DNA from: a virus
DNA: 31,026 nucleotides
IMG/VR virus record: IMGVR_UViG_3300032086_001968
Location: 1-31,026 of that record
Direction: 5' to 3' (one strand)
Shown here: one piece after another, positions 1 to 31,026 of the stretch
Layout: each line of letters starts with the position of its first letter
Position numbering within the stretch: the stretch's first letter is position 1
Program-made: the position numbers and the translations under genes
Notes under the pieces: generated by a model
Databases searched by the model: none
Told to the model about the DNA's origin: nothing
The model's input: the letters and a program-made list of their open reading frames with translations, nothing else

Positions 1-158
1 ACGTGATCGACGGTGCCTGCGCTGTTGAGTATTGCGGCAAGCTCATGCACGTCAACGCCGCCCTCGTCAAACGTGGGCAGGTCGTGCACTTCGGACCAGT
101 CGCCGTTCATCAGCGCCACGCCGCCTGTGCGGTATCCGCAATCAATGCCGACGATCAT
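1..158 (-). CDS. RuvC-like Holliday-junction nuclease, N-terminal part (truncated by window edge)
   Basis: Minus-strand reading from ATG at 158 to the left edge gives 52 residues beginning MIVGIDCGYRTGGVALMNG. The hydrophobic strand ending in an acidic residue (VGID at residues 3-6), followed by a Gly-rich turn and a second strand, is the RNase H/RuvC first catalytic motif. RuvC-family phage resolvases cut branched DNA before packaging. The start overlaps the end of the ribbon-helix-helix gene by 17 bp, so the two are probably co-transcribed. It cannot be told here whether the other catalytic acids are present, because the gene continues outside the window. It is also the only RuvC-type domain seen near the nuclease-less Tas-like protein at 3811-4518. 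RuvC-like is fairly sure; the exact family is not. Confidence 0.7.
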   Translation of the reverse strand, partial: MIVGIDCGYRTGGVALMNGDWSEVHDLPTFDEGGVDVHELAAILNSAGTVDH

Positions 159-306
159 CGAAGCTGTACCCCGCGTCTGTGAGTAAATCTTTAAGAGCCA
201 ACTCGACCAGCAATGACATGCTCATGCGGCTTGTCTCGCTGTACTTCTGAAGCGCCTCATATACGTCCTCGCGTATGCGCGGACCAATCTGCTTTAAATC
301 TTGCAT
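142..306 (-). CDS. Ribbon-helix-helix (Arc/CopG-type) DNA-binding protein
   Basis: A 54-residue protein. Residues 5-11 (KQIGPRI) would form the beta ribbon, residues 12-26 helix A and residues 29-42 helix B (SMSLLVELALKDLL), which is the standard ribbon-helix-helix layout and length. The start is ATG at 306, preceded by a strong AAAGGAG ribosome binding site at about 314-320. The promoter at 327-355 carries two GTTAAC-like boxes one helical turn apart, so autoregulation is plausible. Proteins of this fold act as dimers binding short, regularly spaced half-sites. The gene is followed by, and overlaps, the RuvC-like gene. The fold call is from sequence pattern only; the target DNA is inferred. 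Confidence 0.65.
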   Translation of the reverse strand: MQDLKQIGPRIREDVYEALQKYSETSRMSMSLLVELALKDLLTDAGYSFDDRRH

Positions 307-326
307 GGTAGATCTCCTTTAGCACC

Positions 327-355
327 GTGTTAACGTAGTGTTGGCGGATAGGCAA
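327..355 (-). promoter_or_regulatory. Promoter with paired GTTAAC-like boxes, upstream of the RHH gene
   Basis: On the minus strand a TTGCCT hexamer (350-355) is separated by 17 bp from TAACAC (327-332), giving a sigma70-type promoter about 21 bp upstream of the ATG at 306. Overlapping it are the boxes GCCAAC and GTTAAC (plus-strand coordinates 340-345 and 329-334), exactly 11 bp apart. The same arrangement recurs at 586-614, 6542-6571, 6681-6697 and 29205-29221. Confidence 0.55.
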
Positions 356-373
356 GGGGCGCCGTAGCGCCCC
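356..373 (-). terminator. GC-rich hairpin between two minus-strand genes
   Basis: A perfect 7-bp stem GGGGCGC/GCGCCCC closes a 4-nt loop just after the stop of the 381-557 gene. There is no real T tract after it, so it may be a weak terminator, an attenuator or a transcript-end stabiliser. Confidence 0.45.
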
Positions 374-380
374 GTGTTGA

Positions 381-557
381 TTACTGCGATAAAATCTCGA
401 ACATAATTTCTTTAGCATCTGATAAACGGGAAAAATATTGATCCTCACAGCGCCACATTTTTGGGTCATCGGAAGAACGGTAAATTTCAATTTGATAGTC
501 ACGGTTGTGACCTTCAATTCTGTAGCAGCCTTCGTATTGTCTTTTAAGTTTAAGCAT
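381..557 (-). CDS. Small phage protein of unknown function
   Basis: A 58-residue protein starting MLKLKRQYEGCYRIEGHNRD and ending EILSQ. The start at 557 is supported by an AAAGGAG site just upstream. The sequence looks like a small beta-rich N-terminal part (QYEGCYRIEGHNRDYQIEIYRSSDD) followed by a helix (RLSDAKEIMFEIL). No family is recognised. It is the first gene of the left minus-strand group and lies directly downstream of the promoter at 586-614. A longer open frame at 257-517 on the same strand lacks a ribosome binding site and is a shadow. Confidence 0.7.
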   Translation of the reverse strand: MLKLKRQYEGCYRIEGHNRDYQIEIYRSSDDPKMWRCEDQYFSRLSDAKEIMFEILSQ

Positions 558-585
558 TTTTTCTCTCCTTTGTTCTTTCCCTATC

Positions 586-614
586 TTGTTAACAAATAGT
601 TAACACATATGCAA
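586..614 (-). promoter_or_regulatory. Promoter with paired GTTAAC boxes between divergent gene groups
   Basis: On the minus strand TTGCAT (609-614), 17 bp and TAACAA (586-591) form a promoter for the gene starting at 557. Two perfect GTTAAC boxes (588-593 and 599-604) lie 11 bp apart, giving TTAA-N7-TTAAC. The element sits between the minus gene and the plus-strand lysis cassette, so it could influence both. Confidence 0.55.
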
Positions 615-626
615 GCCCTTTCGAGC

Positions 627-643
627 ACTTTTTCTGAAAAAGT
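627..643 (+). promoter_or_regulatory. AT-rich hairpin in the lysis-cassette leader
   Basis: ACTTTTT and AAAAAGT form a perfect 7-bp stem around CTG, followed by TTTTAT, 34 bp upstream of the first lysis gene. It could be an attenuator or weak terminator. It is too AT-rich to be called firmly. Confidence 0.3.
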
Positions 644-676
644 TTTTATGGTAAAAAGGATAAAAGAGAGGCGCAT

Positions 677-892
677 ATGATTGACATGATAGAACCTGTT
701 TTACGTTGGCTAGTTGCGCCTCTCGTGGCGGTCGTCTGGTATTTGTTTAACCGCACCAATAAGAACACGACCGACATTGCCGTGTTGAACGCCAAGCTCG
801 AAGCGCAGAGCCGTAATTTCGACGAAATGCGCGACACGATTAAAGCAATATTCAAGAAGCTCGACAGCATAGAGCACTCGCTGCGCAAGTAG
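677..892 (+). CDS. Small membrane protein with coiled-coil tail (lysis cassette)
   Basis: 71 residues. One membrane segment spans residues 8-24 (VLRWLVAPLVAVVWYLF), followed by a charged linker and a predicted coiled coil (residues 33-70, LNAKLEAQSRNFDEMRDTIKAIFKKLDSI). It is the first gene of the plus-strand cluster that ends in the endolysin, so a lysis or membrane-anchoring role is likely. The tail would extend into cytoplasm or periplasm depending on topology. An AAAGAGAGG-like site lies just upstream of the ATG. The exact role (holin, antiholin or spanin-like) cannot be decided from sequence. Confidence 0.7.
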   Translation: MIDMIEPVLRWLVAPLVAVVWYLFNRTNKNTTDIAVLNAKLEAQSRNFDEMRDTIKAIFKKLDSIEHSLRK

Positions 893-1056
893 TGTGCACG
901 CTGGTTGCCATCCTGTGGGGTCACACGTTTGCATACGGGCTGTACAAGGCGTGCTACTATGACTGCGGGTATGACAGAAAGCACTATTTATGGTACGATA
1001 AAAGGTACGAAGTCCACCCAAATTATGCCTGTCCATTAAGGTTTTATGAGAAATGA
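892..1056 (+). CDS. Small Cys/Tyr-rich protein with hydrophobic N-terminus (GTG start)
   Basis: A 54-residue frame beginning at GTG 892, whose first base is shared with the preceding stop codon (TAGTG); its own stop overlaps the next ATG (ATGA at 1053-1056). Such perfect translational coupling on both sides argues that it is real. The N-terminus (CTLVAILWGHTFAYGLY) could be a signal peptide or membrane anchor. The remainder has three cysteines and many tyrosines. No family is recognised. The neighbours suggest a place in the lysis/envelope module. Confidence 0.6.
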   Translation: MCTLVAILWGHTFAYGLYKACYYDCGYDRKHYLWYDKRYEVHPNYACPLRFYEK

Positions 1057-1496
1057 TTGATCCGTTCACCGCTTTAGCCGGCATCAAAGCAGCCGTATCC
1101 GCGGGTAAGGAGCTCGTCTCTGTGACCAAGCAGATCGGCGAGTTTTTCGATGGTGTCGATGACCTGCGCAATAAGCACACGAGGAAAAAGAACAGCGTCT
1201 TTAGCACCGGCGACGAAAATGCGATGGAGACGTTTGTGCAGCTTCAACGCGCAAAAGACGCTGAAGAGGAACTGCGCCAGATTGTAATCGCCACCCGTGG
1301 ATTTTCCGCTTGGGGCGAGCTCCAAGAGATCCGCGCGCGCGTCCGGCGTGAACGCAAGGAGCGTGAAGCGGCGGAAAAGCTGAAGCGTCAACAACGGCTG
1401 GAGGCTATCGTGATCTTTGGCGGATCTATTGCAGTGGTTGGCTTGCTGACGGGCATCATTGTAGTCGTCGTCATGGGTTTGCAGGGAAAGATATGA
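1053..1496 (+). CDS. Phage membrane protein of the lysis cluster
   Basis: 147 residues. The N-terminus is MIDPFTALAGIKAAVSAGKEL, the middle is a long charged amphipathic region (about 60-122, including GFSAWGELQEIRARVRRERKE), and the C-terminus has a single membrane helix (about 122-144, IVIFGGSIAVVGLLTGIIVVVVM). I recognise the overall pattern as a conserved protein of marine phages that sits beside holins and endolysins; its role is not established. The start overlaps the preceding gene by four bases and its stop overlaps the next start. A membrane-tethered coiled coil would also fit a spanin-like function, but no lipobox or Rz pair is visible. Confidence 0.75.
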   Translation: MIDPFTALAGIKAAVSAGKELVSVTKQIGEFFDGVDDLRNKHTRKKNSVFSTGDENAMETFVQLQRAKDAEEELRQIVIATRGFSAWGELQEIRARVRRERKEREAAEKLKRQQRLEAIVIFGGSIAVVGLLTGIIVVVVMGLQGKI

Positions 1497-1726
1497 TGCT
1501 TGAACCCGTCGGAAATCTTCCCTTCGCCATAACGCCTGAGAGAGCCCGTGAGAGCATAGAGAACCATCAGGCGCAGCAACGTGTACAGGTAGAGCATTTG
1601 CGCGCCCACAAGCTCGCCAAGGCGCTGGAGCGCGCACAACTTGATTTAATGCTGTCATATGATAGGTTTGGAGCGCACAATACAGGCTTGCAACCGCAGG
1701 GCCAGATTGTGGATATGGAGGTATAA
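1493..1726 (+). CDS. Small helical protein of unknown function (lysis cluster)
   Basis: 77 residues starting MMLEPVGNLPFAITPERARE. A central helix-forming stretch (residues 15-55) is rich in Arg, Gln, Glu and Leu. The start overlaps the stop of the preceding gene by four bases, and the next gene begins one base after its stop, which supports one polycistronic unit. No family or membrane segment is recognised. Confidence 0.6.
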   Translation: MMLEPVGNLPFAITPERARESIENHQAQQRVQVEHLRAHKLAKALERAQLDLMLSYDRFGAHNTGLQPQGQIVDMEV

Positions 1727-1727
1727 T

Positions 1728-1937
1728 ATGACCATAGCAATGGAGCGCATCCTTGAGTGGAAAATAATGCCGCGCTTAATGATGCTCGTAATGACTATAA
1801 TGTATGTGCGTGTGATCGAGTGGTTTATGACTTTACCGCAAGACGCTGTAAGCACGCAGGCAACGGCGCTGACTGCAACCGTAACGGGGGCGATGACGGG
1901 AGCTTTTGCCGTGTGGCTGGGGAGTGAGCGCAAATGA
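1728..1937 (+). CDS. Putative two-TM holin
   Basis: 69 residues from ATG 1728 (an upstream in-frame ATG at 1659 would run through the preceding gene). Two hydrophobic segments at about residues 13-33 (IMPRLMMLVMTIMYVRVIEWF) and 45-64 (TALTATVTGAMTGAFAVWLG) are separated by a short polar loop, with a charged C-terminus. This is the class II holin layout, and I recall near-identical small proteins in marine phages annotated as holins. Holins form the membrane lesion that releases the endolysin encoded at 2322-2708. The stop overlaps the next start. Confidence 0.7.
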   Translation: MTIAMERILEWKIMPRLMMLVMTIMYVRVIEWFMTLPQDAVSTQATALTATVTGAMTGAFAVWLGSERK

Positions 1938-2320
1938 TACAGGCACTCATAGGGCCACTCGCAGAGCTCGCCGGCGGCTGGCTCAAAGGCAAAGCTGACA
2001 AGCAGGCGGCGGCTGCAAATCTCGCGCTTGTGGAGGCGGAGGCGAAGGCCACGATAATGAAGTCAGCCGCTACGTCGGAAGCAGATTGGGAGCGCATCAT
2101 GGCGCAGGGTAGCCAGTCAAGCTGGAAAGACGAGTGGCTGACTGGCTTATTTTCAATTCCACTTGTGCTTGTGTTTACAGGCGACAAGGGAAGAGAAATC
2201 GTCGCAAACGGCTTTGCGGCTTTAGAGATAATGCCGGAGTGGTATCAGTACACACTAGGTGTAATTGTCGCCGCCTCGTTTGGAATTAGATCAGCGACCA
2301 AGTTTTTCGGAAGGAAGTAA
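1934..2320 (+). CDS. Holin of the GTA 3TM type
   Basis: 128 residues. An N-terminal amphipathic/hydrophobic helix and an Ala-rich coiled region (to about 60) are followed by the conserved block SSWKDEWLTGLFSIPLVLVF, then EIMPEWYQYTLGVIVAASFGI and a basic end. This order matches the holin family first described from gene transfer agents (GTA_holin_3TM). It lies directly before the endolysin. With the 1728-1937 protein, the phage has two holin-like products, possibly a holin and an antiholin. Confidence 0.75.
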   Translation: MIQALIGPLAELAGGWLKGKADKQAAAANLALVEAEAKATIMKSAATSEADWERIMAQGSQSSWKDEWLTGLFSIPLVLVFTGDKGREIVANGFAALEIMPEWYQYTLGVIVAASFGIRSATKFFGRK

Positions 2321-2321
2321 A

Positions 2322-2708
2322 ATGGGTTTTAAGTTTGGCAAACGCTCGCTGGAGCGGCTGGAGGGCGTGCACGAGGATCTTGTTCGCGTAATGAAAACGG
2401 CGATTGACTGGAGCGACGACGTTGACTGGTGCATCATCGAAGGCTTGCGCACCGTCGAGCGGCAGAAGGAGCTCCTCGCCAAAGGCGCCTCGACTACCAT
2501 GCGCTCGCGGCACCTGACCGGCCACGCCATCGACATGGCGCCATACGTTGACGGGGCGATACGCTGGGACTGGCCGCTGTACCATAAGATCGCGCCCATC
2601 ATCAAGGAAGCCGCTGACCATGAGAAAGTCAAAATTGAGTGGGGCGGCGACTGGCGGAAGTTTCCAGACGGCCCGCACTGGCAATTGCCATGGAAGGATT
2701 ATCCATAG
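2322..2708 (+). CDS. Endolysin, M15-family zinc peptidase (L-Ala-D-Glu type)
   Basis: 128 residues from ATG 2322, preceded by GGAAGGAAG. It is a compact single-domain peptidase. The motif SRHLTGHAID (62-71) gives zinc ligands His64 and Asp71, Glu106 in IEWGGDW is the likely catalytic base, and His119 in GPHWQL is the third ligand. Members of this family (as in phage T5 endolysin) cut the peptide cross-bridge of Gram-negative peptidoglycan. There is no signal peptide, so export depends on the holins upstream. The 3' end overlaps the convergent HNH gene by 10 bp. Confidence 0.88.
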   Translation: MGFKFGKRSLERLEGVHEDLVRVMKTAIDWSDDVDWCIIEGLRTVERQKELLAKGASTTMRSRHLTGHAIDMAPYVDGAIRWDWPLYHKIAPIIKEAADHEKVKIEWGGDWRKFPDGPHWQLPWKDYP

Positions 2709-3049
2709 TGCTCGTTCCAGTGAAGGATGCGGTGACAGTTTGCGCATAAACACACGCACTTTGTCTCTGCTTCCTTGACCGCCGTGTTGTACTGCCCGCC
2801 CTTTACAAGTTGATAAACGGCACGGTTTTCTGGGTCATCTTTATTTATGTGATGAAAGTCTAGCGCAGCGGGGTGGCTGAAGCCGCAGTCGCTGCACGCC
2901 TGTTGAGCCTTCCACTCAATCCACTCTTTCTTTTGTCTCTTTCTGCGCTGGCGGTTCTTGGCGATAACTTTTTCTTTGTTCCTCTGATACCACTTTGAAC
3001 CGTACGCCTTAGCGTACGCAACGCGCTTTTCCTTGTCTTTATACGGCAA
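2699..3049 (-). CDS. HNH endonuclease-like protein
   Basis: Read from TTG 3049 the protein has 116 residues: a very basic N-terminal half (LPYKDKEKRVAYAKAYGSKWYQ then KNRQRRKRQKKE) and an HNH domain. The HNH signature is two CxxC zinc pairs (CSDC and CANC), DFHH between them, and CHRILHW at the end. The frame is open back to a GTG at 3085, but those codons lie inside a terminator hairpin (3052-3080). The TTG is preceded at good distance by GGGAAG and gives the usual family N-terminus (MPYKDKEK-like). Such genes are often homing or nicking endonucleases, or help packaging. It lies beyond the terminator of the accessory operon. Confidence 0.72.
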   Translation of the reverse strand: MPYKDKEKRVAYAKAYGSKWYQRNKEKVIAKNRQRRKRQKKEWIEWKAQQACSDCGFSHPAALDFHHINKDDPENRAVYQLVKGGQYNTAVKEAETKCVCLCANCHRILHWNEHYG

Positions 3050-3080
3050 AAAAACTTCCCACTTTGGCTGCGGGAAGTTT
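3048..3080 (-). terminator. Rho-independent terminator of the Tas-containing operon
   Basis: On the minus strand AAACTTCCC and GGGAAGTTT form a 9-bp stem with an 11-nt loop, followed by a run of seven T. It begins 19 bp after the stop of the 3099-3302 gene and would end transcription of the early/accessory operon. Its 3' arm also contains the GGGAAG that may serve the HNH gene. Confidence 0.8.
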
Positions 3081-3098
3081 ATCACTTTTTACAGATAC

Positions 3099-3302
3099 TT
3101 AAAACCAAGTTTTAATTTTATTATGCAGGGGCTTTGTTCTGCGCGGTCTGTTCTTACAATTGTTATTACGCTCGTATTGCCTTGCTTCTTTCATAAGCTC
3201 GTAGCGACGGTGTCCGCCGGACCGCTTGTAAAAGTCGGTCGCTCTCTCCCTGCACCGCTCAGCGTCTTCTAGCATAAGCAGGCGTAGCTCGTCCTCTGTC
3301 AT
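3099..3302 (-). CDS. Small charged helical protein, unknown function
   Basis: 67 residues: MTEDELRLLMLEDAERCRERATDFYKRSGG, then a basic C-terminal tail with NRPRRTKPLHNKIK. The start overlaps the preceding stop by four bases (ATGA at 3299-3302). The first 50 residues should be alpha-helical. No family is recognised. It is the last gene of the accessory operon. Confidence 0.6.
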   Translation of the reverse strand: MTEDELRLLMLEDAERCRERATDFYKRSGGHRRYELMKEARQYERNNNCKNRPRRTKPLHNKIKTWF

Positions 3303-3478
3303 ATCTTTACGCCGTCTTGTCTCAGCGTGTTGACGAAATTCTTTAGCTCTTCACGGGCGCGCCAGAGATCCTGTTGCACGTTTGGGTGCTTGTCGAGCCG
3401 GAAGCTCTCGTCTTGTAGCCGGTCCACCATTCGAGATAGAAACTCCAGATGGGCCTTGTCTGCGGGTGTTATTTCCAT
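3299..3478 (-). CDS. Small helical protein, unknown function
   Basis: 59 residues from ATG 3478 (MEITPADKAHLEFLSRMVDR), preceded by AAAGGGAAT. An ATG further upstream at 3544 is in frame but lacks a ribosome binding site. The product looks entirely helical with many charges. It overlaps the zinc-ribbon frame (3351-3581) by about 128 bp in the +1 frame, which is unusual in this compact operon. Of the two overlapping frames, this one looks more protein-like in the shared region. Confidence 0.6.
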   Translation of the reverse strand: MEITPADKAHLEFLSRMVDRLQDESFRLDKHPNVQQDLWRAREELKNFVNTLRQDGVKI

Positions 3479-3581
3479 TGTATTCCCTTTCCGCGTATAT
3501 ACGCATGTAACAATCACCACAGTAGTAGGTGAAATCTCTGACAATTATTAAGGCGTCATTTTCGCAACAATCACACTTCAT
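3351..3581 (-). CDS. Zinc-ribbon protein with extensive 3' overlap
   Basis: 76 residues as an open frame. The first 32 residues form a convincing small zinc-binding unit: C3 and C6 in KCDCCEN, then C21 and C24 in YYCGDCYM. The start overlaps the preceding stop (ATGA at 3578-3581). The rest (from about residue 36) is Gly/Arg/Pro-rich, lies over the next gene, and looks like non-native sequence. Either the protein has an odd tail, or a +1 frameshift near 3480-3490 joins the ribbon to the 59-residue downstream product. Confidence applies to the N-terminal part. Confidence 0.5.
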   Translation of the reverse strand: MKCDCCENDALIIVRDFTYYCGDCYMRIYAEREYNGNNTRRQGPSGVSISNGGPATRRELPARQAPKRATGSLARP

Positions 3582-3811
3582 GGTCTTGCCCTCGGTCTAA
3601 TTACAGATGATACAACATCAGTTTGAACGCAGGTCATGTAAATGTCATTACCATAGAGTTTGACGATGTGGTCATAGATCGGGTCAGCTAAGCCCTGATC
3701 CATGACTTGCTGGCAATGGCTTTCTGAGGCGTAGACGATGCTTGCGACGGGGGCTGCGTTGTGCGCAGCCAATTCGTAGTCGATCATCAGGACGGTAAAA
3801 AACTCAATCAT
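3578..3811 (-). CDS. Small protein of unknown function, coupled to the Tas-like gene
   Basis: 77 residues from ATG 3811 (MIEFFTVLMIDYELAAHNAA). The start shares its A with the stop codon of the Tas-like gene (TAATG), and a GGAGG site lies inside that gene. It has a hydrophobic strand-like N-terminus, two cysteines (SHCQQV and MTCVQ), and a helix at 35-60. It may be a secreted or membrane-associated small protein, but no clear signal peptide is visible. No family is recognised. Tight coupling makes it worth testing as a partner of the Tas-like protein. Confidence 0.6.
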   Translation of the reverse strand: MIEFFTVLMIDYELAAHNAAPVASIVYASESHCQQVMDQGLADPIYDHIVKLYGNDIYMTCVQTDVVSSVIRPRARP

Positions 3812-4518
3812 TACGCCACCTCCTTCCATTCGTTATACAGATCGCGCACCAAGCGTTTTGTCATGTACCTCATCGCACGATTATGAGCATGCCCATCCGT
3901 CTTCACGCGCTCGCGCTCATACTCCTTGCGCTTGTCGTAAATCACGCGATACGGTCCCGCGTTTTCATCCTTACCTTGCGACTTCAATAAGCTGTCTCCA
4001 ATCGTCCAAAACACGGAATGGCGTGACGGGTTGTATCCGTGCACCAAAGCCATCTCCGCGTTACTGTGCTTGCGCTGACGCTCTCCATCAATCACGGCAA
4101 GCCCCGCGCGTTTGTAAATTCCGTCAAGCTCTTTTTCGTATGCCATGAAGTCGCCAACCTCTCCGACAATGCCGGCTAAGCCTAAGTGACCGAAGCCTTT
4201 CACCTTATCGACAAATGACGCGGCAGGTAGTTTCTTGGCCAAATCGATAAGCAGCTTTTCAAAACTACCTCGCGCTTCCAGCAACGGCTCGCGGGCGTTA
4301 AAGAACGGCTGCGTTGCTGCGATATAAACGAATGCAGCCTCACCCTTTTTTAGCGCAGCAAACAGCTTGTTTGCTTCCTTAATATCGCCATCGCAAAACC
4401 CTCTGCAAACTGCCTTGATCTGCAAGACCAGCTTACCCTCTGCCCGAACCATGTTCTGACGGTTGCGCCATGTGCGGTAAATTTGTGCAATCGTTTCATC
4501 TTCGTATCTTTTGTCCAT
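3811..4518 (-). CDS. Tas-like (TIGR-associated) protein: IS110-C-terminal/Nop-like RNA-binding protein without nuclease domain
   Basis: 235 residues. The C-terminal half resembles the second domain of IS110-family transposases. KVKGFGHLGLAGIVGEVGDF (105-124) is a helix-hairpin-helix-like segment, followed by YKRAGLAV, then HGYNPSRHSVFWTIGDSL (160-177) and a terminal basic helix with HAHNRAMRYMTKRLVRDL (210-227). The N-terminal 100 residues are helical. The DEDD/RuvC half of true IS110 transposases is absent, and no HNH is present. In the TIGR-Tas family, Nop-domain proteins related to box C/D snoRNP Nop5 and to IS110 bind short dual-spacer RNAs from an adjacent array; nuclease-less forms are called TasA. 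The nine-unit hairpin array ends 22 bp upstream of this start, on the same strand, with AAAAAAGGAG as ribosome binding site. Assignment is by pattern recall and context. The main alternative is an orphan IS110-derived phage protein. Confidence 0.8.
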   Translation of the reverse strand: MDKRYEDETIAQIYRTWRNRQNMVRAEGKLVLQIKAVCRGFCDGDIKEANKLFAALKKGEAAFVYIAATQPFFNAREPLLEARGSFEKLLIDLAKKLPAASFVDKVKGFGHLGLAGIVGEVGDFMAYEKELDGIYKRAGLAVIDGERQRKHSNAEMALVHGYNPSRHSVFWTIGDSLLKSQGKDENAGPYRVIYDKRKEYERERVKTDGHAHNRAMRYMTKRLVRDLYNEWKEVA

Positions 4519-4540
4519 TTCTTTCTCCTTTTTTAGTTGC

Positions 4541-4584
4541 GAGGCGCAATTGCAATGGCATTTCTGCGAAAGGGGGGTGGCCTC
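4541..4584 (-). repeat. Array unit 1 (last transcribed, next to the Tas-like gene)
   Basis: Stem GAGGC/GCCTC, interior 4546-4579. Spacer A is CCCCCCTTT and spacer B is TTGCAATTG; core GCAGAAATGC. The low-complexity spacer A suggests a decaying or inactive unit. Confidence 0.8.
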
Positions 4585-4590
4585 TGGTTA

Positions 4591-4636
4591 TTGGGCGAAA
4601 GCATCTTAACATTTCTGCGTTGGTCTATTGGCCCAA
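4591..4636 (-). repeat. Array unit 2
   Basis: Stem TTGGGC/GCCCAA, interior 4597-4630. Spacer A is ATAGACCAA and spacer B is AGATGCTTT; the core is GCAGAAATGT, with a G-U apical pair in the minus RNA. Confidence 0.85.
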
Positions 4637-4643
4637 ATTCGGT

Positions 4644-4689
4644 GGGGGCGTAGGTAGAGTGGCATTTCTGCAAGCTGCCGATGGCCCCC
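4644..4689 (-). repeat. Array unit 3
   Basis: Stem GGGGGC/GCCCCC, interior 4650-4683. Spacer A is TCGGCAGCT and spacer B is CTCTACCTA; core GCAGAAATGC. Confidence 0.85.
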
Positions 4690-4698
4690 TGTGATTGG

Positions 4699-4755
4699 TT
4701 GGGGAGAGCGAAGACATGTTGGCATTTCTGTGTACTGCTACTGGCTCTCGCCCAA
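4699..4755 (-). repeat. Array unit 4
   Basis: Stem TTGGG-c-GAGAGC/GCTCTCCCCAA: 11 pairs with one bulged C. Interior 4710-4743. Spacer A is GTAGCAGTA and spacer B is ACATGTCTT; the core is ACAGAAATGC, losing one apical pair. Confidence 0.85.
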
Positions 4756-4801
4756 TGGTGCGCCTCAAGGTTGGCATTTCTGCACCGTCTGCTTGGCACC
4801 A
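4756..4801 (-). repeat. Array unit 5
   Basis: Stem TGGTGC/GCACCA, interior 4762-4795. Spacer A is AGCAGACGG and spacer B is ACCTTGAGG; core GCAGAAATGC. It abuts unit 4 with no linker. Confidence 0.85.
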
Positions 4802-4813
4802 AATAAAACTGGT

Positions 4814-4859
4814 GGGGGCGTGCCCCTGAGGGCATTGCTGCGTGTTTCCGTTGGCCCCC
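4814..4859 (-). repeat. Array unit 6
   Basis: Stem GGGGGC/GCCCCC, interior 4820-4853. Spacer A is ACGGAAACA and spacer B is TCAGGGGCA. The core is GCAGCAATGC: the tetraloop changes from GAAA to GCAA but remains GNRA. Confidence 0.85.
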
Positions 4860-4870
4860 TGTGATTGGTT

Positions 4871-4922
4871 GGGAAGGGTGTAGCAAGGTTGGCATTTCTG
4901 CGATATCTACTTGACCCTTCCC
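4871..4922 (-). repeat. Array unit 7
   Basis: Stem GGGAAGGGT/ACCCTTCCC (9 bp), interior 4880-4913. Spacer A is AGTAGATAT and spacer B is ACCTTGCTA; core GCAGAAATGC. Spacer B shares its first six bases with that of unit 5. Confidence 0.85.
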
Positions 4923-4926
4923 TTGA

Positions 4927-4968
4927 GTGCGCACCTTGAGTAGCATTTCTGCGTAAGGATTGTGGCAC
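4927..4968 (-). repeat. Array unit 8
   Basis: Stem GTGC/GCAC (the shortest; one more G-U pair possible outside), interior 4931-4964. Spacer A is CAATCCTTA and spacer B is CTCAAGGTG; core GCAGAAATGC. Confidence 0.8.
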
Positions 4969-4980
4969 CATATGATTGGT

Positions 4981-5026
4981 TGGGGCGCGCTCTTCTTGGC
5001 ATTTCTGCGCAACACGTTTGGCCCCA
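4981..5026 (-). repeat. Array unit 9 (first transcribed)
   Basis: Stem TGGGGC/GCCCCA, 34-nt interior at 4987-5020. In RNA sense, spacer A is AACGTGTTG and spacer B is AGAAGAGCG, around core GCAGAAATGC. Confidence 0.85.
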
Positions 5027-5032
5027 TAAACA

Positions 5033-5572
5033 TCATGACACCATGACGTCTGTGTGAATTGCCTCTACATCTTCGATCTTCCAGACATCCCGAACAATCT
5101 TATCTTCGGGCATCTTCTTTAAAATCGCAGACAGAAACTTATGGTTACGGCGATGCGTGTTCGCCTTCAAACCTTCTTTGTGCACGACGTGCTCCAGATC
5201 ACTCTTCATCGCGTCGCCAAGGCAGATGCCCAAGTCAGGTAGTGCGAAGTAATCAAAGATATTTTTCGCATAGAGCGCCGCCGTGTTTTTGAGAGACACG
5301 CTTGGAACGGAATGCTCGCCCTTTTGCAAGAGTACCTGCTTGGAGATCTTCTCAGCTTGCTTTCTAAAGCTGGCACGATTTCCCCGCGACCTTGCACTTA
5401 CATCCTCAGACGCAATGCGCTGCAAGTAACGTGCGGTCGCCGCATCGCGTAATTCCTTGTCGTTGCGTAACATCTGAAGATATTTTTCCGCAGCTTCTTT
5501 CTGCGTTTTAGAGCCATCCCAAGCCTTATCAATGGCTTCCAAAACAATCGGGTTTCTCATTTGATAGGTCAT
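5033..5572 (-). CDS. Protein of unknown function upstream of the array
   Basis: 179 residues from ATG 5572 (MTYQMRNPIVLEAIDKAWDG). This start overlaps the stop of the preceding gene by four bases; a GTG at 5581 is in frame but less likely. The protein is basic and helical, with a KQAEKISKQVLLQKGEHS stretch and a C-terminal segment HRRNHKFLSAILKKMPEDK. No family is recognised. The stop is 7 bp before the first hairpin of the array, so gene and array share a transcript. A nucleic-acid-binding role is possible from charge alone. Confidence 0.65.
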   Translation of the reverse strand: MTYQMRNPIVLEAIDKAWDGSKTQKEAAEKYLQMLRNDKELRDAATARYLQRIASEDVSARSRGNRASFRKQAEKISKQVLLQKGEHSVPSVSLKNTAALYAKNIFDYFALPDLGICLGDAMKSDLEHVVHKEGLKANTHRRNHKFLSAILKKMPEDKIVRDVWKIEDVEAIHTDVMVS

Positions 5573-5664
5573 AGCCACCACCCCGCGCTGATACCTGTTA
5601 CAAAAACCATTGCCATGAGTATGACGATGCCGAAGATGATCCAGTCTTGCTTATCGATATTCAT
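5569..5664 (-). CDS. Single-span membrane micropeptide
   Basis: 31 residues, MNIDKQDWIIFGIVILMAMV then FVTGISAGWWL, essentially one transmembrane helix. The start is backed by a very strong GGAGGAGGGC site and a four-base overlap with the preceding stop (ATGA); the stop overlaps the next start in the same way. The function is unknown. Such peptides in early phage operons are often host-membrane effectors. Confidence 0.6.
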   Translation of the reverse strand: MNIDKQDWIIFGIVILMAMVFVTGISAGWWL

Positions 5665-5951
5665 TTGCCCTCCTCCCAAGGTGCGCGGCTCAATGTGACC
5701 TGCATGTTTTCCTGATGTTTCTTTTGGCTGCCGAGCGCGACCTTCGTGTTGAAGTCAACGCGAGGGTGCGGCTTGATTGGCGGAAACGCATTGGCGACAG
5801 TCTCAGGGCGCTCGTAAATCATTACGGAAGAACGCTTGGCGGGATACGGCCGGCCATAAAGTAAAGTGTCCAATTCTTCGAGGGTGTCGGCGTTGACCGA
5901 CAGCCTCTCGTTTGTACCAGATTGAATAAATTCAGCGAAGAAGCGTTTCAT
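5661..5951 (-). CDS. Unknown small protein
   Basis: 96 residues, MKRFFAEFIQSGTNERLSVN at the start. The first 50 residues look like an alpha/beta unit (FAEFIQSG, then TLEELDTLLYG). The rest is Pro-rich (FPPIKPHPRVDFN) and ends in a polar tail. Its ATG shares a base with the stop of the upstream gene (TGATG). No family is recognised. Confidence 0.65.
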   Translation of the reverse strand: MKRFFAEFIQSGTNERLSVNADTLEELDTLLYGRPYPAKRSSVMIYERPETVANAFPPIKPHPRVDFNTKVALGSQKKHQENMQVTLSRAPWEEGK

Positions 5952-6517
5952 CAGTACGCCTCCCCGTTTACTGTGACTTTGGTAGGGCGCTGGATGATGG
6001 TTTGCCTTACGCCGTCGCGCTCGCCGTGCTCTTTAACCTTGGCCATGCAAACCACTTCGGCGCCCTTAGTCCAGCATTGTGATCCTTTGTAGACGATGAC
6101 ATTTCCATGAATATCGCGGCAGAGGTTGATGTAGCTATGCCCAAAGTCATGGTAAAAACAGATCGTGTGGCTGACTGTAAGGCGCCATTCTTGGCGCTCT
6201 CCGACTACACCTACGTGCTGGCTTCCAGCATCCCTCGCAGCCCACTCTGCGCGTCTTTTAGCGTCGCCTTCGATGCTTTTACGGACTGCTTTGGTTTGGC
6301 CCTCAGTCAACGCACCCCACTCATGGATGGCTTCCTTCATGTCACCCCAGAAGCCTTTGTGGCCGTTGTCATAGCTTTTGCAGTTGATGTAAGTTTCCAA
6401 CTCGTCAGCGTCAGGGTTTGCCTCAAGCCACTTTTTATAACGTGTTTTGCTGGCGTTTGCTTTAATTTTGTTTTGGATTGCGCGCTCATAAGCAGCTTCG
6501 TTTTCGATGTAGGGCAT
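5951..6517 (-). CDS. Phage protein with possible OB-fold C-terminal domain
   Basis: 188 residues from ATG 6517 (MPYIENEAAYERAIQNKIKA), preceded by GGAGAG; an ATG 12 bases further upstream lacks a site. The N-terminal 100 residues are helical and charged. From about residue 100 the sequence GVVGERQEWRLTVSHTICFY, then GNVIVYKGSQCW, then CMAKVKEHGERDGVRQTIIQ resembles a beta-barrel block found at the end of several phage proteins, with the five-strand spacing of an OB fold. A single-stranded nucleic acid binding role is possible but only inferred. It is the first gene of the operon that carries the array and Tas-like gene. Confidence 0.6.
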   Translation of the reverse strand: MPYIENEAAYERAIQNKIKANASKTRYKKWLEANPDADELETYINCKSYDNGHKGFWGDMKEAIHEWGALTEGQTKAVRKSIEGDAKRRAEWAARDAGSQHVGVVGERQEWRLTVSHTICFYHDFGHSYINLCRDIHGNVIVYKGSQCWTKGAEVVCMAKVKEHGERDGVRQTIIQRPTKVTVNGEAY

Positions 6518-6541
6518 TTTTCTCTCCACTCCTGATACCCC

Positions 6542-6571
6542 CTGTTAACATGTGGTGAACAGGCGGTCAAC
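6542..6571 (-). promoter_or_regulatory. Promoter of the Tas-containing operon, with three 11-bp-spaced boxes
   Basis: On the minus strand TTGACC (6565-6570), 17 bp and TAACAG (6542-6547) form the best promoter of the set. Three boxes, GTTGAC, GTTCAC and GTTAAC, follow each other at exactly 11-bp intervals across it. The ATG at 6517 is about 25 bp downstream. The element starts right after the T-run of the late-operon terminator. Confidence 0.65.
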
Positions 6572-6601
6572 AAAAAAATGGCCCCGCTCGAAAGCAGGGC
6601 C
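6572..6601 (-). terminator. Terminator of the late structural operon
   Basis: On the minus strand GGCCCTGCT-TTCG-AGCGGGGCC forms a 9-bp stem (one G-U pair) with a TTCG loop, followed by ATTTTTTT. It isolates the accessory operon from late read-through. Confidence 0.8.
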
Positions 6602-6680
6602 AGTCCAACAGGGAGGAGAAGTAAAAGAACAACCTTCTACACCAATAGCTTTACACATACTTCACAAGAAGTACAATAAT

Positions 6681-6697
6681 GTTTAAAACAAGTTAAC
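6681..6697 (+). promoter_or_regulatory. Paired GTTAAC-like boxes upstream of a small plus gene
   Basis: GTTTAA and GTTAAC lie 11 bp apart, 22 bp before the ATG at 6719. Promoter hexamers are weaker here than at the other sites (GTACAA, 17 bp, TAACGT). Confidence 0.4.
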
Positions 6698-6718
6698 GTA
6701 ATATTTTAGGAGGATACG

Positions 6719-6898
6719 ATGGGTGAAGACCAGTACAGAGAGCTTATTGACAAGCTGAAGCGCCCGCACCGCGTAATGAACCAGAACGCGCTTCACCGCG
6801 CGTGCGAGGAAGCCGCCATACTCATAGAGCAAATGGAGGCGCGCATTAAGGAGTTGCAGACGTCGCCTAGTAAGAAGGCATCCCCAAAGCGCGCATGA
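6719..6898 (+). CDS. Small coiled-coil phage protein
   Basis: 59 residues on the plus strand, MGEDQYRELIDKLKRPHRVM at the start, with a perfect AGGAGG site at 6708-6713. Residues 22-48 (NALHRACEEAAILIEQMEARIKELQ) form a helix typical of small phage proteins that contain ELIDxL plus coiled coil; the tail is basic. It runs convergently into the 3' end of the large ejection-protein gene, overlapping it by 32 bp. Its own box-type regulatory site suggests early or independent expression. The function is unknown. Confidence 0.7.
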   Translation: MGEDQYRELIDKLKRPHRVMNQNALHRACEEAAILIEQMEARIKELQTSPSKKASPKRA

Positions 6899-9251
6899 GT
6901 TGCTGCGTGGGGCTTAGTCTCTCGTCTTGCTGGGCCTGCCCGATACCTAAGCTCATTGCGCCCCTTTGAACCGCTTCTGCGGCACTTTGCCTACCCGCTT
7001 GTGCGCGCTCTATGGCCGGCGCCAGAGACTGCAAGCGCGACGCCTGTAGCAGCAATTGCTCCGGCGTCATGCGTTGTGTTAAGACAGGCGCCATCTCTTC
7101 CGTCAGCCGCTCTATGCGCTGCGACTGAGGCGTGCTGCCGACGAGCGCCTCTGTCGCCTTTTTGGCGCCGACCGTAAGCAAGCCCTGCTCTCCGACTTCT
7201 TCCGCTAAAGACTTGCCGGTGATTTCCTTAAGGCGCTCCATTAAGACTTGACGATTAAACGTCGCTGAGTTTCTCGACGCCAGCGCCCGCATCATCATGG
7301 CCTCAGACGTGTCGCGGATCTGCTTGCCGATGATGTCTGCGTCCTCGTCGCCAAGGACCATGCGCAGCTTCGTCGCCACGGCGCGCGTGTTCATTGCCTT
7401 TAAAGTTGCCAGAGCTTCAATTATTTCTTGCTCGCTTGACGCTGTTACCGGCTTTTTAGCGTTTGCCGCAATCTCGTCTATGCGATTGCGCAGAGCTTGG
7501 CGAAGCTGCCCTACGGATACGTCATCCATATTCTCTATGGAGAGCATAACATCTTCGCGCGTGACTTTTGGGTTAAGTATGTTGTCGCCAAGATCCGCGG
7601 CGTTTCTCATATCATCGACATCGTTAGCAACGGCGCGCGCGTCTTTATACGATGGGCTCACGTCATCCAGCGATTTCCGCAAGTTAAATGCGAATTTGCG
7701 CAGTGACATATACTCAGACATATCGCCGGCGCGCTTAGCTACATCGCTTAAACCAAAAAGCCTTCTTGATAAAACGTCTACCATTTCGACCGTAGGCACG
7801 CGAAATACTGTGTAAGATCCATCCGCGTTTGAGGTGACGCTTAGATCCGCTCTTTGTGAGGCTGGGATGTTTTCAAACACCTCATTTAGCTCGGCCTCTT
7901 TTACACGCTGCCCACCCAAAAAGTCAGTAGGGACACCGTCCCTTCTTAACGCTTTTTTAGCTTGTGAGAGTTCTTCTGGCGACGCTCTATTGACAAGCTC
8001 AATAACTCTGGCGCCTTTTTCTGTGTCTGGGTCAATTTTGACACTATACGCCTCACCATATATTTTTTGACGCTCTTCTCTGGTACTCTCCATGATCCCA
8101 GACTTTTGCGTTTTAATGCCGCCATCTTTAGTCACCTCGCCAAGCACGGTGTCGAGAGTTTTATTTAAATCGTTAGACGCTGCAACGGCTGTCTCGTTTA
8201 AGTTGTCTGTTGCTATTTTGGCGCCCTTGCCGCTGCTTTGTGAAATCGTGTCAAGCAGGCTTGCGGTATTCGGACCCACCGCAACCAAGCTGCCGTATGG
8301 ACCAGAGTTTTCTACGGACTGCACGGCGTCCGCCGCGTCCTTGGCCAAGGTATCCGCCACCACTGATGCCGCTTCTCTTTTGAAGCCAAGGCTTTCGATA
8401 ATGTCCTTGACTGGACGTTCTAAGTATTTCCCATACCCGTAGCCTACGGCGCCCGCAATTGGTGCACCCGCGGCGCCAAAGAGCCCGCCGCCAACGGCGC
8501 CGGATGTTGCCTGCCTCTGCGCCTCATCGACGCCGCCTTCGCCATATCCGGCAATTAGCCCCTCCAAGCCGCCAAGGGTGGTCCCATAAAGGCCACCTTG
8601 GCCTATTTTACCCACCATACTGTCGGCGCGCAGCGCCGGCGCAAAAGGAGCCGCCGTTGCCACGCCGGTGGCGAGGCGGGAGGCGCCAGAGGTAATAGGT
8701 GCCTCTTGCTCTCTGCGCTCTATGGCTTGGCCAATTAATCCCGTGGCCGCTTCTGGCGAGATGCCTTCGCCGCCCTCAAATAAATACGGAATGCCGGTTT
8801 TACTTATTGTGGAAGCTAATTGGCCAGCTACCGGCTCAACGTATCCACGCACAAACGGCATGCCTTTTGCGGCGGATAGTACGCGCGTCGGAAGCTCTCC
8901 AATTAATTCTTGAGCGGTTTCTCCTTTTACGACTGAGCCAACGTCTCCCTTGGCGGCTCTGATCTGCGCTATTCTTGCTGGATCTGTCGTCGAGAAGCCT
9001 TCGTCGAAATATGTCTCCGCCCCGTCCGGCATCTTAACGATCATGCCGCCGCCAGTAAATCGCTCGACAACTTCCGTTCCGGCAGGCGCCGGCTTATCGT
9101 ATCCCTGCAATTTGATTTTATTAGCAAAGCTGGAAAAGTTGTCGAAATTATCCGTGTAATGCTTATTATATAAGTATTCGGCTAATGTCTGGTCGTCCAT
9201 CTCGCTTAGCTCAGGGTTTTTAGATCTGAAACGCTTTAAAAAGTCTGACAT
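6867..9251 (-). CDS. Large internal virion / DNA-ejection protein
   Basis: 794 residues. An N-terminal helical segment (MSDFLKRFRSKNPELSEMDD) and a small beta region are followed by two or three Gly/Ala-rich hydrophobic stretches (about 150-265, for example GAVGGGLFGAAGAPIAGAVG) that could insert in a membrane, then a long helical body to the C-terminus. Position after the transglycosylase protein at the end of the late operon and these features fit ejection proteins, which leave the capsid to form the trans-envelope conduit. No enzyme domain is visible. It is the last gene before the late terminator. Confidence 0.7.
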   Translation of the reverse strand: MSDFLKRFRSKNPELSEMDDQTLAEYLYNKHYTDNFDNFSSFANKIKLQGYDKPAPAGTEVVERFTGGGMIVKMPDGAETYFDEGFSTTDPARIAQIRAAKGDVGSVVKGETAQELIGELPTRVLSAAKGMPFVRGYVEPVAGQLASTISKTGIPYLFEGGEGISPEAATGLIGQAIERREQEAPITSGASRLATGVATAAPFAPALRADSMVGKIGQGGLYGTTLGGLEGLIAGYGEGGVDEAQRQATSGAVGGGLFGAAGAPIAGAVGYGYGKYLERPVKDIIESLGFKREAASVVADTLAKDAADAVQSVENSGPYGSLVAVGPNTASLLDTISQSSGKGAKIATDNLNETAVAASNDLNKTLDTVLGEVTKDGGIKTQKSGIMESTREERQKIYGEAYSVKIDPDTEKGARVIELVNRASPEELSQAKKALRRDGVPTDFLGGQRVKEAELNEVFENIPASQRADLSVTSNADGSYTVFRVPTVEMVDVLSRRLFGLSDVAKRAGDMSEYMSLRKFAFNLRKSLDDVSPSYKDARAVANDVDDMRNAADLGDNILNPKVTREDVMLSIENMDDVSVGQLRQALRNRIDEIAANAKKPVTASSEQEIIEALATLKAMNTRAVATKLRMVLGDEDADIIGKQIRDTSEAMMMRALASRNSATFNRQVLMERLKEITGKSLAEEVGEQGLLTVGAKKATEALVGSTPQSQRIERLTEEMAPVLTQRMTPEQLLLQASRLQSLAPAIERAQAGRQSAAEAVQRGAMSLGIGQAQQDERLSPTQQLMRALGMPSY

Positions 9252-9264
9252 CTTTTACCCCTTA

Positions 9265-10680
9265 CTATAAAATGCCTAAAGGATCTTGTTGATCTTCTGG
9301 CTCTGGGTCGCCTGCCAGCCAAGGAGGTTCCCCGCCCAATGCTTGGTCGAGTTTGGCTTTATCATTTGTAGTTAAATACGCTTTTCTAATAATTTTTTCA
9401 TAATTACGTTTGATTTTGTTCAAGTCAGCCAAAACTTTTTCTTTCTTTTGGTTAAAATTTAACTTTTGAATGTCACTTTCAAGTAGTTCGAGCTCTTTCT
9501 CGGAGACAGATCCTAAAGTCGCCCCGCTGGCCTTTAGGTTCATAAGTGCGTCCAGAGCCATATTTGATCTTAGAGTTTGAGCGTCAATTCGTACCTGTCC
9601 CGCTTCAGTCCACGGTATTTTTCCAAACATCCAACCCCAAAGCCCTGTGGTGCCTTCTTTTTCTTTAACTGTTCTTAGCAGATCGTCCACTGTCGCAAGT
9701 GTGGCGCTTGCGCTAGAGGCAGCGGCTGTCTCCGCTTTTTGCGTTGCCTCTATTCTGTCGGCCTCTTTAACCAGCATGTCTATCATTGGCGTCAGGGTAA
9801 CGGTTGGGTTCATTGCTTGAAACTGCGCGAGTTGCTGCGCCCTTGCGCGCAGTTGCTCTGGAGACATTTGCGAAAGATCCATGCCGCCAGTCATGCCTCC
9901 GCCCATTGTATCTCCGCCGCCAAACATTTTCTGCATCATCTGTTGCCGCGCCTGCGCCGCCTTCGCCTTACGCGCCTGATCGGAGCGCGTGGTGAAGTCT
10001 GACAGCAAATTCTGTACGCTGTTGCCCTCAAGACCTTGCAACGCCATCCCAGCGTCCTTGATAGCTGCGAATGAAAGCATTCTGCGCTGGGTCTTGGAGA
10101 GGTTTGCATATGGATCATTAGCCGCTTGAGATGCAACTTTTGCCGCTTCCTCTTCGCGTATTCTCCGCAAGAGCGCCGGCGTTACTGGCGTTCCCTCTCT
10201 CATGCTCTCTGGCACAATGTCTATGGGTGCGTTGACAGGTGCGCTTGAAGGGGCGCCGGTTTGAGAAACTATAGTCTTTTGATTAGGGTTCATGATATTA
10301 TTCCCCATTATTTTTTCGATGTAAGCCTGAGTTTCAGGATAATTAGGTATTCCACCTTTATCCCTTACCGTTTGAGGTCCAGCGTTATAAGCGGCCAAAG
10401 CCAAAGGATAGCTGCCAAACTCATCAAGCTGCATTTTCAGATATTTTGCAGATCCTTCTATATTTTGCTTTGGATCAAACCTATCTGTGATCCCAACGTC
10501 TTGTGCCGCCGCCTCGCCAAGCTGGCCATAGCCAACGTAATCTCTTCCACGAACCACGCTCTTTGCATTTGGGTCGAAACTACTTTCGGCAAAAAGCATT
10601 TTGGTAAATATGTCAGGATCGACCCCATATTGAGCCGCCATTTGCCTTGCATATACCCTTGGATCAAAGCTCTCAGCCAT
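9265..10680 (-). CDS. Virion-associated lytic transglycosylase / ejection protein
   Basis: 471 residues. Residues 8-125 are a goose-type/SLT transglycosylase domain: Glu32 in FAESSFDPNA is the catalytic acid, GYGQLGEAAAQDVG is the second motif, NIEGSAKYLK the third, and ALAAYNAGP the fourth. The remainder is helical with a Met/Gly-rich linker (about 250-270). Such proteins are packaged in the head and open the peptidoglycan during genome entry. The start overlaps the stop of the preceding gene. Placement between two other probable ejection proteins supports the role. Confidence 0.85.
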   Translation of the reverse strand: MAESFDPRVYARQMAAQYGVDPDIFTKMLFAESSFDPNAKSVVRGRDYVGYGQLGEAAAQDVGITDRFDPKQNIEGSAKYLKMQLDEFGSYPLALAAYNAGPQTVRDKGGIPNYPETQAYIEKIMGNNIMNPNQKTIVSQTGAPSSAPVNAPIDIVPESMREGTPVTPALLRRIREEEAAKVASQAANDPYANLSKTQRRMLSFAAIKDAGMALQGLEGNSVQNLLSDFTTRSDQARKAKAAQARQQMMQKMFGGGDTMGGGMTGGMDLSQMSPEQLRARAQQLAQFQAMNPTVTLTPMIDMLVKEADRIEATQKAETAAASSASATLATVDDLLRTVKEKEGTTGLWGWMFGKIPWTEAGQVRIDAQTLRSNMALDALMNLKASGATLGSVSEKELELLESDIQKLNFNQKKEKVLADLNKIKRNYEKIIRKAYLTTNDKAKLDQALGGEPPWLAGDPEPEDQQDPLGIL

Positions 10681-11540
10681 TATCCTATCCCGCTAAATCC
10701 GCCTAATCCTACTGGCCCGCCAAACGCAAGAGAGCCAAATGCGCTCAATCCTTTGCCAAGTCCAGACATCATGGTGCCAAGGCCACCCGTCGTCGTGGTC
10801 GTCGTGCCAATACCCGCTGGGAAGCCCGCATTGGCGCCAGAGAGCACGCCAAACTGTGTCAGAGGATAGGCGCGCGCCAATTCAAACTCTCTATACAGAG
10901 CATCCAATTCGCCCTGCCCCAAGCTCCGCGCCGCTTCGCCGGCGGTCATTTGAGAGCCAAGGATGGCAAGTTGGTTACTGAGGCTCGTTGAACCCGTATC
11001 GGCCAGCAAGCCCGCCGCCTGCATTTGCTGTAAGTCTTCCGCCGTTTTTCTAGCCACGGCGCTTTCGTAACCTCTCGTTTGTAAATTCCCCAGAGTTTCT
11101 GCCATGCCAACGTCATACGCGCCAAGCTCGGCACCGGCGCGCGTTTCAAATGCGGTGTTGCCAAATGCTTTACCGCGGCGCTGCGCAAGGTCCACCGTAC
11201 GCTCTTCACGCTGGCGCTCCATGCGCGCCATAGTTGGGTCGATGATGTTTTGTGTATACTGTTGTGTATACGCATTGATGTCTGCGGCGCGCTCCTCTGG
11301 CGTTTGGGTGGCAAACTTGCGGTATATGTCCGCAGCTTCTTTGATCTCGCTGGGTAATGTAAGAGCGCCGTAGCCGCCGTATGCAGTTTCTTGTAGTGGG
11401 TCAAACGGCTGGACAAACTCGCCCGTGTATTCCTCAAAGGGAGTTTCCGCTATATTCTTTGCAAAGGGGATGAGCGTTTCTGTAATGAACTCCTTCTGGA
11501 GCGGGTCCATTTCGCTTTTTGTTGTTTGCTTACTGCCCAT
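10680..11540 (-). CDS. Internal virion / ejection-apparatus protein
   Basis: 286 residues. The helical body (5-215) contains FDPLQETAYGGYGALTLPSE, a phrase common in podovirus internal proteins, followed by a Gly-rich hydrophobic C-terminus with a run of threonines (GIGTTTTTTGGLGTMMSG). By position and composition it resembles the smaller ejection proteins (functionally like P22 gp7/gp16 or T7 gp14), though it is not clearly homologous to either. It is transcribed directly upstream of the transglycosylase. Confidence 0.6.
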   Translation of the reverse strand: MGSKQTTKSEMDPLQKEFITETLIPFAKNIAETPFEEYTGEFVQPFDPLQETAYGGYGALTLPSEIKEAADIYRKFATQTPEERAADINAYTQQYTQNIIDPTMARMERQREERTVDLAQRRGKAFGNTAFETRAGAELGAYDVGMAETLGNLQTRGYESAVARKTAEDLQQMQAAGLLADTGSTSLSNQLAILGSQMTAGEAARSLGQGELDALYREFELARAYPLTQFGVLSGANAGFPAGIGTTTTTTGGLGTMMSGLGKGLSAFGSLAFGGPVGLGGFSGIG

Positions 11541-11542
11541 CT

Positions 11543-11989
11543 CTAAACCTCCGCCTCGAAGTGTCTATACATTTCTTTAAAGCCTGCCTTCTTGGCAATC
11601 CTCGAAAAGCCAATACGCCCGTCCGCTTCAATCGCGTCGAGCTTTCCGGCTTTTGCAAATTCTCTCAAGATACGCACCGCGTCCTCAATCCATAATTTCA
11701 TGTCCATGCCGCCTACATATTCTAGCAGTAAGGTGTTTCTTTGAGGGTGCTTCACGACGCTCGTTATGAACGCGGCAACCAGCGTGTCCTCCATGTGAAC
11801 GGTCCAAAGTAAAGACAGCCCACTCATAATATCGCCAAGCACATCCTCTTTACTGGCGTTGCGCTCGTTTACCCCAATCGCGGGAAGCAGCAATGGTAAT
11901 GCCTTTACCAGCACCCTCTCAGGTTCGTCAACAACGGGCAGCACGGTGATCCGTGGCTTTGCTCTCAATTGTACAACATTATCAATCAT
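11543..11989 (-). CDS. GNAT-like virion assembly protein (T7 gp13-like role)
   Basis: 148 residues. After an N-terminal arm, SLLWTVHMEDTLVAAFITSV, TLLLEYVGG, a helix with WIEDAVRILREFAKAGKLD, then FSRIAKKAGFKEMYRHFEAE follow the strand/helix order of acetyltransferase-fold proteins, including the final A-K-x-x-G-F turn. Podoviruses often carry such a GNAT-like protein beside the ejection proteins. The acetyl-CoA P-loop is not convincing, so it may be structural rather than catalytic. Confidence 0.6.
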   Translation of the reverse strand: MIDNVVQLRAKPRITVLPVVDEPERVLVKALPLLLPAIGVNERNASKEDVLGDIMSGLSLLWTVHMEDTLVAAFITSVVKHPQRNTLLLEYVGGMDMKLWIEDAVRILREFAKAGKLDAIEADGRIGFSRIAKKAGFKEMYRHFEAEV

Positions 11990-12639
11990 CCGTGAAGCCT
12001 TACCATTGATATGGTTGCAGAGGGTGTTGCTGGCGCAAAAGCAGTCGCGGCAACAGCCTCCAAATATCCGCTGGTGCTGTCAGTTGCCCACATAATTTCT
12101 ATGTAATCGCCAGCCGAAAGTTGTAAAATTGAGCTCTTAGTCACAACAAGCGTTGAGCCGTTTTGATGTAACGTGTTTTCCATTGCCGATTTGGAAATGT
12201 CTGTGCCGTTTATTTTTGTCCAGAACCACATTGTGACCGTTGCGGCAGAAGTTGACGCCATCTGAGTGGAATATGTTACCGAATACTGCCCCGCTTCATC
12301 CACAATCAAGCGGGAAGCGGGTGTTCCGTTTGTTATACCAGAGGCTAAGTCTTGAGTAAAAGTTAAGGCATAAGCGGTATTTATTGAGGCGGCAGTTTGG
12401 TTTGTACTAACAGTGCCATCGTAATGGCCATCCTCTAAGACTATTTGTCGAAACTCATTATTCTTTGACACAACGGGATACCCGTTCACATCATCCCACA
12501 AGATCACGCCGTTTTCTGACGGGTTATCGTCAGCCGTTTTAAAAGCCAGCTTGGCTAAGTTTCTTTGCAGGTACAAAGAAATCTGTCTACCCCATTGACG
12601 TAAGTCAGGGCCAATTGGGGGCAAAGCTGGTATAGGCAT
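11986..12639 (-). CDS. C1q/TNF-like jelly-roll tail-associated protein
   Basis: 217 residues. The N-terminus (IPALPPIGPDLRQWGRQISL) is a helical attachment segment. The C-terminal 130 residues (AGQYSVTYSTQMASTSAATV, then TMWFWTKINGTDI, then LSAGDYIEIMWATDS) have the strand pattern of C1q-like jelly rolls, which trimerise and bind ligands. It may decorate the virion or contribute to receptor binding. The start shares a base with the preceding stop (TAATG). Confidence 0.65.
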   Translation of the reverse strand: MPIPALPPIGPDLRQWGRQISLYLQRNLAKLAFKTADDNPSENGVILWDDVNGYPVVSKNNEFRQIVLEDGHYDGTVSTNQTAASINTAYALTFTQDLASGITNGTPASRLIVDEAGQYSVTYSTQMASTSAATVTMWFWTKINGTDISKSAMENTLHQNGSTLVVTKSSILQLSAGDYIEIMWATDSTSGYLEAVAATAFAPATPSATISMVRLHG

Positions 12640-14162
12640 TATCGTTTACCTGCGGGAAACGCATCGACGCGCATGTTGCCTACGCGCCAATCTTTACCCG
12701 CGGTGCCGTCCACACGCATGCGGAATTGACGACCAGCAAAACGCACGCCGGTTGGGTTTGCCGGACTATATGGCCCGTGGGTGCTTTCGGTGTCGTTTGG
12801 GTAAAATCTCGTCTTGAATTTTAGGCTGACTTCACCCTGCGTTTTTTCGTCTGGTATAAGCTGCATGATGTTCATTGTCTGATCGCCGTTGCCCAAGGAT
12901 ATTGGGCCAGTCTCAGCAAAAACGTCTGCGCCGTCGTAACTGAGGCTGGTTTCATGCTCATATACAGTTTTATTAGTTGCTATTAAGAGCGGGTGTTTAA
13001 AGACGCCGCGAGGGACACCGGCTGTTCTGGACAGGTTTCCAGTTATCCAATAATTATCGTTATAGTTGTATGCCACGTAGCGGTTTACTTCTTGGCTGTT
13101 TGAAGACGGATAAAACCACCAAATTTCTCCGTACTCCACATTTGACCATGCCCAAATTTGGCTTTGCTGGTCACGGTTAAAGTCATCAAACACGTAATCG
13201 TGCACGGCGCACGGCAGTTGCTGCACGGTGTTTCCTTGAAATGCGAAGAACCCTCTCTGGCCCATCCAGAAGGCGCCCATATCAACATCGATTGCGGCTT
13301 TGCGCGATATGGCACCACACGCGGTGCCTACCCTTTCAAATCCAAAGATAAACGGGCTACCGACGAAGCGAGCGACGTGGGCGTCTACGTCTGTAATAAT
13401 TAACGTCTGGCCGCGCGTCCGTAATCCCTGCATTATCATTCCACTCGTCTGGAGCTCCTGACTGCCCGCTTGGTTCGTGGTGGCCGCCGTCCATGTCGTA
13501 TTGTCCTCTTGATCGCACCAGTACACTTTACGCGGGTTTGCGTAGCTTTCCGCTGGGAACCTGCCTCCAAGAGCAAACAAAAAACGCTCTTCCGTCACAA
13601 CTAGACCAAAACAGTCTATCGGCGCATTACTGATTGCCGCCGCTTCCGCCGTAGATCCAAGCTGCCACTCAAGAAGCCGCCCATCGCCATTTCCCGCCAC
13701 CTTGGCGCTACAAGCAACGAGATACTCGCCAAAGTTGTCTAGTGACCAGACAGTCGCCTCTGAGTAGTTTCCATAATTACTGCGCTCGTCGCCATAGCTT
13801 TCGCTGCCATAATCGCCGTATCCGTAGCCGGTAATTACGGAAGCCTTTTCCAACCCCGCGTTTAATGCGTTACCTACTCCGGTGGGAGTTATATCATAAA
13901 GCGTGTTAGAGCCCACCATTACCACAAGCTCGTTGTACGATCCGCCAGCAAGATATACGGACCCGTCTAAACTTTCCCACGCATGCATTCCGCGAATGGT
14001 GTTTGTGCTAAATGACGTTTTGCGCTCGCTCCAGCCCTTTACGGGGCGCAAGCTGCCATCCCGCCACCGCACCAAGCTGCCGTCACGCCAGCGGTTTGAT
14101 TGCTCTAGGTCGGTGCCGTTGCGGTAGAACCCCGCGGGGATGTCTAAAGCTAAAAGTGTCAT
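12639..14162 (-). CDS. Tail nozzle-like / stabilisation structural protein (beta-propeller type)
   Basis: 507 residues, start MTLLALDIPAGFYRNGTDLE and a conserved pair of near-identical phrases RWRDGSLVRWRDGSLRPVKG. The body is beta-rich with repeated Trp, Gly and Asp turns, as in propellers. I recognise it as a conserved tail protein of podoviruses infecting alphaproteobacteria, proposed to form the tail tube or nozzle. It has no enzyme motif. The start overlaps the glycine-rich protein by four bases. Confidence 0.65.
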   Translation of the reverse strand: MTLLALDIPAGFYRNGTDLEQSNRWRDGSLVRWRDGSLRPVKGWSERKTSFSTNTIRGMHAWESLDGSVYLAGGSYNELVVMVGSNTLYDITPTGVGNALNAGLEKASVITGYGYGDYGSESYGDERSNYGNYSEATVWSLDNFGEYLVACSAKVAGNGDGRLLEWQLGSTAEAAAISNAPIDCFGLVVTEERFLFALGGRFPAESYANPRKVYWCDQEDNTTWTAATTNQAGSQELQTSGMIMQGLRTRGQTLIITDVDAHVARFVGSPFIFGFERVGTACGAISRKAAIDVDMGAFWMGQRGFFAFQGNTVQQLPCAVHDYVFDDFNRDQQSQIWAWSNVEYGEIWWFYPSSNSQEVNRYVAYNYNDNYWITGNLSRTAGVPRGVFKHPLLIATNKTVYEHETSLSYDGADVFAETGPISLGNGDQTMNIMQLIPDEKTQGEVSLKFKTRFYPNDTESTHGPYSPANPTGVRFAGRQFRMRVDGTAGKDWRVGNMRVDAFPAGKR

Positions 14163-15178
14163 GAGTTTAACTCGTAATAAGTTACAAAGATTGCGCCTTG
14201 CGAGCCGGCACCACCGCCCACGTAACGGGTCGCGTCGCCGCCGCTTTCCGTTGCCCCGCCGCCTCCACCGCCTCCGTAATTTGCTCCGTCGGCGCCATAG
14301 ACGGGGTAATTAACGCTGGCATTACCGCCGCCGCCGCTGAAAGTTCCAGTAACATCAGATCCCCACTCGGACGGCTTAATTGTAACACCGTTCCCGAAAT
14401 CTGGCGAGCCACCGTCGCTTGCTGCAGTCTGGTCACCGCCAACATTAAGCCCAAAACCTCCTGTGCCTGTGTAATTACTACTACCGCCGGACCCCGTACC
14501 GCCCGCAGAAGGCGAACATTGCCCCCAATATGAATGCGTTGTGGCTGTGCTATTTTGGCCAACAGGTGTCGTGGTTGTCGGTGTAGTTGTAGCCAAACCC
14601 TGCCTACTTCCAAACCCGCGCAGACCGCCTGTGGCGCTTATTGTAGTGCCATCTCCGTCAGGATTAAAAGACGTTGTACCTCCATTATAGCCAGATTTAG
14701 CACCCTGACTGGCATTTGATTGTCTTGATACTCTGGCGCCTCCAGCGCCAATAGAGATGACTGCGCTTGTTATACTGTCATTTGAAACACTAAAGCTGCG
14801 AAAGGCAACTCCGCCGCCGCCGCCCCCGCTTGCGACATCCTCTCGCCCACTATCTTGGGCCGCGCAGCCGCCTGATCCGCCGCCGCCAACGACATAAACA
14901 TTATATTGCACACAGTCAGTCTGTGAGGGTGTCCATGAAGTCCCACTTGTGATAGTTTGAGTGGTGCCTTTTTTCCGTAAAATGCGAGACTGGCCTCGAA
15001 AATCAGAAAAAGACGTTTCCGCGCCGGAGGCTGGAAGGGTGTCAGGGACAGAGGCAATGCCACCATTAAACGAGCCGTTAAGAGAAATAGGGTCTGTGCC
15101 GCCAAAGTAAGTGCGTAACTCACTCATGGACACGGGAGTATTGCCATGACCGAAATTATCTGAAGATGTAATCGTCAT
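14159..15178 (-). CDS. Glycine-rich adhesin / tail-fibre tip protein
   Basis: 339 residues. A helical/beta N-terminal attachment part includes VSMSELRTYFGGTDPISLNG. From about residue 95 many poly-Gly blocks follow (VVGGGGSGG, GGGGGGVAFR, GGGGGGGATESGG), separated by variable loops. This is the design of glycine-rich adhesins such as the T4-superfamily gp38 type, where Gly helices form a scaffold and the loops recognise the host receptor. Host-range function is inferred. The A of its ATG overlaps the preceding stop. Confidence 0.7.
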   Translation of the reverse strand: MTITSSDNFGHGNTPVSMSELRTYFGGTDPISLNGSFNGGIASVPDTLPASGAETSFSDFRGQSRILRKKGTTQTITSGTSWTPSQTDCVQYNVYVVGGGGSGGCAAQDSGREDVASGGGGGGVAFRSFSVSNDSITSAVISIGAGGARVSRQSNASQGAKSGYNGGTTSFNPDGDGTTISATGGLRGFGSRQGLATTTPTTTTPVGQNSTATTHSYWGQCSPSAGGTGSGGSSNYTGTGGFGLNVGGDQTAASDGGSPDFGNGVTIKPSEWGSDVTGTFSGGGGNASVNYPVYGADGANYGGGGGGGATESGGDATRYVGGGAGSQGAIFVTYYELNS

Positions 15179-15669
15179 TATGCACTTCCAAATGCTGTAA
15201 TGTCACCCTCTGCGGTCACTTCGCCCGTAGTCGATAGCTTAAAAACATCAACGCTACTGTACTGAAACTTTAAATCTGTGTCGGAAACGTAGATCTTCCA
15301 GTCTCCAATTTCAAAGCTGGTTCCAGTGACAGAGCTTGTCGATGTAAGCGCCCCGCTGGCAATTTCACCCGCAGAGCCATAAATAACCGCCTTTGAGTTT
15401 ACCACTGTATTACTGACGGCAGTGTTAAGTAGGTCAAGCTCTGCGGTAGTTACAGACGCAGTGCTCAACTTATTTAATTCAGCCGCCGTCGAGGCAACCG
15501 CGGTGCCGTTAATTGCCCATGAGCCTTCCGTGAGATCCGGCTCAATTGTTACTTTTCCAGTGCCAGTACCGTTTAACGTGCTTTGAAGGGCTAAGAGACC
15601 CGTATTAAGAGTAGTACCCCATGTGTCAGTTGACGCACCCACGGTCGGGCGTTCGATCGAAATAGCCAT
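15178..15669 (-). CDS. Tail-fibre-like protein
   Basis: 163 residues. The N-terminal MAISIERPTVGASTDTWGTT is a virion-attachment motif seen in many phages. The middle has the repeated fibre heptad-like phrase TAAELNKLSTASVTTAELDL, typical of trimeric tail fibres. The C-terminus is a small beta domain. It belongs to the adsorption module at 12.6-19.3 kb. Confidence 0.7.
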   Translation of the reverse strand: MAISIERPTVGASTDTWGTTLNTGLLALQSTLNGTGTGKVTIEPDLTEGSWAINGTAVASTAAELNKLSTASVTTAELDLLNTAVSNTVVNSKAVIYGSAGEIASGALTSTSSVTGTSFEIGDWKIYVSDTDLKFQYSSVDVFKLSTTGEVTAEGDITAFGSA

Positions 15670-15698
15670 GCTAAACTCCTTTTGTGCAAAATATCACA

Positions 15699-16943
15699 CT
15701 ATGCGGCTTCCGTCCATGTTTCCGCACTTACCGTTTGATCAGTCCAAATCTCCGACCCTGTTGTTTGATCGGTCCAAGTCTCAGCCGTGAGCGGTTGCTC
15801 TTCCCACACAAAGCGCCCCAACTCTACCTGCGTACTGCTTGTAATATCTAGCAGGGTTATATTGTGTATCTGGGTAATATTAGCCAGATCCACAGTTGAA
15901 GCGCCAGTTGTAATTGATGTCCCTGCCAAAACTACGTTTACAGTAATTGTGGATGCATCAACCTGTGCAGCGCCCGTAGTAATGTCGGTTGATGTCAGAG
16001 CAACATTTTCAACGCAAGTTGAGTTATCAACAGAAACAGAAACATTTATTTGATCTAAAGAAAGATTGTGAACTTGAGTAATTGCAGCTAAATCAAGAGT
16101 GGCGCCAACGCTAATTTGATCTGAGCTTAAATTGTGGTCCTGTGAGATAGAAGAATTATCAACAGAAGATACGCAAGAAATTTCGGTAAGTGTAAAGTTT
16201 TCAGTTAATGCACTACTGTCAACAATTACAGTATCAACAGTAACATCACGATAGCTAGGATAAATAAAGTTACCCATCGCATTGCCGTGAACAGTACAAT
16301 AATATTTAAGAGTGTCAGGAGCATCTAAAGGCACAGCAAATGTAACCGTAGCACCTGATGTTCCTTCAGTGCCGGATACCGTTACACCAGTAGTATACGG
16401 ATTATCATTTTCATCTCTAAATCTAAACGGATGACCGCTGTTGCTTGAATGTGAAACATCAAACACATAAGTTGTGCCGCGTTGGATCATCCACGGCAAA
16501 TTGCTTTCTTGTAAAATTGGCCTATAATCACCGCCAAGATGCGCTGGACCTAAATAAAATACATTTGAGCCAGATTGATCTAATACTTGAACAGACCAAT
16601 CTTCAGATGCTGGATGCAACGCATCATTTTCAGCGCAAGTAGATGTATCAACAGTTGCTGAAACAGATATACTTGTTCCCGTTAAAGCGTGTGGATCAGT
16701 CGCAACAATCGTTGCATCATCAACAGTAACTGAAACATTTATAGGGTCTAAGCCATAAGCTAACACTTGCGTAAGCGTTGCGTCATCAACAGTTACAGAG
16801 CAAGTAATTGCATCCAAGCCATAAGAAACAGCGCCTGCGCCAGCGACATATGTAAAACTTGCTAAACTATTATTTTTTGCAAACGAATAATTAGAAAGCT
16901 CTAAAAGCTCTGGGTTTCTTAAAAGTTTTTCTACATTATCCAT
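15699..16943 (-). CDS. Repeat-containing fibre protein with embedded cupredoxin-like domain
   Basis: 414 residues. About nine beta repeats of roughly 22 residues flank a central domain: residues 43-110 hold the first ones (INVSVTVDDATI) and 235-380 the others (INVSVSVDNSTCVEN, TDITTGAAQVDASTITVN). Residues 115-230 look like a cupredoxin: His171 in GHPFRFRDE and the loop C216-T-V-H219-G-N-A-M223 match type-1 copper ligands (His, Cys, His, Met). The C-terminus repeats an ETWTDQT phrase three times. It is likely part of the host-recognition apparatus. DNA here is more AT-rich than in the head genes. Confidence 0.65.
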   Translation of the reverse strand: MDNVEKLLRNPELLELSNYSFAKNNSLASFTYVAGAGAVSYGLDAITCSVTVDDATLTQVLAYGLDPINVSVTVDDATIVATDPHALTGTSISVSATVDTSTCAENDALHPASEDWSVQVLDQSGSNVFYLGPAHLGGDYRPILQESNLPWMIQRGTTYVFDVSHSSNSGHPFRFRDENDNPYTTGVTVSGTEGTSGATVTFAVPLDAPDTLKYYCTVHGNAMGNFIYPSYRDVTVDTVIVDSSALTENFTLTEISCVSSVDNSSISQDHNLSSDQISVGATLDLAAITQVHNLSLDQINVSVSVDNSTCVENVALTSTDITTGAAQVDASTITVNVVLAGTSITTGASTVDLANITQIHNITLLDITSSTQVELGRFVWEEQPLTAETWTDQTTGSEIWTDQTVSAETWTEAA

Positions 16944-17215
16944 CAGTCATCTATTGCATCAGAAAATTGTGTTTTTGCTGCTGCATAACATTGAGCAATA
17001 ACATCATCCGATGAACTCCAATCAGGAATAATACTGCGCATAAAATAAGACGCATAAGAAGATGCATAATCAGAAGCAGCATCCTTTGATGGATAGAACA
17101 TCAACATATATTCCATTTCATTTTTATTAATAATGTTGATATTTTCTATGCGAACATATTGATCAGAAAAGTTCTGATTAGCTTCTGGGTTTACATAATC
17201 CATTATCAAAGCCAT
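16943..17215 (-). CDS. Small accessory protein of the fibre module
   Basis: 90 residues, MALIMDYVNPEANQNFSDQY at the start. A beta hairpin-like segment (YVRIENINIINKNEMEYMLM) is followed by a helix with Ser/Tyr repeats (DAASDYASSYASYFMRS). Both its start and its stop share a base with the flanking genes. The function is unknown; it could be a chaperone or connector for the large fibre next to it. Confidence 0.6.
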   Translation of the reverse strand: MALIMDYVNPEANQNFSDQYVRIENINIINKNEMEYMLMFYPSKDAASDYASSYASYFMRSIIPDWSSSDDVIAQCYAAAKTQFSDAIDD

Positions 17216-19248
17216 TAGCTCACCTCCACATCATCAATCCAGTAATTTTGATTAGACCCATTCCATATTGCTTTAAAAGCACATCTGGCAAAACCATCTT
17301 GAGCCGCAGAAAAAGTTACAGAAACAGCCTCCCAAGCATTATAAGCAGAAGATGTAAATTCCGTCCTCGAAATAAAAGCACCGTCTGAATTAAAAATATC
17401 AAACCAAGCATCGCCTGTTGCCATTGTGCTTCGGTTTGTCCGCAAATAACCTGTAAACGTATAAGAAGTTCCACTCAAAACAGGAATATATATTGGATAC
17501 ATACTGTGCGATCTATTTGGATCACCCTTTGGCGCCTGAGTATGATAACTAGAAGCATAATTATCTAATTGCCATTTTAAACTTTTACCTGTTGTTCTTA
17601 CTGTTCCAGTATCGGGCACTAAATAAGGAAAATACCTTGCTTGCCTATTATATGCAGTCTGCAAGGAGGCAGCTTGAGGCGTAATCATAATAGGTGTATC
17701 AGTAAACTCATATATAGTTGCATGATCATTGTTTTGCGTAGGAAATCTATAATCAGAACTAAGAGTGGTTGGACGAGCTATTGGTACTTTTACAACATAT
17801 GGCTGAGATGCTTCTCTTAAATTTTGTGTAGAGATATTTAAATATCTTGTAGTTGTTTGATAATTGAATGCATAAGGACGTAGTGTTGAGTTTGTTGCGG
17901 TAAAACCAGTTGGCAAAGGAAAGTCACTTGTTAAAGCCATTTCATGTCCACTTGGTTTAGTAAGAGAATAAGATGAACCCTCTTCCATAGTTCCATGCCA
18001 ATTTACAGTTGTATTATTATTGTTATTTCCATCTTCAACTTTAAAATTTGTGTATGTTATTGATACTGTTCCAGTAATATCATAAGCAAGGTAAAGCTCT
18101 TGGCACCCCCCTGACGAAGATTGGTGATGCACTGGTCCTTGATCAATAGTAAGATTATGACAATTGCTTATTGTAAATAATTTAGCTGGACAAAACCGCG
18201 TCCATAGCTCTCCAACAGTTATATTTGCATTGTTATTTCTACCATTTAAGTAATATCCTCGCTCCCCATTTATTGGGCCATTTTGATACGAATAAACATA
18301 ATCAAAGTTTGCAGTTAATGTTATTCTATCTGTTGTAAAGCTGCTATCGTTGTTCCAAAGTTGATCATTTTTTAACGTATATCTAAAAAAGTTTAATGGG
18401 TTATACATTATTAAATTAGTAATATCTATGTTTATATTTTCATATGGTGCGCAAAAATATGGGGATGATGAAAGACTGCCCCCCAACCAAAGCTGTCTAA
18501 GTTTTAAAGTTTTTAAAGGCAGACCATAAGTATTAAGGTTTGCAGTAGAAGATGAATTATTTGTAGCTAAAATTATTGTATTGGGACAGTCTAATTCTGT
18601 ATAGTTTTCTGTAGACCCAGTTGGGTATAACCCCGAACTGCTTGCATATTCAGAAGTTGCCCCTCCAGAATTAAGATAAGTAGTTCCATTGCCAGTTGTC
18701 TGTGAGTTACAGATACTTACTGCCGTTCCGTCAGTGGTTTGAGCGGTTTCAGAGGTCCAACCGTCAGTTGTAGGAATGTAGTAATTGCGACTTCCAGCCC
18801 CAATATAAAGAATATTAGAACTATTAGATGGTCCACTAAAAATAGTCATGTCAACTTTTTGGACTGTAAATTCATAATCTGTGCCAGAAACATATTGAGT
18901 AGCTCTAACTGGAACAGGAATATAATTATTTGAAGCGCCAGTTAAAACGCCGCCAGAAACGCTAGAGTTTATTTTCCAAAAAGTACCATAGTCAGGAAAG
19001 TACAAAACATCATATAAACTATATGTTAAATTTTGAGTTCCCACTACTGTTAGCTGATTTCTTTGATTACCATTTGTGATTTTAACAGTGTCAGTCCCAC
19101 TTTCTAAAATGCTGGAAATTGTTCTTGCTTTTACACGACAAACATCACCGTCAACCCACGTACCATTTTCATTCCAGCCATACGGATCAGCGTATGTGCC
19201 AGTTGCACCACTGGTTGAAATAAAATGATCTTTCCACTTGATAGCCAT
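17215..19248 (-). CDS. Large host-recognition (tail fibre/spike) protein
   Basis: 677 residues, Asn/Ser/Thr/Tyr-rich and almost wholly beta. The first 45 residues (MAIKWKDHFISTSGATGTYA, then YGWNENGTWVDGDVCR) look like a capping/attachment domain. The centre has short strands and Asn ladders suited to a right-handed beta helix. The last 120 residues (TFTGYLRTNRSTMATGDAWF, ending YWIDDVEVS) resemble a carbohydrate-binding jelly roll. Its AT-rich DNA contrasts with the neighbouring head genes, suggesting recent exchange. Receptor binding is inferred. Confidence 0.65.
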   Translation of the reverse strand: MAIKWKDHFISTSGATGTYADPYGWNENGTWVDGDVCRVKARTISSILESGTDTVKITNGNQRNQLTVVGTQNLTYSLYDVLYFPDYGTFWKINSSVSGGVLTGASNNYIPVPVRATQYVSGTDYEFTVQKVDMTIFSGPSNSSNILYIGAGSRNYYIPTTDGWTSETAQTTDGTAVSICNSQTTGNGTTYLNSGGATSEYASSSGLYPTGSTENYTELDCPNTIILATNNSSSTANLNTYGLPLKTLKLRQLWLGGSLSSSPYFCAPYENINIDITNLIMYNPLNFFRYTLKNDQLWNNDSSFTTDRITLTANFDYVYSYQNGPINGERGYYLNGRNNNANITVGELWTRFCPAKLFTISNCHNLTIDQGPVHHQSSSGGCQELYLAYDITGTVSITYTNFKVEDGNNNNNTTVNWHGTMEEGSSYSLTKPSGHEMALTSDFPLPTGFTATNSTLRPYAFNYQTTTRYLNISTQNLREASQPYVVKVPIARPTTLSSDYRFPTQNNDHATIYEFTDTPIMITPQAASLQTAYNRQARYFPYLVPDTGTVRTTGKSLKWQLDNYASSYHTQAPKGDPNRSHSMYPIYIPVLSGTSYTFTGYLRTNRSTMATGDAWFDIFNSDGAFISRTEFTSSAYNAWEAVSVTFSAAQDGFARCAFKAIWNGSNQNYWIDDVEVS

Positions 19249-19256
19249 AGTAAATA

Positions 19257-19628
19257 CTAGCTCGGATCAGCTAACTCAATATCAACCGCGGTTAAGCTGA
19301 ATGTATTTCCAGATGTTACTGACTGACTTGAGGATAATGCTCCCGTAATAAGCAAACGACTGTTTACAGTATCAGATACTGCATAGTGAGTAGCCGTGCC
19401 TGTTGACGTTACGCTGCCACCTGATACCGCTGGAACAGTAATCTTTCTTCCAGACGTATCACCGTTAGTTGGACCCGTAAGAGTAACACTTGTTTTATTG
19501 CCGAGCGAGTTTGTAGATGTTGCGGCAGTATACGTCGAAGGCTCTGACGAACAAATATCAACGCGATTTGCCTCAGATACAACGGTGCTCAAGCCGTTGT
19601 CATATACTCTGTCATTTAGTGTTGCCAT
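19257..19628 (-). CDS. Small structural protein (fibre base or decoration type)
   Basis: 123 residues, MATLNDRVYDNGLSTVVSEA at the start. It is beta-rich with many Thr and Ser, and ends SGNTFSLTAVDIELADPS. I have seen this type beside adaptor genes in many phages as a minor virion protein; its role is not settled. It sits between the second adaptor and the large fibre. Confidence 0.6.
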   Translation of the reverse strand: MATLNDRVYDNGLSTVVSEANRVDICSSEPSTYTAATSTNSLGNKTSVTLTGPTNGDTSGRKITVPAVSGGSVTSTGTATHYAVSDTVNSRLLITGALSSSQSVTSGNTFSLTAVDIELADPS

Positions 19629-19630
19629 CG

Positions 19631-20248
19631 TTAATAGCTCCTTATTTTCACACGATGGCCAGAGCCACCAAATTTTGCCTTATCGCTGTCTGCATTAATA
19701 CCATTAATTGACTTTTCATACAACGCAGACCAAACTTGCATTCTGGCGTCCTCGCCCAAGTACGGCGCGCTATGCATAAGCGTACCGTACAGATAGGCGT
19801 CTGGAAAGTATGTTAGCAGCCAGTTGCTTGTGTTTACGCTATCTAACGGAATAATTTTTGAATAATACACCATTTCCAAGGTATATGTTGTATCCGGCGT
19901 GGGATACACCTCAATCGTACCATCTGTTAAAGCGTAATATTTTGGACGCGCGGCAGTGTTTAATCCGCGCATCCGTTTGTCCATCATCTCGCCCTGACTG
20001 ACTAACTCCATGCGGTGTGTATTGCCGCTCGTAATGCTGAGCCTGATCGGCTCGTAAAAGTCATCCGGCAAAACACTATACTGCGTGTCGAGCTCCGCTG
20101 TGCTGCGCTTTTCCATGCGCCAATGGCGCACGCGGCGCGACATGTCTGCCTCTGCCAAGTCAATGAACGTGTCAACAGTTTGCTCTGCCGACATGTTATT
20201 TAAGAAGTTTATAACTTGGTCTTTTAATTCTGAATAAGTAGACGGCAT
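19631..20248 (-). CDS. Head-tail adaptor protein, copy 2 (SU10-adaptor-like)
   Basis: 205 residues. MPSTYSELKDQVINFLNNMS and FIDLAEADMSRRVRHWRME form the N-terminal helical part; then LPDDFYEPIRLSI, a beta segment (IEVYPTPDTTYTLEMVYYSK) and NWLLTYFPDAYLYGTLMHSA follow. This pattern is the podoviral adaptor that attaches beneath the portal and joins it to the tail. The gene immediately upstream has the same layout, so the two are paralogues. Confidence 0.75.
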   Translation of the reverse strand: MPSTYSELKDQVINFLNNMSAEQTVDTFIDLAEADMSRRVRHWRMEKRSTAELDTQYSVLPDDFYEPIRLSITSGNTHRMELVSQGEMMDKRMRGLNTAARPKYYALTDGTIEVYPTPDTTYTLEMVYYSKIIPLDSVNTSNWLLTYFPDAYLYGTLMHSAPYLGEDARMQVWSALYEKSINGINADSDKAKFGGSGHRVKIRSY

Positions 20249-20256
20249 TATGCACC

Positions 20257-20949
20257 TTACATGTTATTCGCTGCATTACTTACAGCGGCTTTAGCGTCCA
20301 TAGCCTGCGCGGCAAGGTCAGTTGGGGCTCTCAAGCTGAAGCCCGCTGCCTTCACGTCATCTAAAGATAGCGTTTGCTGCGACTTCACGCTCGCCATTAC
20401 TTGCTGAGAAACTGCGTTTTGAAACACGGCATACCGCGCATCATCCATAAGAAACGGGGTCGCGTGAAGAAGGCTTGTATACAAGTATAAATGCGGCGCG
20501 TCAGTTAAGAGCCAGTTTGTCCCGCTATCAAGACCGCCAACAAGCGTTGGAATACGCTGGTAATAGTTAATGTCTAAAGTGCCAGATGCCGGCGTGGGCG
20601 TCACCACAATTTGACGACCAATAATTGCAAAAAAGCGTGGATTAGCAGCCCCTCGCGTGCGCGTGCGGCGCAGCATAGTAAGTTGCTGCGGAGAAATTTG
20701 CTCCAGTGGTTCGTCTTCCGTAGACCCAACCTGCGCGTAAACTATCTCCAAGGCGTCCGCTGGCAAAGTTGCCTTTCCAGACGTAATCGTAATGCCGGTT
20801 GACTGTGTGATCATATCAGCTTGGCGCAACACATCGTTTAATGTGCTTTCCGCAAGCCTAATAAAGTCAGGTATCGTTGAACTGAGATCGGCGCGGTTTA
20901 ACCAGCTTGCAATTGCAGCTTTTAAATCTGCATATGTTGATAGTGCCAT
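20257..20949 (-). CDS. Head-tail adaptor protein, copy 1 (SU10-adaptor-like)
   Basis: 230 residues. It shares the order of motifs with the following gene: STYADLKAAIASWLNRAD, FIRLAESTLNDVLR, LPADALEIVYAQVG, IVVTPTPASGTLDINYYQRI, NWLLTDAPHLYLYTSLLHAT. The adaptor ring binds the portal and stops DNA leak. Its C-terminal Ala-rich tail (AAQAMDAKAAVSNAANNM) is longer than in the second copy. Confidence 0.78.
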   Translation of the reverse strand: MALSTYADLKAAIASWLNRADLSSTIPDFIRLAESTLNDVLRQADMITQSTGITITSGKATLPADALEIVYAQVGSTEDEPLEQISPQQLTMLRRTRTRGAANPRFFAIIGRQIVVTPTPASGTLDINYYQRIPTLVGGLDSGTNWLLTDAPHLYLYTSLLHATPFLMDDARYAVFQNAVSQQVMASVKSQQTLSLDDVKAAGFSLRAPTDLAAQAMDAKAAVSNAANNM

Positions 20950-20986
20950 GCCTGTCTCCTTGACGGCTGCTCATAACGCGGCTTCA

Positions 20987-21289
20987 TTACAGCGCACCCG
21001 CTCTCGTTCTAAACACTTGGTTGTTACTGTCGTTCAACCACTTTCTAAACGCCTTCGGATCGTCTGCAATCCCTTGGCGCTTCAACTCATAATACACTGA
21101 AAGCGGAATGGATGCTACCTTATTGACGTCCCTGTATTTGCTTGGCGTGTCATTGTATTGGCGCTTGTTCGCTTCGGCAATCGCCGTGACGTCCTGTATC
21201 TTTTCGATAACGTATTCACCCTTGTCTGTAACATGCCAATACTCGGTAATGCCTGTAAGGGGATCGTGGCCAAATAAACGCTTTTTCAT
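20987..21289 (-). CDS. Conserved phage protein following the capsid gene
   Basis: 100 residues from ATG 21289 with a GGAGG site. The sequence MKKRLFGHDPLTGITEYWHV, then IEKIQDVTAIAEANKR, then VASIPLSVYYELKRQGIADD and WLNDSNNQVFRTRAGAL matches a small protein I know next to capsid genes of many podoviruses. A role in virion assembly is likely, but no biochemical function is known to me. Confidence 0.7.
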   Translation of the reverse strand: MKKRLFGHDPLTGITEYWHVTDKGEYVIEKIQDVTAIAEANKRQYNDTPSKYRDVNKVASIPLSVYYELKRQGIADDPKAFRKWLNDSNNQVFRTRAGAL

Positions 21290-21308
21290 ACTTTCCTCCA
21301 AAGTGAAG

Positions 21309-21328
21309 GGGGCGACCGAAGCCGCCCC
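21309..21328 (-). terminator. Post-capsid hairpin (attenuator)
   Basis: On the minus strand GGGGCGGC-TTCG-GTCGCCCC gives an 8-bp stem with a TTCG loop, 8 bp after the capsid stop codon. The poor T tract suggests partial termination or transcript stabilisation that raises capsid over downstream products. Confidence 0.6.
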
Positions 21329-21336
21329 GCTTAGAC

Positions 21337-22290
21337 TTATGATACGTTGAGGTCTGCCACGACGGCGTGCGCCGCTTCGTTGAGAACCTTCAAGCCGAAC
21401 TCCGCGATGACCATAGACTTGGAGGCGTCGCCGGTTTTGCTGAGCTCTACGTTCTGGATCGGACGCAGGTAGCATACAGATGCATACTCTGGGTCTAGCA
21501 GCCACGCATCGCGCTCACGCGAGAAGCGGTTTGCAACCACATTCAAGGTGCCGAAGTCAGACATGTAAACGTCTGCCGCACCAATGATTGTCGTCGGGCT
21601 ATCGCTTGGCGCCATGTAACGCTGAGCCGCGATACCAGCAAATCCTGATACGACCGTCTTATTGTGTGGCCCCACCATAAGGATTGTTGGCTGACCGCCA
21701 GAAACGAATGCTTGCTGCATCGCGTCTTTCAGCATGGCTTCAGTGAAATCGCGCTGAGTACCGTCTGTACGCGCGGTTGTACCGTCACCAGTTGTCAGTC
21801 CACCGCTGGTCCCGACGTTTTCGTTGGTCGCAATCCACGCACCAAGACCACCCGTTTCGCGTGCAGTTGAAGAGTTACCTGCAACCTGAGCGTTATTATC
21901 CGTAAGGGTAGCTTCGATGTCACGCTTGAGCTCTTTTCCGCGTTTTGCGATTTGATAGCTCAGCTCGTCGTTGCGACCGGCAAGGTCTTGCGCGGCAAGG
22001 TTGTCAGCGACAATGGTTGTACGACGACGGATGTGTGTGTAGTTACCGACGCGGGTCGTTGCAGATGTCGCGTCAAAAGACGATACATCATCACCATCGA
22101 TGATGGCCGTTGTGCTTGTTGATGCCAAGCTGTCAGTCTGCCACTCGAAGTATGTGTTGGAAACATTTTCAGATCCGACGTTACTTTGGAATGGAACTTC
22201 TTCTGGAGAGATGGACGAAATGATGTCCGCCAAGCTCTCACGAATACCGACCGCGCTATGCGAGGTAAATGTGTTGGTTACGATTGCCAT
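21337..22290 (-). CDS. Major capsid protein, SU10/DUF5309-like
   Basis: 317 residues. Motifs include TSHSAVGIRESLADIISSIS near the start, EWQTDSLA, NYTHIRRRTTIVADNLAAQD (102-121), the E-loop-type region before it, and a C-terminal block DPEYASVCYLRPIQNVELSK plus VIAEFGLKVLNEAAHAVVAD. These match the HK97-fold capsid family of SU10-like phages. It is flanked by scaffold upstream and adaptors downstream, and has a good GGAGG site. Confidence 0.88.
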   Translation of the reverse strand: MAIVTNTFTSHSAVGIRESLADIISSISPEEVPFQSNVGSENVSNTYFEWQTDSLASTSTTAIIDGDDVSSFDATSATTRVGNYTHIRRRTTIVADNLAAQDLAGRNDELSYQIAKRGKELKRDIEATLTDNNAQVAGNSSTARETGGLGAWIATNENVGTSGGLTTGDGTTARTDGTQRDFTEAMLKDAMQQAFVSGGQPTILMVGPHNKTVVSGFAGIAAQRYMAPSDSPTTIIGAADVYMSDFGTLNVVANRFSRERDAWLLDPEYASVCYLRPIQNVELSKTGDASKSMVIAEFGLKVLNEAAHAVVADLNVS

Positions 22291-22299
22291 AATGGCCTC

Positions 22300-23298
22300 C
22301 TACAAAAGAGATCTAATTGCAGCCGCGGCATCATCGACGCGGCCAGTTTGACGTGCGCGCTGTAACGCTTGCTCTTGAGGGGCTCTGGGTTTCGGCTGAG
22401 ATCCACGCGATCCTGACTTCATTGTCTTGGCTTTCGGCTTCGGCTTGGCTTTCGCCTGCGTCGCGCGAGTTTGACCTCGACTGTAAAGCATGGCCTGTCT
22501 GGCCAGTTTAACAAGTGATGCATTAGCCAGCCCGCTGACGTCTTCTTCCGTAAATCCCTCTCCCAAGAGAAAATCACGCAATTCTGTCGCCTCTTTTGCC
22601 GCGACCTTACTGTCGCGCCATTCGGGTATCAGATCAGGTAAGACTTCGCGTTGCTGATCAACATACTGTGCCTGCATTTGCTGCATGCGCTGTTGCTGTA
22701 TCTGCGCCATTCTTGCCTGTTCCTGTTGCACCGCCTCAAGCTGAGCTTGCCGCTCAGATTGCTGCTTGCGCCACTGACGTTCTGCTTTCGCTGCCATGGT
22801 GGGGTCTGTATCGTACAGCGTGTCCCAGTCTGGCTCTCTTTCTGCCGGTTGCTCCAGCCGTTGCTGCAATGCAGGCAATAGCTGGGCGTATTGCGCCCGC
22901 TCACGCTCAAGCTCAGAATACTGTGCCTCATACTGCTTTCGAGTTTCGGCAAGCTCCTGTGTCTTTCGCGTATAATCTTTCTGTCTCAGGTTTCCGCGTC
23001 GTAACTCTTCGACTGTAATCTCTTCGCCGTCTACTTCGACTAATGCGCCAAGTATGTCAAAGGATTGGTCGTCCTGTTCTTCAGCTTCCGCTTCAACTTC
23101 AAGTTCGCCTTCAGAATATTCTTCATATGAAGCGTCATCGTCCGACATTTCGGCGTCCTCGACCTGTTCAGTCGGCTCAGCCTCAAGCGCCTCAGTGGTC
23201 GTCGCAGTGTCCTCTTCGGGGGCGATCATAGCCCTGATGGCATTTTGTGCAGTGTTCAGATCAATCCCAAGTGGTGACGGGGTGTTGGCTTCTGACAT
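22300..23298 (-). CDS. Capsid scaffolding protein
   Basis: 332 residues. The N-terminal third is strongly acidic (TEQVEDAEMSDDDASYEEYS and EGELEVEAEAEEQDD). A short conserved segment follows (DGEEITVEELRRGNLRQKDY), then a long Gln/Glu/Arg coiled coil (130-230), and a basic C-terminal tail (KAKPKPKAKTMKS) that would contact the capsid. This charge layout and the place between portal and capsid are those of podoviral scaffolds. Confidence 0.82.
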   Translation of the reverse strand: MSEANTPSPLGIDLNTAQNAIRAMIAPEEDTATTTEALEAEPTEQVEDAEMSDDDASYEEYSEGELEVEAEAEEQDDQSFDILGALVEVDGEEITVEELRRGNLRQKDYTRKTQELAETRKQYEAQYSELERERAQYAQLLPALQQRLEQPAEREPDWDTLYDTDPTMAAKAERQWRKQQSERQAQLEAVQQEQARMAQIQQQRMQQMQAQYVDQQREVLPDLIPEWRDSKVAAKEATELRDFLLGEGFTEEDVSGLANASLVKLARQAMLYSRGQTRATQAKAKPKPKAKTMKSGSRGSQPKPRAPQEQALQRARQTGRVDDAAAAIRSLL

Positions 23299-23318
23299 CG
23301 TTGTCTCCTATTATGCAT

Positions 23319-23567
23319 CTACTTAACCTTTTTTTCAATAGATGCGTTATCTACCATGGCACGAAGAGCCTGACGCACTGTCTCGACCCCTCGCAGTTTC
23401 ATGTAGATGCCTTCCCGTACTTCCCCGTCTCCCATTGCTGTAGCTTCAAACTCGACCCAGCAATCCTGCTTGATCTCATCCAAAAAACGGCTGAGATCAG
23501 TATCGCGCAAAAGACGATCAGCCGCGTGGCCGTCGTCAATAATTTGCTGCTTGGACTTAATCATCAA
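23319..23567 (-). CDS. Small protein between portal and scaffold
   Basis: 82 residues, MMIKSKQQIIDDGHAADRLL at the start. It is mostly helical with a central beta segment (CWVEFEATAMGDGEVREGIY). It overlaps the end of the portal gene by 11 bp. No family is firmly recognised; a head-assembly role is likely from position. Confidence 0.65.
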   Translation of the reverse strand: MMIKSKQQIIDDGHAADRLLRDTDLSRFLDEIKQDCWVEFEATAMGDGEVREGIYMKLRGVETVRQALRAMVDNASIEKKVK

Positions 23568-25680
23568 TAGACCCCTTGATAACGTCCGCTTGCGCTCTCA
23601 TGACTTCGCGGTTAATTGCCAAGTCTGAGCGGATCTTCTCGACGTTGAGTTGCGTGCCGTATTTAGCCTTCATCTCTTCCGCTTTTACAAAGAGCTCGGC
23701 GTCGAGCTCGTCGCGCTTGCGGTCGTCTTCCATGATCATCTTCTCACGCTCAAGCTGCAACTCTGCCGCCTTCTTCTGTATGTCGGCTTGTATCTGTTGG
23801 ATTTGAACGGCGATAAGTTGCTCGTTGATGTCCGGCTTTTCCTCTTGCTGCGGAGGCTGGAACTGCGCCGGATCTGACCAGAACTGAGATACATCCTTAA
23901 AGCCGGCGAGCTCCGTCATTGCCTTGAGCGTATTGGATAGTTTCGCCATATCGGTGAGCGGATTGATTGGCCCCATAGTGGACATTGCCTCTTTCTGCAT
24001 TTCCGCAATCTGGCGCAGCATCATCATGCGCTCGGTATCGGTGCCGCGGCCAAGTGCGACGTTGATGCTGACATCCATGTCGGCGTTCCAAACGCGCGGA
24101 TCAATCGGCACAAACTCATTTGACAGCCGAACCATACGTGGCCGGTCTTGATGCGTTGTGATTAGGTGAAGCACGATCTTGTATAACTGCTTCATGCCAG
24201 TTTCCGCAAAGATCCGCGCAATAAGCTCTATGTGTTGCTGAGCGGCGCTGACAGTGGCCTGTACAGCCGACGCGGTAGATGACTGCAAGGCGCCGGCGTC
24301 CAAGCCCGCAGACGCCTTTGAGATGCCCGTGCGGGCTTCTTTGATCTCGTCCATGTATTGAAGAACAGGAAATGCCTGTTGGCCAACGAATGGCATGGAC
24401 ATTGGCTGCACTTGGCCGGCTGCGCGCTGCCGGATGATGGCGCCAACCTCGTTGTTCATAACGTCTTCGATGTTGACCATGCCCTCGACGATTGCAACTC
24501 TAGGGTGAATTGACATTGCCAAGCTATCTAATGTGTTGCGCATGATCGAAGACTTGATCCGCTGGATGTCCATCACCGCATCAGCGGTGGACATGCCATA
24601 GAAGTCGTGTGCCTCTGGGTCTGGGCAGAACGTCGCAAACGGAACTATCGCGCACGGCTCGTTCATAAGGATCTTGTTGCCGTCGCCGGCGGTGCAAATT
24701 TTGCGCAACTCCGCGATGCCGTCTTGGTCGTAATCAACTTTGATGTAGTTTTCGACGTAAAGCACCTTCTTCATCGCGGGATCGTGGCGCTCGTTCATCT
24801 CGTTATTCAGCGCGCGGTTTCGCGTGGTGCGCTCAATATTCGTCGCCATGTCTTCATGCGCCGAAGACATTTTTACAACCTCGTCGTAGTCGTAGCCCAT
24901 CGCCACAAGCTCGGAGACGGTCAAAATGCGCCGGTGCGCAACGTAATCGGCGTCTTCAAGGGACTTCGCCTCGCGCGATATAAGGAACTCTTCGGGCGGC
25001 ACCGCTTCCAGCTTCACGCGGCCATCAGGATGCGTATATGTTACGCGAACCGCGTGCATCATTGGAGCGGGTAACATCTCGCCGGTCATGGGGTCAAAGC
25101 TGGGCTCGCCAAACGGCTCGGAGGCGACGATGTCAATTTCCGCCGCTGGATCTGACATCAACGCCGCCAGAGCGTTATCGTCGAGCCCCGTGAGGTCGTG
25201 TGTCTCGAATTTCGTCTGATCGTCCCAATAACACTTTAGCACGCCCACCTTGCGGATCAGCGCGTCCTTGAACGCGGCGTGCGTGTGCAAGAAGCCGTTG
25301 TTGTCACGGTTGATGATGTAATTTGCATACTCGGTCGCCTGCTTGGCCGCGGCAACGTCTTCCGGCCCCTGCGGCGCGTATTCCACCGTGCGGTCGGTGC
25401 TATGAAATATCCGCATCAGCGACGGCATGATAGCCTGTACGGTATCCCGTACATCCATGCTGACCACTTGGCTGCGGCCCTCTTCCTCATCACCAAACGG
25501 GTCGCCGCGATAATACTCGGTCGCCGTGGCGCGATATGGCGATACCCAGTTGTCGGAGTAGTCAATCGCGTCTTCGATTTCCTTGCCGACGATGCCTTGT
25601 AACTCGTCGTCACCCATTACGTTTGGTTCGAGCTCTTCTTCGAGGGCGCTCATGATTTGGTTGATTTCGTTCTGTATCAC
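23557..25680 (-). CDS. Portal protein
   Basis: 707 residues from GTG 25680, which overlaps the stop of the upstream gene (GTGA). Typical portal phrases are present: DYSDNWVSPYRATATEYYRG, DVRDTVQAIMPSLMRIF, PFATFCPDPEAHDFYGMSTA and a long C-terminal coiled coil (QIQADIQKKAAELQLEREKM). The portal dodecamer is the DNA entry and exit ring and the docking site for terminase and adaptors. An ATG nine codons downstream has no ribosome binding site. Length fits large podoviral portals. Confidence 0.88.
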   Translation of the reverse strand: MIQNEINQIMSALEEELEPNVMGDDELQGIVGKEIEDAIDYSDNWVSPYRATATEYYRGDPFGDEEEGRSQVVSMDVRDTVQAIMPSLMRIFHSTDRTVEYAPQGPEDVAAAKQATEYANYIINRDNNGFLHTHAAFKDALIRKVGVLKCYWDDQTKFETHDLTGLDDNALAALMSDPAAEIDIVASEPFGEPSFDPMTGEMLPAPMMHAVRVTYTHPDGRVKLEAVPPEEFLISREAKSLEDADYVAHRRILTVSELVAMGYDYDEVVKMSSAHEDMATNIERTTRNRALNNEMNERHDPAMKKVLYVENYIKVDYDQDGIAELRKICTAGDGNKILMNEPCAIVPFATFCPDPEAHDFYGMSTADAVMDIQRIKSSIMRNTLDSLAMSIHPRVAIVEGMVNIEDVMNNEVGAIIRQRAAGQVQPMSMPFVGQQAFPVLQYMDEIKEARTGISKASAGLDAGALQSSTASAVQATVSAAQQHIELIARIFAETGMKQLYKIVLHLITTHQDRPRMVRLSNEFVPIDPRVWNADMDVSINVALGRGTDTERMMMLRQIAEMQKEAMSTMGPINPLTDMAKLSNTLKAMTELAGFKDVSQFWSDPAQFQPPQQEEKPDINEQLIAVQIQQIQADIQKKAAELQLEREKMIMEDDRKRDELDAELFVKAEEMKAKYGTQLNVEKIRSDLAINREVMRAQADVIKGSIDD

Positions 25681-27812
25681 TGCCCTTGCCTTTCCAAATA
25701 GCTCATAATGTTTTCTAGTATCTCAGGCGTTATTCTCTGCACCGGCATAATAGTCTTAATGGCATGAGACATGTTTGCCTCTGTAAGTGGTAGCCCGCGC
25801 TTGTCAAGTAAACCTTCACGCGGCTTATATACGTCTCTAAATATAAGCCTTTGGGGTACGGGCGGAAGTGAACCAGTATAATCACCTTTTATCTGAGTGT
25901 TATACGTTGAGTGCGGCACTCTAGCCGCTAATATATTGCCTTTAGAGACATTTTGAAGAAGTGGTTCGCTTGTGTCGATTTTAGAAACGCCTAAACCAAA
26001 CATGCCAGAACCAAGATCTCTTTGGGTTGGATCTGTAACAGCATATCGCCCCTGCGCTGGGGATGGTAAGCCTTCGGCTTGCATGGGGTTGCTGTCCATA
26101 AGTCTGATAAAGGCTTTTCTTTTTGGCGAACTAGTATTAACGACCCACTCGCGCAATTTTGGAGAGCGTAACCCCACAAAGTCTGGGTCAACAAGGCTTC
26201 TCATAGTATCGTTAAATTTTTTAGTCGCTTCTTTGCTGATCTTTGATCCCTTAACAAGCTCCGCCATAGTGGCGCCGGTAAATGTGGCAAAATCGTTTGC
26301 GTCAGGCGCCATGCTGCCAGTCACGCCATAAACGTCTTCGCCACCTGTGTCTCTTTGTGCTTTTGTTGCTTCGTCCTCAATGCGAGTAATGATATTTTTA
26401 TTAGACGCCCATATTGCTCTGTCCTGTTGAGCCGCTGGCCCAACCATAAAGTCTACACCGCCTTCAGTATAAACAGGATCGTCAAACTTAATATCGTCAA
26501 CGCCTTCAATAAGTAGCCCGCGAGACGTTCTGTCTCCATAAAACGGAAGAATAAGTTTATTTTCCATATCTTCCCAAGATATGGGGTTGCGCGGTAAATT
26601 TTCGCCGGTATCTGTAAACTTAACGTCAGTATCCGATAAAAACTTTCTCATTTTTGTATTTTGGTAACCAATAGGGTCTAGCTCTGCCTTTAAGGCTTTA
26701 TTGGGGTCTTTATTTGAAACGGCGGCGAGAATACCGGCGCTTTTGGAGGTATTGGCCGCCATAATTGATGGGTCGTAAGCATCATTAAATTGAGCAAACC
26801 TGCTTCTAATAACTTCGGGATCTCCAGCGGTACGCTCCACAAGCATAATGTTGCTTATGTTTTCTGGCGTGTATTTAAAGTCTTTAGCAAAAGTTTCGCT
26901 TGGCTTCACCCCTTCGATCATATTCACGTATGGGATGTTGGTGTACCCCTTATCGGTCAACTCTTGCTTGAAGACTTTTAACCCCTCTTCAAGATCCAAC
27001 CCGCGCGCGTCAGCAAAGGCGTTCATAGCCTCGCGGACACCATCTTCAGAAAGTACAGTCTCTCCGTCAATTTCAAAGCTACGGGACGATATAGATGGAT
27101 CGATGTCTATGCCGAACTCTTCAAAGTCTTTTATGGTAAATGGCTTTTCCGCTCTCATTTTAAGCGGCAGTGTGACGCCGCTGCTAGGCGGATCAGAAGA
27201 ATAGATCCAACTCTCTTTGAGATCCTTGGCATTTCTACCGTGTCTTGCGTAAAACCTGTCCTCCGCCTGCCTTGGCGTGCCAACGTGAACGCCCAGACGA
27301 TCAAACCGCGCACCCTCTGGGGGTGGCATGAGCTTGTCGCCTATCATCTCGTTGCTCTTCATATAGTGATAAGCGTCACCATATGAGATGTCTTCGCTGG
27401 AGCGACGTGGAGCAAGTTTCATAGCACTTTTTGGCGCTGAAACTTTAGCACTAGGCGCTGCAACCGCAGAAAGCGCAGCCGTGCCAAGCGCCTCGCTCTG
27501 CATATCCTCCGCTGGAATTAGCCCGCGCGCCGCCATAGACGGAGCATCAAAAGCCTTTGCTGTTGGCGTGAGTATGCCTCTAAGAAACGGAGTAATGCCT
27601 TCAAACTTGACCGTACTTCCGCCGTAGCTGCCGATGTCTTTTGAGAGCAATCCGCCAAAAACTGGCCGGCGACCTTGCTCTTGAAGTCGAGATAAATAAT
27701 TTCTTTGCGCGTCATATAAAGAAGCAAACGGGCTTGCTTCTTCTCTCAATAAACGCATTTCCTCTGCGCTGGTAAGGGAGTTTTCAGCCCTTATCCGGTC
27801 AAGCACACCCAT
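25677..27812 (-). CDS. ART-PolyVal-like protein (putative ADP-ribosyltransferase-fold virion protein)
   Basis: 711 residues. Residues about 165-345 follow the layout of ADP-ribosyltransferase domains of polyvalent phage proteins: FDRLGVHVGTPRQAEDRFYA (170-189), then LPLKMRAEKPFTIKDF, an acidic helix, GYTNIPYVNMIEG, and EVIRSRFAQFNDAYDPSIMA. The C-terminal half (from about 370) has no recognised domain. It is co-transcribed with the portal, so it is probably packaged or injected. The catalytic R-S-E triad is not plainly conserved, so it may act by structure or be inactive. Confidence 0.55.
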   Translation of the reverse strand: MGVLDRIRAENSLTSAEEMRLLREEASPFASLYDAQRNYLSRLQEQGRRPVFGGLLSKDIGSYGGSTVKFEGITPFLRGILTPTAKAFDAPSMAARGLIPAEDMQSEALGTAALSAVAAPSAKVSAPKSAMKLAPRRSSEDISYGDAYHYMKSNEMIGDKLMPPPEGARFDRLGVHVGTPRQAEDRFYARHGRNAKDLKESWIYSSDPPSSGVTLPLKMRAEKPFTIKDFEEFGIDIDPSISSRSFEIDGETVLSEDGVREAMNAFADARGLDLEEGLKVFKQELTDKGYTNIPYVNMIEGVKPSETFAKDFKYTPENISNIMLVERTAGDPEVIRSRFAQFNDAYDPSIMAANTSKSAGILAAVSNKDPNKALKAELDPIGYQNTKMRKFLSDTDVKFTDTGENLPRNPISWEDMENKLILPFYGDRTSRGLLIEGVDDIKFDDPVYTEGGVDFMVGPAAQQDRAIWASNKNIITRIEDEATKAQRDTGGEDVYGVTGSMAPDANDFATFTGATMAELVKGSKISKEATKKFNDTMRSLVDPDFVGLRSPKLREWVVNTSSPKRKAFIRLMDSNPMQAEGLPSPAQGRYAVTDPTQRDLGSGMFGLGVSKIDTSEPLLQNVSKGNILAARVPHSTYNTQIKGDYTGSLPPVPQRLIFRDVYKPREGLLDKRGLPLTEANMSHAIKTIMPVQRITPEILENIMSYLERQGQ

Positions 27813-28073
27813 CTAACACTTCCATCTTCTACGTGCCGCCTTGCCGCGCTCGCCCGTCCAACCGCTGGAACGTGCGCAGAACGACTTCTTGCGCGCCGCG
27901 TCCTTCTTGGTCTTCGGGTTTGGCGCAGGCGCTTTTAAGTTTGAGCCAGTCGCGCGGTTGTACTTCGCCCTGCCCTTCGCGGTCAATCCTCCGCCCTGTT
28001 TGACGGATAGCTTCTCGCCGCGACCTACTGAGAGGCTTGGGCCAGATTTACGCTTACGCTTTTTTTCTGCCAT
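27813..28073 (-). CDS. Small very basic phage protein (DUF6321-like)
   Basis: 86 residues, over a third Lys/Arg/Gly. The pattern VKQGGGLTAKGRAKYNRATG, then KKDAARKKSFCARSSG and the end RRRWKC is a conserved phage/viral family that I believe is DUF6321. Its role is unknown; nucleic-acid binding in the virion is likely. It overlaps the preceding gene by 20 bp. Confidence 0.7.
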   Translation of the reverse strand: MAEKKRKRKSGPSLSVGRGEKLSVKQGGGLTAKGRAKYNRATGSNLKAPAPNPKTKKDAARKKSFCARSSGWTGERGKAARRRWKC

Positions 28074-28284
28074 CTTTTTTTGGTTTCCAACTTATTCTTG
28101 CCGGTCCAGTTTTCTTTTTAGCCATTTTTTTAGCTGTCTCACTACTCGCTTGGCTTTTAGGACGACAAGCCGGATAAGACTTGCGCTTGTCTTTAGGCCC
28201 AGATCTACCGCACTTCTTGCCCGTTTTAACATCTCGCCAGTCTTCCTTAAACCACTTCGTCAATCCGCCGCGCGTCTTAGCCAT
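28054..28284 (-). CDS. Small basic phage protein with KWFKEDW motif (DUF5872-like)
   Basis: 76 residues from ATG 28284 (MAKTRGGLTKWFKEDWRDVK). The block TKWFKEDW, CGRSG, KSYPACRPKSQA is conserved in small basic proteins of phages and large DNA viruses; I believe the family is DUF5872, but the number is from memory. The rest is Lys-rich. The start overlaps the upstream gene by eight bases. Confidence 0.65.
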   Translation of the reverse strand: MAKTRGGLTKWFKEDWRDVKTGKKCGRSGPKDKRKSYPACRPKSQASSETAKKMAKKKTGPARISWKPKKDGRKKA

Positions 28285-28438
28285 ACGTGCCACCGCGCTT
28301 CTTATACTCGCGCACAAGCCACGCATTTGCGTATGCGCTGGGGTACACGTCAAACTTCTTCTTCGCCGCCGCCTTCACACGCGCGTAGAGCGCGGGGTTC
28401 TTTGGCTTTGGTCCGCTCGTCTTCTTTTTCGTCGCCAT
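28277..28438 (-). CDS. Small basic phage protein with YPSAYANAWLVREYKKRGG motif
   Basis: 53 residues: a Lys/Pro-rich start (MATKKKTSGPKPKNPALYAR) and a conserved C-terminal block FDVYPSAYANAWLVREYKKR. I recognise this block in viral proteins, often fused or adjacent to the KWFKEDW type. It is too short for most gene finders but has tight overlaps with both neighbours. The function is unknown. Confidence 0.7.
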   Translation of the reverse strand: MATKKKTSGPKPKNPALYARVKAAAKKKFDVYPSAYANAWLVREYKKRGGTYG

Positions 28439-28624
28439 CTATGCCTCTTCGTCCCAACTTATGCACTGCCAATCGACAGGCGTGTAAGCTGGAAATATCT
28501 GTATCGCGTAATCAAAGCCAGCGCGTATACTGGCAACGCATTGATCCTCACTCGGCAACACCGGCCCGCCAAACGCAAAGCACTGTGCGGAGGTATTACA
28601 AAGCATCAGGACCGCGGTCCACAT
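28439..28624 (-). CDS. Small Cys-containing protein with hydrophobic N-terminus
   Basis: 61 residues from ATG 28624, which shares its A with the preceding stop (TAATG). Residues 1-18 (MWTAVLMLCNTSAQCFAFGG) could be a signal peptide, and a further Cys pair follows (DQCVAS, QCISW). The sequence GGPVLPSEDQC is shared with small proteins of other marine phages as I recall. It is possibly secreted or membrane-tethered. Function unknown. Confidence 0.6.
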   Translation of the reverse strand: MWTAVLMLCNTSAQCFAFGGPVLPSEDQCVASIRAGFDYAIQIFPAYTPVDWQCISWDEEA

Positions 28625-28755
28625 TATTTCTTTTTCATGCGGCGCTTGGTGGTGGTGCCATATTGCACCTTCTTGCCGCTTTTTGCCGCTGCCTTCTTGG
28701 CCGCTGCCTTCCCTTTTTTCGTGTATGCGTAATGCTTCCCCGCAACCATAGGCAT
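28624..28755 (-). CDS. Lysine-rich 43-residue protein, first gene of the late operon
   Basis: 43 residues from ATG 28755 with an AAGGAG site: MPMVAGKHYAYTKKGKAAAK then KAAAKSGKKVQYGTTTKRRM. It is histone-tail-like in composition and likely binds DNA or packs in the head. It is the first gene downstream of the noncoding leader at 28756-29243. Confidence 0.65.
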   Translation of the reverse strand: MPMVAGKHYAYTKKGKAAAKKAAAKSGKKVQYGTTTKRRMKKK

Positions 28756-28783
28756 ATGTCGTCTCCTTGTGCAACTCACACAC

Positions 28784-28789
28784 ATAATA
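28784..28789 (-). promoter_or_regulatory. Possible -10 element of the late operon
   Basis: TATTAT on the minus strand lies about 30 bp upstream of the first late gene. No good -35 hexamer is present at 17 bp (GTTTAT), so an activator or phage factor may be needed. Weak call. Confidence 0.3.
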
Positions 28790-28811
28790 CAGGAATTTCG
28801 CGTAAAATAAA

Positions 28812-28844
28812 CCCCGCGCGGGCGTCGAGCATACCCGCGCGGGG
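28812..28844 (-). terminator. Strong GC hairpin upstream of the late operon
   Basis: CCCCGCGCGGG and CCCGCGCGGGG make a perfect 11-bp stem around an 11-nt loop. On the minus strand it is followed by TTTATTTTA, so it would stop transcripts arriving from the terminase side. Each arm is also partly self-complementary. Confidence 0.65.
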
Positions 28845-28897
28845 GAGACGTGAAGGGAAACACGTCGTCTGCGGCCATGGGGAGGAACGCCGCTGCC

Positions 28898-28960
28898 AAA
28901 AGAGTACCACAGAGTTTGCGAAAAACTAAGTGGACTTTTTCGCAAACTTTTTTTTGTTTT
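28898..28960 (+). terminator. Repeated terminator, copy 1
   Basis: GTTTGCGAAAAA (28914-28925) pairs with TTTTTCGCAAAC (28936-28947) across CTAAGTGGAC, followed by eight T. It points in the plus direction although no plus gene precedes it. The block from AAAGAGTACCACAG onward recurs at 29104. CCAC (28907-28910) could also pair with GTGG (28930-28933), an alternative fold. Confidence 0.75.
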
Positions 28961-28980
28961 AGGGTTCGACTAAAAAGCAA

Positions 28981-29002
28981 AAGAGACCCTAAGGGGTCTC
29001 TT
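28981..29002 (-). terminator. Hairpin terminator with TAAG loop
   Basis: AAGAGACCC/GGGTCTCTT, a perfect 9-bp stem, followed on the minus strand by TTGCTTTTTAG. Part of the stem can alternatively pair with 29052-29059. Confidence 0.65.
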
Positions 29003-29089
29003 ATGTCAGCCTCCATAGCGAAGACTTCGTAGGCTCGGCCTACCTCCAACCTAGGGTCTTTAAGCTGAGAATGCAACAAAAAACAGCAT
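29003..29089. other. Noncoding, structure-rich stretch between the terminators
   Basis: No convincing gene. Short hairpins CGAAG-A-CTTCG and GTAGGC-TCG-GCCTAC lie side by side, enclosed by TCAGC (29006-29010) and GCTGA (29064-29068). TAGGGTCT (29052-29059) is complementary to AGACCCTA in the preceding terminator stem (28984-28991), allowing two exclusive folds. Confidence 0.4.
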
Positions 29090-29108
29090 TATAACAGATG
29101 GAGAAAGA
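29090..29108 (+). repeat. 19-bp leader repeat, copy 1
   Basis: TATAACAGATGGAGAAAGA, identical to 29224-29242, where it supplies the ribosome binding site of the next gene. Here no ATG follows; it runs straight into the second terminator copy. Confidence 0.8.
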
Positions 29109-29189
29109 GTACCACAGAGTTTGCGAAAAACTAAGTGGACTTTTTCGCAAACTTTTTTCGTTTTTCGCAAACTTTTTTCGTTTTAGGGG
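29104..29189 (+). terminator. Repeated terminator, copy 2, with internal 20-bp duplication
   Basis: Same stem as copy 1: 29119-29130 with 29141-29152. The 20 bp TTTTTCGCAAACTTTTTTCG at 29141-29160 are repeated exactly at 29161-29180, offering two competing 3' arms. Located just before the promoter of the plus-strand island. Confidence 0.75.
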
Positions 29190-29204
29190 TTGCAATCTGT
29201 ATCT

Positions 29205-29221
29205 GTTAACACTATGTTAAC
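29205..29221 (+). promoter_or_regulatory. Paired GTTAAC boxes / promoter of the plus-strand island
   Basis: Two perfect GTTAAC boxes 11 bp apart (29205-29210, 29216-29221), 22 bp before the ATG at 29244. A promoter can be drawn as TTGCAA (29190-29195), 17 bp, TATGTT (29213-29218). TATAAC at 29224-29229 is another -10 candidate. Confidence 0.55.
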
Positions 29222-29223
29222 AA

Positions 29224-29242
29224 TATAACAGATGGAGAAAGA
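29224..29242 (+). repeat. 19-bp leader repeat, copy 2 (contains the RBS)
   Basis: Exact copy of 29090-29108. The GGAGA inside it is five bases before the ATG at 29244, which fixes that start over the in-frame ATG at 29232. Confidence 0.8.
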
Positions 29243-29243
29243 C

Positions 29244-29561
29244 ATGAAAAACTACGCAAATCTTTACGGATACTCAGATGTTCGGCCATATGAAGTTGTT
29301 CGCGTTGTATCAGAAAAAACAATCGATGTTCGTCCAATGAATGTTGATAAAGATCCAAACTGGAAACCTGAGATCATCGCCGGTGGCTTTGCTGGCCATT
29401 GCATAAACCAACATGAGCAGACTTGGATTATCACCAGCGACGAAGAAGCGAAAACAATTCGCATCCGTTACAGCGCCAAGAGAGGTTGCTTTCAAAATAA
29501 ATACGGCGACCGTTTTAAATTGGCCGATCAGCCACGTTACTATTACGACTACAACTTTTAA
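29244..29561 (+). CDS. Conserved phage/bacterial protein of unknown function
   Basis: 105 residues, MKNYANLYGYSDVRPYEVVR at the start. The conserved run DVRPMNVDKDPNWKPEIIAG, then GFAGHCINQHEQTWIITS and the end RYYYDYNF are familiar from many phage and bacterial genomes without a known role. The product looks like a small beta-rich domain. It has its own promoter with GTTAAC boxes and is insulated by terminators, so it behaves as an independently expressed accessory gene. Confidence 0.7.
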   Translation: MKNYANLYGYSDVRPYEVVRVVSEKTIDVRPMNVDKDPNWKPEIIAGGFAGHCINQHEQTWIITSDEEAKTIRIRYSAKRGCFQNKYGDRFKLADQPRYYYDYNF

Positions 29562-29566
29562 CCAGC

Positions 29567-29582
29567 GGGGGCTTCGGCCCCC
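29567..29582 (+). promoter_or_regulatory. TTCG-capped hairpin between two island genes
   Basis: GGGGGC-TTCG-GCCCCC, six bp, 6 bp after the stop of the first gene and about 20 bp before the next ATG. With no T tract it is more likely an RNA-stability or processing element than a full terminator. Confidence 0.5.
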
Positions 29583-29602
29583 ACAACGCCTTGGAGGGCA
29601 GT

Positions 29603-30004
29603 ATGACTACAGCAACTTTCATCTACAACGACGGCGGACGCAAGGACGCAGGTTACAAAGGCACCGCGGGAGACTGCGCCGCACGGGCGATGGCCATCGC
29701 GCTGGAGATCCCATACAAGCAGGCATACGATGAACTCGCCAGAGCGCATCGCGCACGCACTGGTCAAAAGACCGCGCGCAAAGGCATCTACAAAGATGAC
29801 TTTGAAACAGTGCTCGCGCGCTACGGATGGGTATGGCGCCCAGCGCCAAAGCTCGACGGGCGCAAAGCGCGATGCGGCGACATGCCAAAGGGCAAAGTCA
29901 TCGCGCGCATGGCGCGCCACTACGCGGCCGTCATTGACGGCGTCGTGCACGATAGCTGGGATAGCACCGATAAAATGATTTATGGCTATTGGTGCGCAGC
30001 CTAA
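29603..30004 (+). CDS. Papain-like cysteine-protease-fold protein (putative)
   Basis: 133 residues from ATG 29603 with a GGAGG site. Key features are TAGDCAARAMAIAL, with a Cys in the position of the catalytic nucleophile at the start of a helix, a second helix (YKQAYDELARAH), and RHYAAVIDGVVHDSWDS carrying His and Asp. I recognise this protein in many phages. The fold assignment is from the Cys-helix and His-strand order; its substrate is unknown. The 3' end overlaps the convergent oxygenase gene by four bases. Confidence 0.65.
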   Translation: MTTATFIYNDGGRKDAGYKGTAGDCAARAMAIALEIPYKQAYDELARAHRARTGQKTARKGIYKDDFETVLARYGWVWRPAPKLDGRKARCGDMPKGKVIARMARHYAAVIDGVVHDSWDSTDKMIYGYWCAA

Positions 30005-30597
30005 TTCGGCACCTCGGTGAGCCAAGTCGTCAATATGTACTTGGCTTGCTTTCCCAACGGGGGATTGCCGCGGTGCGTATACGTCCAGTCAGCCGGCCAA
30101 ATGAGGGCTCTGTTCCTCTTTGGCTTTATGCGTTTGGATTGATACAAAAACTCAGTCTCACCCCCCTCGTCCACGTCGTTCAGGTAAAGCTGCACCACAA
30201 GCTGCCTCTGAGGCACCGGCTCAAAACCCTCGCAATGCCACGAATGAAACCCGCCGCTGGGTTTAACGCGCTTCATCTTAACCAGCATTGCCGTCATGCG
30301 GGGCTGCTTTAATATATTAAACTTATCGACATACAGCGGATACATCTCCTCCCACAAAATCTTGTAAAAGTAGCTCGCAAAATTATCTGGCATACGCTGA
30401 ACAAGGGCCGGATCATTAAAAAACACCTCGTCCATGTCACGATCCAGCTTATCGTCCGACGACGGCTGCGCCATGCCATCGCGGTCGCACTTCTCAAAGA
30501 AGTTAATGACAGCGTCTATGTAGCTCTCGTCAAAAAAATTATCGTATATCCCGATAAACTCATCAATCGTGTAACGCTTCTGCACTTCCTCTGACAT
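30001..30597 (-). CDS. 2-oxoglutarate/Fe(II)-dependent oxygenase
   Basis: 198 residues. VKPSGGFHSWHCEGFEPVPQ gives the iron-binding His121-x-Glu123, LYLNDVDEGGETEF is the conserved beta strand/turn, and His175 in YTHRGNPP is the distal ligand. Glu instead of Asp in the HxD motif is a tolerated variant. This is the prolyl-4-hydroxylase-like type common in marine phages. The target (protein or DNA) is not known. It lies directly downstream of the terminase gene. Confidence 0.8.
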   Translation of the reverse strand: MSEEVQKRYTIDEFIGIYDNFFDESYIDAVINFFEKCDRDGMAQPSSDDKLDRDMDEVFFNDPALVQRMPDNFASYFYKILWEEMYPLYVDKFNILKQPRMTAMLVKMKRVKPSGGFHSWHCEGFEPVPQRQLVVQLYLNDVDEGGETEFLYQSKRIKPKRNRALIWPADWTYTHRGNPPLGKQAKYILTTWLTEVPN

Positions 30598-30606
30598 TAT
30601 GCCCTC

Positions 30607-31026
30607 CTATACAACGCTCAAACCACGACGCAGCGGCCGGTTCCACGAACCGGCTGAGCTCGTTCCAAACGCCATGGTCGTGTGATCATTCGCCAGCGAC
30701 AACGCCACCGCATCCGCCCTGTCAGGCGACGCAACGCCGCGCTTCTTCATGCTATCCTTGCTCTCGACTTGCAGCTTACCCGCGCTGGTAAAGTGGTACC
30801 GCGGCGCCGCAAGCTCCGCATACAACGCATCGTCGCGCGGCAATGACACGTCCATGCCTTCGAGATACATCTTCATCTTAAACCAGATCTCCGCGCGCAA
30901 GTTCAAATACGTGTCCTTCGCCATGGCGCGCTCCGACACGTTCAAGCCACGCGCCGGCAAGCCAAGCTCGCGCAAGCGGTCGAGCACCCCAGCGCCAAAG
31001 CCATTACTATCCACGATGATCTCCGC
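30607..31026 (-). CDS. Large terminase subunit, C-terminal nuclease part (truncated by window edge)
   Basis: The frame is open to the right edge and continues beyond it. EIIVDSNGFGAGVLDRLREL is the conserved RNase-H-fold nuclease motif with a metal-binding Asp. ASPDRADAVALSL near the end holds the third acidic motif. The ATPase half must lie outside. The terminase pumps DNA into the capsid through the portal and cuts it. The gene points toward the oxygenase and structural genes. Confidence 0.82.
   Translation of the reverse strand, partial: AEIIVDSNGFGAGVLDRLRELGLPARGLNVSERAMAKDTYLNLRAEIWFKMKMYLEGMDVSLPRDDALYAELAAPRYHFTSAGKLQVESKDSMKKRGVASPDRADAVALSLANDHTTMAFGTSSAGSWNRPLRRGLSVV

What the first reader, a model, noticed from the sequence alone, without database searches (positions are those of the whole stretch)
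3811..4518. Nuclease-less Tas-like protein (TasA type) related to the IS110 C-terminal domain
The protein keeps the helical, IS110/Nop-like RNA-binding half but has no DEDD, RuvC or HNH domain. Next to a guide array, this predicts a programmable DNA binder (for example a transcriptional blocker of a rival phage or the host) or an enzyme working with a nuclease in trans.
Basis: partly seen in the sequence, partly recalled or inferred. Interest (0 to 1): 0.9.

Follow-up and report, generated by a model that had tools for sequence, protein, structure and literature searches.

The report
Phage TasA RNA-guided DNA binder
This marine phage carries a small RNA-guided DNA-binding system: a nuclease-less Tas protein, a row of nine two-part guides, and a second, previously undescribed protein that is found beside this kind of system almost every time; it belongs to the recently reported TIGR-Tas family, whose natural role is still unknown.

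Summary
The minus-strand ORF at 3811-4518 (235 aa) is a nuclease-less Tas protein (TasA). Alone it matches TIGR-TasR in the PDB (E=1.8e-9); a profile of its relatives matches only TasR (2e-17) and TasH (6e-7) in the whole PDB. Directly upstream lies a nine-unit stem-loop TIGR array (4541-5026): stem, YCA, 9-nt spacer A, loop repeat, 9-nt spacer B, C[GA], stem, with compensatory changes across about 300 units of relatives. Nuclease-less TasA with stem-loop arrays was already reported (PMC12045711), so the core is a new member of a known kind. Three things go beyond that paper's main text. (1) A helical protein of unknown family (5033-5572), encoded upstream of the array in 68 of 71 testable TasA loci and never found without TasA. 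(2) Fast guide turnover: phages with at least 99% identical TasA share on average 14% of guide pairs. (3) In many loci one frame stays open through the array. Target searches found nothing convincing. Best reading: an RNA-guided, non-cutting DNA binder, probably used against rival mobile elements.

The parts
3811..4518 (-). tasA: nuclease-less Tas protein, 235 aa; N-terminal long-helix (coiled-coil) part about 8-96, C-terminal Tas/IS110-like part about 100-235 with the DGHAHNRA motif
4541..5026 (-). stem-loop TIGR array, nine units, each stem5-YCA-A(9)-loop repeat(13)-B(9)-C[GA]-stem3
4981..5026 (-). unit 1: A=AACGTGTTG (5010-5018), B=AGAAGAGCG (4988-4996)
4926..4969 (-). unit 2: A=CAATCCTTA, B=CTCAAGGTG
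4871..4922 (-). unit 3: A=AGTAGATAT, B=ACCTTGCTA; 9-bp perfect stem
4814..4859 (-). unit 4: A=ACGGAAACA, B=TCAGGGGCA
4756..4801 (-). unit 5: A=AGCAGACGG, B=ACCTTGAGG
4704..4749 (-). unit 6: A=GTAGCAGTA, B=ACATGTCTT
4644..4689 (-). unit 7: A=TCGGCAGCT, B=CTCTACCTA
4591..4636 (-). unit 8: A=ATAGACCAA, B=AGATGCTTT
4541..4584 (-). unit 9: A=CCCCCCTTT, B=TTGCAATTG
5033..5572 (-). P2: conserved partner gene, 179 aa from the conserved ATG at 5572 (182 aa from a GTG at 5581); predicted mostly helical, no Pfam/PDB family, upstream of the array in 68 of 71 TasA loci
4533..5036 (-). 167-codon frame that starts at an ATG overlapping the P2 stop and stays open through the array

Best explanation
The locus is a TIGR-Tas system of the TasA, stem-loop-array kind: an operon P2 - guide array - tasA. 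Inferred from the tested relatives: the array transcript is cut into stem-closed units. A TasA dimer, joined through its coiled-coil helices, grips the two box C/D motifs of one unit. Spacers A and B then pair with opposite strands of one 18-20 bp DNA site and hold it unwound and bent without cutting. That would block transcription or replication of the target. Shown here: homology to TasR and TasH, the missing nuclease domain, the array anatomy with compensatory changes, the constant linkage to P2, and the fast turnover of guides. Inferred: RNA binding, DNA binding, the blocking effect, and rival phages or other mobile elements in the same (probably alphaproteobacterial) host as targets. P2 is most likely a working partner (adapter, guide-RNA processing or loading factor, or the effector that TasA lacks).
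For: Sequence homology to TasR alone, and to TasR and TasH by profile. Even the weak AF2 model ranks TasH chains at 1-3, 5, 8 and 9 of 350,542 PDB chains, though none is significant (best E 0.083). Nine units with 9-nt spacers A and B; 444 of 469 units parsed in relatives have exactly 9/9-nt spacers. The loop box D/box C pair was not a selection criterion for units, yet is kept in 286 of 298 against 252 in shuffles, through G-C, A-T and G-T. Edge box C/box D bases co-vary C-G 279, T-A 110, T-G 64 (stem pairing was part of unit selection there). TasA, the array and P2 stay together while the surrounding genes change. No guide matches the held DNA of the TasA phages exactly in the expected geometry. 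Guide turnover is fast. Tas proteins bind tigRNAs, and TasR and TasH act on dsDNA through both spacers (PMC12045711).
Against: No binding or processing was tested. The AF2 model of the C-terminal half is poor (pLDDT mostly below 50), so the Nop fold was not confirmed by structure. No target could be identified. Blocking and rival targets are arguments from analogy.
Confidence: 0.8

Rival explanations
1. TasA with its guides recruits a cutting enzyme in trans: P2, or the HNH-like protein encoded at 2699-3085.
For: The HNH-like ORF has CxxC, DFHH and CANCH motifs by eye and lies about 0.7 kb downstream of tasA; relatives of it turn up in 10 loci. P2 is nearly always present.
Against: The HNH gene was not detected in most TasA loci. 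P2 has no nuclease family match.
Confidence: 0.15
2. The system regulates the phage's own or its host's genes, or helps DNA recombination, rather than acting on rivals (the paper suggests RNA-guided help to integrases because of the DNA bend).
For: Copies exist in bacterial genomes. Some guide pairs are shared between phages whose TasA differ by about 30%.
Against: No exact match in the held DNA of the TasA phages (that DNA is partial). Guides differ almost completely between close relatives, which is unlike a fixed regulator.
Confidence: 0.25
3. It is a degenerate IS110-family element whose nuclease half has been lost.
For: PHROG 'transposase'; weak Transposase_20 hits in 2 of 9 relatives, best E 0.013.
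Against: The gene is intact and conserved in scores of phages, with an array of two-spacer units and a constant partner; the strongest relatives are TasR and TasH.
Confidence: 0.02

Closest known systems
TasA with stem-loop TIGR array (Peromyscus leucopus gut contig, PMC12045711)
   Same: Nuclease-less Tas protein with coiled-coil region and RNA-binding C-terminal domain; units made of two short spacers with box C/D motifs closed by variable palindromic stems; the paper also mentions arrays whose loop is conserved in length and sequence
   Different: Here the array lies between two genes, and one undescribed protein family (P2) accompanies it; that paper's main text names no partner for stem-loop TasA systems
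TIGR-TasR / TasH (PDB 9mty; 9w02-9w04)
   Same: Homologous coiled-coil and C-terminal RNA-binding part; two-spacer guides
   Different: They carry an N-terminal RuvC or HNH nuclease, and those characterised use dual-repeat arrays; neither is seen here
TasA-TasParB operons (PMC12045711)
   Same: tasA with a second gene, array sometimes between the two
   Different: Those arrays are dual-repeat; P2 gives no ParB match in Pfam or the PDB, although a distant link is not excluded
IS110 transposases (IS621) with bridge RNA
   Same: Distantly related RNA-binding half
   Different: No DEDD domain; an array of guides instead of one bridge RNA; transposon ends were not looked for

Membership tests
TIGR-Tas | Tas protein homologous to TasR/TasH (Nop-domain family) | tested here: met
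   (sequence)
TIGR-Tas | Nop fold of the protein | tested here: inconclusive
   AF2 model weak in the C-terminal half; Foldseek and VIA-align matches not significant or not discriminating
[quoted passage not shown]
TasA class | no nuclease domain | tested here: met
stem-loop TIGR array | units closed by variable but self-complementary stems | tested here: met
dual-repeat TIGR array | constant 8-12 nt edge repeats alternating with loop repeats | tested here: not met
   loop constant but edges are variable stems
TIGR-Tas | array RNA processed into guides that bind Tas | not testable with these tools
   needs RNA co-purification
TIGR-Tas | guide-directed binding of both DNA strands | not testable with these tools
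   needs a binding assay
TasParB | partner protein with ParB homology | tested here: inconclusive
   P2: no Pfam or PDB hit; remote-homology search of the HHpred kind not available
IS110 transposase | N-terminal DEDD/RuvC-like catalytic domain | tested here: not met
   235 aa; only the C-terminal half is matched

The most novel reading that the evidence does not exclude
Stem-loop TIGR-TasA systems are three-part machines: P2 is an obligate component (effector, guide loader or array maintenance factor), the array is kept stop-free because it is translated through, and guides are renewed fast enough to follow changing targets: a programmable non-cutting weapon between mobile elements with no known adaptation genes.
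Probability: 0.3. Interest if true: 0.85.

Novelty: new variant of a known kind. Interest (0 to 1): 0.62.

Why it matters
What TasA proteins do without a nuclease, and how TIGR arrays gain guides, are stated open questions of the TIGR-Tas paper (PMC12045711). A protein that travels with stem-loop TasA in 68 of 71 loci gives a direct handle on the first. A set of 280 distinct guide pairs from closely related phages, with very fast turnover, gives data for the second. Copies in isolates (Rhizobium esperanzae, Shinella sumterensis, Bosea vaviloviae, Magnetospirillum molischianum; Rhizobium phage RHph_X2_25) make it testable in culture.

Tried and rejected
Targets in held DNA: guide pairs as A + gap + reverse-complement(B) (order derived here from the 8-nt 3' overhang rule in PMC12045711), gaps 0-6, up to 2 mismatches, against 0.5-1.7 Mb of related phage DNA: no excess over re-paired A/B controls. 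Four exact IMG/VR scans gave 7, 1, 14 and 7 hits. One pair (GAAGTGACC-TG-CAATCCCCG) hits the same small lipoprotein gene in eight phage contigs, but other gaps give clusters of similar kind, and no other guide matches those contigs beyond chance. The apparent preference for a 2-nt gap rests largely on one low-complexity pair. Two guide pairs from Rhizobiaceae prophage-type loci: no hit in 394 genomes each. Codon-phase pattern in the changes between related guides: none (p 0.67-0.90). AF2 models: TasA pLDDT 60, P2 69, too weak for fold claims; P2 gave no significant PDB fold match. VIA-align rows for TasA cover mainly residues 3-119 and mix TasH, IS621, Nop5 and TasR with unrelated long-helix proteins. 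P2 families: no convincing Pfam or PHROGs match (best E 0.0026 in PHROGs, in single relatives); no hit in phage or plasmid records except the one Rhizobium phage. Rfam: nothing near a gathering score in 3500-5700. Folding of single units used stretches that cut some stems, so it was not relied on.

Full report
What was checked. The finding's ORF is real: minus strand, 4518-3811, ATG start, 235 aa. The window is a 31,026-base virus record from a tailed phage with an SU10-type portal and major capsid protein. The portal's named relatives include phages of Sinorhizobium, Rhizobium, Sulfitobacter, Octadecabacter and Pelagibacter, so an alphaproteobacterial host is likely but not shown.

The protein. 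Searched alone against all PDB sequences it finds one protein, 9mty_A, at E=1.8e-9; the fold search names that entry as TIGR-TasR. A profile of 17 relatives gives 9.5e-12, and a more diverse profile gives TasR 2e-17 and TasH 6.4e-7 and nothing else. The match covers TasR 140-295, after the nuclease region. Pfam finds no nuclease domain; Transposase_20 appears only weakly, in two of nine relatives. The AF2 model has two confident long helices (8-41, 63-96) and a poor C-terminal half. Its best PDB matches by Foldseek are TasH chains, but none is significant, and VIA-align cannot separate true relatives from other long-helix proteins. So 'TasA' rests on sequence homology, not on the model.

The array. 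Between 5026 and 4541 on the same strand lie nine units: a 5-9 bp stem, YCA (box C), nine bases (A), a loop repeat close to CGCAGAAATGCCA, nine bases (B), C[GA] (box D), and the other stem arm. The stems differ from unit to unit but always pair. The same anatomy was parsed in 469 units of related loci, 444 of them with exactly 9/9-nt spacers. Units were selected partly for stem pairing, so pairing there is partly by construction; the loop box D/box C pair was not selected for and is still kept in 286 of 298 distinct units (252 expected from shuffles), including A-T for G-C. This is the stem-loop TIGR array of PMC12045711, in the form the paper describes with a conserved loop.

A third part. 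In marine relatives it is always there when the contig reaches that far. A profile then finds it upstream of divergent TasA genes too, with TasA identity down to about 33%, in phages and in genome contigs of Rhizobium, Shinella, Metarhizobium, Bosea, Magnetospirillum, Methylobacterium and others. Over all 77 distinct TasA loci, 68 have P2 upstream; six lack the upstream DNA; three do not show it: L209, L210 and the Microcystis phage L056, whose array is of the dual-repeat kind. The profile was built from some of these same loci, so its E-values for those are not independent; a profile of marine sequences alone still finds L109 (1.6e-12), L110 (2.7e-4) and, weakly, L114 (0.005). A separate search starting from P2 gave 49 loci with TasA, 14 whose contig ends within 1.2 kb of P2, and none truly without. 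P2 has no convincing match in Pfam, PHROGs or the PDB. The TIGR-Tas paper says TasA lacks 'clear associations with other proteins' and names only a ParB-like partner for dual-repeat TasA; its supplements were not available here, so P2 may have been seen there.

Guides change fast. Among phages whose TasA proteins are at least 99% identical (leaving out pairs with identical arrays), on average 14% of guide pairs are shared; a record with the window's array (L002) shares none with two relatives whose TasA is 98% identical. Several contigs break off inside the array, as expected if the array varies within populations. Some guides are shared across clades or differ by single changes; these changes show no codon phase.

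An open frame through the array. In the window a frame starts at an ATG overlapping the P2 stop and stays open for 167 codons to just before tasA. In several relatives with long arrays (L007, L010, L012, L013, L014, L016, L021, L047) the frame is open for 200-270 codons, which none of 40 dinucleotide shuffles reached. Stops are rarer in that sense frame (0.013 per codon) than in the other two (0.028, 0.022), and also inside spacers alone (0.0375 against 0.062). Not all clades show it (many of L026-L043 do not), loci are related, and shuffles do not keep the repeat structure, so this is a lead. Translation through the array could keep Rho from ending the transcript before tasA (inference). In several rhizobial loci units lie inside the open frame of tasA itself.

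Targets. None found. Exact and near matches of A + gap + rc(B) in held phage DNA are no more common than for re-paired halves. IMG/VR scans gave hits at about the level expected by chance, with one repeated hit in a lipoprotein gene that cannot be told from chance. Absence of exact matches in the TasA phages' own held DNA fits guides aimed elsewhere, but the held DNA is partial.

Conclusion. The finding is right and the protein belongs to a known family. The system most likely works as an RNA-guided, non-cutting DNA binder; the rival-element purpose is inference. The new content is the P2 partner, the guide turnover and the open frame.

Noticed in passing
window 5033-5572 (-): P2 gene: helical protein without known family, linked to stem-loop TasA systems in 68 of 71 loci.
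   Followed up: yes
window 4533-5036 (-): Frame open through the guide array, starting at an ATG that overlaps the P2 stop; similar long open frames in several relatives.
   Followed up: partly
window 2699-3085 (-): HNH-like ORF (CxxC, DFHH, CANCH motifs by eye; Pfam did not call it) downstream of tasA; relatives in 10 loci.
   Followed up: partly
L056 2782-3507 and 3522-3838: Microcystis phage Mvi-JY20 carries a distant TasA followed by what looks like a dual-repeat TIGR array (ATGCGAGCC / ACGAAACCC); the TasA gene is annotated only as hypothetical.
   Followed up: no
L055 (MW960032.1) 2738-4804: Rhizobium phage RHph_X2_25 has the same P2 - stem-loop units - TasA order; further units lie inside the TasA N-terminal frame and after the gene. 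A named phage for tests.
   Followed up: partly
L213-L215, L218, L222, L224-L226: Sequence GAAGTGACC-TG-CAATCCCCG, matching one guide pair with a 2-nt gap, in a small lipoprotein gene of phage contigs; not distinguishable from chance.
   Followed up: partly
window 30001-30597 (-): 2OG-Fe(II) oxygenase gene (PF13640, E=4e-12) in the phage.
   Followed up: no
window 2265-2708 (+): M15_4 peptidase (PF13539), a likely endolysin, on the opposite strand.
   Followed up: no
window 6579-6602 (-): Terminator-like hairpin (10 pairs) followed by a T-run, upstream of the 5951-6529 gene.
   Followed up: no
window 29141-29184: 2.2 perfect copies of a 20-nt repeat, TTTTTCGCAAACTTTTTTCG.
   Followed up: no

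What the first reader, a model, noticed from the sequence alone, without database searches (positions are those of the whole stretch)
4541..5026. Nine-unit TIGR-like guide-RNA array in a phage operon
Nine tandem units share a rigid architecture rather than sequence: a closing stem, exactly 34 nt, a central GNRA-capped core, and two 9-nt variable segments (18 spacers in all). No reading-frame phase is kept between cores. This corresponds to arrays of tandem interspaced guide RNAs, where each mature RNA of about 36 nt carries two spacers. The array sits in a normal operon position upstream of a Tas-like gene.
Basis: partly seen in the sequence, partly recalled or inferred. Interest (0 to 1): 0.97.

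Follow-up and report, generated by a model that had tools for sequence, protein, structure and literature searches.

The report
Phage TIGR-TasA array, shuffling guide cassettes
A marine phage family carries a row of about nine small structured guide-RNA units next to a gene for an RNA-guided DNA-binding protein (a TIGR-Tas system), and comparing 53 related phage loci shows that the paired guide segments are swapped far faster than everything around them, although what they target is still unknown.

Summary
Confirmed. Window 4541-5026 (minus strand) holds nine units: closing stem of 4-8 bp, box C (YCA), 9-nt spacer A, box D (CG), CAG[A/C]AATG loop repeat with GNRA cap, box C (CCA), 9-nt spacer B, box D (CG), stem. 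The span between the stem arms is exactly 36 nt. The gene downstream (3811-4518) is a Tas protein: a 10-sequence profile hits the TasR structure at E=1.4e-14 and TasH at 0.0026, with no room for a nuclease domain, so it is TasA. This is the published stem-loop type of TIGR array, in the form with a conserved loop repeat.

In 53 IMG/VR loci, every one with enough upstream sequence carries the array. On 44 units, 97.5% of pair cells form, and the covariation score is 0.513 against 0.218±0.016 shuffled. Spacer columns carry <0.2 bit.

New here: spacers turn over much faster than scaffold and flanks (last unit at 94-97% tasA identity: scaffold 96%, spacers 50%). A and B mostly change together. In one clade, unit alleles at fixed positions are reassorted, suggesting recombination of cassettes.

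Targets were not found. Processing, DNA binding and function are inferred. A new member of a known kind with informative population genetics.

The parts
4541..5026 (-). TIGR stem-loop array, nine units
4981..5026 (-). unit 1: 5-bp stem, spacer A AACGTGTTG, spacer B AGAAGAGCG
4926..4969 (-). unit 2: spacer A CAATCCTTA, spacer B CTCAAGGTG
4871..4922 (-). unit 3: 8-bp stem, spacer A AGTAGATAT, spacer B ACCTTGCTA (the only window spacer pair kept, with one mismatch, in the close relatives L049/L051)
4814..4859 (-). unit 4: spacer A ACGGAAACA, spacer B TCAGGGGCA; loop GCAA
4756..4801 (-). unit 5: spacer A AGCAGACGG, spacer B ACCTTGAGG
4704..4749 (-). unit 6: spacer A GTAGCAGTA, spacer B ACATGTCTT; loop-side box D reads CA
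4644..4689 (-). unit 7: spacer A TCGGCAGCT, spacer B CTCTACCTA
4591..4636 (-). unit 8: spacer A ATAGACCAA, spacer B AGATGCTTT
4541..4584 (-). unit 9: 4-bp stem, spacer A CCCCCCTTT, spacer B TTGCAATTG
3811..4518 (-). tasA: 235-aa Nop-type Tas protein without nuclease domain, with an AAGGAG ribosome-binding site between array and start codon
   Evidence: profile hits TasR 9mty E=1.4e-14 and TasH 21kl E=0.0026; phrog_4285 1.4e-15
5033..5581 (-). 182-aa gene of unknown function that flanks the 5' end of the array; candidate partner
   Evidence: found in 48 related loci, next to the array; no Pfam or PDB match and no convincing PHROG match

Best explanation
A TIGR-TasA system of a tailed marine phage. 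The array is transcribed with its operon. Each stem-closed unit is bound by a TasA dimer through its two box C/D pairs and cut into a guide RNA carrying two 9-nt spacers. Spacer A pairs with one strand and spacer B with the other strand of an 18-bp target, which TasA binds without cutting, most likely to block transcription or replication of a competitor's or the host's DNA. Spacer pairs are replaced as cassettes inside a conserved scaffold, mainly by recombination between co-circulating phages. Shown here: the array, its covariation, Tas homology, fast paired spacer turnover and allele reassortment. Inferred: processing, binding, target class and effect.
For: Tas profile match. Array upstream of tasA throughout the 53-locus set, with the same gene on its other side. 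Covariation: 97.5% of cells paired, score 0.513 vs 0.218±0.016, 0/500 shuffles, 7 of 9 pairs with double changes; RNAalifold finds the same structure unaided. Box C-box D pair C-G 178, U-A 60, U-G 51 of 301 units. 36 nt between arms equals the published tigRNA length (PMC12045711). Spacer information <0.2 bit per column. Turnover: last unit at 94-97% tasA identity scaffold 0.96, spacers 0.50; at 70-80% scaffold 0.90, spacers 0.25. A and B change together: in 349 of 432 distinct pairs both differ, in 13 one spacer is kept and the other replaced. Reassortment: at positions 51 and 157 all four combinations of f34/f21 with f23/f24 occur. A distant cultured relative, RHph_X2_25, has the same anatomy.
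Against: No target found: composite rc(A)+B matches in about 1 Mb of related contigs equal the controls, no self-targeting, pattern scans look like chance. The AlphaFold model of TasA is poor (pLDDT 60) and gave no significant fold hit. No transcript data. Metagenome assembly could create some mosaics. In-place mutation is not excluded for part of the turnover.
Confidence: 0.9

Rival explanations
1. An array of protein-binding or regulatory RNA/DNA hairpins that does not guide anything, with neutral loops.
For: Palindromic units between two genes; no targets found.
Against: Adjacent Tas homologue, box C/D pairs covarying in both the outer and the loop position, fixed 9-nt spacer length across hundreds of units, and A and B replaced together.
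Confidence: 0.05
2. An IS110-like element with bridge RNAs, as the PHROG label 'transposase' suggests.
For: phrog_4285 'transposase'; TasR itself is deposited under an IS116/IS110/IS902 name; shared Nop-type RNA-binding domain.
Against: Only 59 residues precede the matched region, so no DEDD catalytic domain; many tandem units rather than one two-loop bridge RNA; fixed position in a phage operon in all clades.
Confidence: 0.02
3. A protein-coding repeat (167-codon ORF 4533-5036).
For: An open frame runs through the window's array.
Against: Unit spacing of 51-60 nt does not keep frame; only 12 of 50 loci keep any frame open; stems covary at RNA level.
Confidence: 0.01
4. Same TIGR-TasA system, but the RNP targets the phage's own genome for regulation or packaging.
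For: TasA lacks a nuclease, so self-binding would be tolerated.
Against: Own composites match the own contig no better than foreign composites; spacers change too fast for a fixed self-target.
Confidence: 0.05

Closest known systems
TIGR-Tas stem-loop arrays with TasA (Faure et al. 2025, PMC12045711; Peromyscus gut locus, 13 units)
   Same: Palindromic, sequence-variable closing stems instead of edge repeats; [quoted passage not shown] nuclease-less TasA beside the array.
   Different: Here the loop repeat is conserved in length and sequence (CAG[A/C]AATG), a form the paper mentions as a possible intermediate; the inner span is exactly 36 nt; one compact array in a fixed phage operon slot; dozens of allelic arrays available.
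Classical dual-repeat TIGR arrays (FpTIGR TasA, TaTIGR TasR, SpTIGR TasH)
   Same: Short paired spacers (9 nt in Fp and Ta), box C/D pairs, 36-nt unit, Nop-type protein.
   Different: No conserved edge repeat here; units are 51-60 nt apart with stems and linkers; no RuvC or HNH domain.
Rhizobium phage RHph_X2_25 TIGR locus (MW960032, found here)
   Same: TasA about 37-43% identical; stem-loop units with CCA/CG boxes and 9-nt spacers around tasA.
   Different: GC-rich, units on both sides of tasA, variable loop sequences, a phage with integrase and repressor genes from a cultured Sinorhizobium.
IS110 transposases and bridge RNA
   Same: Related Nop-type RNA-binding domain.
   Different: No DEDD domain, tandem array instead of one bridge RNA.

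Membership tests
TIGR-Tas | Tas protein with Nop-type RNA-binding domain | tested here: met
   Profile vs PDB: TasR 9mty E=1.4e-14 over residues 60-232; TasH 21kl E=0.0026. By sequence; the fold itself was not confirmed
TIGR-Tas | Tandem units with two short spacers (8-12 nt) flanked by box C (CCA) and box D | tested here: met
   301 distinct units, 9+9 nt spacers, YCA and CG boxes
TIGR-Tas | Box C and box D base-pair in both repeats | tested here: met
   Outer pair C-G/U-A/U-G, loop pair G-C/A-U/G-U, with double changes
TIGR-Tas | Array next to the tas gene | tested here: met
   Ends 22 nt before tasA here; directly upstream of tasA in the related loci
TIGR-Tas | Processed to RNAs of about 36 nt bound by Tas | not testable with these tools
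   Length between stem arms is 36 nt, but no RNA data
TIGR-Tas | Tandem-spacer DNA targeting, each spacer on one strand | tested here: inconclusive
   No convincing target found; joint replacement of A and B fits the model
TIGR stem-loop subtype | Palindromic variable sequence in place of edge repeats | tested here: met
   Stem pairs 2-5 vary among G-C, A-U, U-A with 80-100% pairing
TIGR dual-repeat subtype | Alternating conserved edge and loop repeats | tested here: not met
   Loop repeat conserved, edge position is a variable stem
TasR / TasH | N-terminal RuvC or HNH domain | tested here: not met
   Match to TasR begins at residue 60 of ours against 131 of TasR; no Pfam nuclease hit

The most novel reading that the evidence does not exclude
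TIGR arrays diversify by recombinational exchange of whole dual-spacer cassettes at fixed array positions between co-circulating phages, so a phage population holds a shared, reassorting repertoire of paired guides without any adaptation proteins. This would answer how TIGR arrays are maintained and renewed.
Probability: 0.5. Interest if true: 0.78.

Novelty: new member of a known kind. Interest (0 to 1): 0.66.

Why it matters
TIGR-Tas biology is open: natural targets, spacer origin and array renewal are stated as unknown in the discovery paper (PMC12045711). This family supplies dozens of allelic arrays in one operon slot, which makes spacer turnover measurable, and it links to a cultured Sinorhizobium phage with the same type of array, where targets and function can be tested at the bench.

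Tried and rejected
Codon reading of the spacers: some related composites differ only at third codon positions (NTDYKN, LVDTMR, IYWDEA), which first looked like coding targets. A phase test over all clusters showed no periodicity (64 of 240 same-phase, 27%, below the chance level of about 29%), and scans with those patterns gave hits in many unrelated genes, so this was dropped.

Targets in own or related phage contigs: equal to controls. Scans of conserved composites: CARTYTTGTCCTTGTGAC 1 viral and 15 scattered bacterial or archaeal hits; TGGTAACAAATCTATGAT 2 hits, GGGCCATGATTCATGGTT none. Short BLAST queries against phages and plasmids returned nothing, but an 18-mer may lie below the E-value limit, so these are weak negatives. 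RHph_X2_25 spacers against parts of five other rhizobial phages: nothing.

Host by tasA in bacterial genomes: no relative found. AlphaFold models of TasA and of the upstream protein are low confidence and their fold searches uninformative. The upstream protein against the RHph_X2_25 upstream protein: colinear but weak (probability 6.5%, E=0.0057), left open.

Full report
What is there. On the minus strand, window 5026-4541 holds nine units. Each unit reads: stem arm of 4-8 nt; box C (YCA); 9-nt spacer A; box D (CG); CAG[A/C]AATG, which with the flanking G and C forms a three-pair stem capped by a GNRA tetraloop; box C (CCA); 9-nt spacer B; box D (CG); second stem arm. The inner span is 3+9+2+8+3+9+2 = 36 nt. 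Rfam has no match in the window. The array ends 22 nt before the ATG of the 235-aa gene at 3811-4518, with a ribosome-binding site between them, and begins just after the 182-aa gene at 5033-5581.

The family. A scan of IMG/VR with the 235-aa protein gave 53 loci. Every locus with enough upstream sequence carries the repeat core in the same place, and the upstream gene is found next to the array in 48 of them. In the region compared, the window matches IMGVR_UViG_3300032087_003792 (L001: tasA, upstream gene and all nine units identical). Portal and capsid genes match PHROG head proteins and portal relatives include phages of Sinorhizobium, Pelagibacter and Sulfitobacter, so this is an ordinary tailed phage; the host is unknown, and no bacterial genome searched holds a close tasA. 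That it is marine is inferred from those relatives and from recollection of the IMG sample numbers, not from a tool result.

Structure. On 44 diverse units aligned without gaps, 97.5% of pair cells are standard pairs, the covariation score is 0.513 against 0.218±0.016 in shuffles (0 of 500), slid versions reach at most 0.171, and 7 of 9 pairs have compensatory changes. RNAalifold returns the same structure unaided. Those 44 units were picked with a finder that asks for at least three stem pairs; in a set picked only by the core anchor, 94% of 250 segments have at least four stem pairs in register, against 34% with swapped arms. The first base of the outer box C pairs with the second base of the outer box D as C-G 178, U-A 60, U-G 51 of 301; the loop pair is G-C 229, A-U 28, G-U 28. 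These correspond to the box C/D pairs described for the TasR structure in PMC12045711. A rare core variant, CCGAAAGG, keeps the loop stem by a compensatory change. A reading frame is open through the array in only 12 of 50 loci.

The protein. A 10-sequence profile hits TasR (9mty, E=1.4e-14) and TasH (21kl and seven other entries, E=0.0026) in the PDB. That 9mty is the TasR of the discovery paper is my reading of its name and length. The match starts at residue 60 of ours and 131 of TasR, so the RuvC domain is absent and the protein is TasA. Pfam has no model that fits. The AlphaFold models were poor and are not used.

Spacers. Spacer columns carry less than 0.2 bit, scaffold columns up to 2 bits. 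There are 258 distinct spacer pairs in the loci. The last unit has scaffold identity 0.96 but spacer identity 0.50 among loci with 94-97% tasA identity, and 0.90 against 0.25 (random) at 70-80%. The window and L002 or L003 are about 95% identical in tasA and 95-96% in the upstream gene but share no spacer. L028 and L029 have tasA 99.6% identical and last-unit spacers only 6 of 18 alike. When a unit differs, both spacers usually differ: 349 of 432 distinct homologous pairs have both replaced, 13 have one kept (at least 8 of 9) and the other replaced. This fits two spacers serving one target. Mutation in place alone does not explain it, because alternative unit alleles recur at the same position in other loci.

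Reassortment. In the clade L025-L042, unit alleles at fixed positions combine freely: position 51 alleles f34 and f21 each occur with position 157 alleles f23 and f24, and further combinations exist, while position 103 is almost fixed (14 of 16 loci). This is the mark of recombination between arrays. Allele families were made by single linkage at up to six mismatches, so a few may be over-merged; the families used in this example look clean by eye, but other thresholds were not tested. Metagenome assemblies can also be chimeric.

Targets. By the published rule, spacer A pairs with one strand and spacer B with the other at adjacent positions, that is rc(A)+B or B+rc(A) read on one strand. In about 1 Mb of related contigs the number of close matches equals shuffled pairings, and each phage's own composites match its own contig no better than foreign ones. 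Scans of viral and bacterial collections gave only scattered hits. An apparent codon pattern did not survive a phase test. The target class is therefore unknown; a competitor or host target is inferred from fast turnover and absence of self-targeting.

Relatives with known hosts. Rhizobium phage RHph_X2_25 (Sinorhizobium americanum) has a TasA 37% identical with stem-loop units of the same anatomy. A strict scan gave four register matches; two, with CCA/CG boxes, lie inside the annotated start of the tas gene, whose true start is probably later; one of the four overlaps another unit and is probably chance; further units were recognised by eye. Microcystis phage Mvi-JY20 has a classical dual-repeat array after its tas-like gene (edge ATGCGAGCC, loop ACGAAACCC, mostly 9-nt spacers). 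Neither shows a self-target.

Verdict. The observation and the interpretation both hold. The locus is a new member of the TIGR-Tas kind, stem-loop subtype with TasA. Whether this exact locus is already in the discovery paper's supplementary table could not be checked. Its value is the allelic series, which shows paired, fast, reassorting guide turnover, and a route to a cultured system.

Noticed in passing
L055:1738-3804 (MW960032.1): Rhizobium phage RHph_X2_25 carries an unannotated TIGR stem-loop array around a tas gene labelled hypothetical; the annotated start of that gene overlaps array units.
   Followed up: partly
L056:3485-3840 (PP438412.1): Microcystis phage Mvi-JY20 has an unannotated classical dual-repeat TIGR array downstream of a tas-like gene.
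   Followed up: partly
window 5033-5581: 182-aa protein of no known family that borders the array; it diverges much faster between clades than TasA (about 40% against 85% identity to L012, L017, L018, L023).
   Followed up: partly
window 4926-4969 and 4756-4801: Spacer B of units 2 and 5 are reverse complements of each other shifted by one base (CTCAAGGT shared), so they might address the same site from both strands.
   Followed up: no
window 16001-20000: GC falls from about 51% to 37-39% over genes 15699-16943 and 17215-19248; the latter has no PHROG hit, suggesting a recently acquired tail or receptor-binding module.
   Followed up: no
window 2699-3085: HNH endonuclease gene (phrog_3106) downstream on the same strand as tasA; possible stand-alone nuclease.
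   Followed up: no
L025-L042, array position about 103 from tasA: One spacer pair (family CGTGTTGAG|CTCTACTGG) is almost fixed in a clade where neighbouring units are reassorted, which suggests a stable target.
   Followed up: no
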